Source of the DNA: Mesorhizobium sp. PAMC28654
GTDB taxonomy: Bacteria; Pseudomonadota; Alphaproteobacteria; Rhizobiales; Rhizobiaceae
DNA: 64,000 nt
Reading direction: 5' to 3'
Assembly (NCBI RefSeq): GCF_020616515.1
Contig: NZ_CP085135.1
Span: 62,001-126,000, forward strand
Positions 1 through 64,000 of the stretch are shown piece by piece. A model generated the notes under the pieces. The model was not told the origin of the DNA. It ran no database searches and saw nothing but the letters and a program-made list of their open reading frames with translations. The position numbers and the translations under genes are program-made. Position 1 is the stretch's first letter. Each line of letters starts with the position of its first letter.

Positions 1-53
1 GTGGCGCGGATGCTTTCGAAGGCACGCCTTTCGAACTGAAGATCGAGGGTTAG
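1..53 (+). CDS. 3' end of a gene entering from the left (partial)
   Basis: Reading from base 3, an open frame gives the C-terminal residues GADAFEGTPFELKIEG and stops with TAG at 51-53. Its stop overlaps the stop of the convergent creatininase-like gene. The composition looks coding and the convergent arrangement is natural, but sixteen residues are too few to name a family. Confidence 0.35.
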   Translation, partial: GADAFEGTPFELKIEG

Positions 54-853
54 CTCAGCCAGTCGGCAAGCTTTGCCTTGCGCACGTCCTTCACCAGGCT
101 GATGAAGCCGTCGGCCTGGTGCTCGGCTGTCAGCCGGCCTTTTTCTGCCGTGGCGATGCCGGCATCGCCGACTACGCCGTTCGGGTTGAGATCCCCAGCG
201 ATCCACGCGAAAGCGTGCGTTCCGGTGTGGCGCAGCAGCGAGAATTCCTTTTCGGCCTTGGCGACATTGGAGACGAAATTGTCGGCTTTGCCCATATCGA
301 CGAGGTCCGGCCGGAAATGCAGCATCAGCGACGTCTCGACATCGCCGCCGTGGATGCCGTGACGGTCCTCGAGTTCGGTGTACATGCCAGCCGGCCGGCC
401 GAAGCGCTGCCAGCTCGTCTTCACCGCCAGCATCTTGGCACGCACGCGCAACTCGCGCGTGATGATGCCCATGATCTCCTCATTGCCGCCATGCGAGTTG
501 ACAACGATCAATTTGCGCAGGCCGGCGCGCGCGATCGACAGGCCAAGCTCAGTCCAGGCGTCGACCAATGTCGTCGCCGGCAAGGTGAGGGTGCCCGGTG
601 CGTGAAGGTGCTCATTGGACTTGCCGATCGCCTGGACCGGCAGGATGCGGATGTCGAGATCATCGGGCAGGCGGTCGATAACCGCGTCGAGCATGCCGTT
701 CATGATCGATGTGTCGGTAGAGACGGGCAGATGCGGTCCGTGCTGCTCGATCGCCGCCACGGGCAGAACGGCGATCGTCGCCTCCGGATCAATCGAGGCA
801 TATTCGGTTGTCCGGTAGTCGCCCCACCACACGCGTCTTTTTGTTTGGGTCAT
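50..853 (-). CDS. creatininase-family amidohydrolase
   Basis: 267 aa. The start is the ATG at 853, giving MTQTKRRVWWGDY; the frame stays open far upstream but that extension is Arg-rich out-of-gene translation. Metal-binding motifs of the creatininase/FAPy-deformylase family are visible: EQHGPHLPVSTD near residue 40, NSHGGNEE near 120 and HGGDVETS near 175. The length is typical. Known members open cyclic or formamide C-N bonds using two divalent metals in the cytosol. It lies next to a Rid-family gene and opposite a cytosine-deaminase/ABC operon, which suggests breakdown of a small N-heterocycle or amide. The substrate cannot be read from sequence, and creatinine itself is only one option. 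Confidence 0.85.
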   Translation of the reverse strand: MTQTKRRVWWGDYRTTEYASIDPEATIAVLPVAAIEQHGPHLPVSTDTSIMNGMLDAVIDRLPDDLDIRILPVQAIGKSNEHLHAPGTLTLPATTLVDAWTELGLSIARAGLRKLIVVNSHGGNEEIMGIITRELRVRAKMLAVKTSWQRFGRPAGMYTELEDRHGIHGGDVETSLMLHFRPDLVDMGKADNFVSNVAKAEKEFSLLRHTGTHAFAWIAGDLNPNGVVGDAGIATAEKGRLTAEHQADGFISLVKDVRKAKLADWLS

Positions 854-893
854 TTCGGGCCTCGACGGAACTGATCTTATGTTTGCGCTGCCC

Positions 894-957
894 GGCACCT
901 TCTCCCCGTGAAGAACGGGGAGAAGGTGCCGGCAGGCGGATGAGGGGCGGCGCAGAC
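894..957. repeat. rhizobial hairpin repeat (RIME-like)
   Basis: A perfect 16-bp inverted repeat (894-909 with 915-930, core CTTCTCCCCGT) is followed by the tail GGCAGGCGGATGAGGGGC. Closely related copies occur at 8446-8584 and a relative at 7078-7234. This matches the type of short palindromic intergenic mosaic element known from rhizobia. It separates the creatininase-like gene from the Rid gene. Confidence 0.75.
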
Positions 958-1017
958 TTTGGTGTGGTGTAGCTTCAGATTGCCAGCCTGTCGATTCGAG
1001 GCTTCGGCCTGCGCATC

Positions 1018-1401
1018 TCACCCAGCCGCGATGGCCTCGACCTCTACCTTGAATTCCGGCCGGGCAAAACCGGAGACGATCATCAGCGTCGAGGCGGGAG
1101 CGGGACTGGCGAACAGCCTGTCGCGGACGTCCATATAAGGCCGCAGATGCGCGCGGTCGGTGACATAGGCGTTGATGCGCACGATATCGGAAAGCCCGAG
1201 ACCCGCCTCGCCGAGAACCGCGGCGATGTTTTGAAAGCAAAGCTCGGCCTGGGCGCCTGCGTCCTCGGGAGTCTGGTCGTCCGCCGTGATGGCGACCTGG
1301 CCCGAACATAGCACCAGCCGCTTGCCGGCGGGCACCTCGACGCCGTGGCTGTAGCGGGCGAAGGGCGGCTTGATCGACTTCGGCGTGAGAAATTTGAACA
1401 T
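1018..1401 (-). CDS. Rid-family (YjgF/YER057c/UK114) protein
   Basis: 127 aa, typical Rid length, a single small trimeric domain. Family hallmarks are SGQVAI near residue 35, NIAAVLGEAGLGLSDIVRINAYVTD in the middle (partly quoted as NIAAVLGEAG and INAYVTD) and EVEAIA at the C-terminus. Classic RidA deaminates reactive 2-aminoacrylate-type imines using an Arg in the segment PARS. Here that segment reads PAST, so the key Arg is absent and the protein probably belongs to another Rid subfamily, of the kind found in amide or pyrimidine catabolic operons. It is transcribed in the same direction as the creatininase-like gene 165 bases downstream, with a repeat in between. Confidence 0.9.
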   Translation of the reverse strand: MFKFLTPKSIKPPFARYSHGVEVPAGKRLVLCSGQVAITADDQTPEDAGAQAELCFQNIAAVLGEAGLGLSDIVRINAYVTDRAHLRPYMDVRDRLFASPAPASTLMIVSGFARPEFKVEVEAIAAG

Positions 1402-1588
1402 GGCAATCTCCGTTCCGCCGGCAACCTAAGGCGGTAGTGGTGGTATCTTCAAGATGGCGGTTCATGTCGTCGGCGCGATTGTGGACAGCAGTTCAAAAAA
1501 TAGGCACGATGCCTTTCGTACAGCATGACCCGCCCGCCCTTGACGCGCGAGTGCGACGCAAGCGGGCGGTCCCGGCACGAGGGGCCGG

Positions 1589-1604
1589 TGGCATGTGTCT
1601 TGCT
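1589..1604 (+). promoter_or_regulatory. sigma-54 (RpoN) promoter candidate for the ABC/amidohydrolase operon
   Basis: TGGCATGTGTCTTGCT matches the -24/-12 consensus TGGCACG-N4-TTGCW with one mismatch. GG and GC have the required 10-base separation. It lies 62 bases upstream of the ABC binding-protein ATG, in a gene-free stretch. A GC-rich imperfect dyad (CCGCCC...GGGCGG, about 1532-1569) sits upstream and could be an activator site. The rest of 1402-1666 holds no gene. Confidence 0.65.
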
Positions 1605-1666
1605 TCTTGAACCAATGGTGTCGAGCCCGGCGCGGAGCGTGCCGGAGCAAACAGAGGGTGGTGTCG

Positions 1667-2671
1667 ATGTACGGAAGACGGAAGATTTCGGCGGGCGCGA
1701 TCGCGCTGCTTGCGGCCGGCACGGTGGGCGCGGCCGCCAATGAGAAAGTCACCTTTGGCACCAACTGGTTGGCCGAGCCAGAGCATGGAGGATATTACCA
1801 GGCCATCGCCGATGGCACCTACGCCGCCTGCGGCCTCGACGTCACCATCATGCAGGGTGGGCCGCAGGTCAGCGGCAGGCCGATGCTACTTGCCGGCAAG
1901 ATCGACTTCTACATGGGAGGCAATCTGCTTTCGGCTTTCGACGCCGTGCAACAGGGCATTCCGATGCGCGTGGTGGCCGCTGATTTCCAGAAGGACCCGC
2001 AGGTGATCATGTCGCAGCCCGGCCAGGGGCTGGACACATGGGACGACCTGAAGAAGGCCGACCAGTACATACTGGGCGACGAGGGCGCGCAGACATTCTT
2101 CCAGTGGATGATCACCGATCTCGGCTTCGACGCCACCAAGCGCGTGCCCTACACTTTCAATCCGGCGCCGTTCATCGCCAACAAGAAGTCGATCCAGCAG
2201 GGCTACGTCACCTCCGAGCCGTTCGCGGTCAAGAAGGCGGGCGGTTTCATGCCCGACCAGTTCCTGCTCGCCGACTATGGCTGGGACACATACGCGACGA
2301 CGGTCGAGGTCATGCAGGATACGATCGACAAGCGCCCCGAGGTTGTCCAGTGCTTCGTCGATGGCTCGGCCAAGGGCTGGTACAAATATCTCTATGGCGA
2401 CAACAAGGCCGCCAATGACATGATCAAGAAGGACAATCCGGACATGACGGATGAGCAGATCGCCTTCTCGATCGAACAGCTGAAGAAGTTCGGCATCGTC
2501 GATTCAGGCGACAGCGAGAAGCTGGGCATCGGCGCGATGACGGATGCGCGCATCCAGAGTTTTTACGACAAGATGGTCAAGGCCAAGGTCACGCCCGCGG
2601 GCATCGATATCAAGAAGGCCTACACGCTGGCCTTCATCAACAAGGGCGTCGGGCTCGACCTGAAGAAATAG
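1667..2671 (+). CDS. ABC importer periplasmic binding protein, NMT1/THI5-like
   Basis: 334 aa. The ATG at 1667 is chosen because it follows GAGGGTGG and opens a signal peptide (MYGRRKISAGAIALLAAGTVGAAA). The mature part starts NEKVTFGTNWLAEPEHGGYYQA, the pattern of SsuA/THI5-type proteins that bind pyrimidine precursors, sulfonates or similar small organics. It delivers ligand to the permease and ATPase encoded immediately downstream. Company with a cytosine-deaminase-like enzyme and a creatininase-like enzyme points to a nitrogenous ring compound. Substrate is inferred from neighbours only. Confidence 0.88.
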   Translation: MYGRRKISAGAIALLAAGTVGAAANEKVTFGTNWLAEPEHGGYYQAIADGTYAACGLDVTIMQGGPQVSGRPMLLAGKIDFYMGGNLLSAFDAVQQGIPMRVVAADFQKDPQVIMSQPGQGLDTWDDLKKADQYILGDEGAQTFFQWMITDLGFDATKRVPYTFNPAPFIANKKSIQQGYVTSEPFAVKKAGGFMPDQFLLADYGWDTYATTVEVMQDTIDKRPEVVQCFVDGSAKGWYKYLYGDNKAANDMIKKDNPDMTDEQIAFSIEQLKKFGIVDSGDSEKLGIGAMTDARIQSFYDKMVKAKVTPAGIDIKKAYTLAFINKGVGLDLKK

Positions 2672-2683
2672 GCCGGTTCGCGC

Positions 2684-3511
2684 ATGATCCAGGAGACAGT
2701 GGCGCAAGCGCCAACAGGGTCGGGGCCTCGCCCGACGTTGCTGGCGTTGCGCGGCGTCGGCAAGGTCTTTTCCAACGGTGTGACGGCACTCGACAATGTC
2801 GACCTGACGATCCGGGACGGTGACTTTCTCAGCCTTCTCGGCCCGTCCGGTTGCGGCAAGTCGACGGCGCTGCGCCTGATTGCAGGCCTGTCGACGCCGA
2901 CGTCCGGCCTGCTCGATTGGCGTGGCGGCGGCTCTCTCGACCGCTCCAAGATCGGCTTCGTCTTCCAGGAACCGACGCTGCTGCCCTGGGCCGATGTCTT
3001 CGACAATGTCTGGCTGCCGCTGCGGCTCAAGGGTATTTCACGAGCCAAGGCGGCGCCGGCGGTCGAGGAGATGCTGGCGCGGGTCCATCTGACGGGCTTT
3101 GAAAAAGCGGTGCCGCGCGAACTGTCCGGGGGCATGAAGATGCGCGTCTCGATCGCGCGCGCCATGGTGACGAAACCGCGCGTGCTGCTGATGGACGAGC
3201 CGTTCGCGGCGCTCGACGAGATCACCCGCTTCAAGCTCAACAATGATCTGCTGGAGCTATGGCAGGACGAACGCTTCACCGTCGTCTTCGTCACCCACAG
3301 CGTGTTCGAAAGCGTTTTCCTGTCCAATCGGATTGTCGTCATGGCGGCTCGGCCGGGCAGGGTGTTCGACGAACTCGCTGTCGAGGCGGGCTATCCGCGC
3401 GACGAGGTGTTCCGCACCTCGCCCGACTATGCAGCACTTTGCCGCCAGGCTTCCGATGTGCTGGTCAAGGCCATCAATTCAACAGCGGGGTCGCGTCATG
3501 ACGGCCATTGA
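2684..3511 (+). CDS. ABC importer ATPase
   Basis: 275 aa, nitrate/sulfonate/taurine-type ATPase. Walker A GPSGCGKST is near residue 53, signature LSGGMKMRVSIARA near 147 and Walker B RVLLMDEPFAALDE near 167, followed by the switch His in FVTHS. It starts 12 bases after the binding-protein stop and overlaps the permease gene by 14 bases, so the three are translated as a unit. It powers the cytoplasmic side of the importer. Confidence 0.93.
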   Translation: MIQETVAQAPTGSGPRPTLLALRGVGKVFSNGVTALDNVDLTIRDGDFLSLLGPSGCGKSTALRLIAGLSTPTSGLLDWRGGGSLDRSKIGFVFQEPTLLPWADVFDNVWLPLRLKGISRAKAAPAVEEMLARVHLTGFEKAVPRELSGGMKMRVSIARAMVTKPRVLLMDEPFAALDEITRFKLNNDLLELWQDERFTVVFVTHSVFESVFLSNRIVVMAARPGRVFDELAVEAGYPRDEVFRTSPDYAALCRQASDVLVKAINSTAGSRHDGH

Positions 3512-4349
3512 AGAGGTCACGCTGAAGCTTGATCCCGAAGAGGCGCGCCGCGTACGGGAGGACCGGCTCGAGCGGATCGGCCGGTGGGTGTTGCCACTGG
3601 CGATCATGATCCTGGCCATCTGGCTGTGGGACCGCATCTGTGTCTGGAACGATATCCCGAAATACATCCTGCCGCGCCCCGGCGTGGTGCTGCAGACGCT
3701 GCACGATGATGCCGGGTTGCTGTTTTCCTCGCTGCTGGTGACGCTCAGGATCACCTTCCTCAGCTTGGCCCTGGCTGTCATCGGCGGTGTCGGGCTATCA
3801 GTCCTGTTCGCGCAGTCGAAATGGGTGGAAATGTCGTTCTTTCCGTTCGCCATCGTGCTGCAGGTGACGCCGGTCGTCGCCATCTTCCCGTTGATCAATA
3901 TCTATGTCGGCAACCAGACGACCAAGCTTTTGCTCTGCGCCTGGATCGTCGCCTTCTTCCCGATCCTTTCCAACACCACGCTTGGCCTCAATTCCGTCGA
4001 CCGCAACCTGCTGGATATGTTCAAGCTCAACGGCGCCACGCGCTGGCAGCAGTTGCGCTATCTTCGGCTGCCTGCGGCGATGCCCTACTTTCTCGGCGGG
4101 CTGAAGATCGCCGGCGGCCTGTCGCTGATCGGCGCCGTGGTGGCCGAGTTCGTGGCTGGGGCGCAGGGCCAATCATCCGGGCTTGCCTCGCGCATCATCG
4201 AGGCCGGCTACCGGCTCAACGCACCGCGCCTGTTCGCGGCGCTGATCCTGATCTCGCTCACCGGCATCCTGATCTTCCTCGTGCTGTCGCTGATTTCGCA
4301 TCTCATTCTCAGGCGCTGGCACGAAAGCGCACTGAAGCAGGAGCGGTAA
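3498..4349 (+). CDS. ABC importer permease, BPD_transp_1 family
   Basis: 283 aa. The ATG at 3498 (MTAIEEVTLKLDPEEA) is preferred over the longer open frame because the upstream part is the ATPase gene in another frame. About six hydrophobic segments are visible. The EAA loop region reads FKLNGATRWQQLRYLRLPAAMPY near residue 175 (core NGATRWQQLRYLRLP), the contact with the ATPase. The inner-membrane protein forms the pore for the preceding binding protein. Confidence 0.92.
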   Translation: MTAIEEVTLKLDPEEARRVREDRLERIGRWVLPLAIMILAIWLWDRICVWNDIPKYILPRPGVVLQTLHDDAGLLFSSLLVTLRITFLSLALAVIGGVGLSVLFAQSKWVEMSFFPFAIVLQVTPVVAIFPLINIYVGNQTTKLLLCAWIVAFFPILSNTTLGLNSVDRNLLDMFKLNGATRWQQLRYLRLPAAMPYFLGGLKIAGGLSLIGAVVAEFVAGAQGQSSGLASRIIEAGYRLNAPRLFAALILISLTGILIFLVLSLISHLILRRWHESALKQER

Positions 4350-4353
4350 TTTC

Positions 4354-5655
4354 TTGATTCCGAATTCAGGCTCATACCGGCTCGCCAATGTCCGGCTTCA
4401 CGCGTCCCTGACACCAGCCGTTGCCGTGGCCTTTGACAGCGACGGCTTTGCGCTGGCCGACATCACCGTCGCCGACGGCAGGATTTCCAGCATCATGGCT
4501 CATGGTCGCCCAACGGTGCCAACCGACGCGGTCGACCTTGCCGGCCGCATCGTGCTGCCATGCTTCGTCGACTGCCACACCCATATCGACAAGGGCCATA
4601 TCTGGCCGAGAAAACCCAATCCGGACGGCACGTTCATGGGCGCGCTGAACGCCACGGGCGCGGACCGCGCCGCGCGCTGGAACGCCGAGGATGTTGCACG
4701 CCGCATGGATTTCTCGCTGCGCTCAGCCTATGCGCACGGCACCAAGGCGCTGCGGACCCATCTCGACAGCGTGGCGCCGCAGGAAGAAATCTCCTGGCCG
4801 GTGTTCGAGACGATGCGCGAAAAGTGGCGCGGCCGCATCGAACTGCAGGCCGCCTGCCTGATCGGCATCGAAGGCGTTCGCGAGAAGACCTGGTTCGAAG
4901 GCCTGGCCAAAAGGGTGGCCGCCGCCAAGGGCGTTCTCGGCGTCGTCACCTATATGGTGCCGGATCTGGAGGAGCTTCTCGACCAGGTGTTCGCGCAAGC
5001 GATCAAACATGGCCTCGATCTCGATTTCCATGCCGACGAGACCGACGATGTCACGGCGATCTCGCTGAAGAAGATCGCGGAGGCGGCGCTCTGGAACGGC
5101 TTCGAGGGCAATATCCTCGTCGGCCATTGCTGCTCGCTGGCGCGCCAGCCCGATCTCGACGTGCTCGACACGCTGGATAAGGCGGCGAAGGCCGGGCTCG
5201 CCGTGGTGTCATTGCCGATGTGCAACCTTTATCTGCAAGACAGGCGTGCGGACCGGACCACGCCGCGCTGGCGCGGCGTGACGCTGCTGCACGAGATGGA
5301 GGCGCGGGGCATTCCAGTTGCCGTCGCCTCCGACAACACGCGCGACCCCTTCCATGCCTATGGCGATCTCGACATGCTGGAGGTCTACCGCATGGCGACG
5401 CGCATCCTGCATTTCGACCATCCGGTCGCCGACTGGCCGCAAGCGGTGACAGCGACACCGGCTAGGGTGATGCGACTTGACGGTGTCGGCACGCTTGCCG
5501 TCGGTGGTCCAGCCGACTTCATCCTGTTCAAAGGTCGAAGCTGGACGGAATTGCTGTCGCGGCCCGAATCGGATCGCATCGTCGTGCGCGACGGGCGTGC
5601 GATTGAGCGGCAATTGCCCGACTATGCCGAACTCGACGAGTTGATGGTGAAATGA
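4354..5655 (+). CDS. cytosine-deaminase-like amidohydrolase
   Basis: 433 aa starting with TTG at 4354, supported by CAGGAGCGG eight bases upstream; no ATG fits. Amidohydrolase-superfamily metal motifs are HTHIDK near residue 75, HADE near 227, GHC near 257 and the catalytic ASDNTRDPF near 325, the pattern of CodA-type deaminases. It removes an amino group from a pyrimidine or related ring in the cytosol. It sits directly after the importer (4-base gap) and overlaps the following FAD enzyme by ATGA, so import and deamination are coupled. The true ring substrate is not determined. Confidence 0.85.
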   Translation: MIPNSGSYRLANVRLHASLTPAVAVAFDSDGFALADITVADGRISSIMAHGRPTVPTDAVDLAGRIVLPCFVDCHTHIDKGHIWPRKPNPDGTFMGALNATGADRAARWNAEDVARRMDFSLRSAYAHGTKALRTHLDSVAPQEEISWPVFETMREKWRGRIELQAACLIGIEGVREKTWFEGLAKRVAAAKGVLGVVTYMVPDLEELLDQVFAQAIKHGLDLDFHADETDDVTAISLKKIAEAALWNGFEGNILVGHCCSLARQPDLDVLDTLDKAAKAGLAVVSLPMCNLYLQDRRADRTTPRWRGVTLLHEMEARGIPVAVASDNTRDPFHAYGDLDMLEVYRMATRILHFDHPVADWPQAVTATPARVMRLDGVGTLAVGGPADFILFKGRSWTELLSRPESDRIVVRDGRAIERQLPDYAELDELMVK

Positions 5656-7055
5656 TGGATATCGCCGCGCTGAAACGCGATCTCGACGGGATAAAACTCG
5701 ACGACAATCCGGCGATTGTGCAGCAGAAGAGCCGCGACTTCTACTGGTACAGCCCGGTGCTGAAACAGCAGCTCGACCATGTCACCGGCGACCTGATCGT
5801 GACGCCGAAGAACGAGGCCGAGGTGATCCGCGTGCTCGCCGCCTGTCACCGGCACGGCGTGCCGGTGACGCCGCGCGGCAGTGGCACCGGCAATTACGGC
5901 CAGGCGATGCCGCTTTCGGGCGGCGTGGTGCTAAACCTTGCCGACATGAACGAGATCAAGTCGATCGCATGGGGGAGCGTGGTGACCGGACCTGGCGCTG
6001 TGCTGGGCGATATAGACAAGGCAACGCGGGCGCACTCCGGCCAGGAATTGCGGCTGTCGCCCTCCACCTACAACACGGCCTCGATCGGCGGCTTCATCGC
6101 TGGCGGATCGGGTGGCGTTGGCTCGATCAATTTCGGCGGCCTGCGTGATTTCGGCAATGTGCTGCGCCTGCGCGTGGTGACCATGGAGGCCGAGCCGAAG
6201 GTGCTCGAACTCACCGGCGAGGATATGCACAAGGTCACGCACGCCTACGGCACCAATGGCATCATCACCGAAGTCGAGATGCCGCTAACCGCAGCCTATG
6301 ACTGGGTCGATGTCATCGTCGGCTTCGACACATTCATGGACGCGGCGCGCTATGGCAACGCGCTGGCGTGCCAGGATGGCATCCTGACCAAGCTGATCAC
6401 GCCGATTTCGGCACCCGTGCCGCAGCTCTATTTCAAGCGGCACCAGAAATTCCTCAGGGAGGGACAGAGCATCTGCGTCGTCATGGTGGCGCTGCATGGG
6501 CTGGATGCCTTCCTTGCCTTCACCCGTCGCGCCGGCGGCGAGGTGATCTTCAGTGCCGCCACGGCGACGCCCGACGAGAAAAAGGGTCTGCCACCGGCCT
6601 ATGAGCTGACCTGGAACCACACGACGCTGCGGGCACTGCGCGTCGATCCTTCGATTACCTATCTGCAGTCGCTCTACCCTTTTCCCAACCAGCTGGCGCT
6701 GGTCGAAAAGATGGATGCGATGTTTCCCGGAGAAGTCTTTTCGCATCTCGAATTTGTGCGGCTGGACGGCAACATCACCTGTTTCGGCCTGCCGCTGGTG
6801 AAATTCACCACCGAGGCGCGGCTCGATGAGATCGTTCGGCTGCATGAGGCGAATGGCTGCCCGATCTTCAATCCGCACCGCTACACGCTGGAAGAGGGCG
6901 GCATGAAACAGACGGACGCGGTGCAGCTTGCCTTCAAGCGCGAGACCGATCCGCAAGGCCTGCTCAATCCCGGCAAGATGATCGCCTGGGAAAATCCGGA
7001 CTACGATTATCGCTCGGGCCGGACTTTCTTGTTCAAGGGGCTGCAGAGGGTGTGA
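5652..7055 (+). CDS. FAD-linked oxidase, GlcD/VAO type
   Basis: 467 aa with an ATGA overlap to the amidohydrolase. The N-terminal FAD_binding_4 domain shows TPKNEAEVIRVL, then VTPRGSGTGNYGQAMPLSGGVVLNL (core PRGSGTGNYGQAMP near residue 75) and GGFIAGGSGGVGS near 150. The C-terminal part ends in FKRETDPQGLLNPGKM, typical of glycolate/lactate-oxidase relatives. Such enzymes oxidise hydroxyacids or related alcohols or amines with FAD. Likely the next step on the product of the deaminase; the specific reaction is not visible. Confidence 0.85.
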   Translation: MMDIAALKRDLDGIKLDDNPAIVQQKSRDFYWYSPVLKQQLDHVTGDLIVTPKNEAEVIRVLAACHRHGVPVTPRGSGTGNYGQAMPLSGGVVLNLADMNEIKSIAWGSVVTGPGAVLGDIDKATRAHSGQELRLSPSTYNTASIGGFIAGGSGGVGSINFGGLRDFGNVLRLRVVTMEAEPKVLELTGEDMHKVTHAYGTNGIITEVEMPLTAAYDWVDVIVGFDTFMDAARYGNALACQDGILTKLITPISAPVPQLYFKRHQKFLREGQSICVVMVALHGLDAFLAFTRRAGGEVIFSAATATPDEKKGLPPAYELTWNHTTLRALRVDPSITYLQSLYPFPNQLALVEKMDAMFPGEVFSHLEFVRLDGNITCFGLPLVKFTTEARLDEIVRLHEANGCPIFNPHRYTLEEGGMKQTDAVQLAFKRETDPQGLLNPGKMIAWENPDYDYRSGRTFLFKGLQRV

Positions 7056-7077
7056 TGAGGAGAGGTTTGCGCTTGAA

Positions 7078-7234
7078 CACCCCCCTCTGTCCTGCCGGAC
7101 ATCTCCCCCTCAAGGGGGGAGATTGGCAGCCTCAGCGTTGCGACCAAACTGTGACGTTGACCGTTGGCGAAAGCGATGCGGCAGTCCGATCTTCCCCCTT
7201 GAGGGGGAGATGCCCGGCAGGGCAGAGGGGGGTG
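7078..7234. repeat. large inverted repeat, RIME-like
   Basis: Left arm about 7078-7120 (CACCCCCCTCTGTCCTGCCG, then CATCTCCCCCTCAAGG) and right arm about 7193-7234 (CCTTGAGGGGGAGATG, then CCGGCAGGGCAGAGG) are near-perfect complements around a loop of about 70 bases. It fills the gap between the FAD oxidase and the quinone-reductase genes, which might otherwise be one operon. No gene fits inside. Confidence 0.75.
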
Positions 7235-7263
7235 CCTCGCACTGACCTGCGGGATGTTCTCCT

Positions 7264-7845
7264 GTGAACATCCTCGTACTCTACGCCCATCCGGTCGAGA
7301 CCAGCTTCAATGCCGGTCTGCATCGGATGATCGTCGAGCGCCTGGTGGCAGCGGGCCATACGGTCGATGACTGCGATCTTTATGCCGAGGGTTTCGATCC
7401 AAGGCTGACGCGAGCCGAACGGCTCGGCTACCACAACGAACGCGGCGAGGAAGATGCCGTGGCCCCCTATGTCGAGCGCCTGCTGCGGGCCGATGCGCTG
7501 GTACTTTCCTACCCGGTCTGGAACTATGGCTTTCCGGCCATCCTGAAGGGGTTCTTCGATCGCGTGTTCCTGCCCGGCGTGTCGTTCAAGCTGGTCGACG
7601 GCAAGGTGCAGCCGTCGCTGCACAACATCCGCAAGGTCGCGGCGGTCACCACCTATGGCGGCAGCCGGTTCCGCGCCATGCTGATGGGCGATCCGCCACG
7701 CAAGCTGATCAAGCGCATGCTGCGCGCCACGGTAAAGCCGGGCGCATCGGTAACCTATCTCGCTGAATACTCGATGAATCTGTCGACAGGCGAAACGCGC
7801 AAAGCCTTCATGGCCAAGGTAGCATCCGGCATGGACAGCTTCTGA
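7264..7845 (+). CDS. NAD(P)H:quinone oxidoreductase-like flavoprotein (copy 1)
   Basis: 193 aa with a GTG start at 7264 (MNILVLYAHPVETSFN). It has a flavodoxin-like fold of the NQO1/MdaB/KefF family: YAHP near residue 8, DLYAEGF near 40, and the flavin/quinone region SYPVWNYGFPAILKGFFDRVF near 83 (core YPVWNYGFPAILKG). It probably transfers two electrons from NAD(P)H to a quinone or related acceptor. It overlaps its paralogue by one base (TGATG). Confidence 0.88.
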   Translation: MNILVLYAHPVETSFNAGLHRMIVERLVAAGHTVDDCDLYAEGFDPRLTRAERLGYHNERGEEDAVAPYVERLLRADALVLSYPVWNYGFPAILKGFFDRVFLPGVSFKLVDGKVQPSLHNIRKVAAVTTYGGSRFRAMLMGDPPRKLIKRMLRATVKPGASVTYLAEYSMNLSTGETRKAFMAKVASGMDSF

Positions 7846-8432
7846 TGCGTGCGCTGGTTGTTTATTGCCATCCGGTCCCGGAGAGTTTTTGTGCGTCGAT
7901 CCGGGACAGTGCCATCGAGGTGCTGAAGGCGAGGGGCTGGGAGGTGCGGCTGCTCGACCTCTATGCGGAAAACTTCAATCCGGTGATGGGCTGCGACGAG
8001 CGGCGCTCTTACAATGACCAGGCGCCGCAGGACCCGGCGCTGAAGCCGCATTTCGAGCTGCTTGCCTGGGCCGAAGCGATCCTGTTTGTCTATCCGACGT
8101 GGTGGTACGGGCTGCCGGCGATGCTCAAGGGCTGGCTCGACCGGGTGTGGGCGACGGATGTGGCCTTCAAGTTGCCGGCGGGCAAGGGACGGATCAAATC
8201 GCTGATGACGCATGTGACGAAGGTCGGTGTCATCACCACCTGCGGCGCGCCAACCTGGTGGAGCGTCGTCGTCGGCCAGCCCGGCCGCAAGACCCTGCTG
8301 CGCGGCATGCGGGCGCTGTGCGCGACGCGATGCAAGACATTTTTCCTGGCGCACTATCTGATGGATGCTTCGACGCCGAGGAGCCGAGCGGCTTTTTTGG
8401 CGAAAGTGCGGGCGAAGCTGGAGCGGTTCTGA
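7845..8432 (+). CDS. NAD(P)H:quinone oxidoreductase-like flavoprotein (copy 2)
   Basis: 195 aa and clearly a paralogue of the gene before it: VYCHPVPESFCAS, DLYAENFNPVM and YPTWWYGLPAMLKGWLDRVW align along the whole length. The tandem pair arose by duplication and may form a heterodimer or take different acceptors. It is translationally coupled to copy 1. A RIME-like repeat follows its stop. Confidence 0.88.
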   Translation: MRALVVYCHPVPESFCASIRDSAIEVLKARGWEVRLLDLYAENFNPVMGCDERRSYNDQAPQDPALKPHFELLAWAEAILFVYPTWWYGLPAMLKGWLDRVWATDVAFKLPAGKGRIKSLMTHVTKVGVITTCGAPTWWSVVVGQPGRKTLLRGMRALCATRCKTFFLAHYLMDASTPRSRAAFLAKVRAKLERF

Positions 8433-8445
8433 GTTGCGGGATTAG

Positions 8446-8584
8446 CGCCCTTCTCCCCGTTCTACGGGGAGAAGATGCCGGCAGGCAGATGAGGGGCAGC
8501 ACCGACATTTGCCTTAGTCTGGGGCGTTTGCGCCGCCCCTCATCCGGCCCTCGGGCCACCTTCTCCCTGTGAACGGGGCGAAGG
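8446..8584. repeat. RIME-like double hairpin repeat
   Basis: Two facing copies of the CTTCTCCCCGT...ACGGGGAGAAG motif with the tail GGCAGGCAGATGAGGGGC lie between convergent genes. The element resembles 894-957 and carries a second, inverted copy of it. It may act as a transcription barrier between the quinone-reductase and dehydrogenase operons, but its main identity is a dispersed repeat. Confidence 0.75.
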
Positions 8585-8593
8585 AAGAACGCG

Positions 8594-11053
8594 CTACATC
8601 TTCACCCGCTCCGACTTCGGATCATACATCGGCTTCAGCGATGCTTCCGCGGCAAAGCGCTCACCGGCGATCTCGATCTCATAGGACGACGCCAGCACAT
8701 CCGCTTCGCTTTCGCCCTGGCACGGGACGTAACCCAGCCCGATGGCGCCGCCGAGATGATGGCCGTAATTGCCTGACGTGATCGGGCCGACGATCTTGCC
8801 GTCGCGCAGGATCGCCTCGTTGTGGAAGAGCAGGGGTTGCGGGTCCTTCAGCCGGAACTGGACCAGGCGGCGTGACAGGCCGGCTTCCTTCTTCTTCAGC
8901 ACGGCATCGCGGCCGATGAAGTCGCCCTTGGCGGTCTTGACCGCGAAACCAAGGCCGGCTTCCAGCACATTGTCTTCGTCGGTGATGTCGTGGCCGAAAT
9001 GCCGGAAGGCCTTTTCGATGCGGCAGGAATCCAGCGTGTGCAGGCCGCAAAGTTTCAGGCCGACATCGGCACCGGCGTCCTCGATCGCCTCGAAGACATG
9101 GGCTGCCTGGTCGGTCGAGACGTAGAGCTCCCAGCCGAGTTCGCCGACATAGGTAACGCGGTGGGCGCGGGCCAGGCCCATGCCGATCTCGATTTCCTGG
9201 AACGTGCCGAACGGGTGAGCTTCGTTGGAGAAATCGTTCGGGCTGGCCTTCTGGATCAGCTTGCGCGCATCCGGGCCCATCAGGCAGAGCACGCTTTCGG
9301 CCGCCGTCACATCGGTGATGACGACGAACTCATCGCTCAGATGCTTGCGCAGCCAGGCAAGATCGCGCTGCAGTGTGGCGCCGGGCACGACGAGGAAGTA
9401 GGCCGTATCCGAGAGCCGCGAGACGGTGAGGTCGCTCTCGATCCCGCCCCGCTGGTTGAGCATCTGGGCGTAGACTATCTTGCCCGGTGCGACGTCCATG
9501 TCATTGGCGCACAGCCTTTGCAGGAAGGCACAGGCATCACGGCCCTCGACGCGGATCTTGCCGAACGAGGTCATGTCGAACAGGCCGACCTTGTTGCGAA
9601 CAGCCAGATGTTCCTCTCGCTGGTTGTCGAACCAGTTCTGCCGCTTCCAGGAGTAGCGATATTCGCGCTCCTGGCCTTCGCGGGCGAACCAGTTGGCGCG
9701 TTCCCAGCCGGCGACTTCGCCGAACACGGCGCCGCGCGCTTTGAGATGCTCATGCAGCGGCGAGCGGCGGACGTTGCGGGAGGTCGCCATCTGCCGATAG
9801 GGGAAATGGTCGGCATAGAGCAGGCCGAGCGTCTCGGAGACACGCTCCTTCAGGTAGCGGCGGTTCTTCTGGAACGGCTGGGCGCGGCGGATGTCGACTT
9901 CCCACAGGTCGAAGGGGGCTTCGCCGTCATTGATCCACTGCGCTAGCGCCATGCCGGCGCCGCCGGAGGAGACGATGCCGATCGAATTGTAGCCGGTCGC
10001 CATCCAGTAGCCGCGGAGTTCCGGTGCTTCGCCGAGATAATAGCGATCGTCTGGTGTGAAACTCTCCGGGCCGTTGAAGAAAGTGTGGATGCCGGCAGTC
10101 GCCAGCATCGGCATACGATTGACGCCCATTTCGAGGATCGGCTCGAAATGGTCCATGTCCTCCGGCAATTGGTCGAAGCAGAAATCCTCACGGATACCGT
10201 CCATGCCCCACGGCTTGGCCACCGGCTCGAAGGCGCCCAGCATCATCTTGCCGGCGTCTTCCTTGTAGTAGGCGCACTCGTCGGGAACGCGCAGCACCGG
10301 CAGCCGGCTGAGGCCGGGGATGGGTTCGGTGACGAGATAGAAATGCTCGCAGGCATGCAGCGGGATGGTGACGCCGTTCTGCGCGCCCAGTTCACGCGCC
10401 CACATGCCGGCGCAGTTGACGACGATGTCGGCCTCGATCGTGCCCTGTTCGTCGCCCTGTGCCCAGGACACACCGGTGACGCGACCGGCTTTGGTGTGGA
10501 CCTTGGTGACCTTCACATTCTCGACAATGGTGGCGCCGCGCTGGCGCGCGCCCTTGGCCAGCGCCATGGCGATGTTGGCGGGGTCGCACTGGCCGTCGAG
10601 CGGCAGATGCACGGCGCCGACGACGTCGGAAACATTCAGATGCGGATACATCTGCTTGACTTCATTGGGTGAAATCTCGCGCACGTCGACATCGAAGGCG
10701 CGGGCGAGCGATGCCTGCCGGTAGATCTCGTGCTTGCGCTCCTCGGTCAGCGCGACGGTGATCGAGCCGACCTGCCGCATGCCGGTGCCGACCTCGGTCT
10801 CAGCTTCCAGCTTGACGTAAAGATCGGCCGAATATTTCGCCAGCCGGGTCATGTTCTGCGAGCCGCGCAACTGGCCGATGAGGCCGGCGGCGTGCCAGGT
10901 CGTGCCTGACGTCAGCTGCTTGCGCTCAAGCAAGACGATGTCGGTCCAGCCGAGCTTGGCCAGATGATAGGCGACCGAGCAGCCGGAGACGCCGCCGCCG
11001 ATGATGACGGCGCGGGCCTTGGTGGGGATGGCTTTGAGGGTAGTCGTGTTCAT
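8594..11053 (-). CDS. FAD-dependent dimethylglycine/sarcosine-type dehydrogenase with GcvT domain
   Basis: 819 aa. The N-terminal DAO-type FAD domain has VIIGGGVSGCSVAYHLAKLG near residue 16 and GTTWHAAG near 50; His54 of WHAAG corresponds to the His that binds FAD covalently in dimethylglycine oxidase. A cap region follows near 380-440, and the C-terminal half is a GcvT-like tetrahydrofolate domain (GELGWELYV near 645, ending with DPKSERVKM). The family oxidatively demethylates N-methylglycines and passes formaldehyde to THF as methylene-THF. It is the last gene of a four-gene overlapping operon; its start overlaps the aminotransferase stop by 4 bases. Exact N-methyl substrate is uncertain. 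Confidence 0.88.
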   Translation of the reverse strand: MNTTTLKAIPTKARAVIIGGGVSGCSVAYHLAKLGWTDIVLLERKQLTSGTTWHAAGLIGQLRGSQNMTRLAKYSADLYVKLEAETEVGTGMRQVGSITVALTEERKHEIYRQASLARAFDVDVREISPNEVKQMYPHLNVSDVVGAVHLPLDGQCDPANIAMALAKGARQRGATIVENVKVTKVHTKAGRVTGVSWAQGDEQGTIEADIVVNCAGMWARELGAQNGVTIPLHACEHFYLVTEPIPGLSRLPVLRVPDECAYYKEDAGKMMLGAFEPVAKPWGMDGIREDFCFDQLPEDMDHFEPILEMGVNRMPMLATAGIHTFFNGPESFTPDDRYYLGEAPELRGYWMATGYNSIGIVSSGGAGMALAQWINDGEAPFDLWEVDIRRAQPFQKNRRYLKERVSETLGLLYADHFPYRQMATSRNVRRSPLHEHLKARGAVFGEVAGWERANWFAREGQEREYRYSWKRQNWFDNQREEHLAVRNKVGLFDMTSFGKIRVEGRDACAFLQRLCANDMDVAPGKIVYAQMLNQRGGIESDLTVSRLSDTAYFLVVPGATLQRDLAWLRKHLSDEFVVITDVTAAESVLCLMGPDARKLIQKASPNDFSNEAHPFGTFQEIEIGMGLARAHRVTYVGELGWELYVSTDQAAHVFEAIEDAGADVGLKLCGLHTLDSCRIEKAFRHFGHDITDEDNVLEAGLGFAVKTAKGDFIGRDAVLKKKEAGLSRRLVQFRLKDPQPLLFHNEAILRDGKIVGPITSGNYGHHLGGAIGLGYVPCQGESEADVLASSYEIEIAGERFAAEASLKPMYDPKSERVKM

Positions 11054-12231
11054 GCGGCCTCTCGGCGGTAGCTGGATACGAAGCGGCGCAAGCGAAAGGC
11101 GGCTTCCGTCAGCACCGCTTCGGGCTGGCAGAGGCTGATGCGGATATGGCCTGCGGCGGCCTCGCCGAAGCTGGAACCGGGCATGACGCCGACGTTTTCC
11201 TTGTCGAGGAATGCGAAGGCGAATTTCTCGTCGTCCCGTTCGATATCGCTGATGTCGAGCATGACATACATGCCGCCTTCGGAACCGCGCACTGTGACAT
11301 CGTTCATGCCGCTGACAGCATCGAGGAAGACGGTGCGCCGCGCCGCGTAACGCTCGGCGATGTCCTTCACACCGTAATGGTTCTCAAGCGCCTCGGCGCA
11401 AGCGATCGAGATGAAGGCCGGCAGGCCGTAGGTCGTCACCAGATTGAGATTGGTCAACAGCGTGATCATCTCCTCCGGACCGGTCAGCCAGCCCATGCGC
11501 CAGCCGGTCATGCCGTGGCTCTTCGACATGGAATTGATGACCAGCGTGCGCTCGGCCATGCCGGGCAGCGAGCGCGGCGAAATGTGCTCGCCGCCGCCCA
11601 GCGTCCAGTAGACCTCGTCCGACAGCAACCAGAGGTCATGCTCCTTGCAAATCTCGGCCAGCTCTTCCAGCCGCTCGCGGGAATAGACAGCACCGGTCGG
11701 GTTGTTGGGCGTGTTGATCAGGATGGCGCGGGTGTTCGGTCGAACAGCCGCGCGGATCATGTCGGCATGTGGCTGGAAGCCATCCTCGGCCGGCGTCTCG
11801 ACGACGGTGAAACTGGCTCCGGCGGCGCTGAACGTGTTGGGATAGGTGGCGTAGTAGGGTGCAACCACGATGGCGTGGTCGCCCTGGTCGAGAACGGCCT
11901 GGACAGATGCGTAGAGCGCCGCCTGGCCACCCGGTGTAGCGATAACCTGATCCGGTGTCGTCTCAACCCCGGTGCAAGCGCTGGAGGCGGCGGCCATCGC
12001 CTTGCGCAGTCGCGGTAGGCCAGGAAGCGGGGTGTAGTGGTGGTGGCTGCCGCGAACCGCGGCCACGCAGGCTTCGATCGTTTCCGAAGGCGTGTCGAAG
12101 TCATGGTCGCCGACCGAGAGCATGATGATGTCCTCGCCGGCAGCCTTGCGGGCCCAGGCCGCCGAATGGACTTCCCAGCCATCCTTGCCCGACGGCACGA
12201 TGCCGGAAATGCGCGATGATGGTCTAGGCAT
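11050..12231 (-). CDS. class I/II PLP aminotransferase
   Basis: 393 aa. The ATG at 12231 (MPRPSSRISGIVPSG) is chosen because GGGAGGT lies 5 bases upstream. Fold-type I motifs include TPGGQAALYAS near residue 100, NTPNNPTGAVYSRERL near 170 and the PLP lysine in INSMSKSHGMTGWRMGW near 233. It overlaps the upstream methyltransferase gene by 8 bases and the downstream dehydrogenase by 4. Aspartate/aromatic-type transfer of an amino group is expected. In a one-carbon operon it may process an amino acid such as glycine, serine or a methionine relative, which is inference. Confidence 0.88.
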   Translation of the reverse strand: MPRPSSRISGIVPSGKDGWEVHSAAWARKAAGEDIIMLSVGDHDFDTPSETIEACVAAVRGSHHHYTPLPGLPRLRKAMAAASSACTGVETTPDQVIATPGGQAALYASVQAVLDQGDHAIVVAPYYATYPNTFSAAGASFTVVETPAEDGFQPHADMIRAAVRPNTRAILINTPNNPTGAVYSRERLEELAEICKEHDLWLLSDEVYWTLGGGEHISPRSLPGMAERTLVINSMSKSHGMTGWRMGWLTGPEEMITLLTNLNLVTTYGLPAFISIACAEALENHYGVKDIAERYAARRTVFLDAVSGMNDVTVRGSEGGMYVMLDISDIERDDEKFAFAFLDKENVGVMPGSSFGEAAAGHIRISLCQPEAVLTEAAFRLRRFVSSYRREAA

Positions 12232-13129
12232 GTATACCTCCCGAAATGTCATAGCCGGCCTGGTCCAGCCGGTCGCGTAGAGCAGCGATATGCGCCGGTC
12301 CGACTTCGCAGCAGCCGCCGACGATGGTTGCACCGGCTTCCACCCAGCCCATTGCCTGGCTGGCATAGGCTTCCGGATCAAGGTCGTGGCGGGCGTGCAG
12401 CACATCCACGGTGCCGCCATGCTTCAGCGCGTCGACCGAGGTGAAGCCGTTGGCGTAGGCACCGACCGGCCCGCCGAGGTCGATGAGTTCGGATAACGCC
12501 GCGCTGACCGCTTCGGGCCGGCAGCAATTAACCAGCCGTGCGGCGACCGGCAGGCCGTCGAGTGCGTTTGCAGCCGCGGCGATCGTCTCGCCGCTGCGCA
12601 GGCACGGCCTGCCGTGGTCGGCCAGCGTCCAGGACACCCAGACCGGCTTGCCGCTTTCCGATGCCGCCGTGACGGCCGCGCGTGCCTCCTCGGCGGACGC
12701 CATGGTTTCGCACAGGAACAGGTCGACGCCCTCGGCCTGCTCGGCAACGATGCGGCGGTAGATGTCGAGCGTGTCCTCGAATGAAATGGTCAGCGCCTGT
12801 GCGTAGCTACCGAAAAGCGGGGATAGGCAGCCGGCAATGGTTGCCTCGCCGGCTTGTTCGCAAGCCTGCCTTGCAAGCTCGATGCCGCGCTTCTGCAATG
12901 GCTTGAACAGATCCTCCGCGCCCTCACGCGCCAGGCGCTCCGGTGTCGCGGAATAGGTGTTGATGGTGATGACGCGGGCGCCGGCGCGGATGAACTCCGC
13001 GTGCAGGTCGCGCACCAGATCCGGTTCGTCGATCAGCACCCTGGCCGACCACAGCGGCGTCGGCTCGGAGCGGCTGCGGCGCACCAGTTCCTGCCCCATG
13101 CCGCCATCCGTAAGGATGATCGGCTTCAT
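12224..13129 (-). CDS. homocysteine S-methyltransferase family protein (BHMT/MmuM-like)
   Basis: 301 aa. The ATG at 13129 (MKPIILTDGGMGQEL) overlaps the upstream dehydrogenase stop as ATGA, so the 10-residue longer frame is rejected. Zinc-binding cysteines typical of the family are present as NCCRPE near residue 208 and GGCCEVGP near 273. Such enzymes transfer a methyl group from betaine, S-methylmethionine or similar to homocysteine or a relative. Encoded between two N-methylglycine dehydrogenases, a betaine-type donor is attractive, because demethylating betaine yields dimethylglycine for those dehydrogenases. Donor specificity cannot be read from sequence. Confidence 0.87.
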   Translation of the reverse strand: MKPIILTDGGMGQELVRRSRSEPTPLWSARVLIDEPDLVRDLHAEFIRAGARVITINTYSATPERLAREGAEDLFKPLQKRGIELARQACEQAGEATIAGCLSPLFGSYAQALTISFEDTLDIYRRIVAEQAEGVDLFLCETMASAEEARAAVTAASESGKPVWVSWTLADHGRPCLRSGETIAAAANALDGLPVAARLVNCCRPEAVSAALSELIDLGGPVGAYANGFTSVDALKHGGTVDVLHARHDLDPEAYASQAMGWVEAGATIVGGCCEVGPAHIAALRDRLDQAGYDISGGIHA

Positions 13130-15579
13130 GCGCGCAGCCTCTCGTTCTTCGGATCCCACAGTGGCTCATCCTTCTGCACGACCGCCTTGAAGCGGTCGCC
13201 GAAGATTTCGATTTCGATCGCCGTGCCCGGTTCAGCCAGATCGGCCCGCAGCATGCCGAGCGCGATCGATTTGTCGACCCGGTGGCCAAAGCCTCCTGAT
13301 GTGGTTTCGCCAACGATCTTGCCGTCATGCCAGAGCGTCGACACGGAAGGAGCATCACAGTCGCCGGGGTTTTCGACGACCAGCGTGACGAAGCGCTTCT
13401 TCACGCCCTGCTGCTTTTCGCTCAGCAGCGCCGCCTTGCCGCGGAAGTCGGGCTTGTCCCATTTGACGAAGCGCTCCAGCCCGCCCTGAAGGACCGAGTA
13501 GTCGGTCGAAAGGTCGCCCTTCCAGGTGCGATAGCCTTTTTCGAGCCGCAGCGAATCGAGAGCATACATGCCGAAAGGCTTCAGGCCATGCTTCTGGCCG
13601 GCAGCCCAGATGGCATCGAAGATGGCGGCGGTGTCGTCGACCCTTGTATGGATTTCCCAGCCCAGTTCGCCGGCGAAGGAAACGCGCACCAGTCGGGCCC
13701 AGTGGCCGGCGATGCTGGTTTCCTGATGCGTCAGCCACGGCAGCGACAGGTCGGCGGCGGAGACATCGGCGAGGATCTTTCGCGAATTGGGGCCAGCGAG
13801 GATCTGGGTGGAATATTCCTCGGTCCGGTCGATCAGCTTGAAAGTCGCATTTTTCGGCATGCGCGACTTCAGCCATTCGAAATCGTGCCATTGCGCGACC
13901 GCCGCCGTGATCAGCGTCATCAGGTTCTCGTCGTGGCGCACGACGGACATCTCGGTGACGATGCGGCCCTTGTCATCGGCAAAGTAGATAAGGCCGATGC
14001 GGCCGGGTTTCGGCACCAGTCCGGTGACCTGCAGGCTCAGCCATTCGGCGGCACCGGGGCCTTCGAGGTTGAAGCGCGAGAAGCCGGGCAGGTCGAGAAT
14101 ACCGGCAGCGTCGCGCACGGCAAGGCACTCCTCGCGCACACGGTGGTGCCAGGGACCTTCACGGCGGAAGGTCATTGTGGCTGCTTCCGACACGTCGTCG
14201 CCGTCCTGCGCGTACCAGGTGGCGCGCTCCCAGCCATTGTAGGCGTCGAAGCAGGCGCCGAGCGCCTTGATGCGATCATGGATCGGCGACAATTTTCTGT
14301 CGCGCCCTTCCGGCCAGGCATGGCGCGGGAACTGGATGGCGTATTCATTGCCGTAGGTTTCCATGCCCTTGGCGACGCAATAGTCGGGCGCGGACGCGAA
14401 TGAGGTGAAGCGGCGCGGGTCGCACGACCACATGTCCCATTCGGTCTGGCCTTGCGTGATCCATTCTGCCAGCACCTTGCCGGCACCGCCGCCCTGGGCA
14501 ATGCCGAAGGTGAAGACACAGGCCTCGAAAGCATTGGGAACACCGGGCATTGGGCCGATCAGCGGGTTGCCGTCCGGCGTATAGGGGATCGGCCCGTTGA
14601 TGACCTTGGACAGGCCGGCGGTGCCGAGGATCGGCACGCGCGCGACGGCATCGGCCAGGTAATGTTCCAGGCGGTCGAGATCGTCGGGGAATAGCTGGAA
14701 GGAAAAATCGTCGGGCATCGGATCGTTGTGGCCGACCCAGTGCGCGCGGCAATTGCGCTCATAGGGGCCGAGATTCATGCCGTTCTTTTCCTGGCGCAGA
14801 TAGTAGGAGGTGTCGACGTCGCGCAGCAGCGGCAGCTTTGAGCCGTTTTCCTTCGACCATGCCGCGAGTTCGGGGATTTCCTCGAACAATATGTACTGAT
14901 GGCTCATCACCATCATAGGCACGTCGCGGCCGAACATCTTGCCCACTTCCGCCGCGCGGTAGCCGGCGGCGTTGACGACGATCTCGCAGCGGATCTCGCC
15001 TTGCGCTGTTTCCACCACCCACTCGTCCTTGTCGCGGCGCACGCCGGTGACCGGGCAGAAGCGGATGATCTTGGCGCCCAGGTCGCGCGCGCCCTTGGCC
15101 AGCGCCTGGGTCAACTGCGCCGGATCGATATCGCCGTCGCTCGGATCGTAGAGCGCGCCCTTCAACTCATGCGTTTCCATGAACGGGTAGCGGCGCTTGA
15201 TCTCGTCGACGCCGATCACGTCGATGTTCATGCCCTGGTAGAGACCCATGCCCTTGGCGCGCTGAAATTCCTGCATACGCTCGACGGTGTGGGCCAGCCG
15301 CAGCGAGCCGGTGACGTGGTAGTTCATGGGATAGTCGACAGCGTCGGCCAGCCCGCGATAGAGCTCGGTCGAATAGCGCTGCATGTTCATCAGCGACCAG
15401 GACGAGGAGAAGGTCGGCACATTGCCAGCGGCATGCCAGGTCGAACCGGAAGTCAGCTCGTTCTTTTCCAGCAGCACGCAGTCGGTCCAGCCCGCCTTGG
15501 CCAGATGGTAGAGCGACGAGGCGCCGACGGCGCCCCCTCCGATGATAACCACGCGCGCCGTGCTCGGCAAACCCGCCAT
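13126..15579 (-). CDS. FAD-dependent dimethylglycine/sarcosine-type dehydrogenase with GcvT domain (second copy)
   Basis: 817 aa with the same architecture as the 8.6-11 kb gene but well diverged. It shows VIIGGGAVGASSLYHLAKAG near residue 11, GSTWHAAG with His49 as the likely covalent FAD site, and the substrate-domain segment YTPDGNPLIGPMPG near 345. The GcvT half has SFAGELGWEIHTR near 650 and GFGHRVDKSIALGML near 765. It is expected to convert dimethylglycine or sarcosine and load methylene-THF. It is the first gene of the overlapping operon and is preceded by a repeat and the XRE-cupin regulator gene. Two paralogues in one operon suggest successive demethylations. Confidence 0.88.
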   Translation of the reverse strand: MAGLPSTARVVIIGGGAVGASSLYHLAKAGWTDCVLLEKNELTSGSTWHAAGNVPTFSSSWSLMNMQRYSTELYRGLADAVDYPMNYHVTGSLRLAHTVERMQEFQRAKGMGLYQGMNIDVIGVDEIKRRYPFMETHELKGALYDPSDGDIDPAQLTQALAKGARDLGAKIIRFCPVTGVRRDKDEWVVETAQGEIRCEIVVNAAGYRAAEVGKMFGRDVPMMVMSHQYILFEEIPELAAWSKENGSKLPLLRDVDTSYYLRQEKNGMNLGPYERNCRAHWVGHNDPMPDDFSFQLFPDDLDRLEHYLADAVARVPILGTAGLSKVINGPIPYTPDGNPLIGPMPGVPNAFEACVFTFGIAQGGGAGKVLAEWITQGQTEWDMWSCDPRRFTSFASAPDYCVAKGMETYGNEYAIQFPRHAWPEGRDRKLSPIHDRIKALGACFDAYNGWERATWYAQDGDDVSEAATMTFRREGPWHHRVREECLAVRDAAGILDLPGFSRFNLEGPGAAEWLSLQVTGLVPKPGRIGLIYFADDKGRIVTEMSVVRHDENLMTLITAAVAQWHDFEWLKSRMPKNATFKLIDRTEEYSTQILAGPNSRKILADVSAADLSLPWLTHQETSIAGHWARLVRVSFAGELGWEIHTRVDDTAAIFDAIWAAGQKHGLKPFGMYALDSLRLEKGYRTWKGDLSTDYSVLQGGLERFVKWDKPDFRGKAALLSEKQQGVKKRFVTLVVENPGDCDAPSVSTLWHDGKIVGETTSGGFGHRVDKSIALGMLRADLAEPGTAIEIEIFGDRFKAVVQKDEPLWDPKNERLRA

Positions 15580-15628
15580 GTTTTTCTCCCAAACTCTCAG
15601 CGCGTTGCGCTTCTATTTTTGTTTTGAT

Positions 15629-15677
15629 GCATGGCCTCATCCCAAAACTGCTGCACGGTTTTGGGCGACATGCATTT
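15629..15677. repeat. degenerate copy of a dispersed hairpin repeat
   Basis: CCCAAAAC (15641-15648) pairs with GTTTTGGG (15658-15665), flanked by ATGCAT on both sides. The element resembles the perfect hairpin at 30245-30295. It lies between the XRE-cupin gene and the dehydrogenase operon. No U-run follows on the gene strand, so it is not a standard terminator. Confidence 0.6.
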
Positions 15678-16279
15678 CAATAAACCGGTGGCGAAACCAC
15701 CCAGATGACAACCGCCGGCTCGGACCCCGGATTGCGCCAGCGATAGGGCTTGCCATCGAAGCGAAAGGAGTCGCCTTCGCCAAGTCGATGCCAGACGCCG
15801 GATATCTGGATGTCGAACAGTCCGGACGCGACATATCCGGCTTCCTCGGTCGGCCGCCGCGCCTCGGTCTTCAGTTCCGCGCCCGGAGCGAAGACCGAAC
15901 GCACCATCTCGAAGCTGCCGCCGAGGTCGGGCGACAGAAGCTCTTCCACCAGGCCCGATTCGTTTGTGCCAAGCGCGCGACGCCTGCCGGCGCGCACAAC
16001 CACGCCGCGCTCGCTTTCCTGCGGCACGTCATGGCTGAATAACAGGCTGATCGGGACACCGAACAGTTCGGCAAGAGCTCTGATATCGCTGAGCGAGGGG
16101 GTCGACAGGCCGCGCTCGACCTGGCTGACCCAGCCGACCGAGCGGCCAAGCTTCAGCCCGGTCTCGGCAAGCGTCAGCCCGCGCGCCTTGCGCAGCGCAC
16201 GAATGTCGCCGGCCAGCAGCCGTTCGTCAGGTCCCTGCAATGTCTGGGCTGTAGTTGGAGGCAAAATCGCTCGTTTCAT
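15677..16279 (-). CDS. XRE-cupin transcriptional regulator
   Basis: 200 aa if started at the ATG at 16279 (MKRAILPP); a start at 16345 would add 22 residues but would place the paired dyads inside coding sequence. HTH_XRE spans about residues 25-80 (RALRKARGLTLAETGLKLG, QVERGLSTPS). The C-terminal cupin (EEAGYVASGLFDIQI, GDSFRFDGKPYRWRNPG) probably binds a small effector. It lies upstream of, and in line with, the dehydrogenase/methyltransferase operon, so it likely controls it and itself. Neither possible start has a strong ribosome site. Confidence 0.85.
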   Translation of the reverse strand: MKRAILPPTTAQTLQGPDERLLAGDIRALRKARGLTLAETGLKLGRSVGWVSQVERGLSTPSLSDIRALAELFGVPISLLFSHDVPQESERGVVVRAGRRRALGTNESGLVEELLSPDLGGSFEMVRSVFAPGAELKTEARRPTEEAGYVASGLFDIQISGVWHRLGEGDSFRFDGKPYRWRNPGSEPAVVIWVVSPPVY

Positions 16280-16342
16280 GAAAAAATCTACTCGAATTTC
16301 ATGAGAAAGCAGGCTCGTGAAAAAATCAAGTGGATTTTCATG
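16276..16342. promoter_or_regulatory. paired operator dyads at the XRE-cupin gene start
   Basis: TCATGAAA...TTTCATGA forms a perfect dyad at 16276-16304, and GTGAAAA...TTTTCATG a second at 16317-16342. Both carry GAAAAAATC in the same position, 39 bases apart, so the two boxes are on nearly the same helical face relative to four turns. The placement at the XRE start and in the divergent gap before the nitroreductase suits autoregulation. Confidence 0.6.
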
Positions 16343-16445
16343 CACTCACAAGATTTGCTTGCGCGATTTTGGCTGATCATGCAAAGGCTCGGCCACGAAC
16401 GGCGAGTGGGGACGTCCGGTCGAGATAAAGGCTAAGGGACGGCCC

Positions 16446-17150
16446 ATGCTGGAAAACACCCCCCGGGTTGCGGATGAAGCCGAGATCGTCGATGAGGCGA
16501 TCGTGTCGCGCCGCTCCGTGCGTGCGTTCCTGCCCGACATGGTCGACGACGATACGATCCGCGCCATCTTGGCCGTTGCCGCGCGCGCGCCATCGGGCAC
16601 CAACATGCAGCCGTGGAAGGTCTACGTCACCAAGGGTGAGGTCAAGCAGCGGATCACCGATGCCATCCTCAATTCCGGCATTCGGGCCGAAAAGGTCGAG
16701 TGGGACGAGTATCAGTACTATCCGACACAGTTCTTCGAACCTTATCTGACACGTCGGCGGGCCAATGGCTTCGGGCTCTATGGCGCACTCGGCATAGGCC
16801 GGCGCGAGGTGGACAAGATGCGCGCCCAGCACGACCGCAACTTCGTCTTCTTCGATGCGCCCGTCGGCATGATCTTCACCATCGACCGGCGGCTGAACCA
16901 GGGCTCGTGGATCGACTACGGCATGTTCCTGCAGAACATCATGGTCGCGGCGCGGGGCAGGGGTCTGCACACCTGTCCGCAGGCGGCTTTCGCGCCCTAT
17001 CACCGGCAGATCAGGCCGGTGCTCAACATCCCCGACGAGGAGATCGTCGTCTGCGGCATGGCGCTCGGCCATGAGGATACGTCCAAGCCAGAGAACGACT
17101 TCCGCACCGACCGCGTGCCGCTGGAAGAATGGGTGACGTTCAGCGAATAG
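16446..17150 (+). CDS. nitroreductase-family flavoprotein
   Basis: 234 aa. Family features are VSRRSVRAFLPD near residue 22 (FMN phosphate-binding Arg/Ser cluster), ARAPSGTNMQPW near 47 and GLHTCPQAAF near 175, with the CGMALGHED segment near 200. FMN-dependent members reduce nitro, quinone or other unsaturated substrates with NAD(P)H. It is divergent from the XRE-cupin gene, with the paired dyads in the shared region, so it may be co-regulated. The physiological substrate is unknown. Confidence 0.9.
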   Translation: MLENTPRVADEAEIVDEAIVSRRSVRAFLPDMVDDDTIRAILAVAARAPSGTNMQPWKVYVTKGEVKQRITDAILNSGIRAEKVEWDEYQYYPTQFFEPYLTRRRANGFGLYGALGIGRREVDKMRAQHDRNFVFFDAPVGMIFTIDRRLNQGSWIDYGMFLQNIMVAARGRGLHTCPQAAFAPYHRQIRPVLNIPDEEIVVCGMALGHEDTSKPENDFRTDRVPLEEWVTFSE

Positions 17151-17167
17151 GCGGCCTGCGACCGTTT

Positions 17168-18694
17168 CTATTCCGTGTTCATCTGCATGCCATGGCCGCT
17201 GACATGGGCGCCGTCCTGGGGCGTCAGCTTGAGATAGGCGAGCAGCGCGCAAAGCGTGATGCCGCCCTCGATCAAGAACAAAATCCGGAAGTCGCCGCTC
17301 ATGGCGGGGCCGCCGCCTGCCAGAAATGACAGTGTCGCCGCAGCCAGACCGACGCTGATCGCCACCGCCAATTGCCAAAGAATATAATAGAGCGCGCTAA
17401 AGCGGGCGAGCTGTTCAGGCGCGATGTCGGAATAGGCAAGGTTTCCGGTCGAGGCCCACTGTATCGAGCGGAAGACACCGAAGGTGAAAATGTAGGCTAG
17501 GACGATCCACACCGGGGTGGTCGCCTGCATCAGGGCGAAACCAGCCACCATGGCGGCCACGATCGGTGTGTTGAAGACCAACACGCGACGGAAACCGAAG
17601 CGGTTGAGGAGGCGCGGCATGAAGAAACGCATGACCACCGAGCCGAGCGCGGCAACGAAGGTCAGCGATCCGGCCTGTACCGCGCTCATGCCGAAGCCAA
17701 GCTGGAACATCAGTGGCAGCAGGAAGGCGACGGAGCTGAGGCCGATCGTGTCCAGCCCGCCGCCGGTAAGGAACGAGACACGGAAGGTGCGGATGCGCAG
17801 AAGCTTGAGGTCGAGCAAGGGATTGCGCACGCGCAGGCAGTAAAACGAGGCAATCGACAGGATGATGACCGCCAATGCCAGCTCACCGGCAATCATGCCG
17901 CTGGCGACGTCTTTCGCCGCCAGTGAATCCATGCCGAAGACCAGCAGGATCATGCCGCTGCCGACCAGCAGGAAGCCCGGAAAATCGAATGGGGTGCGCA
18001 CGGGCTTGGTCACGGTCGGAAACAACGAGGCGGCAAGAATTGCCGCTGCCAGCGCGAATGGCACGTTGATGAAGAAAATCCAACGCCAGGAAATGTAGGT
18101 GGTCAGCGCGCCGCCGACGAGCGGGCCGACCAATGGTCCTGACTGGCTGGCCAGCGAGATGTACATGTTGATCGTCAGTGTCCGGTTGCGCGGAAAGGTC
18201 GACAGGATGACGACCTGGCCGAGCGTGCCCATCAGGGCGCCGCCGAAACCCTGCAGGGCACGGGCGCCGACCAGCATCCATATGTCATTCGACAACCCGC
18301 AAAGCGCCGATGAGGCGGCGAACACCAACAAGGCGAAGCAGTAGACATTGCGCAGGCCGAAACGATCCGCGGCCCAGCCGCCGAGCGGCATCGAGATGAT
18401 CAGGCTGGCGACATAGACGGTGATCAGGAGGCCAAGCTGGCTGGGCGGGCGCCCCAGGCTCTCGCCGATGCCGGGCAACGCCGTCACCACGACATTCTGG
18501 TCAAGGCTGGTCATGAACACGCCGCAGGCAACCGTCAGCGGCAGCAAAAGCATGGCCCTTGCTGAAAAGTCGGCGCGATCGGCGGCGCCGGCGGATGCTT
18601 CTGCGGTCATGGGGATGTTCGAACCAAACGAATGTGCCGACTCAGAGACGGGTTTTCTAACCCTTGGACCGGCTTTGCGGCCATTTTTGTCCAT
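17168..18694 (-). CDS. MFS multidrug-type exporter, DHA2 (14-TM) family
   Basis: 508 aa from the ATG at 18694, favoured by AGGCGAG four bases upstream; an internal ATG at 18610 would give 480 aa. About 14 hydrophobic segments are present. Motif A-like GGWAADRFGLRNVY is near residue 105, and DQNVVVTALPGIGESLG, the DHA2 motif D1 region, near 64. The protein is a proton-driven exporter in the inner membrane. It converges on the nitroreductase gene; no linked regulator is obvious except the LysR gene upstream on the same strand. Confidence 0.88.
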   Translation of the reverse strand: MDKNGRKAGPRVRKPVSESAHSFGSNIPMTAEASAGAADRADFSARAMLLLPLTVACGVFMTSLDQNVVVTALPGIGESLGRPPSQLGLLITVYVASLIISMPLGGWAADRFGLRNVYCFALLVFAASSALCGLSNDIWMLVGARALQGFGGALMGTLGQVVILSTFPRNRTLTINMYISLASQSGPLVGPLVGGALTTYISWRWIFFINVPFALAAAILAASLFPTVTKPVRTPFDFPGFLLVGSGMILLVFGMDSLAAKDVASGMIAGELALAVIILSIASFYCLRVRNPLLDLKLLRIRTFRVSFLTGGGLDTIGLSSVAFLLPLMFQLGFGMSAVQAGSLTFVAALGSVVMRFFMPRLLNRFGFRRVLVFNTPIVAAMVAGFALMQATTPVWIVLAYIFTFGVFRSIQWASTGNLAYSDIAPEQLARFSALYYILWQLAVAISVGLAAATLSFLAGGGPAMSGDFRILFLIEGGITLCALLAYLKLTPQDGAHVSGHGMQMNTE

Positions 18695-18806
18695 AATGCT
18701 CGCCTGGATCGGATTTCTCTAGCGGCAGAGCCGGCTGGCCTTGATGCCAGATGCACATTCCGTACCACTACGGAAACCTCTCCGATCCCCGAACAATGTC
18801 GGCCGC

Positions 18807-19712
18807 TCAATCGTCGAGGAGATGCTGAATCCGCGACCGCAGCCATTGGTGCGCGGGGTCGCCGTCTCGCCGCTTGTGCCAGATCTGGGTGAATTGAAAG
18901 GCTGGAATTTCGAAGGGCGGAGCGAATATGCAAAGCCCGTTGCCTGGTGCCGGCAGTATCCGGCTGGCGACGGTCAGCACCAGGTCGGTGCCGGCGATCA
19001 GGCGCGGCGCGACGCCCCAATGCGGGATGATGAGACAGAGCCGCCGCTTGTGACCCAACTCGGCCAGCGCCGTGTCGACCTCGCCCGGGCGATCGGCGCG
19101 CAGATCGACAAGCGCGTGTGGCCGTTCCAGATAGGCAGCCAGATCCATCGTCTGCCTGCCGCCAAGACCTGCCGCGTCGGCGAGACAGGCGAAGCGCTCG
19201 TCGAACAGGCGCTGCGAGCGCACGGATCGATCGAGGCCGGGAAAGACACCAAAGGCAAGATCGATCTCGCCGTCGACGATCTGCGAGATCATCACCTCTC
19301 GGCTCGCCTGGCTGACCACGAGGTCGACATGCGGCGCCTGCGCACGGATGAGCGGCAGCAGGGCCGGCAACATGACAGCAGCGCCATAATCCGACATGGC
19401 GAGGCGAAACGTCCGGCGCTCCGTCGCCGCGTCGAAGCCTGCCGGTGCCAGAAGGTGTCGCATGCGATCGAGCGCCTCGGCGAGCGCCGGGGCGATTTCC
19501 ATGGCGCGCGCCGTGGGCTCAAGGCCGCCCGGCCGCCTGACCAGCAGCGGATCATCGAGAAGGTGGCGCAACCTTGCCAGCGCATGGCTGACGGCGGGCT
19601 GGCTCTTGTTCAGCCGTGTTGCCGCCCGCGAGACGTGGCGCTCGGCAAGCAAGGCTTCCAGCACGACGAGGAGATTTAGATCGACACCGGAAAGACTATT
19701 CATACGGTGCAT
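18807..19712 (-). CDS. LysR-family transcriptional regulator
   Basis: 301 aa (298 if the second Met at 19703 is used). The winged HTH is at residues 8-65 (VLEALLAERHVSRAATRLNKSQPAVSHALARLR, core SRAATRLNKSQPAVSHAL). A substrate-binding domain follows from about residue 95. It is divergently placed from the DMT transporter/VOC operon across 77 bases containing two palindromes, the usual layout of a LysR regulator and its target. Confidence 0.92.
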   Translation of the reverse strand: MHRMNSLSGVDLNLLVVLEALLAERHVSRAATRLNKSQPAVSHALARLRHLLDDPLLVRRPGGLEPTARAMEIAPALAEALDRMRHLLAPAGFDAATERRTFRLAMSDYGAAVMLPALLPLIRAQAPHVDLVVSQASREVMISQIVDGEIDLAFGVFPGLDRSVRSQRLFDERFACLADAAGLGGRQTMDLAAYLERPHALVDLRADRPGEVDTALAELGHKRRLCLIIPHWGVAPRLIAGTDLVLTVASRILPAPGNGLCIFAPPFEIPAFQFTQIWHKRRDGDPAHQWLRSRIQHLLDD

Positions 19713-19737
19713 ATTATGCGTACGAAATTCGAATTTC
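19709..19737. promoter_or_regulatory. two palindromes in the LysR/DMT divergent gap
   Basis: GCATATTATGC (19709-19719) overlaps the first LysR start codon, and the perfect 14-bp palindrome GAAATTCGAATTTC covers 19724-19737. Either could be the LysR box that controls both directions. The gap is otherwise AT-rich, as expected of a promoter. Confidence 0.55.
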
Positions 19738-19789
19738 CATAAGAAAACCTGACGATCTAATCCGGCATGATCGATATGGAGACGATCTC

Positions 19790-20299
19790 ATGCCCGGTTC
19801 CTTTTCCTTTCTTGTCGCCGCCTTGCTGGCGGGGGCCGTCGTCCCCTTCCAGGCTGGGGCGAACGCAATGCTTGGCCGCCTGCTCGGCCATCCGCTCTGG
19901 GCGACCTTCGTTTCGCTGGGTGTCAGCCTTGTGCTGATCGTTCCGGTGATGATCGCCTTCAGGCTGCCGGTTCCATCCGCCGGGATGGCGCTCAAAGGTC
20001 CGTGGTGGATCTGGATCGGTGGCGCGGCAGGCGTTGTCTACATCACCGCCGCATTGCTCCTGGCGCCGAAGCTCGGTGCCGCGAGCTTCATCGTCGCCGT
20101 CATCGCTGGCCAGATGATCGCTTCGCTGGCCATCGATCATTTCGCCTTGATGGGCTTTGCCCATCGTCCGGTGAATATTGCCCGTTTCGCGGGACTTGCG
20201 TTCATCATCGCCGGGCTCGTGGTGACGCAATGGGCAAGCGCCGTTGCGCCGGCAACCCAATCCGATACAAATCCGACCCAGAATGGAGACCAAAAATGA
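19790..20299 (+). CDS. DMT-superfamily transporter, YdcZ/DUF606 type
   Basis: 169 aa. The ATG at 19790 follows GGAGACGATCTC; the longer open frame runs back into the LysR gene. About five hydrophobic helices are visible, with QAGANAMLGRLLGHPLWATF near residue 24 and AGQMIASLAIDHFALMG near 105, both typical of DUF606 proteins. It is an inner-membrane transporter of unknown substrate, translationally coupled (ATGA) to the VOC gene. Confidence 0.87.
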   Translation: MPGSFSFLVAALLAGAVVPFQAGANAMLGRLLGHPLWATFVSLGVSLVLIVPVMIAFRLPVPSAGMALKGPWWIWIGGAAGVVYITAALLLAPKLGAASFIVAVIAGQMIASLAIDHFALMGFAHRPVNIARFAGLAFIIAGLVVTQWASAVAPATQSDTNPTQNGDQK

Positions 20300-20706
20300 A
20301 ACCTCATCTCGTCTTGCGCGTGGCGCGGCCGACGAATGATCTCACGGCGGTCACCCGCTTCTACCGCGACGGTCTCGGTCTTCAGGAACTGTTTCGCTTC
20401 GACGGCCATGATGGCTTCGACGGCGTCATGCTCGGACAGCCCGGTGACGCCTATCATTTCGAATTCACTCATGCCCATGGCCACGACGCGGGCAGGGCGC
20501 CTACCGCCGACAATCTGGTCGTCTTCTACATGCCGGATCGTGATGCGTGGGAAACGGCCGTGCAGCGCATGAAGGACCACGGCTATGCCCCCGTGTCGTC
20601 CTTCAATCCCTATTGGGACAGGCAAGGCGTCACTTTCGAGGATTGCGACGGCTATCGCGTTGTCCTGCAGAATACCGACTGGCGCATGGTCGTGCAGCAG
20701 GCGTAA
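20296..20706 (+). CDS. VOC-family (glyoxalase/bleomycin-resistance-like) protein
   Basis: 136 aa, one vicinal-oxygen-chelate domain pair: LRVARPTNDLTAVTRFYRDGLGL at the N-terminus, YHFEFTHAHGHD near residue 55 and FEDCDGYRVVLQN near 115. Members are metal-dependent isomerases, dioxygenases or binding proteins. It is coupled to the DMT transporter by a 4-base overlap and probably controlled by the divergent LysR. Function not assignable further. Confidence 0.87.
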   Translation: MKPHLVLRVARPTNDLTAVTRFYRDGLGLQELFRFDGHDGFDGVMLGQPGDAYHFEFTHAHGHDAGRAPTADNLVVFYMPDRDAWETAVQRMKDHGYAPVSSFNPYWDRQGVTFEDCDGYRVVLQNTDWRMVVQQA

Positions 20707-20731
20707 CCGGCCCGGCGCGGGGCGACATACA

Positions 20732-21589
20732 TCAGTGCAGATGCCTCAACTTGTCAGGGTTCCTCACCACATAGATTGCCGCGACCTTTCCGTCCTCGAT
20801 TTCGAGCGCGGTGGTGGAGAACTCGCCATCAGGCTCGACCGTGATGAAACCGGGCAATCCGTTGATGAAACCGGCGCGAACGAGTTTCGAGCTGTTCTTG
20901 CGAAAGATCTTCGCCAGATATTCGTGGGCCTTCATGACGGCATCGAAGCCGAAGACCGGTTTCGCGGCTGCGGGACGCTTGCCGCCGCCGTCGGCGTGAA
21001 GGCTGACATCAGCCGCCAGCATCGCACCAAGCGCCTTCATGTCGCCGCCGCGCGAAGCAGCGAAAAAGGCCTCTGCTAGCGCGAGGCCACGTTGTTTTTC
21101 CATCTGGAAACGAGGTCGCGTCTCGCGGACATGGGCACGCGCGCGGCCAGCGAGTTGGCGGCAGGTCGCGGGGTCGCGCTGGATTGTATCGGCGACTTCC
21201 TCGAATGCCAGCCCGAAGACATCGTGCAGCAGGAAGGCTGCCCGCTCGAGCGGAGAAAGGCGCTCCAGCGCAAGCATCAGCGGCAAGGTGACGTCTTCCT
21301 CTTCTTCGTCCGCCACGAGGGGATCCGGCAGCCAGGGCCCGATATAGGTCTCACTCTGGCGTTGCGCCGATTTGAGCCGATCGAGGCAAAGGCGGGTCAC
21401 GGTGCGGCGCAAGAACGCCTCGGGCTCGCGCACGTCGCCGCGGTGAGCCCTCATCCAGCGGATGAAGGCCTCCTGCACCATATCCTCGGCGTCGGCCACG
21501 GAACCGAGCATGCGGTAGGCGACCCGCATCAGCTTCGGACGCAGCGGCTCGAAAGCCGCCGCTGCGTCCTCGGACCGCGAGTTGGTCAT
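20732..21589 (-). CDS. ECF sigma factor of the ECF41 group
   Basis: 285 aa from the ATG at 21589; a TTG one codon earlier is possible. Sigma-70 region 2 (RVAYRMLGSVADAEDMVQEAF) and region 4 (LSPLERAAFLLHDVFGLAFEEVA) are followed by a SnoaL-like C-terminal domain. That extension carries DGGGK near residue 198 and NPDKL at the end, the two hallmark motifs of ECF41 factors, where it tunes activity in place of an anti-sigma. It directly follows a carboxymuconolactone-decarboxylase-like gene (TGATG overlap), the standard partner of this group. Confidence 0.93.
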   Translation of the reverse strand: MTNSRSEDAAAAFEPLRPKLMRVAYRMLGSVADAEDMVQEAFIRWMRAHRGDVREPEAFLRRTVTRLCLDRLKSAQRQSETYIGPWLPDPLVADEEEEDVTLPLMLALERLSPLERAAFLLHDVFGLAFEEVADTIQRDPATCRQLAGRARAHVRETRPRFQMEKQRGLALAEAFFAASRGGDMKALGAMLAADVSLHADGGGKRPAAAKPVFGFDAVMKAHEYLAKIFRKNSSKLVRAGFINGLPGFITVEPDGEFSTTALEIEDGKVAAIYVVRNPDKLRHLH

Positions 21590-22062
21590 CAAGCGGCGGC
21601 CGCCTTGGCAGCGGACTTTACCGCGGCCGGGTCGGTCCAGGCACCGAAACCAACCGCGAGGCGATTGTACCCGTTGATGACATTGATCATCAAGGTCAGC
21701 TTCACTTGCTCCTCGTCCGTGAACTCGACTTTCAGGGCGCCGTAGGCACTTTCGTGCGTATGCCCTTCCGAGAGCCGCGTCATTGCCTCGGTCCAGCCCA
21801 GAGCAGCGCGTTCACGATCAGTATAGCACGGCGCCTCGCGCCAGGCCGATACCAGGTAGATGCGCTGCTCGGTTTCTCCGTTTTCGCGCGCAAAGACGGT
21901 ATGCATATTGAGGCAGTTGGCGCAGCCGTTGATCTGCGAGGCCCTGATCTTAACAAGCTCGCTCAGGCTCGGCTCGAGGCTGGAGGAAATGGCAAAGGCC
22001 GCGCGCTGCCATTCCTTCATCAGCAAGGGCGCAGCGGTGAGAAAATCAAGTTTGGCGGTCAT
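21589..22062 (-). CDS. carboxymuconolactone decarboxylase/AhpD-family protein (ECF41 target)
   Basis: 157 aa. The ATG at 22062 (MTAKLDFLTAAP) lies 9 bases after AGAAGG, a better fit than the ATG at 22071. The AhpD-like motif INGCANCLNMH near residue 50 has the CxxC pair and downstream His typical of alkylhydroperoxidase-type members. ECF41 factors classically drive such a gene of the carboxymuconolactone decarboxylase/oxidoreductase/epimerase group. A matching promoter lies 33 bases upstream. Probable role: peroxide or thiol redox chemistry; the physiological substrate is unknown. Confidence 0.9.
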   Translation of the reverse strand: MTAKLDFLTAAPLLMKEWQRAAFAISSSLEPSLSELVKIRASQINGCANCLNMHTVFARENGETEQRIYLVSAWREAPCYTDRERAALGWTEAMTRLSEGHTHESAYGALKVEFTDEEQVKLTLMINVINGYNRLAVGFGAWTDPAAVKSAAKAAAA

Positions 22063-22094
22063 GATCGGCATCCTTCTGTTGGTTGCGAGATCAT

Positions 22095-22121
22095 GACGAG
22101 TGAGAAACCGCCGATGTGACA
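22095..22121 (-). promoter_or_regulatory. ECF41-type promoter
   Basis: On the minus strand TGTCACA (22121-22115) is separated by exactly 16 bases from CGTC (22098-22095). This is the published ECF41 consensus, TGTCACA-n16-CGTC, without mismatch. It points at the carboxymuconolactone-decarboxylase-like gene and the sigma gene, giving an autoregulated two-gene operon. Confidence 0.88.
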
Positions 22122-22163
22122 TGGACGGCGAGTTTTTTGCACGCCGCCAGGGATGACGCGGTC

Positions 22164-22751
22164 CTACACCACCTCGTAGCCGACCTCGTCGGCGGCGTGG
22201 CACAGTGCCTTCCAGAACGACCGGGCGAACGAACGGAAGACATAGATGTCGAACTGGTCGGCGCCGGTGCGCTGGATCTGCGCGAAGACATCGTGATGAA
22301 CGGTCGAGCGGCCGGCACCAACGGGGAAGGCCGGCAGCGCGAAGTCGATGGCGAAGAATTTCGCCAGCACCCATTCGGCCTTCGGCCCCGCGATGCGGAT
22401 GGCGGTCCGGCCATGGGAGAGATCGGTCACCGTGCCGATGGCAGGGGTAATGACCTTGGCAAAGGCCGCGTCCAGGCCCTCGGCCTCGTCGACCACGGTG
22501 AATTTTCCCGGCGCGAAGCCGAACACCGATTTCACGCCGTCGGAACTGCCGCCTCCGGCGCCATCAGGCAAGGCAAGGCCGGTAACCGCGCGGATGCCGG
22601 CCATCAGCATCTTTTCCTCGCCCGGCCATGCGGCGAGTTGCACGATAGAGCCTGGGCTCGTCTCGGAAAGGATGACATCGATGCCATTCTCGAAATTGCC
22701 GTGCGAGCCGAGGCGCAGCTCCGGCTCCAGCGGTGATTGACGATCAACCAT
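22164..22751 (-). CDS. soxG: sarcosine oxidase gamma subunit
   Basis: 195 aa from the ATG at 22751 (MVDRQSPLEPELRLG), overlapping the alpha-subunit stop by 8 bases. The sequence has the SoxG pattern of a truncated GcvT-like fold: HGRTAIRIAGPKAEWVLAKFFAIDF near residue 110 (core HGRTAIRIAGPKAEWVL) and FDIYVFRSFARSFWKAL near 165. It is the structural subunit of the heterotetrameric enzyme and the last gene of soxBDAG. No gene lies between it and the ECF41 promoter. Confidence 0.92.
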   Translation of the reverse strand: MVDRQSPLEPELRLGSHGNFENGIDVILSETSPGSIVQLAAWPGEEKMLMAGIRAVTGLALPDGAGGGSSDGVKSVFGFAPGKFTVVDEAEGLDAAFAKVITPAIGTVTDLSHGRTAIRIAGPKAEWVLAKFFAIDFALPAFPVGAGRSTVHHDVFAQIQRTGADQFDIYVFRSFARSFWKALCHAADEVGYEVV

Positions 22752-25737
22752 GCATGCGGCTCCCGTCCGGATCAAAGAAGTGGTTTGAGACGATCTCGAT
22801 TGGCCCGAAGCGATTGCGCAGCGGGTCGGAGACATGGGCACGCGTGCCGTGGCGTGCCTTGCCACCCTCGACCAGCGCCAGCGCGATATGCTTGCCCAGC
22901 GCCGGCGAATAGCAACAGGCAGTGATGTGGCCGATGGAGCCGTGCGGATTGGCCTCGTCAAGCTCCTCGACGATATGTGAGCCGCCATTGAGCGGCTTGT
23001 TGTCGAGCGAGATCAGGCCGACGAGTTCCAGGCGCTCGGGGGCGATCAGGCCCTCGCGGTCCATCATAGCCGAGCCGATGAACGGCTTCTTCTTCGACAG
23101 CATCCAGTCGAGATGCAGGTCGCGCGCCGTGGTGCGGCCGTCGATCTCGGCGCCCGTGACATGGCCTTTCTCGATGCGCATAGTGCCCAGCGCTTCAAGC
23201 CCGTAGGTTACCAGCCCGAATGGTTTTCCGGCTTCGATCAGCGCTTCCCAGACATGGGTGCCGTAGCCGGCGCCGGAATAGACTTCGAAGGCCATTTCGC
23301 CGGAGAAGGACAGCCGGCAAATCATCACCGGGACGCCGGCGATGTCGCCGCGCACGATGCCCATGAACGGCAAGGTGGCATTGTCGACGGCGGTGCCGGT
23401 GACGCAAGCGGCGAGGATCTGCCTTGCCTTCGGTCCGCCGATCGCCGCGCCCGCCCATTCGTCGGTCACCGAGGTGACGTGGACCTTCAGCTCCGGCCAG
23501 ATGACATCAAGGAAATACTCCAGATGCTGCATCACCTTGCCGGCATTGGCCGTGGTGGTGGTCATCAGGAAATCCTGTTCGCCGAGCCGCCATGTGGTGC
23601 CGTCGTCGAAGGCAAGGCCGTCCTCGCGCAGCATGAGCCCGTAGCGCGCCTTGCCGACGGCCAGCGTCGAAAACATGTTGGTGTAGACACGGTCGAGGAA
23701 TTCCGCCGCGTTGGGACCTTGCACGGCGATCTTGCCGAGCGTCGAGACGTCAACGATGCCGGCGCTTTCGCGCGTTGCCTTGGCTTCGCGCACATAGGCT
23801 TGCTCGACCGTTTCGCCGGGCAGGCCGTAGATCATCGGACGATACCAGAGACCGGCGGAATACATGGTGGCGCCGTTTTCCATGTGCCAGTCATGCATCG
23901 GCGTCAGCCGTTCTGGCTTCAGGTCGCCAAAACGCTCCGCCGCCAGCGAGCCGATGGATACCGGCGCGAAGGGTGGCCGGAAACGGGTCGTACCAACCTC
24001 CGGGATCGGCTTGCCCAGTGCTTCCGCCATGATGGCGAGGCCGGGAATGTTGGAGCTCTTGCCCTGGTCCGTCGCCATGCCCAGCGTGGTGTAGCGCTTC
24101 AGATGCTCGACCGAGACGAAGCCCTCGCGATGCGCCAGCCGCACGTCCTCGGCGGTCACGTCATGCTGGAAGTCGACAAAGCTCTTGCCCTTGGCCCTGA
24201 TCTCGAAGACCGGAGCCGGATCGGGATCGCCGGGTGTCGCTTCGACAGTGGGCAACACCGCCGGCGTGCTTGTTCCACCGGCCGCGGAGATGCCGGCGGC
24301 TCGGCCTTCGGCGATAGCCTCGGTCGTCGAAAAACTGCCGGTGAAAGCGCCGGCGCCGATCCATTTCTGCGTCGGTTTCGGCGGCAGGAAGGCTTGCCGG
24401 GCGGCGTTCCATTCCGCCCTGGCGCCGGCCTGGCTGGCCAGATGGATGGTCGGCGACCAGCCTCCGGACATCAGCAGGCAATCGGCGTGGATGCTGCGCG
24501 CTTCGCCGCTCAGCGCGCCATTGGCCATGTCGAAGCGTTGCACCTTGATGCCCGACAGGGCCTTGCTACCTTCCGTGGCGACCACGGCGTGGCCTGACAG
24601 GATCTCGGCCTCGGCGTCGGCGGCCAGGGCGCGCATCTCGCTCGAAAGCTCCGGGCGCACGTCGATGATGGCGACGATCGCGGCGCCCGCCTTCTTCAGC
24701 GACAGGGCTGCCCGATAGGCGCTGTCATTGTTGGTGAACAGCGCGATCCTGCTGCCCGGCAGAACGCCATATTCATTGACGTAGCGCTCGGCGGCATGGG
24801 CCAGCATCACGCCCGGGCGATCGTTGCCTGGAAACACCAGCGGCCGTTCGAAAGAACCGGTGGCCAACACCACCGACCTGGCGCGGATCGCCCAGTAGCG
24901 GTGGCGAGGCTCACCCTTGGCGGCCCTCTCCTTGTGGTCGGTGACCCGTTCGAGAGCGGCCAGCGTGTTGCCGTCGTAGTAACCCCAGACCGTCGTGCGC
25001 GGCAGCAGGCGAACATTGTCATAGCCTTCCAGCTGGGTGGCCGTGCGCTTTGCCCAATCCGCCGCCGGCACACCGTCGATGGTTTCGCCCGACCATTTGG
25101 CGGAACCGCCGAAATGCGGATCAAGTTCGGCGAGGATGACGCGTGCGCCCTGATCGGCAGCCGCCTTGGCGGCCATCAGTCCGGCCGGGCCGGAGCCGAC
25201 CACAAGCACATCGCAGAACGCATTCATGCGCTCGTAGCGCGCCGCGTCCCCAGCCGAGCCGGCACGGCCAAGCCCGGCGGCGCGGCGGATGAAATGCTCG
25301 CAGAACATCCAGAAGCGAGTGCCTTTCAGCGGGCCGACGACCGGTCCCATGAAGGTCTTGTAGTAGAAGCCGGCGGACAGGATCTTGCCGCCGAGCTGAT
25401 TGACCGCGTTGACGTCCCAGGCAAGCGACGGAAAGCGGTTCTGGCTCAGCGCCGTCAGCCCGTCATGGATCTCGACCATGGTGGCCGGGACGTTGGGTTC
25501 GCGAACCTCGCCCTTCAGGACGGTCACCAGGGCGTTCGGCTCCTCGACACCGGCCGTCAGCACGCCGCGCGGGCGGTGGTACTTGAACGAGCGTCCGAAC
25601 AGCGTGACGCCATTGGCCAGGAGGGCTGAAGCCAGCGTGTCGCCGGCGTGGCCGGTGTAGTGCGCGCCATCGAAGGTGAAACGGATGGTCCGCAGCCGGT
25701 CGATCCGGCCGCCGGTCTCGGTGCGGCGCGGGCTCAT
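22744..25737 (-). CDS. soxA: sarcosine oxidase alpha subunit
   Basis: 997 aa, full length for heterotetrameric SoxA. Order: N-terminal ferredoxin-like segment (FTFDGAHYTGHAGDTLASAL, near residue 18), NAD/FAD Rossmann motif VVGSGPAGLMAAKAAADQG near 178, second nucleotide region near 330, and a C-terminal GcvT domain from about 610 (LSFSGEMAFEVYSGAGYG near 825). The tetramer oxidises sarcosine to glycine, passing the methyl carbon to THF and electrons to O2. The gene overlaps soxD by 4 bases and soxG by 8. Confidence 0.96.
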   Translation of the reverse strand: MSPRRTETGGRIDRLRTIRFTFDGAHYTGHAGDTLASALLANGVTLFGRSFKYHRPRGVLTAGVEEPNALVTVLKGEVREPNVPATMVEIHDGLTALSQNRFPSLAWDVNAVNQLGGKILSAGFYYKTFMGPVVGPLKGTRFWMFCEHFIRRAAGLGRAGSAGDAARYERMNAFCDVLVVGSGPAGLMAAKAAADQGARVILAELDPHFGGSAKWSGETIDGVPAADWAKRTATQLEGYDNVRLLPRTTVWGYYDGNTLAALERVTDHKERAAKGEPRHRYWAIRARSVVLATGSFERPLVFPGNDRPGVMLAHAAERYVNEYGVLPGSRIALFTNNDSAYRAALSLKKAGAAIVAIIDVRPELSSEMRALAADAEAEILSGHAVVATEGSKALSGIKVQRFDMANGALSGEARSIHADCLLMSGGWSPTIHLASQAGARAEWNAARQAFLPPKPTQKWIGAGAFTGSFSTTEAIAEGRAAGISAAGGTSTPAVLPTVEATPGDPDPAPVFEIRAKGKSFVDFQHDVTAEDVRLAHREGFVSVEHLKRYTTLGMATDQGKSSNIPGLAIMAEALGKPIPEVGTTRFRPPFAPVSIGSLAAERFGDLKPERLTPMHDWHMENGATMYSAGLWYRPMIYGLPGETVEQAYVREAKATRESAGIVDVSTLGKIAVQGPNAAEFLDRVYTNMFSTLAVGKARYGLMLREDGLAFDDGTTWRLGEQDFLMTTTTANAGKVMQHLEYFLDVIWPELKVHVTSVTDEWAGAAIGGPKARQILAACVTGTAVDNATLPFMGIVRGDIAGVPVMICRLSFSGEMAFEVYSGAGYGTHVWEALIEAGKPFGLVTYGLEALGTMRIEKGHVTGAEIDGRTTARDLHLDWMLSKKKPFIGSAMMDREGLIAPERLELVGLISLDNKPLNGGSHIVEELDEANPHGSIGHITACCYSPALGKHIALALVEGGKARHGTRAHVSDPLRNRFGPIEIVSNHFFDPDGSRMHG

Positions 25738-26030
25738 GACTTGCCCTCCGCCTTGCGACGGGAAGTCGAGGCGTGATCACCGCGCGCGAAGGCAACGCTG
25801 GAAATCTCGTGCGTCAGCGTGTTTCTGATAACCCTGAGATGGGAGCGGCAGCCGCCGGAATGCTGCCAGAATTCGTTGTGGTCGCCGGCCGGGTTCAGCC
25901 TGTCGTAGACATAGGCGTTCCAGGCATCGAGGTTCTGCGAGGCCGGATTGGGGCGCTCGCGGTTGGCGTCACCCTGATAGGTGAACTCGATGACGTCGCG
26001 GGGGCCGCAATAGGGACAGGTGATCAACAT
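25734..26030 (-). CDS. soxD: sarcosine oxidase delta subunit
   Basis: 98 aa, normal SoxD size. N-terminal LITCPYCGPRD carries the CxxC pair (Cys5, Cys8) that with a later His/Cys (FWQHSGGCRSHL) binds the zinc of this subunit. The family core NLDAWNAYVYDRLNP is present. It overlaps soxA by ATGA. The gap to soxB is 86 bases and is filled by a dispersed repeat, unlike the usual tight soxB-soxD junction. Confidence 0.94.
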   Translation of the reverse strand: MLITCPYCGPRDVIEFTYQGDANRERPNPASQNLDAWNAYVYDRLNPAGDHNEFWQHSGGCRSHLRVIRNTLTHEISSVAFARGDHASTSRRKAEGKS

Positions 26031-26051
26031 CTGATTCTATCTTCTCGTTTG

Positions 26052-26118
26052 ACCATGATCTGGTCGGAAAACTGGTTTCCACTTTCCGCTGACGCGGTCC
26101 TACGGGGGATCATGGTCT
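26052..26118. repeat. diverged copy of a dispersed repeat inside the sox operon
   Basis: The segment ATGATCTGGTCGGAAAAC..., ending GGATCATGGTCTA, aligns with the repeats at 30405-30452 and 48620-48667 (ATGATCTTTTCCGAAAACC...GGATCATGCTCTA). It sits exactly between soxB and soxD and its ends, GACCATGATC and GATCATGGTC, are inverted. It could form a hairpin in the polycistronic mRNA. Confidence 0.65.
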
Positions 26119-27376
26119 AATGCAGCCTGGGGTTCGCGCCCTGGCCCTTGTCGTCGATGACGTGGCCGCGGTGGAAGCGGTCGAGCGTGAAGGGCGCGTT
26201 GAATTCGTGCGGCTGATCCTTGGCGATGGTCCAGGCAAAGCACCAGCCGGAGGCGGGCGTCGCCTTGAAGCCGCCATAGCACCAGCCGCAGTTGAGATAC
26301 ATGCCGGGCAGGGGGCCGGTGGTGATGATCGGCGAGCCGTCCATCGACATGTCGCAGACGCCGCCCCATGAGCGCAGCATGCGGACGCGGGCGAGGCCGG
26401 GGAACAATGCCAGCATCTCGCTCATCACCTCGTCGACGATAGGCAAATTACCGCGCTGGGCGTAGCTGTTGTAGCCGTCGATATCGCCGCCATAGACAAG
26501 GCCGCCCTTGTCGGACTGCGACATGTAGAAGTGGCCCATGCCGAAGGTCACCACCGTATCGATGAACGGTTTCAGCGATTCGGTGACGAAGGCCTGCAGC
26601 ACGTGGCTCTCGATTGGCATTGTCTCGATGCCGGCCAGTTGCATGACGCGGCCGGTGCTGCCGGCCACGGTCACGGCAACTTTTTTGGCGCGGATATCGC
26701 CACGCGAGGTCGTGACGCCGGTGATGCGGTCACCATCGCGGAGGAAGCCGGTGACCTCGCAGTTCTCGACGATGTCGACGCCGCGACGATCGGCGCCACG
26801 TGCATAGCCCCAGGCGACAGCGTCGTGGCGGGCCGTGCCGGCGCGACGCTGCATCAGTCCACCGAGAACCGGGAAACGCGCTGTGTTCGACATATCCAAC
26901 GCCGGGATCAGGCGCTTGATCTCAGCCGGCGTCATCAGTTCTGCGTCGACGCCGAGGTGGCGCATGGCGTTGCCGCGCCTTGCGTAGTCATCGAACTGGG
27001 CCGGCGTGTGCGCGAGGTTGAGGCAGCCGCGCTGCGAGAACATGACGTTGTAGTTGAGATCGTGCGACAGGTCCTCCCACAGCTTCATCGAATGTTCGTA
27101 GAAGCGGGTATTGGCGGGCAACAGATAGTTGGAGCGGACAGCCGTGGTGTTGCGCCCGACATTACCCGACCCAAGCCAGCCTTTTTCCAGCACGGCGACA
27201 TTGGTGATGCCATGTTCCTTGGCCAGATAGTAGGCGGTCGCCAGTCCGTGGCCGCCACCACCGATGATGATGACATCATAGGACGCTTTCGGGTCCGGCT
27301 TGCGCCAGGCCGGCTTCCAGTCCTTGTTTCCCTTGAGCGCGTTCGCGAGCAGCGAAAAGGCCGAGTACTCTGCCAT
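26117..27376 (-). CDS. soxB: sarcosine oxidase beta subunit
   Basis: 419 aa from the ATG at 27376 (MAEYSAFSLLANALKG), matching usual SoxB length; an ATG two codons upstream is equally possible. FAD motif VIIIGGGGHGLATAYYLAKE is near residue 35. His184 in RHDAVAW probably corresponds to the His that binds FMN covalently in SoxB, which is inferred from the motif. SDKGGLVYGGDIDGYNSY near 315 and GGFKATPASGW near 385 are typical. First gene of soxB-D-A-G; it holds the sarcosine-oxidising site. Confidence 0.95.
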   Translation of the reverse strand: MAEYSAFSLLANALKGNKDWKPAWRKPDPKASYDVIIIGGGGHGLATAYYLAKEHGITNVAVLEKGWLGSGNVGRNTTAVRSNYLLPANTRFYEHSMKLWEDLSHDLNYNVMFSQRGCLNLAHTPAQFDDYARRGNAMRHLGVDAELMTPAEIKRLIPALDMSNTARFPVLGGLMQRRAGTARHDAVAWGYARGADRRGVDIVENCEVTGFLRDGDRITGVTTSRGDIRAKKVAVTVAGSTGRVMQLAGIETMPIESHVLQAFVTESLKPFIDTVVTFGMGHFYMSQSDKGGLVYGGDIDGYNSYAQRGNLPIVDEVMSEMLALFPGLARVRMLRSWGGVCDMSMDGSPIITTGPLPGMYLNCGWCYGGFKATPASGWCFAWTIAKDQPHEFNAPFTLDRFHRGHVIDDKGQGANPRLH

Positions 27377-27599
27377 GTGCATGTTTGTCCGGTTCGGGCG
27401 ATGCGGCAGACTATACAGCAGGCCGCCGCCGCAAAGCCAATATTGCGCCATCGCTTTTCAACTGACCGACGCCAGGCCAGACGATCGGACGGGAAACAGG
27501 GATGGCGGATGCGACGGCTTGCTCCATGATATAGCCGTCTTTATCAAGGACGGGCTTTCTTTGAATACCTTTGCTGCTTGCCGAGTCGCCAAACAAATC

Positions 27600-30245
27600 A
27601 TGCTTTTCCGATTGCTCCGCCTGGTTCTGATGCTGACGCTGGCCGTATCGGCTGACCTGTCGTCCGGCGCCGTTGCGCAGGTCGCCGGCCAGGCTCCAGC
27701 AGCGCAGGGGGCCAGCCAGCCTCCCGCGGCGCCGGCGGTCAACCAGACACCGACCGCGCCCGCGGCCAACCAGACACCGGCCGCGCCAGCAGCCAGTCAA
27801 GCGCCGGCCGCGCCTGTGGTGAGCCAGACTCCGGCCGCACCAGCGGCCAGTCAGGCTCCCATCGGATTGATCGCCGATCAGCAGAAGATGATCCAGGACC
27901 TGACGGTAAAGACCGATGGGCTTGAGAAGAAAATTCAAGCGGATGGGGAGGAAGATTCCAGCCTCGTCGATATCCGCCTGCAACTCGAGGAACTGTCTCG
28001 CGAGTCGCTGAACACCGCGCTTGCGTTCCGTCCGCGCCTTGCCGAGATCAATGCCAGGATTCAGCAACTTGGCCCGGTACCCGCCGCGGGCCAGCCAGCG
28101 GAGCCCGATATCGTGGCCGCCGAACGTCAGGCGCTGACGTCGGAGAAGGCGGAGATCAATGCGGTCATCGCCGCGGCGCAGACCTTGTCCATCCGCATCA
28201 GCGGACTGATCGACAAGATCGGCAACATGCGCAGCGCGCTTTTCCGCAACCTGCTCACCAAGCGCTACGTGTTGACCGATGCGCTGAGCCCGCAGGTCTT
28301 TTCCGACGCCAATGACGAGTTTTCCAGCTTCTACAAGGCGGTATCGTCATGGTTGACGTTTGCCTTCAAGTTCAAGTTCCAGGCGGTACTGGCGGCGACC
28401 TTCGTGGCGCTCGGGCTTGCACTGGTGCTGCTGGTCGGTGGGCGCCGCCTGTTCGGGCGGGTGTTCGAACCCGACCCCACCGTCGAAGACCCGTCCTATC
28501 TCAGCCGCTTGTCGGTGGCCTTCTGGTCGACCCTGCTGCCGACGCTGGCGGTGAGTGCCTTTCTTGTCTCGACCATTTTCTTTTTCAATTATTACAACGT
28601 TTTGCGCGGCGACATTGGTATCTTCCTGAATGCACTGGCGGTCGTCATCGCGGTGGTATTCTGCGTCAACCGCCTTGCCAATGCTGCGCTGTCGCCGCGG
28701 CTGCCGAATTGGCGCCTGATCCCAGTCGAAACCGGGCCGGCGCGCTGGCTGGTGCGCTTGAGCACCGCCATGGCCGTGGTCATCAGCGTCAACACCTTCC
28801 TGTCGGTGGTGAACGACAAAATGGGCTCGCCGCTGTCGCTGACAATTGCCCGCAGTTTTGGCGCCACCATCATCGTCGGCGTCATCCTGATCCTGATGGC
28901 GCTGCTGAGGCCGTTCAAGGCGTCCGACGGAAGCTGGCGTCCCTGGCCGGCATGGCTGCGCTACCTCTCGCTGGCGCTTGGCCTGTTTACCGTCGTGGCG
29001 GCCTTGCTCGGCTATATCGGCCTTGCGCTCTTCGTCTCGCTGCAGGTCGTTGTCACAGGCACCGTGCTGGTCACCGCCTATATCGGCTTCCTGTCGGCGC
29101 GGGCGATCGGCGAGGAGGGCGCCTTCGCCGACACGTCGGTCGGGCGCTGGCTGTCGACCAATTCCAGCTACGAGGACACCGCGCTCGATCAACTCGGCCT
29201 GGTGGTCAGCGTCGCCATCAACCTGATGATCGTGCTGGTGTTCCTGCCGCTGATCCTGCTGATGTGGGGCTTCCAGCCCGGCGATATCCAGGCCTGGGGC
29301 TACAAGCTGGCGACAGGGATCAGCATCGGCTCGGTGACGATCTCCGTCACCGGCATCCTGAGCGGCATCGTCGTCTTCATCATCGGTTACTTCCTGACGC
29401 GCTGGTTCCAGGGCTGGCTCGACGGCTCGGTGATGGCGCGCGGCAAAGTCGACACCGGGGTGCGCAACTCGATCCGGCTGGCGGTCGGCTATGCCGGCGT
29501 GGCGCTTGCCGCGCTGGTCGGCATCTCGGCCGCCGGCATCGATCTCTCCAGTCTGGCGCTGGTCGCCGGCGCCCTTTCCCTTGGTATCGGCTTTGGCCTG
29601 CAGAACGTCGTTTCCAATTTCGTCTCGGGCCTGATCCTGCTGGCCGAACGGCCGTTCAAGGTTGGCGACTGGATCGTCGCCGGCGAGACCAGCGGCACCG
29701 TCAAGAAGATCAGCGTGCGCGCCACGGAGATCGAGACGTTCCAGCGGCAATCCGTGATCCTGCCCAATTCGAACCTGATCAACAATGCGGTCGGCAACTG
29801 GACACACCGCAACAAGCTCGGCCGCGTCGAAGTCAAGGTGGGCGTCGCCTATGGCAGCGACGTCAAGCGGGTCCATGCCATCCTGCTGGAAATCGCGCGG
29901 GGTCACCCTTTGGTGCTGAAGAACCCGGAACCCTTCGTGCTGTTTTCGAATTTCGGCGCCGCCGCGCTGGAATTCGAAATCCGCGTGTTCCTGGCCGATG
30001 TGATGAACGGCAGCTCCGTGCAAAACGATATTCGCTTTGCCGTTCTCGATGCCTTCGACAGTGAGCACATCGAAATCCCCTCGACGCCACGCGCCGTCGT
30101 CGAGGTCAAGAAGCATGCGGCATGGCCAATCGACGACGACAAGATCGAGGTCGATTTCGCCGAACAGCAGCAGGCAAAGGCCGAAGCCGAAGCCGAAAAG
30201 CGGCGTCTTGCCAAATCGCGCCGCAAGAAGCCCGATCCCGGTTAA
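27600..30245 (+). CDS. large MscS-type mechanosensitive channel with DUF3772 domain
   Basis: 881 aa from the ATG at 27600, which opens a signal peptide (MLFRLLRLVLMLTLAVSA). Residues 28-90 are a Pro/Ala/Gln low-complexity tract built of about six QTPAAPAAS-like units. A helical periplasmic DUF3772-type domain follows (100-235), then about ten membrane segments. The MscS pore and vestibule (GALSLGIGFGLQNVVSNFVSG near 650; core SLGIGFGLQNVVSNF) and ERPFKVGDWI are clear, and a charged Lys/Arg/Glu tail ends the protein. It relieves osmotic pressure in the inner membrane. The start is uncertain because the frame stays open upstream. Confidence 0.88.
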   Translation: MLFRLLRLVLMLTLAVSADLSSGAVAQVAGQAPAAQGASQPPAAPAVNQTPTAPAANQTPAAPAASQAPAAPVVSQTPAAPAASQAPIGLIADQQKMIQDLTVKTDGLEKKIQADGEEDSSLVDIRLQLEELSRESLNTALAFRPRLAEINARIQQLGPVPAAGQPAEPDIVAAERQALTSEKAEINAVIAAAQTLSIRISGLIDKIGNMRSALFRNLLTKRYVLTDALSPQVFSDANDEFSSFYKAVSSWLTFAFKFKFQAVLAATFVALGLALVLLVGGRRLFGRVFEPDPTVEDPSYLSRLSVAFWSTLLPTLAVSAFLVSTIFFFNYYNVLRGDIGIFLNALAVVIAVVFCVNRLANAALSPRLPNWRLIPVETGPARWLVRLSTAMAVVISVNTFLSVVNDKMGSPLSLTIARSFGATIIVGVILILMALLRPFKASDGSWRPWPAWLRYLSLALGLFTVVAALLGYIGLALFVSLQVVVTGTVLVTAYIGFLSARAIGEEGAFADTSVGRWLSTNSSYEDTALDQLGLVVSVAINLMIVLVFLPLILLMWGFQPGDIQAWGYKLATGISIGSVTISVTGILSGIVVFIIGYFLTRWFQGWLDGSVMARGKVDTGVRNSIRLAVGYAGVALAALVGISAAGIDLSSLALVAGALSLGIGFGLQNVVSNFVSGLILLAERPFKVGDWIVAGETSGTVKKISVRATEIETFQRQSVILPNSNLINNAVGNWTHRNKLGRVEVKVGVAYGSDVKRVHAILLEIARGHPLVLKNPEPFVLFSNFGAAALEFEIRVFLADVMNGSSVQNDIRFAVLDAFDSEHIEIPSTPRAVVEVKKHAAWPIDDDKIEVDFAEQQQAKAEAEAEKRRLAKSRRKKPDPG

Positions 30246-30295
30246 TACATGTCGTTATCCAAAACCGCGCAGCGGTTTTGGATAACGACATGTAT
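30245..30295. repeat. perfect 24-bp hairpin repeat abutting the channel gene stop
   Basis: Arms 30245-30268 and 30272-30295 are perfectly complementary with a GCA loop (arm core CATGTCGTTATCCAAAACCG). The left arm begins on the last base of the TAA stop. No T-run follows, so it is better seen as a dispersed palindromic element that may also stabilise or end the transcript. A degenerate relative is at 15629-15677. Confidence 0.8.
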
Positions 30296-30310
30296 GGAAA
30301 ACCAAGACTC

Positions 30311-30452
30311 AAAGCGCGTCGCATGAATCCGTTCCGACGCGGCGCGCTTTAGAGCCTGTCCATCCCGATGGAATCGGGATGGGGCTCTATCTCTGTGTTT
30401 GAGGATGATCTTTTCCGAAAACCGGTTCCCATTTTTCGGGATCATGCTCTAG
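30311..30452. repeat. composite intergenic repeat, copy 1
   Basis: Mosaic of three pieces: AAAGCGCGTCG...CGGCGCGCTTT (30311-30350), CATCCCGATGGAATCGGGATGG hairpin (quoted core CCCGATGGAATCGGG), and ATGATCTTTTCCGAAAACCGG...GGATCATGCTCTAG. The last two pieces recur at 48569-48667 in the same order, showing a mobile or amplified element rather than a gene-specific signal. Confidence 0.8.
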
Positions 30453-30615
30453 ACATTCAGGGGGTAGAATCCGCACCTTTCGAGGCCGCGCATGAATTGC
30501 GGCATGAATGCGGCATTCAGTTGCGGTTCAGCTTCCATCTCATATAAGTTCGCATGCAAAGGGCGAAAATGCCTTGCGAAATGCAACAGAGGCGGTGGGA
30601 ACACCGGTATTGCAC

Positions 30616-30879
30616 ATGTGGAAGTCTCTCGTCGCTGCCGTTGCCTTGCTCGCCGCGGGCGGTTCTGCCCATGCCGCCAGCGCGGTCAATAAGGACGCGC
30701 AGACCCGCACGCTCGTCGTAACCGAGGGTGGCAGCAAGTCCGAGCTGGCGCTGGCCGCCGGCGAAACAGTGGAATTTTGCGCCAGCGGCTGTTTCGTCAC
30801 CCTGCCCAATGGTGACCTGGAAGCCCTGACGGGTTCGGAAACGATCGAAATCTCGGGTGGAGTCGCCCGCATCAAGTAG
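30616..30879 (+). CDS. small secreted protein of unknown function
   Basis: 87 aa from the ATG at 30616 (MWKSLVAAVALLAAGGSAHAAS), a clean signal peptide cut after AHA. The mature 65 residues contain TLVVTEGGSKSELALAAGETVEFCASGCFVTL (cores LVVTEGGSKSELAL and VEFCASGCFVTLPNGD) with a close CASGC cysteine pair, and end in ISGGVARIK. It resembles small periplasmic proteins seen in Rhizobiales, but I do not recognise a named family. It stands alone between repeats and the secreted paralogue pair. Confidence 0.7.
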   Translation: MWKSLVAAVALLAAGGSAHAASAVNKDAQTRTLVVTEGGSKSELALAAGETVEFCASGCFVTLPNGDLEALTGSETIEISGGVARIK

Positions 30880-31191
30880 TTGCAAGCAGATAAGCGTTCC
30901 GGGGGAATCGCACTTCCCATCAGCGACCGACACACTCGTTGACAAAAATGTCAGCGTCGAACGGCTCCGAGGCGCGGCATATTCCGCTGTCGTCGCCGGA
31001 TGCCTGCCGATGCCCGATGCCGTGACAGCCTCCCATCTATCGGTCCCGGGCGCCGGCCGGCAGGCTTCAAGGTCCAGACCGCGGCGCTGGCCGTGGGGTG
31101 GAACGATCTGGATCGAGCCATTCCCTTTGGCGCCTTGGCAGCCTTTGGCCCATCGCTGGGTTATCTTGAGTGATCTGTCTTTTTTGACGAC

Positions 31192-31220
31192 TTGACTGGA
31201 ACGTCACGTAAAAGTGTATC
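31192..31220 (+). promoter_or_regulatory. possible sigma-70 promoter for the secreted paralogue pair
   Basis: TTGACT, 17 bases, TGTATC in a locally AT-rich stretch 68 bases before the first paralogue. The -10 is weak. The 408 bases from 30880 to 31287 hold no other feature apart from a short TGACA-AAAA-TGTCA dyad at 30940-30953. Confidence 0.35.
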
Positions 31221-31287
31221 TGCCAAGCCTTGGCCATAGGTGTTCAGTGCTTTAGCAGTTGCTCTCAAGATATTCTGGGAGGTGCTG

Positions 31288-31980
31288 ATGAAACGCTTGG
31301 CTATGTTTGGACTTTTACTGGCTGGACTTTCCCCCATGGCGGCAATCGCGCAGACGCCAGCCAGTGATGCCAAGCCTTCGGCGATACAGCAGCCGCCTTC
31401 CTCTGGCCCCGCTCTATCCGATATGCGCCCGGTGGCCGTCGGCGATCACTGGACTTATCTCAGTAGGGACAATCTTACCGGCGACCTCACAGGCGAATTC
31501 ACCCAGACGGTCACGGACGTTGGAAACACGGACGTGAGCGTCAGTGTGAAGTTTCTCGGAGCGGCTCTTCCAGCTTTTTGCGTCTTTGATCGGCTGTGGA
31601 ATGTAAAAAGCACGAACGTTGCGAAGTTCGAGCCAAATGACGGGACAGGCGTGAATAATACAATGAAGGTGAACGACAGCTGGAATGCAAAAGCGTCGGA
31701 CATACGCTCCTCCCGAACGCTATGGAAGCGGGTGGAGACATCCAAGGTTATTGGTGAGGAATCCGTCACCACGGATGCAGGCACATTCAATGCTATCAAA
31801 TACGAGACAGTGGTCAACATCCGCGGAGCTGTTGATCCGGCACAGAAAGCCACGGTCACAACTACCACTTGGTGGGTGCCGGAGATCAATCATTGGGTGA
31901 AGCGATCCGAGAAAACCTTCAGAGACAAGCAGGTGAAATCAAACTGGACGGTTGAGCTTACCGACTACGGACGGTCTTGA
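31288..31980 (+). CDS. secreted protein of unknown function, tandem paralogue A
   Basis: 230 aa from the ATG at 31288, preceded by GGGAGGTGCTG. Signal peptide MKRLAMFGLLLAGLSPMAAIAQ, then a Pro-rich linker and a probable beta-rich domain. VGDHWTYLSRDNLTGDL, DAGTFNAIKYETVV and INHWVKRSEKTF...VELTDYGRS align with the next gene across the full mature length. Base composition is visibly less GC-rich than neighbours. No catalytic motif recognised. Likely periplasmic or outer-membrane-associated; lipid or envelope binding is only a guess. Confidence 0.75.
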   Translation: MKRLAMFGLLLAGLSPMAAIAQTPASDAKPSAIQQPPSSGPALSDMRPVAVGDHWTYLSRDNLTGDLTGEFTQTVTDVGNTDVSVSVKFLGAALPAFCVFDRLWNVKSTNVAKFEPNDGTGVNNTMKVNDSWNAKASDIRSSRTLWKRVETSKVIGEESVTTDAGTFNAIKYETVVNIRGAVDPAQKATVTTTTWWVPEINHWVKRSEKTFRDKQVKSNWTVELTDYGRS

Positions 31981-32005
31981 ATTTCCCCAATCTGAGAGGT
32001 CTATC

Positions 32006-32713
32006 ATGACACCGATGAAGCTATTGTTCTTTACGGCGGCGCTCATTCTTTCCAGCGGATCAGTATTTGCCCAGGAAACAAATCCGCCGACGGGACAAGC
32101 GAAAGATAAGGCGCCCGAAACGGCCGCTACGCAGAATGCCGTCGACATGCCTCAGGCCGCGGTCGGTGATCATTGGAGCTACGACGTCTTTGATGACATA
32201 ACCGGTGCTGTGAAGGAGAGCCGCACCTGGCTGGTCACCGATGTTTCGCCCAAGGACATCACTTGCAGGGTAGAGCTTGCTGGTTCGTCTACAACCGAAA
32301 GCGTTATTATCTACGATACGTATTGGGATATTGTGAGGGACGGCGGGATCCGTTGGTCGCCCCATAATTTCGGTGGGGTGCAACTGCCTCTCGAAGTTGG
32401 AAAATCCTGGACTTTCAAAGCCAGTGAAATCGATATGAAGGGACAAGTCTGGAAAAAGTCAGGCCAGTCGCGAGTAACCGGCAAGGAAACCGTCGTTACC
32501 AAGGCCGGCAGCTTCGATGCCTTCGTTGTTGAAACGAAGTTTGTCAGGCGCAACGGCAATGACGCGTCACCCAAGTCAGACTTTACTATGAAGACATGGT
32601 ACAGTCCGGTGATAGATCACTGGGTCAAGCGCAGTACGATTGTTAGCCAGGATGGTCACGTCGTTCAAAATGACACGGTTGAACTGACCAGCTATGGCCG
32701 ACGAAAGACCTAG
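32006..32713 (+). CDS. secreted protein of unknown function, tandem paralogue B
   Basis: 235 aa from the ATG at 32006 after GAGAGGTCTATC. Signal peptide MTPMKLLFFTAALILSSGSVFAQ. Same domain as paralogue A: VGDHWSYDVFDDITGAV, KAGSFDAFVVETKF and IDHWVKRSTIVS...VELTSYGRRKT. The 25-base gap suggests co-transcription after tandem duplication and strong divergence. A rho-independent terminator lies downstream. It also has lower GC than neighbours. Confidence 0.75.
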   Translation: MTPMKLLFFTAALILSSGSVFAQETNPPTGQAKDKAPETAATQNAVDMPQAAVGDHWSYDVFDDITGAVKESRTWLVTDVSPKDITCRVELAGSSTTESVIIYDTYWDIVRDGGIRWSPHNFGGVQLPLEVGKSWTFKASEIDMKGQVWKKSGQSRVTGKETVVTKAGSFDAFVVETKFVRRNGNDASPKSDFTMKTWYSPVIDHWVKRSTIVSQDGHVVQNDTVELTSYGRRKT

Positions 32714-32888
32714 CTGTAATGAGGCGCCGTGGCCGGGCGATGCCATGCCGAGCAAGGTGCGCGAACTTGTTGCGCCAGCAGTCGAGGCGCAAGGGCCGAC
32801 CGAGGCCGTGAGCGACAGAATCGCCCGGATGGCGGTCAAACAGAGATGGAATCCTCAATCAAGTCTTTTCGATCGCACGGGTTGTGGA

Positions 32889-32913
32889 AGGCCGGGTGTT
32901 TGCCCGGCCTTTT
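32889..32913 (+). terminator. rho-independent terminator
   Basis: AGGCCGGG-TGTTTG-CCCGGCCT stem-loop followed by TTTT. It lies 175 bases after paralogue B, so it could end the paralogue operon or an unannotated short transcript. The remaining bases between 32714 and 33073 contain no convincing gene. Confidence 0.75.
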
Positions 32914-33073
32914 ATTGTTCGTGGTCATAGCTGCTTAACGATGACCGGGGAAATACCGGTCTTCGGACGCAACCGGGCCGACAACTTTAACGTTCACTGC
33001 GCTGATCCCAGCTATGTCCATCACAAGACGCCCAACCACGGCGCATGGCGGATTTAGCAGGGCAGGACGGGAC

Positions 33074-34507
33074 ATGGACGCGCGATCGGACAGGAACGCT
33101 ATTCCGCTTGCGGTCGATCTCGACGGCACGCTGATCTCGACCGATCTGTTGTGGGAAGGGCTGTTCATCCTTCTCAAGAAGAACCCGCTCTACATCTTCC
33201 TCGTGCCCTTCTGGGCCGCTGGCGGCCCGGCTCGCCTGAAGCAGGCCATTGCCCAGCGCATAGACATAGATCCGGCTTCGTTGCCCTACCGCGACGTGCT
33301 GCTTCAGCGCCTTCGCGCCGAGCATGCCGAAGGCCGCAAGATCGTGCTGGCGACCGGCACGCCACGCAAATTCGCCGAGGCCATCGCCGGCCATCTGGGC
33401 ATTTTCGACCGGGTGCTGGCGACCGACGGCCTCGACAATCTGACCGCCGGCAAGAAGCGCGCCTCGCTTGTCGCGGCCTATGGCGATGGTGGGTTCGATT
33501 ATGCCGGCAACAGCCGGCACGACCTCAAGGTCTTCGATGCCGCCCGCACCGCTATTGTCGTGGCGCCGGACCGGCACGCCGCGCGCTGGCAGGCAGCGAA
33601 TGGCGCCGAGATGGTGCCGGCGCCGAAGCCGACGTTCCGGACCATCGTCAAGATGCTGCGCGTGCATCAGTGGTTGAAGAACTCGCTGATCGTGGTGCCG
33701 ATGGTGCTGGCGCACCAATATTTCAGCCCCAACATGATCTGGGAATGCATGCTGGCGTTCATCTCGTTCAGCGCGGTGGCGTCGGCCATCTACATCCTCA
33801 ACGATTTCTTCGATCTCGCACTCGACCGTAAACACGCCACCAAGCGTAACCGGCCGTTCGCCAGCGGCGCTCTTTCGATTCCGTTCGGGATCGGCGCGAT
33901 CGTGGTGCTGCTGGCGGTCGGCGTCTGCACCAGCCTTGCACTGTCCATAGAGTTCCTCGCCGTGCTCGGCGCCTACATCGTCGTCACCACGGCCTATTCG
34001 CTGTCGTTCAAGCGCATGTTGCTGGTCGACGTGCTGACGCTGGCGGGGCTCTACTCGATCCGTGTCCTGGCGGGCGCAGCCGCAACGGGGGTCGCCGTGT
34101 CGTTCTGGCTGCTGGCTTTCTCCATCTTCTTCTTCCTGTCGCTGGCGCTGGTGAAGCGCTACGTCGAATTGCGCACCACCGCCATTCCCGCTGGCGAGCG
34201 CATTGCCGGCCGTGGCTATCGCACCGAAGACCAGGAGATCGTCGCGCAGGCGGGCATGGCCTCGGCTTTCTCGTCCGCGCTGGTGCTGGCGCTCTACATG
34301 GACAGCGTCGCGGTCCGCGAGCTTTACCCGCACCCCTGGCTGATCTGGCCATTGGCGCCGATCGTGCTCTACCTGACCATGCGCGTCTGGATCCTCGCGC
34401 GGCGCGACGAGATGCACGACGATCCGGTTGTGTTCATCATCCGCGATTGGCGCAGCCAGATCGTGGTGTTCATCGGCGCCGTGCTGCTGGTCATCGGGGG
34501 CTGGTAG
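33074..34507 (+). CDS. HAD-UbiA fusion: polyprenyl-phosphate phosphoribosyltransferase-like
   Basis: 477 aa from the ATG at 33074 after CAGGACGGGAC. Residues 10-190 are a HAD-type phosphatase (DLDGTLISTD, motif II ATGTPRKF). Residues 195-477 are a UbiA prenyltransferase with about eight helices and the motif NDFFDLALDRKHATKRNRP near 255 plus YSIRVLAGAAA near 335. This matches decaprenyl-phosphate 5-phosphoribose synthases (UbiA of mycobacteria, NoeC of Azorhizobium), and the HAD part could remove the 5-phosphate. It leads a cluster whose next gene is DprE1-like, supporting a polyprenyl-P-pentose pathway. Confidence 0.87.
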   Translation: MDARSDRNAIPLAVDLDGTLISTDLLWEGLFILLKKNPLYIFLVPFWAAGGPARLKQAIAQRIDIDPASLPYRDVLLQRLRAEHAEGRKIVLATGTPRKFAEAIAGHLGIFDRVLATDGLDNLTAGKKRASLVAAYGDGGFDYAGNSRHDLKVFDAARTAIVVAPDRHAARWQAANGAEMVPAPKPTFRTIVKMLRVHQWLKNSLIVVPMVLAHQYFSPNMIWECMLAFISFSAVASAIYILNDFFDLALDRKHATKRNRPFASGALSIPFGIGAIVVLLAVGVCTSLALSIEFLAVLGAYIVVTTAYSLSFKRMLLVDVLTLAGLYSIRVLAGAAATGVAVSFWLLAFSIFFFLSLALVKRYVELRTTAIPAGERIAGRGYRTEDQEIVAQAGMASAFSSALVLALYMDSVAVRELYPHPWLIWPLAPIVLYLTMRVWILARRDEMHDDPVVFIIRDWRSQIVVFIGAVLLVIGGW

Positions 34508-34509
34508 GC

Positions 34510-35859
34510 ATGGCCGAGCGTTACCAAAGCTTCGGCCTCGCCACGTCACCGGCAGCACGCGCAGTCACCGCCGATGATGGTGTCGCGATGCTGAAGACCC
34601 GGGAGGCGAAGAAGGACGGCCTGCTCGCATACGGCAATGGCCGCTCCTACGGCGATTCCTGCCAGAACGCGGCAGGCGCCGTCGTCGACATGCGCTCGCT
34701 GAACCGCATCCGCGCCTTCAATCCCGAAACCGGCGTTATCGAGGCCGAGGCCGGGGTTCTCCTGTCCGACATCATTGCGCATGCTGCACCTTACGGCTTC
34801 TTTCCGGCAGTTGTCCCGGGCACCCAGTTCGTCACGCTTGGCGGCGCCATCGCCAACGACGTCCACGGCAAGAACCACCACCGGCGCGGCACGTTCGGCT
34901 GTCATGTCGAATCCTTCGCGTTGCTGCGTTCGGACGGCCGAACATATCGCTGCTCGGCCACCGACCATGCACGCCTGTTCCGCGCGACGATCGGCGGCAT
35001 GGGGCTGACCGGCCTGATCCTGTCGGCCTTGGTCCGCCTGATGCGGGTGCCTTCGCTCGACATCGTCGAGAAGGCGACACCATTTCGCGATCTCGGTGAA
35101 TTCTTCGGCCTTGCCGAGGCCGCCGACCAGGCCAATGAATATGCCGTCGCCTGGATCGACCAGCTTGCCGGCGGCCGCAACAGCGGGCGCGGCCTGTTGT
35201 TCACCGGCAACCATGCCGAGCATGGCTCGCACGTGGCCTCGCACGCAACTGGGGCATTGTCGGTACCGGTCCAGCCGCCGTTCAATGTGCTCAACCGGCC
35301 GTTCCTCACCGCTTTCAATGCAGCGTACCGATGGAAGAAAGGCCGGTCTTCCGCGCCGCGCCATGTCGGTTACCAGGGCTTCTTCTTTCCGCTCGACGGG
35401 GTCCGTGACTGGAATCGGCTTTATGGACCGAAAGGGCTGTTCCAGCACCAGAGCGTCGTGCCGGAAGACACCGCGCGCCAGGTCGTGCCGGCACTGCTCG
35501 CGGCGGCACGAAAGGCCGGGCAAGGCTCGTTCCTGACCGTGCTGAAACGCTTCGGCTCGATCCGTTCGCCGGCTCTGCTGTCGTTTCCCCGGCCGGGGTT
35601 CACGCTGACGCTCGACTTTCCCAACCGGGGCGCACCAACGCTTGCGTTGCTGTCGGAACTCGACCGCATCACCGTGGAAGCCGGCGGCGCGGTCAATCCG
35701 TACAAGGATGCCCGCATGGGCGCCGAAATCCTCGCTTCGTCCTTTCCAGATTGGCAGCGCCTGGAAGCGCTGCGCGATCCCGCCTTCATGTCGAGCTTCT
35801 GGGCACGGACAGCGAAAAGACTCGATGGGCGGCGCGCCGCCGCCGAGGCCGCGGAATAG
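34510..35859 (+). CDS. DprE1-like FAD-dependent oxidase
   Basis: 449 aa, two bases after the UbiA fusion. VAO-type FAD domain with GNGRSYGDSCQNAAGAVVDM near residue 42, PGTQFVTLGGAIANDVHGKNHH near 105 (core VTLGGAIANDVHGKNH) and GGMGLTGLI near 162. The C-terminal part follows the decaprenylphosphoryl-ribose 2-oxidase pattern (NPYKDARM near 400). It would oxidise the 2-hydroxyl of polyprenyl-P-ribose before reduction to the arabinose epimer. A similar sugar-lipid oxidase role is possible. Confidence 0.85.
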   Translation: MAERYQSFGLATSPAARAVTADDGVAMLKTREAKKDGLLAYGNGRSYGDSCQNAAGAVVDMRSLNRIRAFNPETGVIEAEAGVLLSDIIAHAAPYGFFPAVVPGTQFVTLGGAIANDVHGKNHHRRGTFGCHVESFALLRSDGRTYRCSATDHARLFRATIGGMGLTGLILSALVRLMRVPSLDIVEKATPFRDLGEFFGLAEAADQANEYAVAWIDQLAGGRNSGRGLLFTGNHAEHGSHVASHATGALSVPVQPPFNVLNRPFLTAFNAAYRWKKGRSSAPRHVGYQGFFFPLDGVRDWNRLYGPKGLFQHQSVVPEDTARQVVPALLAAARKAGQGSFLTVLKRFGSIRSPALLSFPRPGFTLTLDFPNRGAPTLALLSELDRITVEAGGAVNPYKDARMGAEILASSFPDWQRLEALRDPAFMSSFWARTAKRLDGRRAAAEAAE

Positions 35860-35982
35860 GTAAAATTCGACTTAGTCTTGGTTATCACATTGCTAACCCA
35901 ATGGTTCATTCAAAATATTCTTGTTACTTCACGAAATGTTTGCGGGTTTGCACTAGGACGGTGAAGGGATGAGTGGGAAAAT

Positions 35983-36414
35983 ATGAAATACATTGTCTTC
36001 ATTCTTTTTACGGTCATGACCAACGCCGCCGCGCAGGTGATGCTCAAGCAGGGCATGATGTCGCTCGGGCCGATTTCGTTCGAGGGCGTCAATCCGGCGG
36101 TGAAGCTGTTGCAGATCGTGTTCAGCCCATGGGTTTTCCTCGGGCTCTGCACCTTCGTTATCTCGATGGGATCGCATCTTTATGTGTTGTCCAAGGTCGA
36201 GCTCTCCTTCGCCTATCCGTTTCTCAGCCTTGCCTATGTGGTTGTCGCGATCGTCGCCTATTTTGTCTTCCGCGAGGACCTCAATGGCTGGCGCATCGCC
36301 GGCATCGCCTTCATCTGCTTAGGCACGGTGCTGATTGCGCAGAGCGGGCGCGTGCATGACGAGGAAACGGCTTCTCTTTCGTCCGACAAGATTCACAGCG
36401 AGATCATTCGATGA
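35983..36414 (+). CDS. SMR/EamA-like small membrane transporter (candidate lipid-sugar flippase)
   Basis: 143 aa with four hydrophobic helices: TNAAAQVMLKQGMMSLG near residue 13, FVISMGSHLYVLSKVELSFAYPFLSL mid-protein (core LSKVELSFAYPFLSL), and GIAFICLGTVLIAQ. This pattern fits ArnE/ArnF-type proteins that flip lipid-linked aminoarabinose. A 123-base AT-richer gap precedes it, with no gene. It overlaps the SDR gene by ATGA. Its place in the cluster suggests it flips the polyprenyl-P-sugar to the periplasm. Confidence 0.82.
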   Translation: MKYIVFILFTVMTNAAAQVMLKQGMMSLGPISFEGVNPAVKLLQIVFSPWVFLGLCTFVISMGSHLYVLSKVELSFAYPFLSLAYVVVAIVAYFVFREDLNGWRIAGIAFICLGTVLIAQSGRVHDEETASLSSDKIHSEIIR

Positions 36415-37418
36415 GACATGTGATTTTCGGCGGCGACGGTTTCGTCGGCCGCCACCTGGCTCCCAAACTGCTGGTCGACGGCGAGGATGTGGTCGTCGCC
36501 GATATCGTCAAGAGCGACCTGCCGCATTACCGCAACGTCCGCTTCGTTCAGTGCGACGTCACCGATCCTGCCTCGGTCGACTCGGTCGGACTGAAGACCG
36601 ACGACATGGTCTACAATCTGTCGGCAAAAATGCTGTCGCCGATCCAGGTGCGCGCCAAGCGGCACGACTTCTTCTTCCCTGTCAATTTCCATGGCACCGA
36701 GCACATCATGCAGGCCATGGACAGAGCCGGCGCATCGAAGCTCGTGCATTACACGACCGACATGATCTACGGTCATACGGTGACGCAGCCGATGACCGAG
36801 GAGCATCCGGTCGCGCCGCTTGGCGAGTATGGCTGGTCGAAGCAGAAGACCGAGGAACTGGCGGCCGAATGGCGCAAGCGCGGCATGTCGATCTCGCTGT
36901 TTCGTCCGCGCCTGATCATCGGCCCAGGTCGGCTCGGCATCCTGGAAAAGCTGTTCAAGCTGATCGACTGGAGTTTTCCCGTGCCGATGATCGGCTCGGG
37001 CAGGAACCCCTACCAGTTCATCTCGGTGTTCGACTGCGCCGAGGCCGCGCGCGCCGCCTGGAAAGCCGGTGTGCCCAACGAGGCCTATAATCTCGGTTCG
37101 CTCAATCCGCCGCCGGTCAAGAAATTGCTCGGCGACCTGATCAGGCATGCCGGTTCGAAGTCGATCCTGGTCCCGACGCCGGGCTGGGCGGTCAAGCGGA
37201 CGCTCGACCTGCTCGATCTGATGAACATGCCGATCATGGATCCGGAACAATATCTGATCGCCGACGAGGAATGCGTGCTCGACGTGTCCAAGGCCGAGCG
37301 CCAGCTTGGCTGGGTGCCGCAATATCGCGACGAGGACATGCTGATCGCCGCCTACAGCGAATACCGGGCCAAGAAGGCCGGCCATGCTGTCGCCACCAAA
37401 CACGTACCCGCCGAATAA
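36411..37418 (+). CDS. extended SDR: NAD-dependent epimerase/dehydratase
   Basis: 335 aa. The NAD-binding motif FGGDGFVGRHL is at residue 5, the extended-SDR catalytic YGWSK near 140 and RPRLIIGPGRLGIL near 165. It acts on a nucleotide or lipid-linked sugar. If the cluster makes polyprenyl-P-arabinose, this could replace the classical DprE2 reductase, though it is longer than DprE2 and of the extended type, so it may instead make another sugar. Coupled to the flippase-like gene. Confidence 0.87.
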   Translation: MRHVIFGGDGFVGRHLAPKLLVDGEDVVVADIVKSDLPHYRNVRFVQCDVTDPASVDSVGLKTDDMVYNLSAKMLSPIQVRAKRHDFFFPVNFHGTEHIMQAMDRAGASKLVHYTTDMIYGHTVTQPMTEEHPVAPLGEYGWSKQKTEELAAEWRKRGMSISLFRPRLIIGPGRLGILEKLFKLIDWSFPVPMIGSGRNPYQFISVFDCAEAARAAWKAGVPNEAYNLGSLNPPPVKKLLGDLIRHAGSKSILVPTPGWAVKRTLDLLDLMNMPIMDPEQYLIADEECVLDVSKAERQLGWVPQYRDEDMLIAAYSEYRAKKAGHAVATKHVPAE

Positions 37419-37455
37419 TGGGACGGCCGAATACAGGCCAATTGGAGATTTTGTA

Positions 37456-38928
37456 ATGACCGTCATGGCCAAACCCGACCACACGAGCGCGCGCACCATG
37501 GTCAGCGCGCCGGCTCTGTCGCCCGCAACCATCGCCAAGCCTGACCTGATCAGCGTCGAGCAGGCGAAGGCCATGGACGTCGCTCGCATGACCGACCTGT
37601 TCAAGGCGCACCTGAACCCCGGCCAGCTGCATTTCATGAAGCTGCTCGGCTTCCACAAGATCAAGATCGAGCGCGCCGAGGGAATGTTCTACATCGACCA
37701 GAGCGGCCGCAAGATCCTCGACTTTTTCGGCGGCTTTGGATCGCTGGCCTTCGGCCACAACCATCCGCGCATCCTCGAAGCGCGCAGGAAATTCCAGGAA
37801 GAAAGGCGCCAGGAAATCGCCATCGCCTTCATGTCGCAATACGCGGCCGCATTGGCGCACAACCTCGCGAAGTGCTCGCCCGGTGATCTCGACATGGTGT
37901 TCCTTGGCTCATCCGGCTCGGAAGCCATGGAAGCAGCGGTGAAGCTCGCCGAGCGCGCGGCCGGCCCGAAGCGGCCGAAAGTCGTCTATGCCGAGAATTC
38001 CTTCCACGGCAAGACCAAGGGCGTTCTGGGCATCACCGATGGCCAGCTCTACCGCGCCGACTTCAAGATGGCCGACAATACCGTCCGCATTCCCTTCGCC
38101 GACATCGGAGCGGTCGAGCGCCTGTTTCGCTCTGACCCGGAGATCGGCGTCATCGTGCTTGAAACCATCCAGGGCGGTGGCGGCATCATCCAGGCGCCGG
38201 CCGAATACTGGCAGAAACTGCGCGCGCTCTGCGATCAGTTTGGCGTGCTGTGGGTGGCCGATGAAGTGCAGTGCGGCTATGGCCGCTCCGGCCGCTTCTA
38301 TGCCTTCGAGCATTATGGTGTCATTCCGGATGTGACCGCGCTGGCCAAGTCGCTGGGCGGCGGCAAGGCGGCCGTCGGCGCGATGATCGCGCGTCGCGAA
38401 GTCTACATGAAGGCCTATGGTACGCCGAAGACGGCGATGATCCATGCCATGGCGACCTTCGGCGGCATGGGTGAGGCCTGCGTCACGTCGATCGAGGCGC
38501 TGAACGTGCTTTATGACGAGGGGCTGATCGACAACGCCGCCGTCACCGGCGACTACCTGCTGCAGCGCCTGCAGGCGCTCAAGGAGAAGTATCCGAAGAT
38601 CATCAAGGATGTTCGCGGCAAGGGATTTATGGTCGGGCTGGAGTTCCACGACTTCTCGCAGACCTTGCCGATGGTGCTGCGGCCCATCGTCAGCGTGCTC
38701 GACGACAAGCTCAAGGGCTCGCTGTCGGGCTTCGTCGGGGCGCTGTTTCTGCGCGATTACGACGTGCTCGTCGCCTTCACCGAATACAACCGCAACGTCA
38801 TCCGTCTCGAACCGCCGCTGATCTGCCAGCGCGAGCATGTCGACCGCTTCGTCGATGCCTTCGACAGCCTGTTGTCGCGTGGCATCGTGTCGATCGTGAA
38901 GGATTTCGTCAAAAGCCAAGTCCGCTAA
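37456..38928 (+). CDS. class-III PLP aminotransferase
   Basis: 490 aa from the ATG at 37456 after TTGGAGA. Fold features are FGGFGSLAFGHNHP near residue 95, GSSGSEAMEAAVKLA near 153, WVADEVQCGYGRSG near 270 and the PLP lysine in ALAKSLGGGKAAVGAMI near 300. The family transfers amino groups between omega-amino or amino acids and keto acids. Within a glycan cluster it could make an amino sugar or an amino acid for decorating a glycan or lipid. Unusually long N-terminal extension (about 60 residues). Confidence 0.88.
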   Translation: MTVMAKPDHTSARTMVSAPALSPATIAKPDLISVEQAKAMDVARMTDLFKAHLNPGQLHFMKLLGFHKIKIERAEGMFYIDQSGRKILDFFGGFGSLAFGHNHPRILEARRKFQEERRQEIAIAFMSQYAAALAHNLAKCSPGDLDMVFLGSSGSEAMEAAVKLAERAAGPKRPKVVYAENSFHGKTKGVLGITDGQLYRADFKMADNTVRIPFADIGAVERLFRSDPEIGVIVLETIQGGGGIIQAPAEYWQKLRALCDQFGVLWVADEVQCGYGRSGRFYAFEHYGVIPDVTALAKSLGGGKAAVGAMIARREVYMKAYGTPKTAMIHAMATFGGMGEACVTSIEALNVLYDEGLIDNAAVTGDYLLQRLQALKEKYPKIIKDVRGKGFMVGLEFHDFSQTLPMVLRPIVSVLDDKLKGSLSGFVGALFLRDYDVLVAFTEYNRNVIRLEPPLICQREHVDRFVDAFDSLLSRGIVSIVKDFVKSQVR

Positions 38929-38945
38929 AGAGAAGTTCACTAAGC

Positions 38946-40178
38946 ATGCTGACCAAGCCCCCCGCTCCCAGGAATCCACTCGACCGGCTCACCTTGGCCG
39001 GTCTGGCATGGGGCGAGGGAACCTATGCGCGGCTGGCAGCACCGATCGGCGCGGCGGCCTTCGCGCTCTACATTCTCCTGACGGCATTCACGGCGTGGGT
39101 TCTGCCCGACACCAACTGGGACATGCTGCCCTATCTCGCTGTCGCCGAGGAGGGCACCTATCCCGATCCGCAGGCCTTGCATGATTACGCCTACAGCACG
39201 GTGAAGGCCGGCGTTTCGGCTGGCGACTATGCGGCGCTGACCGACGATGGCGGCGGCTTCCGCAGTCATATGACGTCGAATGCCGCCGATTTCCATTCGC
39301 TGCTCGGCATGTACCGGATCAAGTTCCTCTATGCCGAGATACTGTCGACGCTGAGCTCGGTGATGTCGCCGGTCGAGGCAATGCGGATCGTCTCGGTGTT
39401 TTCGGTGCTGCTGTTCGGCGCGATCACCCTGTGGTGGTTGCGCTCCGAGGGCGCGCTGGCGCTGGCGCCCGTTGTCGCCGCGGTGCTGATCATGGCCGAT
39501 TTTGGTGAAGCGGCGCGGGCCTCGACGCCGGACCTGCTGTGCTCGGCGCTGTTTCTCGCCGGGCTCTATGCCTATGTCCGCGGTCGCGAGGTGGCTACGG
39601 CGATCCTGCTTTTCCTCGCCTTCATGGCGCGGCCGGACAACATTGTCTTTCTTGCCATCTTCGCCGTTCTGCTCATTGCCTACCGGCAGAAGGCCTGGGG
39701 CGCGCTGGCCGGTTTTGCCGCCTCCTTCGTCGCCTATTTCGCCATCTCGCACTGGGCGCATCATCCGGGCTGGTGGCCGCATCTGTGGTTCTCCAGCATC
39801 GAGCAGCACTACAATATGAATAACTTCCACCCGGCGTTCTCGGTCACCGCCTATCTCAGGGCCTTTGCCACCTCCCTCCTGCGTGCTGTCAGCATGAACA
39901 GCTGGGTTGGCGTCTCGGTGCTGGCGCTGGCGGGATGGTATACGGCCAGCCGCGCCGGCTTCCGGCTCGACCGCCGCGGCGGCATTTTGTTCGCCGCGCT
40001 GGTGCTCGGGGTGTTGGCCAAGTTCACAGTTTTTCCGATCCACGACACGCGCATCTATTTTCCTAACCTGATCCCGCCCTTCCTGCTGCTGGTTGGTCCC
40101 TTGATGGCGCTGTGGTCATCCCTGGGGCACGGCGAACGCCGCGTTGGCTTACACGTCATTCCCGGAGACAAGCCATGA
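38946..40178 (+). CDS. polytopic membrane protein, GT-C glycosyltransferase-like
   Basis: 410 aa with about nine hydrophobic helices. The first extracytoplasmic loop contains TNWDMLPYLAVAEEG near residue 57, which has the acidic placement used by GT-C enzymes that take polyprenyl-phosphate sugars. FHSLLGMYRIKFLYAE near 118 and HDTRIYFPNLIPP near 365 are further features. There is no strong family signature, so the call rests on topology and context. It would add the lipid-linked pentose to a periplasmic acceptor. It overlaps the FkbM gene by ATGA. Confidence 0.65.
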   Translation: MLTKPPAPRNPLDRLTLAGLAWGEGTYARLAAPIGAAAFALYILLTAFTAWVLPDTNWDMLPYLAVAEEGTYPDPQALHDYAYSTVKAGVSAGDYAALTDDGGGFRSHMTSNAADFHSLLGMYRIKFLYAEILSTLSSVMSPVEAMRIVSVFSVLLFGAITLWWLRSEGALALAPVVAAVLIMADFGEAARASTPDLLCSALFLAGLYAYVRGREVATAILLFLAFMARPDNIVFLAIFAVLLIAYRQKAWGALAGFAASFVAYFAISHWAHHPGWWPHLWFSSIEQHYNMNNFHPAFSVTAYLRAFATSLLRAVSMNSWVGVSVLALAGWYTASRAGFRLDRRGGILFAALVLGVLAKFTVFPIHDTRIYFPNLIPPFLLLVGPLMALWSSLGHGERRVGLHVIPGDKP

Positions 40179-40933
40179 GTTCCGTTCCCGGCCTGGCGCG
40201 CATTGCCCTGTCGCTAGGTCTCCCCAAGAGCCTGCTCGATCGCGGCCCATCACTGCGCGGCACGAAATTCCTGGCAAGGGCAGCGTTGAAGGCGCGGCTC
40301 AGTGGGGCAGGGCAGCCGTTCCAGATGGTCAATGTCGGCGCCTGCGATGGCGCGCTTTTCGATGATGTGACGCCGTGGCTGCATCGCATCCCGCGAGCAC
40401 GCGCAGTGCTGGTCGAGCCGATCCCGTACAATCAGAAGCGGCTGCGCGCCAACTATCCCGACACGAACCGCTTCATTATCGAGCCGGTGGCCGTGACGAA
40501 GACAAAGGGAACGATCACCGTTCACACCTTCGATGCCGCCGCGCTCGAGGCCGGCACGTTGCCGATCGAGTTCATCGGCTGCTCGTCGGTCACCGACACC
40601 AACCTGATGTCGGGCAAGAATGCCTGGGGTGAAGAAGACACTGACTTCAACAAGTTCGCTCCGCATCTCAAGGACATCGAGGTGCCGTCGGAAACCCTGC
40701 AGACGCTGCTCGACCGCAACGGCATCAGCCATATCGACGCCTTCCTCGTCGATTGCGAGGGCGCCGACTGGATCGTCTTCGAACAGCTCGACCTCAAGCG
40801 CTATCGTCCGGGCATGATCAAGATTGAAGTCGGCGCGCTGCCCGCCCCGGAGATCGGCCAGGTCGTGGTCAAGCTCAAGACCGCCGGCTACCAGGTCGGC
40901 CTCCAGGCGGAAGACATCTGGGCTTTCGCCTGA
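40175..40933 (+). CDS. FkbM-family SAM methyltransferase
   Basis: 252 aa from the ATG at 40175, coupled to the membrane protein by a 4-base overlap. The SAM motif MVNVGACDGALFDDV is near residue 50, VLVEPIPYNQKRL near 78 and DAFLVDCEGADW near 188, the FkbM pattern. Members O-methylate sugars or glycan termini. It closes the seven-gene cluster and fits a final modification of the surface glycan. Confidence 0.88.
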   Translation: MSSVPGLARIALSLGLPKSLLDRGPSLRGTKFLARAALKARLSGAGQPFQMVNVGACDGALFDDVTPWLHRIPRARAVLVEPIPYNQKRLRANYPDTNRFIIEPVAVTKTKGTITVHTFDAAALEAGTLPIEFIGCSSVTDTNLMSGKNAWGEEDTDFNKFAPHLKDIEVPSETLQTLLDRNGISHIDAFLVDCEGADWIVFEQLDLKRYRPGMIKIEVGALPAPEIGQVVVKLKTAGYQVGLQAEDIWAFA

Positions 40934-41014
40934 GCTGGCCTTTCCGGGTGGAAAGAGAGCCACCCCAGGCGGGACGTGAAGCATTCCTCCATCTGGTCGC
41001 TCGGCTTTTTGCCA

Positions 41015-41024
41015 ATGTCGCAAA
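41015..41024. promoter_or_regulatory. shared 10-mer box (ATGTCGCAAA) upstream of the third FAD-GcvT gene
   Basis: The box is the reverse complement of TTTGCGACAT, found exactly at 53357-53366 and 62551-62560. Here it lies 67 bases before the start codon, with a TTTTTGCC half-site just upstream that makes a looser TTTGC...GCAAA dyad. Candidate operator for the GlxA-type regulator at 52.3 kb. Confidence 0.5.
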
Positions 41025-41091
41025 CAGGCTTCAATCGCGCCACCGCTCCGCCCTATAGTCCGCCCGCAAAACCGCTTTGGAGTCGTGGGCA

Positions 41092-43653
41092 ATGGCAGGG
41101 TTTCCGGAAAAGGCGAAGGTCGTCATCATCGGCCTGGGTGGGATTGTCGGCGCATCGATCGCCCACCACCTGATCGAGCGCGGCTGGGATGACATCGTCG
41201 GCATCGACAAATCCGGCATCCCGACCGACATCGGCTCGACGGCGCACGCCTCCGACTTCTGCTACACGACCAGCCATGATTTCCTGTCCTGCTGGACGAC
41301 GCTCTACTCCATCGATTTCTACGAGAAGATGGGCCATTACGCCCGCGTCGGCGGCCTCGAAGTCGCTCGCGTCGGCGATGACGGTCGCATGGACGAGATC
41401 AAGCGCAAGATCGCTTCGGCGAAGGCTTTTGGCACGCGCGCACGGCTGATCGAACCGGCCGAGATCAAGGAAAAGTTTCCGCTGATCGAGGAGCATCTTG
41501 TACAAGGCGGCCTGTGGGATCCCGATGCCGGTCTCGTCATTCCGCGCTCACAGACCGTCGCCGGCAAGCTGGTCGACCAGGCGGAAGCTTCGGGCAAGCT
41601 GAAATCCTTCGCCAATACGCCGGCCAGGTCGCTCATCGTCAAGGATGGCCGCATTACCGGCGTGGTGACCGATCGCGGCACCATCGAGGCCGACTATGTC
41701 ATCGTCTGCGCCGGCATCTGGGGCCGGCTGATCGCGGAGATGGTTGGCGAGGACCTGCCGGTCATGCCGATCGACCATCCGCTCACCTTCTTCGGCCCCT
41801 ACAACGAGTTCGCTGGGACGGGCAAGGAGATCGGCTGGCCGCTGCTGCGCGACCAGGGCAATTCGGCCTATATGCGCGACACCGGCGATCCCAAGACCGC
41901 CGAGGGCGGACAGATCGAATGGGGCTATTACGAAGAGACCAATCCGCGCCTTTGCCACCCGCGCGACCTGTTGGAGAAGGACCAGGCCCGGCTTTCGCCA
42001 TCGCAGCGCGACCTCGACATGGAGCAGATCCTGGCGCCGCTAGAGCGCGCCATGGAACTGACGCCGATCCTGGGCGAACTCGGCTACAATGAGAGCCACT
42101 CCTTCAACGGCCTGCTGCAGGTAACGGCGGATGGCGGCCCGTCCATGGGCGAGAGCCAGAAGGTACGGGGCCTATGGTATGCCGTTGCCATCTGGGTCAA
42201 GGACGGCCCGGGCATGGGCAAGCTCATTGCCGACTGGATGACGGACGGCCGCACCTCGATCGATCATCACGCCATCGACTATGCGCGCTTCTATCCGCAC
42301 CAGACCAAGGAGCAGTTCATCTGGGATCGCTGCACCGAGACGGCGATGAAGGTCTACAATCCGGCGGTGCATCCGCGCGAGCCGTTCTCCAAGGGCCGCA
42401 ACATCCGGCGCTCGCCGTTCTGGGAGCGTGAGAAGGAACTCGGCGGCTATTTCATGGAACTTGGCGGCTGGGAGCGCGCGCATGGCTATGCCGCCAACGA
42501 GCATCTCCTGGAGAAGTACGGCAACCGCGTGCCGGTGCGCGAGAACGAGTGGGACAACCGCCATTTCTGGCGGGTTTCCAATGCCGAACACCTCGCCATG
42601 AGCGAGGATTGCGGCATCGTCAACCTGTCGCATTTCGCCATGTACGACGTCGAGGGCCCTGATCACGTCGCGTTGCTGGAATGGCTCTGCGCGGCCAAGA
42701 TCGGCGGTGACAACAATATCGGCAAGGGCATCTACACCCACTTCCTCGACGAGGAAGGCATGGTGCGCGCCGACTTTACCGTCATCCGCATGGCCGACCG
42801 CTGCCGTTTGATCGACGGTGCTGACGCCGGACCGCGCGACTTCCAGTACATGCGCCGCACCGCGCAGGACAAAGGGTTCGACGTCACCATCACCGACGTG
42901 ACGGAGAAATTCGTCACCATCGGCATCTGGGGTCCGAACGGGCGGGCGACCCTGCAGAAGGTGGTCGAGAATCCGGACGGGCTTTCGCTCGAAAACTTCC
43001 CCTTCGCGGCGATCAAGCCGGTTCGGATCGGCGGCAAGGATGTCACCGCTTTCCGCATCTCCTATGTCGGCGAGCAGGGCTGGGAACTGCACATGCGCTA
43101 CGAGGACGGCCTCGCCGTCTGGGACGCGCTGCGCTCGACCGGCGTGATGCCCTTCGGCGTCGAGACCTATGCCAACACGCGCCGCATGGAAAAGAGCCTG
43201 CGCCTGCAGAACGCCGACCTTCTGACCGAGTACAATCTGCTCGAAGCCGATCTTGCACGTCCGAAGGTCAAGGAGAATGATTTCTGCGGCAAGGCCAAGC
43301 ACGTTGAGTATCGCGCCCGCGAGCACCAGCCGGCGATGCTGTGCACGCTGGTGATGACCGACAATATCGATGCGAAGGGCGTGGCCCGTTATCCCGTTGG
43401 CATCATGCCGGTGATGGACCCCAAGACCGGCGAAACGCTGGTCGACGAACTCGGCCGCCGGTCGTTCACGACCTCGATGGCCTACGGCCCGACCATCGGC
43501 AAGAACATCGGTCTTGCCTACCTGCCGTGGGCCCATGCCCAGGAAGGCCGCAAGTTCGCCATCGAGTATTTCGGCGAGACGTATCCGGTTGAGGTCGCGG
43601 CTGTCGGCTACAAGCCGCTCTACGATCCGGAGAACCTCAAGCCGCGCAGCTGA
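41092..43653 (+). CDS. divergent FAD-dependent dehydrogenase with GcvT domain
   Basis: 853 aa from the ATG at 41092 after TTGGAGTCG. Same two-part plan as the dehydrogenases at 8.6 and 13.1 kb, but the flavin motif is VIIGLGGIVGASIAHHLIERG and the usual STWHAAG reads GSTAHASDFC, keeping His52 in a changed setting. The C-terminal GcvT half shows YVGEQGWELHMRYEDG near 655 and METYANTRRMEKSLR-like folate-site residues (core NTRRMEKSL). It probably demethylates a different N-methyl compound and makes methylene-THF. Single gene between the glycan cluster and a hairpin, with a shared regulatory box upstream. Confidence 0.83.
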   Translation: MAGFPEKAKVVIIGLGGIVGASIAHHLIERGWDDIVGIDKSGIPTDIGSTAHASDFCYTTSHDFLSCWTTLYSIDFYEKMGHYARVGGLEVARVGDDGRMDEIKRKIASAKAFGTRARLIEPAEIKEKFPLIEEHLVQGGLWDPDAGLVIPRSQTVAGKLVDQAEASGKLKSFANTPARSLIVKDGRITGVVTDRGTIEADYVIVCAGIWGRLIAEMVGEDLPVMPIDHPLTFFGPYNEFAGTGKEIGWPLLRDQGNSAYMRDTGDPKTAEGGQIEWGYYEETNPRLCHPRDLLEKDQARLSPSQRDLDMEQILAPLERAMELTPILGELGYNESHSFNGLLQVTADGGPSMGESQKVRGLWYAVAIWVKDGPGMGKLIADWMTDGRTSIDHHAIDYARFYPHQTKEQFIWDRCTETAMKVYNPAVHPREPFSKGRNIRRSPFWEREKELGGYFMELGGWERAHGYAANEHLLEKYGNRVPVRENEWDNRHFWRVSNAEHLAMSEDCGIVNLSHFAMYDVEGPDHVALLEWLCAAKIGGDNNIGKGIYTHFLDEEGMVRADFTVIRMADRCRLIDGADAGPRDFQYMRRTAQDKGFDVTITDVTEKFVTIGIWGPNGRATLQKVVENPDGLSLENFPFAAIKPVRIGGKDVTAFRISYVGEQGWELHMRYEDGLAVWDALRSTGVMPFGVETYANTRRMEKSLRLQNADLLTEYNLLEADLARPKVKENDFCGKAKHVEYRAREHQPAMLCTLVMTDNIDAKGVARYPVGIMPVMDPKTGETLVDELGRRSFTTSMAYGPTIGKNIGLAYLPWAHAQEGRKFAIEYFGETYPVEVAAVGYKPLYDPENLKPRS

Positions 43654-43659
43654 TTGCGG

Positions 43660-43696
43660 GGATTTGGGTGTAACCGCAGCGGTTGCACCCAAATCC
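43660..43696. terminator. bidirectional terminator-like hairpin between convergent genes
   Basis: GGATTTGGGTG (43660-43670) pairs with CACCCAAATCC (43686-43696), and an inner ACCGC/GCGGT pairing extends it. The right arm ends on the stop codon of the minus-strand gene. There is no long T-run, so termination strength is uncertain. It may also be a dispersed hairpin, since the GCAGC loop resembles other elements here. Confidence 0.55.
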
Positions 43697-44373
43697 TAAT
43701 GCTGTAGCGCCGCGTCTATTTCATCCTGGCTTTTTGGCAGGCTGTTGCCGGTCGCTATCTCGGCGCTCAATTTGCTTGCCCGCTCCCAGCGGTCGGCGAA
43801 GTTCCATCCGCCAATCTGGATGCTCGAATAGACAGCGGTTTCGCCCCTTGAGCCCGGCGTGAAATACATGACGCCATCTGTCGGAGACGGGTAGGTCGTC
43901 GCGCGTTTGTATTTCTTGTAGAACTGGTCGCGGATGCGATTGCTGATCCTGGTGTTGTCCTGTTCGCCGATCCAGGACACGAAGGCGGCCGACAGGAACG
44001 TCGACAGGCCGGCGGCAAGCGTTTTCATCAACTCCTCGGTCGCCGGATCGGTGTCTTTCGGCGGCGCGAGGTCGATGGCCACCACAACGATCAGGCCGGA
44101 AACGAAAGCCGCAATGGCCGCCGGTCCCAGCACCCAGCCTTCGAGAAAAAGCAGCCCGGCGCGAGGTATTTTTGGAAGGAACAGGTTGCCGATCCACTCC
44201 AGGAGATAGCCGGCCACGATTGCCCCGAGCACCAGCCAGAGCGCTTCGGTCCATTGGTGGCTGATCAGCATCCATGCGAAAGCCATGCCGATCAGGACGA
44301 CAATCAGGGCCTTCGCGGGGCCGCGAAGATCCCCGAAGAGATCCTGCAGTTCCGACCATAGCTTGCCGAACAT
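43696..44373 (-). CDS. membrane protein of unknown function
   Basis: 225 aa. Four hydrophobic helices in the first 110 residues (ALIVVLIGMAFAWMLI, ALWLVLGAIVAGYLL, FLEGWVLGPAAIAAFV and GLIVVVAIDLA), then a soluble part with GLSTFLSAAFVSWIGEQDNT, RIRDQFYKKYKRAT and a C-terminal DEIDAALQH. I do not recognise a family. It lies five bases after the hypothetical gene upstream, so the two form an operon. Confidence 0.7.
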   Translation of the reverse strand: MFGKLWSELQDLFGDLRGPAKALIVVLIGMAFAWMLISHQWTEALWLVLGAIVAGYLLEWIGNLFLPKIPRAGLLFLEGWVLGPAAIAAFVSGLIVVVAIDLAPPKDTDPATEELMKTLAAGLSTFLSAAFVSWIGEQDNTRISNRIRDQFYKKYKRATTYPSPTDGVMYFTPGSRGETAVYSSIQIGGWNFADRWERASKLSAEIATGNSLPKSQDEIDAALQH

Positions 44374-44378
44374 GACGG

Positions 44379-44834
44379 TCAGGTCTCGTGCATGGGGTCG
44401 TGGCTGCACTGCCAGACGACATGGCCGTCCGGCTTGCGGACCTGCTGCATCGGCGCGTACGGCAGGGCCATCTGGCATTCGTTGGTCGCGGCGAGCGCTG
44501 TCAGCAGTTTCACGCTTTCGAAAAGCGCCCGGACCAGCGGCTGCGCCGCGCCGGTCGGCAAGATCGTCTCGCGGTTCCTGTCCAGCGCGGTAATGGCGTC
44601 AGCCAATTCGAGTGTGGAGATCGATTTCGGATTGTCGGAGGGATGCAAAGCGGCATGGAACGTCAAGAGCCGCGTCGCCAGCGCCAGCGCGCGTACAATC
44701 GGCTCCAGGTCGGCGGTCTCGGCCGCAAAAGGCCTGAACCTCGACAATTCTACCGTCAAAACGCCTAACTGTTCAACGGCCTGCTTTTGCGCATTGGCAA
44801 GTTGACGGCCTGGATCTTCTGCCTGCTGTGACAT
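44379..44834 (-). CDS. hypothetical soluble helical protein
   Basis: 151 aa, no signal peptide or membrane helix. Mostly helical and Leu/Ala-rich (ADLEPIVRALALATRLLTFHAAL). The C-terminus VRKPDGHVVWQCSHDPMHET has a Cys and two His that could bind metal, which is a guess. Co-oriented with and five bases before the membrane protein gene. No family recognised. Confidence 0.65.
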   Translation of the reverse strand: MSQQAEDPGRQLANAQKQAVEQLGVLTVELSRFRPFAAETADLEPIVRALALATRLLTFHAALHPSDNPKSISTLELADAITALDRNRETILPTGAAQPLVRALFESVKLLTALAATNECQMALPYAPMQQVRKPDGHVVWQCSHDPMHET

Positions 44835-44982
44835 CGATTTTCCCCACAGCTCCGAGGTCGATGATAGTCCAAGTCGGGCCGGTGTAGAAGTGCGGCGACC
44901 GTGGGGATGCCGTCGGACGGAGCGGCCGAGAAAATATGGGCAGCCACTTCACCTGCCGCTCCCCTTCGCGCATTATCTGGCC

Positions 44983-45816
44983 ATGGTTCGGACATTGACA
45001 GCGCTGCTGGCGGTATCCGCGGTTATCCTGCCGCCGGCCAGTGTTTCGCGCGCGGACGAGCCCGTCGATGTCGAGCTGGTGCTAGCCGTCGATGTGTCGC
45101 TGTCGATGTCGCCTGAGGAGCTCGAAATCCAACGCCACGGCTATGCGGCGGCATTGACCCATGATCATGTCCTGCAAGCCATTGCCGACGGCGCGCACGG
45201 CAAGATCGCCGTCACCTATGTCGAATGGGCCGGCACGACCTGGCAACGTGTCATCGTACCCTGGACGGTCATCGCCAACCGCGCCGACGCCGAGCGGGTT
45301 GTCGAGAAGCTTTCCGCCCAGCCACCCGATAGCGCCCGGCGCACCTCGATTTCCGGCGCGCTGCAATTCGGCAGCGATCTCTTCGCCGAAAGCGGCTTCC
45401 AGGGAGACAAGCGGGTCATCGACATTTCGGGCGATGGCCCCAACAACCAGGGGGCGCCGGTCGACGGCATACGCGACGAACTGGTGAAGCAGGGCATCAT
45501 CATCAACGGCCTGCCGCTGATGACCCGCAGCGGCTTCACCGACGCCTTTGACGTCGATCATCTCGACCGCTACTACAGCGACTGCGTCATCGGTGGCCCT
45601 GGCGCCTTCATGATCCCGGTCAATGACTGGACGCAGTTTCCCGAGGCCATCCGCCGCAAGCTGGTGCTGGAACTCGCTGGCCCGGCGTCGCCGCAATGGG
45701 CGGCGGAAGAGGCTGAACATCCGCCCGTCGTGCTCGTTGACGACAAGCCGCCCGCCGACTGCCAGCTCGGTGAAAAGATGTGGCGCAACCGCAACTGGAT
45801 GCAGAACCAGCCGTAG
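44983..45816 (+). CDS. secreted vWA-fold protein, DUF1194
   Basis: 277 aa from the ATG at 44983, opening a signal peptide (MVRTLTALLAVSAVILPPASVSRA). The mature N-terminus VELVLAVDVSLSMSPEE contains the MIDAS metal motif DxSxS, followed by TSISGALQFG near 120 and IDISGDGPNNQG near 148. The pattern and length fit DUF1194 proteins of Rhizobiales. A periplasmic metal-ion adhesion or scaffold role is usual for vWA folds; the partner is unknown. Divergent from the two hypothetical genes. Confidence 0.85.
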   Translation: MVRTLTALLAVSAVILPPASVSRADEPVDVELVLAVDVSLSMSPEELEIQRHGYAAALTHDHVLQAIADGAHGKIAVTYVEWAGTTWQRVIVPWTVIANRADAERVVEKLSAQPPDSARRTSISGALQFGSDLFAESGFQGDKRVIDISGDGPNNQGAPVDGIRDELVKQGIIINGLPLMTRSGFTDAFDVDHLDRYYSDCVIGGPGAFMIPVNDWTQFPEAIRRKLVLELAGPASPQWAAEEAEHPPVVLVDDKPPADCQLGEKMWRNRNWMQNQP

Positions 45817-45971
45817 AGCCTCTGTTTCGTGAACTTGTTTCGTGGGCAGCGCGATCATGATCCAGCACGCGGTGCGCCGGGTCTTGGCGCACTACACTTT
45901 CCTGTTCATTGACAAGCTCGGTGGCGTCTGTGAACAATTCCCCAATTCAAGAAAACAAAAGGGGAACCGAC

Positions 45972-46922
45972 ATGAACAGGATCGCCGTTTTTACAGCAAC
46001 ATTGACGCTTGCCGCCGGATTGTCCGCGCCGGTGATGGCCGCCACGGCGCTCACCATTGGTATCAGCGGGTGGACGGGCTTCGCCCCGCTGACGCTCGCC
46101 AAGCAGGCTGGCATCTTCGAGAAGCATGGCCTCGATGTCACCTTGAAGAAGGTGCCGCAGGCGAGCCGGCCGCTGGCCATCGCCAGCGGGGACCTGCAAT
46201 GCGCGGCCACCACGGTCGAGACATGGCTTGTCTGGAACGCCAGCGGCGTCACCACCAAGCAGATATTCCAGCTCGACAAGTCCTACGGCGCTGACGGCAT
46301 CGTCGTGCGCAACGACATCAAGACGGTCGCCGACCTCAAGGGCAAGAATGTCGCGTCGTCGGCGCCGGGCACCTCGCCCTATTTCATGCTGGCCTGGGTG
46401 CTGAACAAGAACGGCATGTCGACCAAGGATGTGACGGTGGTCAACTTGGAGCCGGACGCAGCGGCTCAGGCCTTCCTCGCCGGCCAGAACGACGCGGCGG
46501 TGACCTATGAGCCGTTCATCTCGGCGGTGCGCGACAAGTCCGACCAGGGGCATATCCTGGCGACCACGCTCGACTACCCGATGGTGCTCGACACGGTCGG
46601 CTGCACGCCCGAATTCCTCAAGGCCAATCCGGACGCCGCCAAGGCGCTGGCCGACAGCTATTTCGATGCGCTCGACCTGATCAAGAAGGATCCGCAGAAA
46701 TCCTACGAGATCATGGGCGCCGACGTGAAGCAGTCGGCCAAGGAGTTCGAGGATTCGGCGAAATACCTGAAATGGGCCGACAAGGCCGAGAACAAGCAAT
46801 TCTTCACCAAGGAATTCCAGGATTTCTCCAAGACCGCAGGCGACCTTCTGCTGCAGATGGGACTGATCAAGCAGGCGCCGGATGTCACGACGCTGGCCGA
46901 CACCAGCGGCGTAGCCAACTGA
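45972..46922 (+). CDS. ABC importer binding protein, taurine/sulfonate/nitrate type
   Basis: 316 aa from the ATG at 45972, eight bases after AGGGGA. Signal peptide MNRIAVFTATLTLAAGLSAPVMA. The mature part (LTIGISGWTGFAPLTLAKQAGIFEKHGLDV, core GWTGFAPLTLAKQAGIF) is the SsuA/TauA pattern. A TTGACA hexamer at 45909-45914 may be its -35. With the permease and ATPase that follow it forms a complete importer; substrate is unknown (sulfonate, taurine or similar). Confidence 0.9.
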   Translation: MNRIAVFTATLTLAAGLSAPVMAATALTIGISGWTGFAPLTLAKQAGIFEKHGLDVTLKKVPQASRPLAIASGDLQCAATTVETWLVWNASGVTTKQIFQLDKSYGADGIVVRNDIKTVADLKGKNVASSAPGTSPYFMLAWVLNKNGMSTKDVTVVNLEPDAAAQAFLAGQNDAAVTYEPFISAVRDKSDQGHILATTLDYPMVLDTVGCTPEFLKANPDAAKALADSYFDALDLIKKDPQKSYEIMGADVKQSAKEFEDSAKYLKWADKAENKQFFTKEFQDFSKTAGDLLLQMGLIKQAPDVTTLADTSGVAN

Positions 46923-46990
46923 GCGGCGGATTGCATTGCCTCGCGGCGGCGCCTGACGCCGCCGTCTTCCCTTTTCCAAGGACACTCTAG

Positions 46991-47767
46991 ATGCCGCGCC
47001 CCCTGCATCCGGTCCCGCCGGGCATCCGAACGATGCTCGGCATTTCCTTCTTTGTGCTGTTCGTGGCGTTCTGGGCGTGGATCACGCTCGGCGGTCACGT
47101 CAACCGCATCTTCCTGGCCGATCCGCTGTCGATGCTCAAGGACGGCTGGCGCCTGCTGGTCGAGGACCGCTTCTGGCTGGATATCCTCATCACCATGTGG
47201 CGGGTCTTCGGCGGCTTCCTGCTGGCGTCGATCGTGGCGGTGCCGATTGGCATCATGATGGGCGCGTGGAAGCCGGTTGAGGCGTTCCTTGAACCGTTCG
47301 TCTCCTTTGCGCGCTATCTCCCGGCCTCCGCCTTCATACCGCTGCTCATCCTGTGGGCCGGCATAGGCGAGCTCGAGAAACTGCTGGTGATCTTCGTCGG
47401 CTCGGTGTTCCAGGTCATCCTGATCATCGCGGTCAAGGTCGGCAGCACGCGGCGCGACCTGGTCGAGGCGGCCTATACGCTCGGCTCCACGGACAATGGC
47501 ATCGTGCGGCGAGTGATCATGCCGGCCAACGCGCCTGAAATCGCCGAGACACTGCGGCTGGTGCTCGGCTGGGCCTGGACCTATGTCATCGTCGCCGAGT
47601 TGATCGGCTCGTCCTCGGGCATCGGTTATATGATCATCAACAGCCAGTCGCGGCTGGCGACGGGGCAGATCATCTTCGGCATCATCGTCATCGGCCTGAT
47701 CGGACTGTTGTCCGACTTTGCCTTCAAGGCATTCAACCGCTGGCTCTTTCCATGGAGCCTGGCATGA
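46991..47767 (+). CDS. ABC importer permease, TauC/SsuC-like
   Basis: 258 aa, about six helices, with the EAA loop EAAYTLGSTDNGIVRRVIMPANAPEI near residue 158 (core EAAYTLGSTDNGIVRRVIMP). It follows the binding-protein gene by 68 bases and overlaps the ATPase gene by ATGA. Inner-membrane pore of the 46-48.5 kb importer. Confidence 0.92.
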   Translation: MPRPLHPVPPGIRTMLGISFFVLFVAFWAWITLGGHVNRIFLADPLSMLKDGWRLLVEDRFWLDILITMWRVFGGFLLASIVAVPIGIMMGAWKPVEAFLEPFVSFARYLPASAFIPLLILWAGIGELEKLLVIFVGSVFQVILIIAVKVGSTRRDLVEAAYTLGSTDNGIVRRVIMPANAPEIAETLRLVLGWAWTYVIVAELIGSSSGIGYMIINSQSRLATGQIIFGIIVIGLIGLLSDFAFKAFNRWLFPWSLA

Positions 47768-48555
47768 GCAAGCTTCGCATCGAGGGCGTTTCGCGAACCT
47801 TTGCCGGCGTGCGCGGCGGTCAACCGGTCAAGGCATTGATGCCCGTCGACCTGATTGTCACGGCCAACGACTTCATCACCATACTCGGGCCGTCGGGCTG
47901 CGGAAAGTCCACACTGCTGCGCATCGTTGCCGGCCTGGAGGAGCCGAGCGAGGGCCGGGTTCTGCTCGACGGCAAGGCGGTGAGCCGGCCAGGCCCGGAT
48001 CGCGGCATGGTCTTCCAGTCCTACACGCTGTTCCCGTGGCTGACGGTGGCCGAGAATATCGCCTTCGGCCTGCGCGAGCGGGGTATGCCTGAGCGTGAGC
48101 GGACCGGGATTGTGGCATCCTATATCGACCTCGTCGGCCTCAAGGGGTTCGAGAACCATTGGCCAAAGCAGCTTTCCGGCGGCATGCAGCAACGCACGGC
48201 GATCGCGCGGGCGCTTGCCAACGATCCGGAGATTCTTTTGCTGGACGAGCCGTTCGGCGCGCTGGACAATCAGACCCGCGGGTTGATGCAGGAACTGCTG
48301 CTCGGCATCTGGGAGCGCCGAAAGAAGACGGTGCTGTTCGTGACCCACGACATCGAGGAAGCGATATTCATGGCCTCGCGCGTGATCGTGATGACGGCGC
48401 GGCCCGGCAAGATCAAGTCGGATGTCGCCGTCGACCTGCCGCATCCCCGCCATTACACGCTGAAGACCAGCCCGGAATTCTCGGCGCTGAAGGCGCGGCT
48501 GACGGAGGATCTGCGCGTCGAGGCGATCCGGACGGCACAGACCCAGTTGGGCTAG
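47764..48555 (+). CDS. ABC importer ATPase, TauB/SsuB-like
   Basis: 263 aa from the ATG at 47764. Walker A GPSGCGKST near residue 43, signature LSGGMQQRTAIARA near 138 and Walker B ILLLDEPFGALD near 158, with FVTHDIEEA after it. The TAG stop lies within a 15-base tandem duplication that continues into a dispersed repeat, so the natural C-terminus could have been altered by that insertion. Confidence 0.93.
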   Translation: MSKLRIEGVSRTFAGVRGGQPVKALMPVDLIVTANDFITILGPSGCGKSTLLRIVAGLEEPSEGRVLLDGKAVSRPGPDRGMVFQSYTLFPWLTVAENIAFGLRERGMPERERTGIVASYIDLVGLKGFENHWPKQLSGGMQQRTAIARALANDPEILLLDEPFGALDNQTRGLMQELLLGIWERRKKTVLFVTHDIEEAIFMASRVIVMTARPGKIKSDVAVDLPHPRHYTLKTSPEFSALKARLTEDLRVEAIRTAQTQLG

Positions 48556-48573
48556 AGCCAGTTGGGCTAGAGC
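48544..48573. repeat. 15-base tandem direct repeat spanning the ATPase stop
   Basis: CAGTTGGGCTAGAGC occurs at 48544-48558 and again at 48559-48573, followed by a partial third CAGTT. The first copy contains the ATPase stop codon. The duplication abuts the composite repeat and may mark how it was inserted. Confidence 0.8.
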
Positions 48574-48667
48574 CAGTTCCATCCCGATGGAATCGGGATG
48601 GGGCTCTATTTGTTTCGGCATGATCTTCTCCGAAAACCGGCGTCCACTTTTCGGGATCATGCTCTAG
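48569..48667. repeat. composite intergenic repeat, copy 2
   Basis: AGAGCC, the CCCGATGGAATCGGG hairpin, GGGGCTCTAT, then ATGATCTTCTCCGAAAACCGG and GGATCATGCTCTAG. The same pieces in the same order make up 30351-30452. Outer AGAGCC/GGGCTCT and CTAG ends are inverted. Confidence 0.8.
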
Positions 48668-48724
48668 AGGCCAGGTGTGGCGCCGCTGCCGGCTGCGCTT
48701 TCGATGGCAATTGTGTTCGTCGGG

Positions 48725-49342
48725 CTAACGTGCGGGCGGCGTCGCGTTCACCAGAGCAATGCAGCCATCGAGGCCATTTTGTATGGCTGCTTCGTCGTGG
48801 CGACGCTCCCAGTCCAGCCACAGTCCGTCCAGCGTCGCCATGATGGTATCAGCGAGAGGTGTGACCGCGTCCGGCCCAATCTGGCGGTCGACCGCGACAT
48901 TGCGCAGAAGTTCGCTCAGTTGCGATCGGTAGCTCTCGTAGAGTTCCCGCTCCACGGTGGCGATCTCGTCGTAGGCGAGCGCGGCGGACCAAAGGTCAAT
49001 TCTGACGCGGAGATAGTCGCGTTTGAGGAAGGCCTTGCTGAAGCCCGTGCCAAGAAAAACCCGCAACTGCTCGATCGGGCTTTTGGACGACCTGCCGAGA
49101 TCGCGCTGCGTCGCTTCGAACAGGGTCAAGGACGCGTATCGGTAGGTTTCCACCAGCACCTCCTTCATGTCCTTGAAGTGGTAGGTGATGTGCCCCAGCG
49201 ATATGTTGGAATGCTCGGCGATCTTTCTCGCCGTCAATTTTGCGTATCCATATTCCTGCAGGCACAGGAACGCGGCCTCGACTATTTCGGCGCGCCTCTC
49301 CTGCGATGATCTGACGACGTGCGCCTTTCGTTCCTGGGCCAA
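48725..49342 (-). CDS. TetR-family regulator (BetI-like N-terminus)
   Basis: 205 aa. TetR HTH at residues 15-62 (RRAEIVEAAFLCLQEYGYAKLTARKIAEHSNISLGHITYHFKDM, core LTARKIAEHSNISLGHITYHF). The C-terminal ligand domain is variable. It is divergent from the flavin-dependent monooxygenase operon, with two mirrored 12-bp palindrome-like sites between them, so it is probably that operon's repressor. BetI-like HTH is family resemblance only; no choline genes are adjacent. Confidence 0.9.
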   Translation of the reverse strand: MAQERKAHVVRSSQERRAEIVEAAFLCLQEYGYAKLTARKIAEHSNISLGHITYHFKDMKEVLVETYRYASLTLFEATQRDLGRSSKSPIEQLRVFLGTGFSKAFLKRDYLRVRIDLWSAALAYDEIATVERELYESYRSQLSELLRNVAVDRQIGPDAVTPLADTIMATLDGLWLDWERRHDEAAIQNGLDGCIALVNATPPAR

Positions 49343-49457
49343 CGCGTACGCTTCCTTCCCTACATGGTGCCCGAAAAGCCGTTCGGCGGGCTTTGATCCG
49401 TCGCTGCCCAGGCTGCCTTTTTATGCGTCCAGCATCAACGGTTGGTTCCAACCTCAG

Positions 49458-49511
49458 TTGACATATTGATTCGTACAGATGTACAACATAGTCAGATTGG
49501 TACATCTGTAC
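49458..49511 (+). promoter_or_regulatory. promoter with two TetR operator sites
   Basis: TTGACA (49458-49463) is followed after 18 bases by TACAAC (49482-49487). GTACAGATGTAC (49473-49484) covers the -10 and its exact reverse complement GTACATCTGTAC lies at 49500-49511. Paired sites at 27-base spacing over the -10 region are a typical TetR repression layout. The rest of 49343-49560 holds no gene. Confidence 0.75.
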
Positions 49512-49560
49512 AACTCCTGGCTTCGCCACCGCGCGGAGCGCCACGAGACGGGGAGGGGAT

Positions 49561-50136
49561 ATGCGCCAGAAAGCCTGGGTGGACGCGCGGAACTGTGACC
49601 GCCGCGCTTTGCGTGACATGCTCGGTTCGTTCATGACCGGCGTGACCGTGGTGGCGGCGTGCGACGCGCGCGGCACGCCGAGCGCGCTCACGGCAAACTC
49701 TTTTACATCCGTTTCACTCGATCCTCCGCTGATCCTGGTTTGTCTGGCCAAATCGTCGAGAAGTGCCGGCGTCGTGACCCGATCCGAGCACTTCAGCGTC
49801 AACATTCTGGGCGATTGGCAACGCGAGATTTCGTCCGCCTTTGCCTCGCGCAGCCCTGCCAGGGATGTCGCGCTGGACGCGCTTACGCCTGGAATGCCGC
49901 CGGTACTCGACGACAGTCTCGCCACCATGAGCTGCACGCGCCACCAGGTCGTCGACGCGGGCGACCATATGATCCTGATCGGCGTCGTGACCCAATTCAG
50001 CTCCATGGGCGGCGAGCCTCTGGGCTATTTTCGTGGAGGGTATGCAGGCCTGGGCGTCGTACATGCGCACGGGAATCAGGAGGCGCCGGTTCATGTCGAA
50101 GGGACATCCACCTCGGCGCCAGCATTCGGCAACTGA
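49561..50136 (+). CDS. flavin reductase (HpaC/NtaB-like)
   Basis: 191 aa. FMN-binding split barrel: FMTGVTVVAACDARGTPSALTANSFTSVSLDPPLILVCL across residues 24-62 (core LTANSFTSVSLDPPLI), then HFSVNILGDWQREIS near 78. It supplies reduced flavin, probably to the luciferase-like monooxygenase encoded 22 bases downstream. First gene of the TetR-controlled operon. Confidence 0.9.
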   Translation: MRQKAWVDARNCDRRALRDMLGSFMTGVTVVAACDARGTPSALTANSFTSVSLDPPLILVCLAKSSRSAGVVTRSEHFSVNILGDWQREISSAFASRSPARDVALDALTPGMPPVLDDSLATMSCTRHQVVDAGDHMILIGVVTQFSSMGGEPLGYFRGGYAGLGVVHAHGNQEAPVHVEGTSTSAPAFGN

Positions 50137-50158
50137 AACCAGACGGGGACGACACTAC

Positions 50159-51193
50159 ATGGATTTCAACCACTTCCTGTCGAGCTACCTGCCGGATCCG
50201 GCCTATGGCGGCACCCGGCTTTACCGCGACATGGTCGAGCAGGCGGTATGGGCCGAAAAGGTCGGATATCGCGCGGTGTCGATCCCCGAGCACCATCTCA
50301 TCAATATCCTGCTCGTGCCGTCGCCGCTCCAGCTTGCGGTGCGCATAGCCACGCTGACGAACCACATCAAGCTGGTCACGTCCATCGCGGTGCTGCCGGT
50401 GCGCGACATGCGGATCTTCGCCGGCGAGGTCGTGCAGGCAAGCATGCTGTGCGACGGCCGACTTGTGCTGGGCGTGGGTCGAGGCGCTTTCGCCTACGAG
50501 GTGGCCCGGCTGGGCACCCCGATCGAGCAGACCCGAGCAAAGTTCGATGAATCGCTTGAAGTGCTGCAGGCGTTGCTGACGCGCGAGGAGGTTTCCTGGA
50601 ACGGCGACTTCTACCGCTTCGACCCGATCACCATCATGCCGCGGCCCGAGGTCGAGATACCGCTGATGATGGCGGTGATGGCGCCGGAGGGCATCGAGGC
50701 CTGTGCCAGGCAGGGCTACATGGTCCAGACCACGCCATTGCAAGCGTCCCATTCGGTGCTCATGGAGCAGGTCAACGCGTTCAAGCGCGGCAAGGCCGAG
50801 GCCGAACTGAGCGGCAGGACGAGCCGCCTGTCGCTGATGCGCGGCATCTATCTGGCCCGCGACGCCGGCGACGCACGGCGCAAGCTTGAACTGGCCTACA
50901 GCTACTACGAGCGGTTCGACAATGTCTTCTCAGGACCCGGCATCGTTGACAATGGCTGCATCCGTCCGCTGCCGCGCCGTCAGTCGCTGGAAGAGCTTGG
51001 CCGAAGCCTTATCATCTGCGAGGCCGCGGAAATGATCGACCGTATCTCGGCGTATGCCGAAGCGGGGATCGATGAAGTCATCATGTCCAGCAATTTTGGC
51101 CAACCGCAGGCCGAGACGCTCGACATGATGGAGCGGTTCTCGGTGGAAGTCATGCCCCAACTCGCTGGCAACCGCAAACGGTCGGCCGCCTGA
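50159..51193 (+). CDS. luciferase-like (LLM) flavin-dependent monooxygenase
   Basis: 344 aa from the ATG at 50159 (MDFNHFLSSYLPDP). TIM-barrel bacterial-luciferase family signs are YRAVSIPEHHLINIL near residue 38, GVGRGAFAYEVARLG near 108 and EVSWNGDFYRFDPITIMPRP near 152 (core WNGDFYRF). It uses FMNH2 and O2 to oxygenate an organic substrate, with FMNH2 from the upstream reductase. Tautomerase and hydrolase genes follow, so ring or ester breakdown is likely. Substrate unknown. Confidence 0.9.
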   Translation: MDFNHFLSSYLPDPAYGGTRLYRDMVEQAVWAEKVGYRAVSIPEHHLINILLVPSPLQLAVRIATLTNHIKLVTSIAVLPVRDMRIFAGEVVQASMLCDGRLVLGVGRGAFAYEVARLGTPIEQTRAKFDESLEVLQALLTREEVSWNGDFYRFDPITIMPRPEVEIPLMMAVMAPEGIEACARQGYMVQTTPLQASHSVLMEQVNAFKRGKAEAELSGRTSRLSLMRGIYLARDAGDARRKLELAYSYYERFDNVFSGPGIVDNGCIRPLPRRQSLEELGRSLIICEAAEMIDRISAYAEAGIDEVIMSSNFGQPQAETLDMMERFSVEVMPQLAGNRKRSAA

Positions 51194-51223
51194 TCTCACT
51201 GTCGAAAACGGAGAAATGAAGAC

Positions 51224-51439
51224 ATGCCAGTCATAAAAGTCGAAATGTTCAGCGGCCGCACGGTCGACCAAAAGCGTCAGTTGGCAAAGGCGCTGACGGA
51301 CAGCTACGTCAACGTGTGTGGCGGCAAGCCACAATCCGTCCACATCATCATCGAGGACGTGGACAAGACCAACTGGGGTATCGGCGGTGAGCTGTGCTCG
51401 GATCTCTATCCCGATCCCAAGCCGGCGGGAGGCGCCTGA
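51224..51439 (+). CDS. 4-oxalocrotonate tautomerase-family enzyme
   Basis: 71 aa, the usual small subunit size. After Met removal Pro1 is the catalytic base (MPVIKVEMFSGRT), and GRT supplies Arg11. Such enzymes interconvert enol and keto forms of 2-hydroxymuconate-like intermediates as hexamers. It lies between the monooxygenase and hydrolase, consistent with an oxygenated, ring-opened intermediate. Confidence 0.92.
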   Translation: MPVIKVEMFSGRTVDQKRQLAKALTDSYVNVCGGKPQSVHIIIEDVDKTNWGIGGELCSDLYPDPKPAGGA

Positions 51440-51449
51440 GGTGCCGGCG

Positions 51450-52226
51450 ATGAGCAAGCCAATAGACTGCGTCCATTCCATCGAGGGCAGCGGGCCGGCC
51501 ATTTTTCTGATCCACGGAATCGGTGCGCGCCGCGCCGGCTGGTCGAAACTGGTGGAAGCACTGAAGGACAAGTTCACCTGCATTTCCTACGACCTGCGCG
51601 GTCACGGCGACTCGCCGCTTCCTTCGGATCGCTTCGGACTTGAGGATCTCGTCGACGATCTGGAACATTTGCGTGCCAAGCTTGGCATCGAACGGGCGCA
51701 TCTAGCAGGCCACTCGCTTGGCGGCATGATCGGCCCGGCGTACGCAAGACGTTTTCCGGACCGGGTTCTTTCGGTCGGCTTGCTGTCGACCGCCGCATTC
51801 CGCACGGAAGATGACAGCGCCAAGGTCAAGGCGGTCGTTGCGGCCATGCGCGAGCGCGGCATCGGCCAGGTGCTCGACACACTGACGGCCCGCTGGTTCA
51901 CGGATGAATTCGCGTCACGGCGCCCGGACGTCATCGCGTGGCGCAAGAAACAGGTGATGGATACGCCGGCCGAGATATTCCTCAACGTCTTCGACATCTA
52001 CGCCGAGACGGAGATGGGGCCATGGCTGCACGAAGTCCTGGCTCCGTGCCTGGTGCTCACAGGCGAGTTCGACGGCGGCTGCAACCCGCGCCTCAACCGA
52101 CAGATCGCGGAGGCTCTGCCGCATTCGGAGTTGGTGATCCTGGACGGGCTGAAGCACGCGATCCTGATCGAAGCCAGCGAGCGGGTCGCGCCGCCCGTGC
52201 GGCAGTTCCTGCTCGCCAATTCCTGA
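51450..52226 (+). CDS. alpha/beta-fold hydrolase
   Basis: 258 aa from the ATG at 51450, six bases after TGAGGTG. LIHGIGARRAGW near residue 20 gives the oxyanion loop, GHSLGG near 92 the nucleophile Ser, FDGGCNPRL near 213 the acid and GLKHAILIEA near 235 the catalytic His. The 3-oxoadipate-enol-lactonase/C-C hydrolase group is a reasonable neighbour. Last gene of the TetR operon, converging on the GlxA regulator. Confidence 0.9.
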   Translation: MSKPIDCVHSIEGSGPAIFLIHGIGARRAGWSKLVEALKDKFTCISYDLRGHGDSPLPSDRFGLEDLVDDLEHLRAKLGIERAHLAGHSLGGMIGPAYARRFPDRVLSVGLLSTAAFRTEDDSAKVKAVVAAMRERGIGQVLDTLTARWFTDEFASRRPDVIAWRKKQVMDTPAEIFLNVFDIYAETEMGPWLHEVLAPCLVLTGEFDGGCNPRLNRQIAEALPHSELVILDGLKHAILIEASERVAPPVRQFLLANS

Positions 52227-52249
52227 CGGACAGCGCGCCTGCTTTCGGA

Positions 52250-53251
52250 TCAGGCAGCAAGCAGCTGCTTGCGGTCGACACGCTCCTGCTGCGGCGAGCG
52301 GGCATAGAGTTCCCGGTAGCATTTGGAGAAATGCGAGGCCGAGACAAAGCCGCAGGCAACGGCGACCTCGACCACGGGCATGGACGACTGGATCAGCAGG
52401 TGCCGGGCGCGGTCAAGGCGGATCTCCAGATAGTAGCGGGCGGGGGACCTGCCCATCTCGGTACGGAACAGGCGCTCGATCTGGCGGCGCGACAGGTCGA
52501 CATGATCGGCGATCTCGATCAGCGACAGCGGCTCTGACAAATTGCCCTCCATCAGCTCGATGATGGTCAGAACTTTCGAGTTCTGTACGCCAAGGCGCGC
52601 GCGCAGCGGCAGGCGCTGGCGGTCGGTCGGGCTGCGCACGCGGTCGGTCAGCACCTGCTCGCACACCCGGTTGACGAGGTTCTCGTCGAAATCGTCGCCG
52701 ATCAGCTTCAGCATCATGTCGAGGGCGGCGGTGCCGCCGGCACAGGTGTAGATATTCTGGTCGATCTCGAAGAGATCGGCAAAGACATTGGCCTTCGGGA
52801 ATGCCTCGGAGAAGCCCGGCAGGTTTTCCCAATGGATGGCGCAGCGCTTGTTGGACAACAGACCGGCGGCGGCAAGGATGTGCGCGCCGGTGCACAGGCC
52901 GCCGACGGCGACGCCGCGATTGTATTCCTCGCGCAGCCAGGCGAAGGCCGATTTGTTCTGATAACGCTCGACATTGATGCCGCTGCAGACGATGGCCATG
53001 TTCGGCCTCTCGGGGCCGGCCATCTTCTTGCGCTCTTCCTCCAGCGAGGTGTTGACGGCGCATTCGACGCCGTTCGAGGCGCGCACCGGCTTGCCGTCGA
53101 TACTGGCCAGACGCCAGCGATAGGCCTCGTAGCCGAGCATCCGGTTGGCCGAGCGCAGCGGGTCAAGCGCCGTCGCGAAGGCGATCATGGTGAAATCGGG
53201 GACGAGGAAAAATACAAACGATCGCTTGATCGGATGCTTGACGGCGTTCAA
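52250..53251 (-). CDS. GlxA/GbdR-like AraC-family regulator with DJ-1/PfpI domain
   Basis: 333 aa. The N-terminal class-I amidotransferase-like domain (residues 10-190) has GGLCTGAHILAAAGLLSNKRCAIHWEN (core GLCTGAHILAAAGLLSNKR). The C-terminal AraC HTH pair is at 230-325 (SLIEIADHVDLSRRQIERLFRTEMG and VAVACGFVSASHFSKCYRE). This is the architecture of GbdR/CdhR regulators of betaine and carnitine catabolism. Betaine-derived one-carbon genes surround it and the shared 10-mer box lies in its upstream region, so it is the best regulator candidate. Confidence 0.88.
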   Translation of the reverse strand: MNAVKHPIKRSFVFFLVPDFTMIAFATALDPLRSANRMLGYEAYRWRLASIDGKPVRASNGVECAVNTSLEEERKKMAGPERPNMAIVCSGINVERYQNKSAFAWLREEYNRGVAVGGLCTGAHILAAAGLLSNKRCAIHWENLPGFSEAFPKANVFADLFEIDQNIYTCAGGTAALDMMLKLIGDDFDENLVNRVCEQVLTDRVRSPTDRQRLPLRARLGVQNSKVLTIIELMEGNLSEPLSLIEIADHVDLSRRQIERLFRTEMGRSPARYYLEIRLDRARHLLIQSSMPVVEVAVACGFVSASHFSKCYRELYARSPQQERVDRKQLLAA

Positions 53252-53281
53252 GGGAACCTCATCTGGCCATGACGCTAACAG

Positions 53282-53377
53282 GATGTCGCGAATAGCATAG
53301 CGACATCAGGAAAAACCATTCCTGTCAATTGGCTAGGAGGCAAGGAGAAGATTAAATTTGCGACATGGGTCGCAAAT
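53282..53377. promoter_or_regulatory. regulatory dyads upstream of the GlxA-type gene
   Basis: GATGTCGC-N10-GCGACATC (53282-53307) and ATTTGCGAC-ATGG-GTCGCAAAT (53356-53377) are perfect dyads sharing GCGACAT. The second contains the 10-mer TTTGCGACAT shared with 41.0 and 62.55 kb. They probably bind the GlxA regulator or a partner. The 316 bases 53252-53567 hold no gene. Confidence 0.65.
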
Positions 53378-53567
53378 GGGCAATCGCTGTGCAGTGACGC
53401 CCGAACGGTTACCATCGTCAGGTTGTGGGAAGGCCTGGGAGAGCAATCCGCAAACAAAAACGCCGCCTCGGCAAACCGAAGCGGCGGCAGTCAACTCCAA
53501 GGTCGCGGCAGGGAAGCGCGGCACTGGAGGTCGGCCGCGGGTCGAGAAGACCGCGCGGCTTCTGATA

Positions 53568-53702
53568 TCAGGCGACGAAGCCGAGGCGCGCCGCATTCAT
53601 GGCGCCGGTCTGGCCGGGCATGGTGTTGGCAAGGCGCTGGCGCTCGAGAGCGGTCGTCAGGTTCATTTCGCGGCGGGCAAAGAGGCGGGCAAAAAGCTTC
53701 AT
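53568..53702 (-). CDS. small protein of 44 aa
   Basis: ATG at 53702 with GGAGATGAATC just upstream, a good ribosome site. The product is MKLFARLFARREMNLTTALE (first 20 residues) and ends GAMNAARLGFVA. Basic amphipathic N-terminus, no named family known to me. It is read in the same direction as the DUF1127 gene and GlxA. Translation is suggested by the ribosome site and coherent amino-acid content; it is too short for confident calling. Confidence 0.5.
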   Translation of the reverse strand: MKLFARLFARREMNLTTALERQRLANTMPGQTGAMNAARLGFVA

Positions 53703-53973
53703 GATTCATCTCCATTCGGTTGCTTAGACGGGTCGCCTTCGCTTTATGGAGTGGGGCAGCTCGTTTGCTGACGCTGATATAGGCTTGTGTAAGCAAAAAC
53801 TAAATCGCAAATGCGAAGCGCTTGATATGAAAAGCGACACCAGATGCGACATGTTTGGGCACCGTGCCTGAAATTTATGATTTTTTACAAGGCATTAGCT
53901 GGAAAACGGACAGCTATGCGGCTTGCTCATATGCGCCATGCGCTGCTGACATGGCTCTAAAACTCATTTGAAT
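53703..53973. other. AT-rich intergenic stretch with GCGACA boxes
   Basis: AAAGCGACACCAGATGCGACAT at 53831-53852 carries two GCGACA copies 12 bases apart (core GCGACACCAGATGCGACA), similar to the boxes before the GlxA gene, and ATCGCAAATGCGA lies at 53803-53815. These sit upstream of the 44-aa gene. No open frame here looks coding. Confidence 0.45.
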
Positions 53974-54021
53974 ACAAATAAAACTGAGAAGGCCTGCCGG
54001 GCGGGTGCGCGGCAGGCCTTC
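53974..54021 (-). terminator. rho-independent terminator of the DUF1127 gene
   Basis: GAAGGCCTGCCG (53988-53999) and CGGCAGGCCTTC (54010-54021) form a perfect 12-bp stem. Read on the minus strand it is followed by TCAGTTTTATTTG, a T-rich tail. It lies 19 bases after the DUF1127 stop. Confidence 0.85.
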
Positions 54022-54040
54022 AGCATTTGGTACACACGGT

Positions 54041-54226
54041 TTACTTTGCTCCAGCCCAGGATCCGACGCCATTGCGAATGCCGGTCTTAGAGTCGGCGGC
54101 CTCGGGCCAGCCAATATCCTTCTGCAGTTCGATCGGCAGTGAGCGGATGGCTCGTTCGGTCTGGTAGCGGGCGCGTGCGGCGTTGAATTCGGTCGCAATC
54201 CGACCGATGGACGACAGGATAGACAT
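54041..54226 (-). CDS. DUF1127-like small protein
   Basis: 61 aa, ATG at 54226 preceded by AAGGAGA. It contains the domain pattern ERAIRSLPIELQKDIGWPEA (20 residues): an amphipathic helix with the closing LPxELQKDIGWP signature. Arg-rich DUF1127 proteins of Rhizobiales bind RNA or affect phosphate/carbon metabolism and small-RNA turnover in related bacteria. A terminator follows directly, so it is monocistronic. Similar to the gene at 56.6 kb. Confidence 0.85.
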   Translation of the reverse strand: MSILSSIGRIATEFNAARARYQTERAIRSLPIELQKDIGWPEAADSKTGIRNGVGSWAGAK

Positions 54227-54443
54227 TACTTTCTCCTTTTGTGCCCGGTGCCAGGGCAGTGGCTGATTACGTCAGTTCTGTTTCAGCTTCATTTCGTGTC
54301 GATTGCAGGTCTGTATCGCGGTCGTTTCATGACTGCATATGGCAGCATCCTGCTTCGACAAGATTGACTATCTTCCCAAACTGATGTTCAATCAAACGAA
54401 ATGGAATGATGCTTTGTATCAGAAAAATTGAAGGCTGGTTCCC

Positions 54444-55343
54444 ATGAACGCCCCGCTAAATCATCCCCTGCCGCTGCTCGACCTCGACGTTTTGCGCACT
54501 TTCGTGGCGATCGCCGAAACCGGCAGCTTCACCACGGCGGCCAATGCGGTGTTCCGCACGCCTTCGGCTGTGTCCATGCAGATCAAGAAGCTGGAGGACA
54601 TTCTCGGCCGGTCCGTCTTCGCGCGCGACGCGCGTTCGGTGACGCTGACCACCGATGGCGAGGTGCTGCTCGGCTATGCGCGTCGGCTGTTGTCGATCAA
54701 CCGCGAGGTGGTGTCGAAGTTCATCATTCCCGACATTGTCGGTGTAGTGCGGTTGGGCTCCCCAGATGACTATGGCGAGCGCGTGCTGCCGCATGTGCTG
54801 AAGCGCTTCGCGCAGTCGCACCCCTCGATCGCCGTCGACGTCACCATCGACCAGAGCATCAATCTGCGCCGGCGCATGGACGACCGGGCGCTCGACATCA
54901 CGCTCTTGACCAACTCCTATAAGTCCAGCGCCATCGGCGCCGAGGTGCTGCTCACCGAACCGATCGTCTGGGCCGGCGCCAAAGGCGGCTGCGCGCATCT
55001 GCGCGAGCCACTGCCAGTGTCGTTGTGGGAAGAAGGCTGCGCCTGGCGGGCAGGAGCGCTCGATGCGCTCGGCCGCGAAGGCCGCAACTATCGCGTTGCC
55101 TATATGAGCGCGCATACGGCCGGCCAGCGCGCCGCGATCATGGCCGACCTCGCGGTCGCGCCGCTGCCGAGATCGTTCCTCGGCAACGAGATGGTAGAAC
55201 TCAGCCCGAAGGACGGCATGCCTGACATCGGCACCTACAACCTCGCCATGGTCGTGGCGCCGGACGCCAGCGCGCCGGTCAAGGCGGTCGCCGATCACAT
55301 CCGCGACACCTTCGAAGTGTTCAGGCAAACCGGCAAGTTCTGA
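54444..55343 (+). CDS. LysR-family transcriptional regulator
   Basis: 299 aa. HTH at residues 13-70 (LRTFVAIAETGSFTTAANAVFRTPSAVSMQIKKLE, core GSFTTAANAVFRTPSAVSMQ), then an effector domain with LGSPDDYGERVLPHVL near 105. It belongs to the IlvR/GcvA-like broad group; the target is unclear. The 217 bases upstream carry no gene and are AT-rich like a promoter. It converges on the hydrolase gene with a 33-base gap and no clear terminator. Confidence 0.9.
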   Translation: MNAPLNHPLPLLDLDVLRTFVAIAETGSFTTAANAVFRTPSAVSMQIKKLEDILGRSVFARDARSVTLTTDGEVLLGYARRLLSINREVVSKFIIPDIVGVVRLGSPDDYGERVLPHVLKRFAQSHPSIAVDVTIDQSINLRRRMDDRALDITLLTNSYKSSAIGAEVLLTEPIVWAGAKGGCAHLREPLPVSLWEEGCAWRAGALDALGREGRNYRVAYMSAHTAGQRAAIMADLAVAPLPRSFLGNEMVELSPKDGMPDIGTYNLAMVVAPDASAPVKAVADHIRDTFEVFRQTGKF

Positions 55344-55376
55344 TCCGCCAATAGCGTCGGACGAAAAGCAGAAGTG

Positions 55377-56330
55377 CTACTCCGCCGCCTCGGCGGAGGG
55401 TGCTTCGAATAGTGTTCTCGCATTTTGCCTGACCGGTGTCTGGCTCTCGCTCAGAAAGGCAACGATGTGTTGGCGTGCGCGGCGCGATTCCGGCATGTCG
55501 ATCAGCGGCCAGACATGAAACATGCCTTCTTCATGGATGACATCGACCTCGACGCCGGCGGCGCGTGCCTTTTCGGCAAAGATCAGATTGTCGGGTGTCA
55601 GCAGATCGTGTGAACCGGTCAAGAGCAGCGTTTTCGGCAGCACCGACAGATCGCCGTAGACCGGGCTGATGTGCCAGTCGCTGCGGTCGATGCCAGCACT
55701 GTACATCCGGATCGCTTCCAGGCCGCCCGGAATGCCCAGCCATGGATCGTTGCGCTCGGCCTCGAACAGTTTCGGATTGGAAAGCGACATGTCGAGGCCC
55801 GGCGAAATCAGCACATGGCGCGATGGCAGTGGCAGAGCCTCCTCGGCGGCCATCATGGTCAGCACGACAGCCATGTTGCCGCCGGCGGAGTCGCCCATGA
55901 AGACGATGTCTTCAGCCTCGGTCTCTTCGAGCATCTGGCGATAGACCTCGCCGACCATTCCGAACATGTCATGGAAATCATGCTCGGGCGCGATGGGATA
56001 GATCGGCACAGTGATGCCGAAGCCCAGCCGATCGGCCATCTCGGCGATCAGATTCCAATGATAGGATGTGATTTCAAAGACATAGGCGCCACCGTGCAGG
56101 TAGAGAATCCGCCTCTGTTCGTCGCCTTTGGGTGCGATCTCGTAGACCGGAAAGTCGTTCACCGTGCGCGTCGTTATGTCGAGGCGCGACCGCACCGATG
56201 CGGGTGGCTGATGGTCCTCCGTCTTACGCGCATTGGCGATCCATCGCTGCAGGCTTTCCGGGCTGGAGAAGGCCTGCTTGCGGCTGTGCCTGAGGACGAA
56301 GGACACGAAGTGGCTTTTGAAACTTGGCAT
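55377..56330 (-). CDS. alpha/beta hydrolase, HSL-type esterase
   Basis: 317 aa from the ATG at 56330 (MPSFKSHFVSFVLRHSRKQ). The HGGAY oxyanion motif near residue 77, PIYPIAPEHDF near 110 and GDSAGGNMAVVL near 147 are the hormone-sensitive-lipase hallmarks, with Asp (GSHDLLTPDN) and His (FHVWPL) completing the triad. It hydrolyses short acyl esters. A longer frame to 56411 exists but lacks a ribosome site; neither start is strong. Confidence 0.88.
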   Translation of the reverse strand: MPSFKSHFVSFVLRHSRKQAFSSPESLQRWIANARKTEDHQPPASVRSRLDITTRTVNDFPVYEIAPKGDEQRRILYLHGGAYVFEITSYHWNLIAEMADRLGFGITVPIYPIAPEHDFHDMFGMVGEVYRQMLEETEAEDIVFMGDSAGGNMAVVLTMMAAEEALPLPSRHVLISPGLDMSLSNPKLFEAERNDPWLGIPGGLEAIRMYSAGIDRSDWHISPVYGDLSVLPKTLLLTGSHDLLTPDNLIFAEKARAAGVEVDVIHEEGMFHVWPLIDMPESRRARQHIVAFLSESQTPVRQNARTLFEAPSAEAAE

Positions 56331-56575
56331 GCGGATACACGAACTTCGGCAGAGCCGACTAAGAGAATTCCCCCTCTTTTCCGAAGATCGTGTCTTCGCC
56401 AGGAATGTCAAGATTTATGCCGTCCACACGATTGTGTGACAGCTTGGGGGGCAGCCTCACTTTCGCCGAGGCTGGAGGCGCAGCAGGGCGGCGCGCAGCC
56501 GATTGTCGGTTGGGGCCGAGGCCGGATGACGGCCCCGGCGCGCGCCGAGCAGTTTGCACTTGTCGGCGAATGTCA
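56331..56575. other. gene-free stretch between esterase and DUF1127 gene
   Basis: No convincing coding frame is seen. Short frames on both strands are shadows with Arg/Ala/Pro-rich composition and no ribosome site. Confidence 0.5.
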
Positions 56576-56761
56576 TCAGCGCGCGGCGCTCCAGATCGCG
56601 CCGGTCAGGCTCGCCCTTTCGCTCGATCGCGGCGACACCGGCCAGCCGATGTCCTTCTGGATTTCTGGAGGCAGGCTGTTCAGGATGCGCCTTGCCTTGT
56701 TGCGGTCGTGCGCTTTCTTGATGGCCGCGCCATAGCGGCCGAGGCTTTCAAACATCGACAT
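56576..56761 (-). CDS. DUF1127-like small protein (second copy)
   Basis: 61 aa. The ATG at 56761 (MSMFESLGRYGAAIKKA) is preferred over the ATG at 56767 because AAGGGAG then lies six bases upstream. It contains ARRILNSLPPEIQKDIGWP, the same signature as the gene at 54 kb, with a different N-terminus. Likely a stand-alone regulatory small protein. Confidence 0.8.
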   Translation of the reverse strand: MSMFESLGRYGAAIKKAHDRNKARRILNSLPPEIQKDIGWPVSPRSSERASLTGAIWSAAR

Positions 56762-56901
56762 CTTCATCTCTCCCTTGGAGTCTCGCGGCGGCCGAAGACA
56801 TTTCGTGCCTGCCGTTCGATGTCGGTTAAATGCCCCGCCTGTGTATCCAGTGGATTTCGCGAAAGCGCGTTTTGGTTTCGAGATTGGTTCGATCTTGAAA
56901 C

Positions 56902-56915
56902 ATTTGCATGCAAAT
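56902..56915. promoter_or_regulatory. 14-bp perfect palindrome
   Basis: ATTTGCATGCAAAT in the 179-base gap between the corrinoid-activator gene's 3' end and the DUF1127 gene. It could be an operator for the DUF1127 gene (141 bases upstream of its start). No protein is assigned. Confidence 0.4.
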
Positions 56916-56940
56916 GAAATTGCACCGTGCCGGGGTGAGA

Positions 56941-59010
56941 TTACTCCCGGCTACGCCGTGCCGCGTGGCCTTCGCGCGAGCGCCGGCGCGGCGCGGCGTC
57001 ACCGGCGACACCATCCTCGCTCACGGTCTTGCGTGGTGGCAGTTTCACCGCCGCCGACAGTTTCGGGAACGGGTCGACCTTGTTCGGCAGCGCCATGGCG
57101 TAGACGAAATGCTCCTGGAATTTCGGTTCCAGGGCGGTCTCGATCTTCTCGATCTGGCTGACGGTTTCCTCGATTTCGCGACGATAGCCGCGATTGAGCA
57201 GGGCCATGCGCGCGCCGGCACCGGCGGCGTTGCCGACAGCCATGACCTTGTCGAGATCGCAATCGGGAATCAGGCCCAGCACCATGGCGTATTTCGGATC
57301 GATGAAGGAGCCGAAGGCGCCGGCGAAGTGAATACGGTCGACATGCTCGGTGTTCTGCTTCTCCATCAGCAACTTGGTGCCGGCATAGAGGGCCGCCTTG
57401 GCAAGCTGGATGGCGCGAACGTCGGTCTGGGTGATGGTGATCTTCGGCTCGCCTTCCTTCAGCACGTAGGAGAAGGTGCGGCCGTTTGCGACAACACGCG
57501 GCGAACGCATGCTGAGCGATCCATCGACGACGCCATCCTCGGAGATGATGCCGGCGAGATACATTTCCGCGACGATCTCGATGATGCCGGAGCCGCAGAT
57601 GCCAGTGACGCCGGTTGCCTGCACGCTGTCGAGGAAACCTGGCTCGTCGGACCACAGTTCCGAACCGATGACGCGGTACTTTGGCTCCAGCGTGTCGGGA
57701 TCGATGCGCACGCGCTCGATTGCGCCGGGAGCGGCCCTCTGGCCGCCGGAGATTTCAGCACCCTCGAAAGCCGGGCCGGTCGGCGAGGAAGCCGCCACGA
57801 CGCGCGCACGATTGCCAAGCACGATCTCGGCATTAGTGCCGACGTCGACGATGAGCATCATCTCGTCCTGGCGGTGCGGGCCTTCCGACAGCGTTACGGC
57901 CGCCGCATCGGCGCCGACATGGCCGGCGATACAGGGCAGCATGTAGAGCCGGGCGCCCGGATTGAGCTTCAGGCCGATGTCGGATGCCTTGATGTGCACG
58001 GCGCCGGAGACGGCCAGCGCGAAGGGCGCGCCGCCAAGCTCGGTCGGATCGATGCCGAGGAACAGATGGTGCATGATCGGATTGCCGACGAAGACGGAAT
58101 CCAGGATGTCATTGCGCTGGACATTGCCCTCCACGCAGACCTTGTCGACGAGGCTCGAGATCGCCTCGCGCACGGCAACCGTCATGCCTTCACGGCCATC
58201 CGGGTTCATCATCACATAGGAGACGCGGCTCATCAGATCCTCGCCGAAGCGGATCTGCGGGTTTGAGGTACCCGAGGACGCGGCGACGCGGCCAGACAGC
58301 AGCGACACCAGATGCATGGCGATGGTGGTCGAGCCGATATCGCAGGCCAGCCCATAGGCCTCGTTCTTGAGGCCGGGCCACAGCGCGATGACCCTTGCGG
58401 TCTCGCTATCGGCGTCCTTGTAGATGGCGGCGGTCGCGGTCCAGTTGCCCTTGCGCAAAATGCCCTGCACCTGCGGCAGGAGATAAAAATCGAAGTCCAG
58501 GCTCTTGAGGTTCCAGTCCTTCATCAAGGCGATCTTCAGGCGGTCGAGATCGCCGAGCGGCTTGTGCATGTCGGGCTCTTCGATCTCGACATAGCACATG
58601 CGGATCGCCGCATCGCGCGCGATCACCCGGGTGTCGGCATCCTTGCGGATGGTCTGCGCGTTGATGACGGTGTCCTGCGGCACGTCGATGACGAGGTCGC
58701 CGAGGATCTGCGCCGAGCAGGACAGGCGGCGCCGTTCAGGCAGGCCGCGCACGCGCTCGTAGCGCTCTTCCTTGGGCCCCTTGGGCGTGATGTGCTCGTT
58801 GGAGGAGACGATCTTGTGCTTGGCGAAATTGCCTTCCTGCACCTCGATCTGGCAACGTCCACAGGTGGCGCGTCCACCGCACACGCTCTCGACATAGACG
58901 CCAAGCTGGCGCGCGGCATCCAGCACAGGCGTGCCGACCGGAAAGCGCCCGCGCTTGCCCGACGGCATGAACAGCACGAGCGGATCGGTGATGTTGGCGG
59001 GAGAATTCAT
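56941..59010 (-). CDS. RACo-like corrinoid activation protein (ferredoxin + ASKHA, DUF4445)
   Basis: 689 aa. The N-terminal [2Fe-2S] domain has CGGRATCGRC near residue 40 and a last Cys in SCSAQILGD near 97. It is followed by the ASKHA ATPase region (LACDIGSTTIAMHLVSLLSG near 230, LIVDVGTNAEIVLGNRA near 390 and GTKLLMEKQ near 555). This is the RACo/RamA-type plan: ATP-driven reduction of inactive Co(II) corrinoid in methyltransferases. It sits on the same strand as the pterin-binding methyltransferase and MTHFR genes, separated from them by one opposite-strand gene. A corrinoid protein and MttB-type methyltransferase are not in the window. Confidence 0.88.
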   Translation of the reverse strand: MNSPANITDPLVLFMPSGKRGRFPVGTPVLDAARQLGVYVESVCGGRATCGRCQIEVQEGNFAKHKIVSSNEHITPKGPKEERYERVRGLPERRRLSCSAQILGDLVIDVPQDTVINAQTIRKDADTRVIARDAAIRMCYVEIEEPDMHKPLGDLDRLKIALMKDWNLKSLDFDFYLLPQVQGILRKGNWTATAAIYKDADSETARVIALWPGLKNEAYGLACDIGSTTIAMHLVSLLSGRVAASSGTSNPQIRFGEDLMSRVSYVMMNPDGREGMTVAVREAISSLVDKVCVEGNVQRNDILDSVFVGNPIMHHLFLGIDPTELGGAPFALAVSGAVHIKASDIGLKLNPGARLYMLPCIAGHVGADAAAVTLSEGPHRQDEMMLIVDVGTNAEIVLGNRARVVAASSPTGPAFEGAEISGGQRAAPGAIERVRIDPDTLEPKYRVIGSELWSDEPGFLDSVQATGVTGICGSGIIEIVAEMYLAGIISEDGVVDGSLSMRSPRVVANGRTFSYVLKEGEPKITITQTDVRAIQLAKAALYAGTKLLMEKQNTEHVDRIHFAGAFGSFIDPKYAMVLGLIPDCDLDKVMAVGNAAGAGARMALLNRGYRREIEETVSQIEKIETALEPKFQEHFVYAMALPNKVDPFPKLSAAVKLPPRKTVSEDGVAGDAAPRRRSREGHAARRSRE

Positions 59011-59078
59011 GCTGTGGGTCTCGATAACAATTGTCGATGCCGTTTAACGGATCGTTTCACTATTGGGCGGAGTGTCTG

Positions 59079-59339
59079 ATGGTCCAGAGGCCAATCACGT
59101 CCGATCTCCTCCTGTCCGCGGTATTGACTGCTTTCACCATGGTACGCCTGCTGAGGGGCCCATGGCTGCGAAATCCGCAATATCTGGCGTCCGGTATCGT
59201 CGGGGCGATTGTCGGTGTCCTGCTGCTCCACGGCATCTGGCCGGCGGCCGACGATGACTTCATCGTCGGGGGAGTGACCGGCATTTTCGGATCGTGGGCG
59301 GGAATGGCCGTCTTCGACACCATTCTGGGCATGGCCTGA
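59079..59339 (+). CDS. small membrane protein of unknown function
   Basis: 86 aa from the ATG at 59079 after GGCGGAGTGTCTG; an upstream ATG at 59031 is less likely. Three hydrophobic segments (LLLSAVLTAFTMVRLL, LASGIVGAIVGVLLLHGIWP and VTGIFGSWAGMAVFDTI) suggest a small membrane protein. It lies on the opposite strand between the RACo-like and methyltransferase genes. No family recognised. Confidence 0.6.
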   Translation: MVQRPITSDLLLSAVLTAFTMVRLLRGPWLRNPQYLASGIVGAIVGVLLLHGIWPAADDDFIVGGVTGIFGSWAGMAVFDTILGMA

Positions 59340-59418
59340 CCGCAACACACACCGGACCGACGGCACTAACAGCACGGTCGGACCAGTGAGGTTGGCGGGA
59401 GATTTCACGATTGCGCGC

Positions 59419-60393
59419 TTACCCCCGGCCCATCCGGGCTTCACGTCCGCCGCGCCTGCGGCCGCCATTGCTGGCGCCGTCGCCCGGCGCATTGACCGCG
59501 GTCGGAGCCGCAATCGCCTGGCCGCCTTCGGACGGCTTGTAGTCCTTGTAGGTCCTGATCCAGTTGGTGCAGTTCTCGTCGGTGCCGTTCAGCACATTGG
59601 CGCCGCGCACGGCTTCCATCTCCTGCGGACGCACCGGGTTCATGATCGCCGAGGTCATGCCGGCGCCGATCACCATCGGGATGAAGGCGGCGTTGATGCC
59701 GTGGCGGTGCGGCAAGCCGAACGAGATGTTGGAGAGGCCGCAGGTGGTGTTGACCTTCAGCTCTTCGCGCAGGCGGCGCAGCAGCGCGAACACCTGGCGG
59801 CCGGCGTCGCCCAGCGCGCCGATCGGCATGACCAGCGGATCGACGACGACGTCGTGCGCGGGGATGCCGAAATCGGCGCAGCGCTGTACGATCTTCTTGG
59901 CGACGGCGAAGCGCACGTCCGGATCCATCGAAATGCCGGTCTCGTCATTGGAGATGGCGACGACCGGGACATTGTACTTCTTGATCAGCGGCAGGATGGC
60001 CTCGAGCTTCTCTTCCTCGCCGGTGACGGAGTTGACCAGCGGACGGCCCTTGGCGACCTTCAGCGCCGCTTCGATCGCGGCGGTGACCGAGCTATCAATC
60101 GAGAGCGGCAGGTCGACCAGCCCCTGTACGATCTCCAGCGTCTGAACCAGCAGGCCCGGCTCGGTCTCATTCGGGTTAACCGAGGTAACGCCAGCGTTGA
60201 CGTCGAGCATGGTCGCGCCGCAGGCGGCCTGTTCCAGCGCGTCCCTGATCACGGTCTCGAAATTGCCGGCGATCATCTCGGCGGCCAGCTTCTTGCGGCC
60301 GGTCGGGTTGATGCGCTCGCCAATCACGCAGAAGGGCTGGTCGAAGCCGATGATGATTTCTCGTGTCGCCGAGGCAACAATGGTCCGGGTCAT
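59419..60393 (-). CDS. pterin-binding methyl-THF:corrinoid methyltransferase
   Basis: 324 aa from the ATG at 60393 after GGAGAAATTTC. DHPS/MeTr-fold motifs are VIGERINPTGRKKLA near residue 20, ATMLDVNAGVTS near 58, LPLSIDSS near 92 and VPVVAISNDETG near 138; the C-terminus ends in a Gly/Arg-rich tail. It moves a methyl group between 5-methyl-THF and a corrinoid protein. It follows the MetF-like gene by 81 bases that contain a perfect 22-bp palindrome, suggesting its own regulation. Confidence 0.88.
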   Translation of the reverse strand: MTRTIVASATREIIIGFDQPFCVIGERINPTGRKKLAAEMIAGNFETVIRDALEQAACGATMLDVNAGVTSVNPNETEPGLLVQTLEIVQGLVDLPLSIDSSVTAAIEAALKVAKGRPLVNSVTGEEEKLEAILPLIKKYNVPVVAISNDETGISMDPDVRFAVAKKIVQRCADFGIPAHDVVVDPLVMPIGALGDAGRQVFALLRRLREELKVNTTCGLSNISFGLPHRHGINAAFIPMVIGAGMTSAIMNPVRPQEMEAVRGANVLNGTDENCTNWIRTYKDYKPSEGGQAIAAPTAVNAPGDGASNGGRRRGGREARMGRG

Positions 60394-60409
60394 GAAATTT
60401 CTCCGTCGA

Positions 60410-60431
60410 GATATAAAGATTTCTTTATATC
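60410..60431. promoter_or_regulatory. perfect palindrome, SahR-like candidate operator
   Basis: GATATAAAGA-TT-TCTTTATATC, 10-bp arms with a 2-base centre, 16 bases upstream of the methyltransferase start. From memory it resembles the ATAAAGAT/ATCTTTAT type of sites used by ArsR-family SAH-responsive regulators of methionine and folate genes, but I cannot verify the exact consensus. It is strikingly AT-rich against its surroundings. Confidence 0.6.
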
Positions 60432-60474
60432 GTTGTCTGTTCTCGTTCAAGCGAATGGGTGGTCGCCGGCGCCG

Positions 60475-61566
60475 TCAATGCGCGGTCTTCACCATGTCCA
60501 CCTGCGTTTCTGTAATCTCGTCGTGCAGTATGCGGTCGAGCCGATCGGCAACGAGCTGGTCGTCGCGGCGGATCTCACGTTTCCATGGCTGGCGGCCCTT
60601 CAGCACACCGGATTCATCGACGATCTCGGCGACATATTCTTCCTGGCGGTAGGCCATCACATGGATACCTGAGACGCCGGCGATTTCCTTCACCTCGTTG
60701 ATGATGTCGATGCAGAGCTGCTTGCCTTCCTTCTTCTGGTCCTGGGCGCCTTCCAGCCGCTTGATGACAGCGTCGGGGATATGGATGCCCGGCACGTTGG
60801 AGCGGATCCATTTGGCCGTCTTGGCGGAAGCAAGTGGCCCGACGCCAACGAGGACGAACACTTTTTCGGTATGGCCGAGATCGCGCGCCTTCTGCATGAA
60901 GGTTTTGAACATTGGCACGTCGAAGCAGTACTGCGTCTGCACGAATTGCGCACCGGCGGCGATCTTCTTGCCGAGATGGATCGGGCGGAAATCGAAGGGC
61001 GGCGCGAACGGGTTGACGGCCGCACCCAGAAAGAGCTGTGGCGGCGTGGTGAGCTTGCGGCCGGACAGGAACTTGCCGTTATCGCGCATGATGCGGCAGG
61101 TTTCGAGCAGCGACATGGAATCGAGGTCGAACACCGGCTTGGCGCCAGGCTGGTCGCCGGCCTGCACGCCGTCGCCGGTCAGGCACAGCATGTTGGCAAC
61201 GCCCATCGCTGCGCCGCCAAGAACGTCGCCCTGAATGGCGATGCGGTTCTTGTCACGGCAGGCGATCTGCATGATCGGCGCATAACCCATGCGGGTCAGC
61301 AGCGCGCAGATGCCGACTGACGACATGTGGCAGTTGGCGCCAGAAGCATCGACCGCGTTGATGGCGTCGACCCAGCCGTCGAAAATCTTGGCCCGGTTGT
61401 AGACGTCTTCCGGATCGGCGCTGTCGGGTGGATTGAGCTCCGTCGTTACCGCGAATTCGCCGCGCCGCAAGACGCGCTCCAACCGACCGCGTGAAGAGTG
61501 GCCGGGCAGGGGATCGAGCGGCAGGTGGATGCCGGCCGGGTTCTCGTCGCGCTGATGGCCGATCAT
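60475..61566 (-). CDS. methylenetetrahydrofolate reductase-family protein (MetF-like)
   Basis: 363 aa. FAD/folate-barrel pattern: FAVTTELNPPDSADPEDVYNRA near residue 38 (core VTTELNPPDSADPEDV), MQIACRDKNRIAIQGDVLGG near 98, LCLTGDGVQAGDQPGAK near 127 and FVQTQYCFDVPMFKTFM near 208. It belongs to the actinobacterial/anaerobe-like MetF group that works with a Cys-rich partner. It shares a 4-base overlap with that partner gene. Expected to convert methylene-THF and methyl-THF, linking the dehydrogenase products to the corrinoid step. Confidence 0.88.
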   Translation of the reverse strand: MIGHQRDENPAGIHLPLDPLPGHSSRGRLERVLRRGEFAVTTELNPPDSADPEDVYNRAKIFDGWVDAINAVDASGANCHMSSVGICALLTRMGYAPIMQIACRDKNRIAIQGDVLGGAAMGVANMLCLTGDGVQAGDQPGAKPVFDLDSMSLLETCRIMRDNGKFLSGRKLTTPPQLFLGAAVNPFAPPFDFRPIHLGKKIAAGAQFVQTQYCFDVPMFKTFMQKARDLGHTEKVFVLVGVGPLASAKTAKWIRSNVPGIHIPDAVIKRLEGAQDQKKEGKQLCIDIINEVKEIAGVSGIHVMAYRQEEYVAEIVDESGVLKGRQPWKREIRRDDQLVADRLDRILHDEITETQVDMVKTAH

Positions 61567-62159
61567 GCCGACGCTCCGGTCTTCGCACTGGCGGCGGCTT
61601 CGCGCGCCGCTGCTGCCTGGGCGGTTACCCGCAGCCAGGCGGAGGTTTCACGTAGCGACTGGTCGACCGGCTTCTGCACGGTAAGGATCTTGTCGCCATG
61701 CACCATGTTCTGGGAGCCCTCCCAGGCCTTGACCCAGACGCAGGGCATATCAGGCTCGACCTCACAATTGCCGTTGGCGCGCACGCCGCCGCAGGGGCCG
61801 TTGCGCAGTTGCTTGGGGCAATTCATCGGGCATGACATGCCGGTGGATGAGAGCACGCACTGGCCGCACATGCGGCAGTCGAACATGAAGCCCTTGACAC
61901 GTTTCTCGACAAACTTGATCGGTCCTTCGACACGGCCATAGCCGATGCCTTTCCACAGCGGGTGGAGCAACAGGAACATGTCGGCGAATTTGGCATAGAA
62001 CCATTCCAGCAGGCGCGAATGCCTGATCGACCACAGCCGGATCGCGAAGGAGCGCTGCACGCGCCGCTGCGGCGACACGTCGGCCGGCTTGTAGTCGGAT
62101 TTCGGCGCTGCCTTCTTGACCAGAGTGGCCTGGGTAACCGCCGGCTGGGTTTCAGACAT
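61563..62159 (-). CDS. MTHFR C-terminal/Cys-rich partner protein (MetV-like)
   Basis: 198 aa. The Cys-rich centre (residues 95-130) reads CRMCGQCVLSSTGMSCPMNC, then CGG and a final Cys, suggesting zinc or Fe-S binding. This domain is called MTHFR C-terminal and is similar to MetV partners of anaerobic-type MTHFRs, which couple electrons into the reductase. It overlaps the MetF-like gene by 4 bases and the small upstream gene by 8, so all three are coupled. Confidence 0.85.
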   Translation of the reverse strand: MSETQPAVTQATLVKKAAPKSDYKPADVSPQRRVQRSFAIRLWSIRHSRLLEWFYAKFADMFLLLHPLWKGIGYGRVEGPIKFVEKRVKGFMFDCRMCGQCVLSSTGMSCPMNCPKQLRNGPCGGVRANGNCEVEPDMPCVWVKAWEGSQNMVHGDKILTVQKPVDQSLRETSAWLRVTAQAAAAREAAASAKTGASA

Positions 62160-62454
62160 TTTCTTTGCCGCCCGCCTTTACCAGAGCGACCAGCCGCTCA
62201 CGGTCGTATTTCGTGTCGAGATCCTGAAAAGCCTTTTCGACCTCGGCCTCGAGGTCGTCACCAACCGGGATGGGATCAGCCTTGCGCCATTCGGCCAGAT
62301 AGTCGTCGGTGCCACCTGCACCGGTGCGCATGGCGCACATGTCAATCGCCTCGGTGAAGCGCAGCGGCAGTTCGCGCTTGGCGTTCTGCCGGCCCTTCTT
62401 GACGATGACCTGGGCGGGGATGTCGCGCCAGTAGACAACGATCAGATCGGCCAT
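62152..62454 (-). CDS. small protein of the 'virulence factor' (PF13769-like) family
   Basis: 100 aa, first gene of the coupled reductase operon. Pattern: MADLIVVYWRDIPAQVIVKKGRQNAKRELPLRF, AIDMCAMRTGAGGTDDYLAEWRKADP and AEVEKAFQDLDTKYD (short cores only: VYWRDIPAQVIVK, MRTGAGGTDDYLAEWRK). Family name aside, its constant company with MTHFR/corrinoid genes in Rhizobiales-type genomes suggests a role there, and nothing in it suggests virulence. It may be an assembly or regulatory subunit. Confidence 0.8.
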   Translation of the reverse strand: MADLIVVYWRDIPAQVIVKKGRQNAKRELPLRFTEAIDMCAMRTGAGGTDDYLAEWRKADPIPVGDDLEAEVEKAFQDLDTKYDRERLVALVKAGGKENV

Positions 62455-62550
62455 GAATTCTTACTCCTCGTGGTTTCGAGCATTGCCGTATGCGTCGATG
62501 GCCCGCTTGTTATGGGACGACGCCCGCGCATTCAAAAGCGACGCATTTGG

Positions 62551-62560
62551 ATGTCGCAAA
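62551..62560. promoter_or_regulatory. shared 10-mer box (ATGTCGCAAA) upstream of the corrinoid operon
   Basis: The box is on the + strand as ATGTCGCAAA, and it reads TTTGCGACAT in the direction of the operon, 97 bases before the first start codon. A second half, GCGAC at 62538-62542, makes the GCGAC-N10-GTCGC dyad. Identical 10-mer to 41015-41024 and 53357-53366. Confidence 0.55.
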
Positions 62561-62681
62561 ATGAAAGCGCGGAATCTTCGGTCCTGACAGCGCGAACAGG
62601 TAAGTCAACTGGCAGGTCGAGTTCGGCGAAAAGCTTGCAACGGAGGCGGAATATCGCCAGGTCGTCTGGGCGAATCCCGTG

Positions 62682-63464
62682 CTACCAGATGCCGCGTTTG
62701 ATCCCGGTCCAGAGGTAGAACCAGATCGTCGGATGATACCATTGCTTCGAGGGCAGGCGGGGATCGAATGTGGTGAGACGGCCTGCCAGCGCATCGCTGA
62801 CCGCATCGATACAGATGTCGCGCGAAAACGCCGCCTGCCGCAGCGCATGGCTGGAGATGGTATCACCGGGTTGCGGCTTGCCGCGGGCCTGCCGCAGCAC
62901 GCCGCCGGTGTCGACGCCGGCATCGACCAGATGCACCGTCGAGCCGAAATTCTCCACGTCTCCGCTCGCCAGCGCCCAGTAGCCGCCATTCATGCCGCGA
63001 TATTTCGGAGCGATGCCGGCATGGTAGTTGAGCACCGGGCAGGGCATTTTCGCCAGGGTTTGTCTGGACAGCAGGCGGCATCCGGCGAGCAGCACGACGC
63101 CTGGGCCGATGCTTTGGATCGCCTTCAGGCATTCGGCTGAGTCGGCCGAGGCAATTTGGATGATCGATTGCCCTGCTTGCGGTTCGGTCCGCAGCTTCTG
63201 TTCGGCGATCATGCGCGCCGCGTGCCCGGCAAGAAAGCGCTTGCCAAGCCGGGTCAGCACCATCGTGCCAAGCTGCCCGATCATTGACACCCAACCTTGG
63301 CGGCGAGCGCGCTTGACCAGCAATTGCTTTTTGGATTCAGGGGTTTCGAGGATGACGCTAACAGGCCCCAGTCGATCGGAGATGGCGTTGACGATGGCCC
63401 AGATATGAGGGCCGCCTTCGGTGACCACAACGATCGCGGCTCTCTGTTCAATCGCTGAAGCCAT
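62682..63464 (-). CDS. formyltransferase-domain protein
   Basis: 260 aa from the ATG at 63464 (MASAIEQRAAIVVVTEGG); a GTG at 63488 is an alternative. The formyl-transferase N-domain signature NYHAGIAPKYRGMNGGYWA near residue 143 contains the catalytic Asn/His, and HLVDAGVDTGGVLRQ near 178 the conserved Asp. The N-terminal 90 residues are less conserved. Methionyl-tRNA, phosphoribosylglycinamide or sugar formyltransferases share this fold. A formyl-THF-linked or sugar N-formylating enzyme is likely; no C-terminal partner domain is present. Confidence 0.82.
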   Translation of the reverse strand: MASAIEQRAAIVVVTEGGPHIWAIVNAISDRLGPVSVILETPESKKQLLVKRARRQGWVSMIGQLGTMVLTRLGKRFLAGHAARMIAEQKLRTEPQAGQSIIQIASADSAECLKAIQSIGPGVVLLAGCRLLSRQTLAKMPCPVLNYHAGIAPKYRGMNGGYWALASGDVENFGSTVHLVDAGVDTGGVLRQARGKPQPGDTISSHALRQAAFSRDICIDAVSDALAGRLTTFDPRLPSKQWYHPTIWFYLWTGIKRGIW

Positions 63465-63562
63465 GGCGCGCTTTCTTGCCCGGCGCACGACCTGCCGCCG
63501 CGCACTCCCGGCTCAATTCTCTGTCGGCCCGGTTAAATGTTGATGACCGAAAGCATCGCCGA

Positions 63563-64000
63563 TCAGCGCTTGAACTCGACGATGTCGAGCTTCGATTCGT
63601 AGTAGGGCGCGGGGAATTCGATGCGCCATTCGCTGGCGCCGCTGCGGAAGGCGTAGCCCACCTGGTCGCTTTGCGGGCCGCTGCCATAGGGTTTTGCCGG
63701 GTCGCTGTTGACATAGGCGGAGCCGAGATAGATCGCCCGCTTTTCACCATCGTCGAAGAAGCGCCCCTTGGTGCGCTGCGAGCCGCTGACCTTTTCCAGC
63801 CTCCAGCCCGAACCATCGTCGGTTACCTTGCATTTGAACCAGCCATAGATGACGAGCGGGGACAGTCCGCCGGCCTTGATGGTGCGGCACTTCCAGCTGC
63901 CGGTCAGGTCCTTGTCGGAGAAGGACACGAGCGGCTTCGCCAGCAAGGCGTCGAGCTGCTTGACATCAGCGGGACTGCCGGCCTTCGCTTCGGCAAGAGC
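63563..64000 (-). CDS. DUF4893-like protein (partial, continues past the right edge)
   Basis: The frame is open from 64000 to the stop at 63563 (145 codons visible). The visible part reads ALAEAKAGSPADVKQLDALL upstream, then KPLVSFSDKDLTGSWKCRTIK, GWFKCKVTDDGSGW and YLGSAYVNSDPAKPYGSG. The SWKCRTIK...FKCKV pair of cysteines and the DIVEFKR end fit DUF4893 proteins, which are secreted; the signal peptide would lie outside the window. Function unknown. Confidence 0.75.
   Translation of the reverse strand, partial: ALAEAKAGSPADVKQLDALLAKPLVSFSDKDLTGSWKCRTIKAGGLSPLVIYGWFKCKVTDDGSGWRLEKVSGSQRTKGRFFDDGEKRAIYLGSAYVNSDPAKPYGSGPQSDQVGYAFRSGASEWRIEFPAPYYESKLDIVEFKR

What the first reader, a model, noticed from the sequence alone, without database searches (positions are those of the whole stretch)
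33074..40933. Seven-gene cluster that looks like a polyprenyl-phosphate pentose (arabinose-type) pathway with its own flippase, transferase and methylase
The HAD-UbiA fusion, DprE1-like oxidase, SMR-like flippase, extended SDR, class-III aminotransferase, GT-C-like protein and FkbM methylase are adjacent, and several overlap. The first two enzymes are those of lipid-linked D-arabinose synthesis in mycobacteria, with a NoeC relative in Azorhizobium. The classical DprE2 is replaced by an extended SDR and an aminotransferase is added, so the end product may be a methylated or amino-bearing pentose not yet described in this genus.
Basis: partly seen in the sequence, partly recalled or inferred. 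Interest (0 to 1): 0.75.

Follow-up and report, generated by a model that had tools for sequence, protein, structure and literature searches.

The report
Predicted lipid-linked amino-pentose pathway
A gene cluster in soil bacteria of the genus Mesorhizobium looks like the known route that makes a membrane-carried arabinose, but with its last enzyme exchanged for an aminotransferase, so it probably makes a membrane-carried amino-pentose that has not been described and puts it on the cell surface.

Summary
The seven genes are real, intact and co-directional, at a conserved chromosomal site in Mesorhizobium: a HAD-UbiA fusion (phosphoribosyl transfer to polyprenyl phosphate), a DprE1-type 2-oxidase, an ArnE/F-like SMR protein, an extended SDR, a class III aminotransferase (AT), a GT-C-fold protein and an FkbM methylase. 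AT and SDR are the most conserved parts. Among 297 genomes of the order, 44 have DprE1: 29 with a DprE2-like reductase, 14 with the AT, none with both, one with neither. The SDR does not follow this rule: it was not found in two AT genomes, coexists with DprE2 in one genome, and in another sits beside UbiA and SMR without DprE1. The AT therefore occupies DprE2's slot and most likely aminates DprE1's C2 ketone, giving a polyprenyl-P 2-amino-2-deoxypentofuranose. The SDR is probably a C3 epimerase like Citrobacter ORF13. The product would then be flipped and transferred by an interchangeable GT-C enzyme. This is a new variant of the three-component pentofuranose systems. Only genomic evidence supports it: sugar, stereochemistry and acceptor are unproven, and one published M. 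loti LPS analysis lists no pentose.

The parts
33074..34507 (+). HAD phosphatase + UbiA fusion: polyprenyl-phosphate phosphoribosyltransferase with its own 5-phosphatase (NoeC / Rv3806c / ORF15 type); alternative start 33014
   Evidence: PDB 8j8j, E 2e-23; DLDGT and NDxxDxxxD motifs read in the sequence (motif meaning recalled)
34510..35859 (+). DprE1-type FAD oxidase (polyprenyl-P-ribose 2-oxidase) with the T367/N396/Y398 pocket signature
   Evidence: H119 and K399 align with Mtb His132 and Lys418
35983..36414 (+). SMR/EamA small membrane protein, ArnE/ArnF-like; likely flippase
   Evidence: next to UbiA, SDR or AT in related loci
36411..37418 (+). extended SDR (D31 NAD-type site, invariant T116-D117, Y140xxxK144); probable C3 epimerase of the lipid-linked pentose (ORF13-like)
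   Evidence: analogy to ORF13 from PMC11127046
37456..38928 (+). class III PLP aminotransferase, PLP lysine K298; occupies the place of DprE2 (upstream ATG at 37384 possible)
38946..40178 (+). GT-C fold glycosyltransferase (GT87-like), variable between loci
40175..40933 (+). FkbM-family methyltransferase, accessory

Best explanation
The cluster makes a polyprenyl-phosphate-linked 2-amino-2-deoxypentofuranose and transfers it to a surface glycan or protein. Inferred order: (1) UbiA-HAD moves 5-phosphoribose from PRPP to polyprenyl phosphate and removes the 5-phosphate, giving polyprenyl-P-ribofuranose. (2) The extended SDR probably inverts C3 (ribo to xylo), as shown for ORF13 of Citrobacter youngae O2. 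(3) DprE1 oxidises C2 to the ketone. (4) Where other bacteria reduce that ketone with DprE2 to make arabinose, the class III aminotransferase aminates it. (5) The ArnE/F-like SMR protein flips the donor. (6) A GT-C enzyme transfers it to an acceptor outside the membrane; FkbM may methylate donor, sugar or acceptor. Shown here: the genes, their families, intact catalytic residues, co-conservation, and AT/DprE2 mutual exclusion in the genomes examined. Inferred: every reaction, the C2 position, the configuration and the acceptor.
Against: No biochemistry, and no reported aminopentofuranose to match. The phylogeny-aware pair test has only 4 pairs: 3 opposite, 1 uninformative, p 0.25. G206 keeps a DprE1 with neither partner. 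Class III aminotransferases acting on sugar 2-ketones would be unusual (recalled). NF005489 is a proxy for DprE2, not a validated equivalog, and in its positive control C. glutamicum it scores below cut-off. The DprE1 pocket signature follows the DprE1 clade, not strictly the AT: G043 has it without AT; G161 and G499 have AT without it. SDR and AT occur together in 12 of 14 AT genomes, which the model does not require. Published sugar analysis of M. loti NZP2213 LPS lists no pentose (passages and Table 1 of PMC6274867).
Confidence: 0.62

Rival explanations
1. One reading: DprE1 plus the extended SDR epimerise C2 to give a polyprenyl-P-arabinofuranose (the SDR does DprE2's job); the aminotransferase acts at another carbon or on the acceptor.
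For: No DprE2-like match in any of the 14 AT genomes and 12 of these carry the SDR; the SDR has an NAD site and YxxxK.
Against: G161 and G183 have DprE1 and AT but no SDR of this family at E<=1e-70; G043 has the SDR and also DprE2; G230 has UbiA-SMR-SDR without DprE1.
Confidence: 0.15
2. The SDR oxidises C3 (or C5) and the AT aminates there; DprE1 with an unrecognised reductase sets C2. The product is a 3- or 5-amino pentofuranose.
For: SDR and AT co-occur in 12 of 14 AT genomes and are adjacent in most loci; G274 has SMR-SDR-AT together on one contig and UbiA-DprE1 on another. Class III enzymes often act on primary aldehydes (recalled).
Against: AT without SDR in G161 and G183; AT excludes DprE2 exactly, which this model does not predict. 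A search for some other reductase shared by the loci was not made.
Confidence: 0.14
3. The aminotransferase and SDR serve a separate amino-acid or amine pathway and are only neighbours.
For: The AT is broadly related to putrescine, acetylornithine and PigE aminotransferases.
Against: In the order sample the AT occurs only in genomes with UbiA and DprE1 (14 of 14), and it is again beside a DprE1 in G499, outside the order.
Confidence: 0.04

Closest known systems
Three-component pentofuranose systems (Citrobacter youngae O1/O2 ORF12-15; Kelly et al. 2024, PMC11127046)
   Same: UbiA + HAD-type phosphatase, a flippase, a GT-C transferase, and an SDR that sets the pentofuranose; DprE1/E2 for Araf in related systems
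   Different: SMR instead of MATE flippase, DprE1 without DprE2, added class III aminotransferase; the word aminotransferase does not occur in that paper's main text
noeCHOP Nod-factor D-arabinosylation (Azorhizobium; noeCNHOP in IRBG74; PMC5080398 passages)
   Same: noeC, noeH and noeO are named there as three of the four steps to decaprenyl-P-arabinose; that NoeC is the UbiA, NoeH the DprE1 and NoeO the DprE2 counterpart is recalled
   Different: The DprE2 counterpart is missing and the AT present; different transferase; no nod context was examined here
Mycobacterial decaprenyl-P-arabinose synthesis (Rv3806c, DprE1, DprE2, Rv3789, Emb/Aft)
   Same: Phosphoribosyltransferase and DprE1 match PDB entries 8j8j and 4fdn; the GT-C model resembles EmbB/AftA/AftB/AftD among others
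   Different: No DprE2; AT and SDR added; HAD phosphatase fused
ArnBCADTEF L-Ara4N pathway
   Different: Starts from PRPP and not a UDP-sugar; class III instead of DegT-type aminotransferase (Arn enzymes recalled); furanose predicted

Membership tests
Three-component pentofuranose system | Polyprenyl phosphoribose synthase with phosphatase | tested here: met
   HAD (PF12710) and UbiA domains over Pfam cut-offs, NF006088 636 bits
Three-component pentofuranose system | Dedicated flippase for the lipid-linked pentose | tested here: inconclusive
   SMR/ArnEF-like gene in the module but scores below NCBIfam cut-offs; type differs from MATE; activity untested
Three-component pentofuranose system | GT-C fold transferase | tested here: met
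Three-component pentofuranose system | Product is a polyprenyl-P-pentofuranose transferred outside the membrane | not testable with these tools
   needs lipid and glycan chemistry
DprE1/DprE2 (NoeH/NoeO) arabinose epimerase pair | DprE1 oxidase with FAD domain, active-site His and Lys | tested here: met
   PF01565; NF053785 at 328 bits (below its cut-off of 500); H119/K399 aligned to H132/K418 and kept in at least 44 of 45 DprE1 proteins
DprE1/DprE2 (NoeH/NoeO) arabinose epimerase pair | DprE2 reductase | tested here: not met
   No NF005489 match at E<=1e-35 in any of the 14 AT genomes, the own genome among them, while 29 of the other 30 DprE1 genomes have one
L-Ara4N (Arn) pathway | UDP-sugar route with ArnA and DegT-type ArnB | tested here: not met
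   Cluster encodes UbiA/DprE1 and a class III (PF00202) aminotransferase; other parts of the genome were not searched for Arn genes
GalE-like extended SDR epimerases (ORF13 type) | Glycine-rich NAD motif and YxxxK | tested here: met
   GGxGxxG, D31, T116-D117, Y140xxxK144 invariant in 12 sequences; G499, not among the 12, has S at D31; no direct comparison with ORF13, whose sequence I did not have
Class III aminotransferases | PLP lysine and Asp of the cofactor site | tested here: met
   K298 and D269 invariant in 12 sequences; K298 aligned with a Lys of PDB 4ppm; their roles recalled

The most novel reading that the evidence does not exclude
An undescribed branch of lipid-linked sugar synthesis in which a class III aminotransferase captures DprE1's 2-keto-pentofuranose, making polyprenyl-P 2-amino-2-deoxypentofuranoses (xylo/lyxo where the SDR is present, ribo/arabino where it is not). 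The result is a furanose counterpart of the aminoarabinose system, used with interchangeable GT-C transferases to place a positively charged furanose on the envelope.
Probability: 0.5. Interest if true: 0.85.

Novelty: new variant of a known kind. Interest (0 to 1): 0.72.

Why it matters
If right, the DprE1 ketone is a branch point: reduce it and get arabinose, aminate it and get an amino-pentose. That would add a class of bacterial surface sugar, give Mesorhizobium (the aminotransferase is in 69 of 90 genus genomes) an unknown, possibly cationic envelope decoration that could matter for plant contact and antimicrobial peptides, and provide a ready genomic marker (AT beside DprE1) for finding it. 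It also sharpens the roles of the auxiliary enzymes in the three-component systems: SDR for C3, DprE1+DprE2 or DprE1+AT for C2. It is testable with one deletion strain and a mass spectrometer.

Tried and rejected
Idea that DprE1's pocket changes track the AT: the signature T367/N396/Y398 (aligned with Mtb C387/Y415/A417; pocket membership from passages of a docking paper, PMC9525719) is in 13 of 14 order AT-type DprE1s but also in G043 and not in G161 or G499, so it marks the DprE1 clade and not the AT itself. Structure of the AT: model unusable (pLDDT 44). Promoter and terminator scan: no more than chance. Protein searches with AT, GT-C and SDR listed the best 120 of 2547, 232 and 2323 proteins; these were close relatives and added names only. 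Upstream DUF3108-like pair: not part of the module. LPS as acceptor: not supported by the published M. loti NZP2213 composition, passages and Table 1 of PMC6274867; that this strain equals DSM 2626 (L109, which carries the cluster) is recalled. Literature: six searches (DprE1 with aminotransferase and other terms, aminopentose names, DprE1 with Azorhizobium or Mesorhizobium) showed no report of this pathway in the rows listed (none found; 65: 9 of 9 listed; 96: 8 of 57; 97: 12 of 142; 98: 1 of 1; open-licence library only). Papers seen: PMC11127046 abstract, passages, sections 5 and 11 and part 1 of 2 of section 12; PMC5080398, PMC9525719 and PMC6274867 passages; the rest search listings.
Full report
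WHAT IS THERE. The window lies at 62001-126000 of a single 6.70 Mb contig, in a genus that the named relatives show to be Mesorhizobium. At 33074-40933 seven + strand genes follow each other with gaps of 2, 123, -4, 37, 17 and -4 bases: HAD-UbiA fusion, DprE1-type oxidase, SMR protein, extended SDR, class III aminotransferase (AT), GT-C-like protein, FkbM methylase. Families were checked against Pfam, NCBIfam and PDB sequences. Several NCBIfam cut-offs are not reached: DprE1 328 of 500 bits, ArnF 54 of 99. These proteins are therefore relatives of those families, not certified members. Catalytic residues are intact: HAD DLDGT and UbiA NDxxDxxxD (read in the sequence; meaning recalled), DprE1 H119 and K399, SDR GGxGxxG, D31, T116-D117 and Y140xxxK144, AT D269 and K298.

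HOW CONSERVED. Of the 80 named relatives returned (the cap of the call; 464 existed), 57 carry all seven genes in order, 15 lack FkbM (one of them, L134, ends inside GT-C; another, L181, has a GT-C only 36% identical), 7 lack both window-type GT-C and FkbM, and one starts inside DprE1. In 75 of the 80 the same three flanking genes (27453-30242, 30508-30876 and 41095-43650 of the window) lie in the stretch. The aminotransferase is in 69 of 90 genomes of the genus. In one complete genome without it (G136) the left and right flanks lie about 200 bases apart with a 60-base remnant matching the end of FkbM between them, so the cluster was probably lost there by deletion. Across the order I fetched the surroundings of all UbiA-HAD matches (73 of 297 genomes). 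Of the 10 AT genomes outside the genus, 7 have UbiA, DprE1, SMR, SDR and AT in one stretch, G274 has them on two contigs, and G161 and G183 have no SDR of this family. Between genera AT (67-76% identity) and SDR (58-79%; 44% in G230) are better conserved than UbiA and DprE1 (36-57%).

THE KEY RESULT. Searches over the same 297 genomes, drawn by the tool, give a cross-table. DprE1 (E<=1e-50) is in 44. A DprE2-like reductase (NF005489, the family of the gene directly 3' of DprE1 in 28 of the 29 DprE2 genomes; among 14 control genomes it rings in Corynebacterium glutamicum and one Bacteroides, in both below its cut-off) is in 29 of the 44. The AT (E<=1e-120) is in 14 of the 44 and in no genome without DprE1. 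No genome has both, and one (G206) has neither. Three further weak NF005489 matches (124-131 bits) lie in genomes without DprE1. A second, deeper NF005489 search of 36 chosen genomes, with up to 55 candidates scored in each, again found none in the 14 AT genomes or in G499. The naive probability is about 1e-10, but it ignores kinship: a pair test on the DprE1 tree has only 4 pairs, 3 in the expected direction and 1 uninformative (p 0.25). More telling are the switches. Genus code g72 has both kinds, as do families f1, f2 and f11. On the DprE1 tree G043, which has no AT and has a DprE2 on another contig, nests among AT-type DprE1s. G499, found outside the order through its SDR (so not an unbiased draw), pairs SMR, SDR and AT (62-69% identical) with a distant DprE1 (39%) and an unfused UbiA. 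One clade of all AT-linked DprE1s is rejected (p 4e-59, but the group was named after a first tree was seen and G499 is a long branch).

WHICH ENZYME REPLACES DPRE2. If the SDR did, it should be present whenever DprE2 is absent and the reverse. It is not. G161 (UbiA-DprE1-AT adjacent, no SDR or SMR on its 15.8 kb contig) and G183 have AT and no SDR of this family at E<=1e-70 (G183 is 91% complete in 290 contigs, so its gap is less certain). G043 has SDR and DprE2. G230 has UbiA-SMR-SDR (SDR 44% identical, the same catalytic residues) with no DprE1, DprE2 or AT found. The AT, in contrast, follows the rule without exception apart from the orphan G206. The economical reading is that the AT uses DprE1's 2-keto lipid. 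I did not search the AT genomes for some other reductase that could stand in for DprE2.

WHAT THE SDR DOES. Kelly et al. 2024 (PMC11127046; abstract, passages, sections 5 and 11 and the first part of the discussion read) showed that an SDR, ORF13, alone turns the lipid-linked ribofuranose route of Citrobacter youngae O1 into the xylofuranose route of O2, and linked DprE1/E2 homologues to arabinofuranose. A UbiA-SMR-SDR locus without DprE1 (G230) fits that role. I therefore assign the SDR as a probable C3 epimerase. I could not compare it with ORF13 itself, whose sequence I did not have. Predicted products: 2-amino-2-deoxy-xylo- or -lyxofuranose with the SDR, -ribo- or -arabinofuranose without it.

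AGAINST. There is no chemistry. Class III enzymes on a lipid-linked sugar ketone would be new as far as I know (recalled). Published M. loti NZP2213 LPS composition lists no pentose (PMC6274867), so LPS may not be the acceptor, or the sugar was missed or not made. Searches of open-licence papers showed no report of this pathway in the rows listed; subscription papers were not covered.

VERDICT. Real, conserved, and a new variant of the three-component pentofuranose systems.

Noticed in passing
L224, L056, L083, L085, L096, L097, L098, L105, L227: Nine of 29 DprE2-type genomes have a second extended SDR directly after DprE2 (22-24% identical to the window's SDR in the two loci where one search aligned it; no TDM motif). 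[quoted passage not shown]
   Followed up: partly
L040 6233-10501 and L218 9477-10229 (genome G043): SMR-SDR-UbiA-DprE1 of the aminotransferase type without the aminotransferase, with a DprE2-like reductase on another contig: a natural swap, possibly a lyxofuranose maker.
   Followed up: partly
L219 9318-10667 (genome G206): Orphan DprE1 on a long branch with no UbiA, DprE2 or aminotransferase in the fetched stretch; the conserved KD reads KT. Probably decaying or repurposed.
   Followed up: partly
L091 13545-14705 (G230) and L213 904-2820 (G499): A polyprenyl diphosphate synthase-like gene and a DXP synthase gene lie near two of the lipid-linked pentose loci, as if isoprenoid supply were coupled to them.
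   Followed up: no
window 31285-31977 and 32009-32710: Tandem pair of proteins with weak, below-cut-off DUF3108-like matches just upstream; matched in none of the 80 named relatives' stretches, so probably a local insertion.
   Followed up: partly
L229 5503-5562 (genome G136): 60-base remnant matching the end of FkbM at an otherwise empty site, pointing to loss of the cluster by deletion.
   Followed up: yes
window 35608-35703, DprE1 residues 367, 396, 398: Residues aligned with Mtb C387, Y415 and A417 are T, N, Y in one DprE1 clade and mostly A, Y, A in the other; may reflect a different sugar (xylo rather than ribo).
   Followed up: partly
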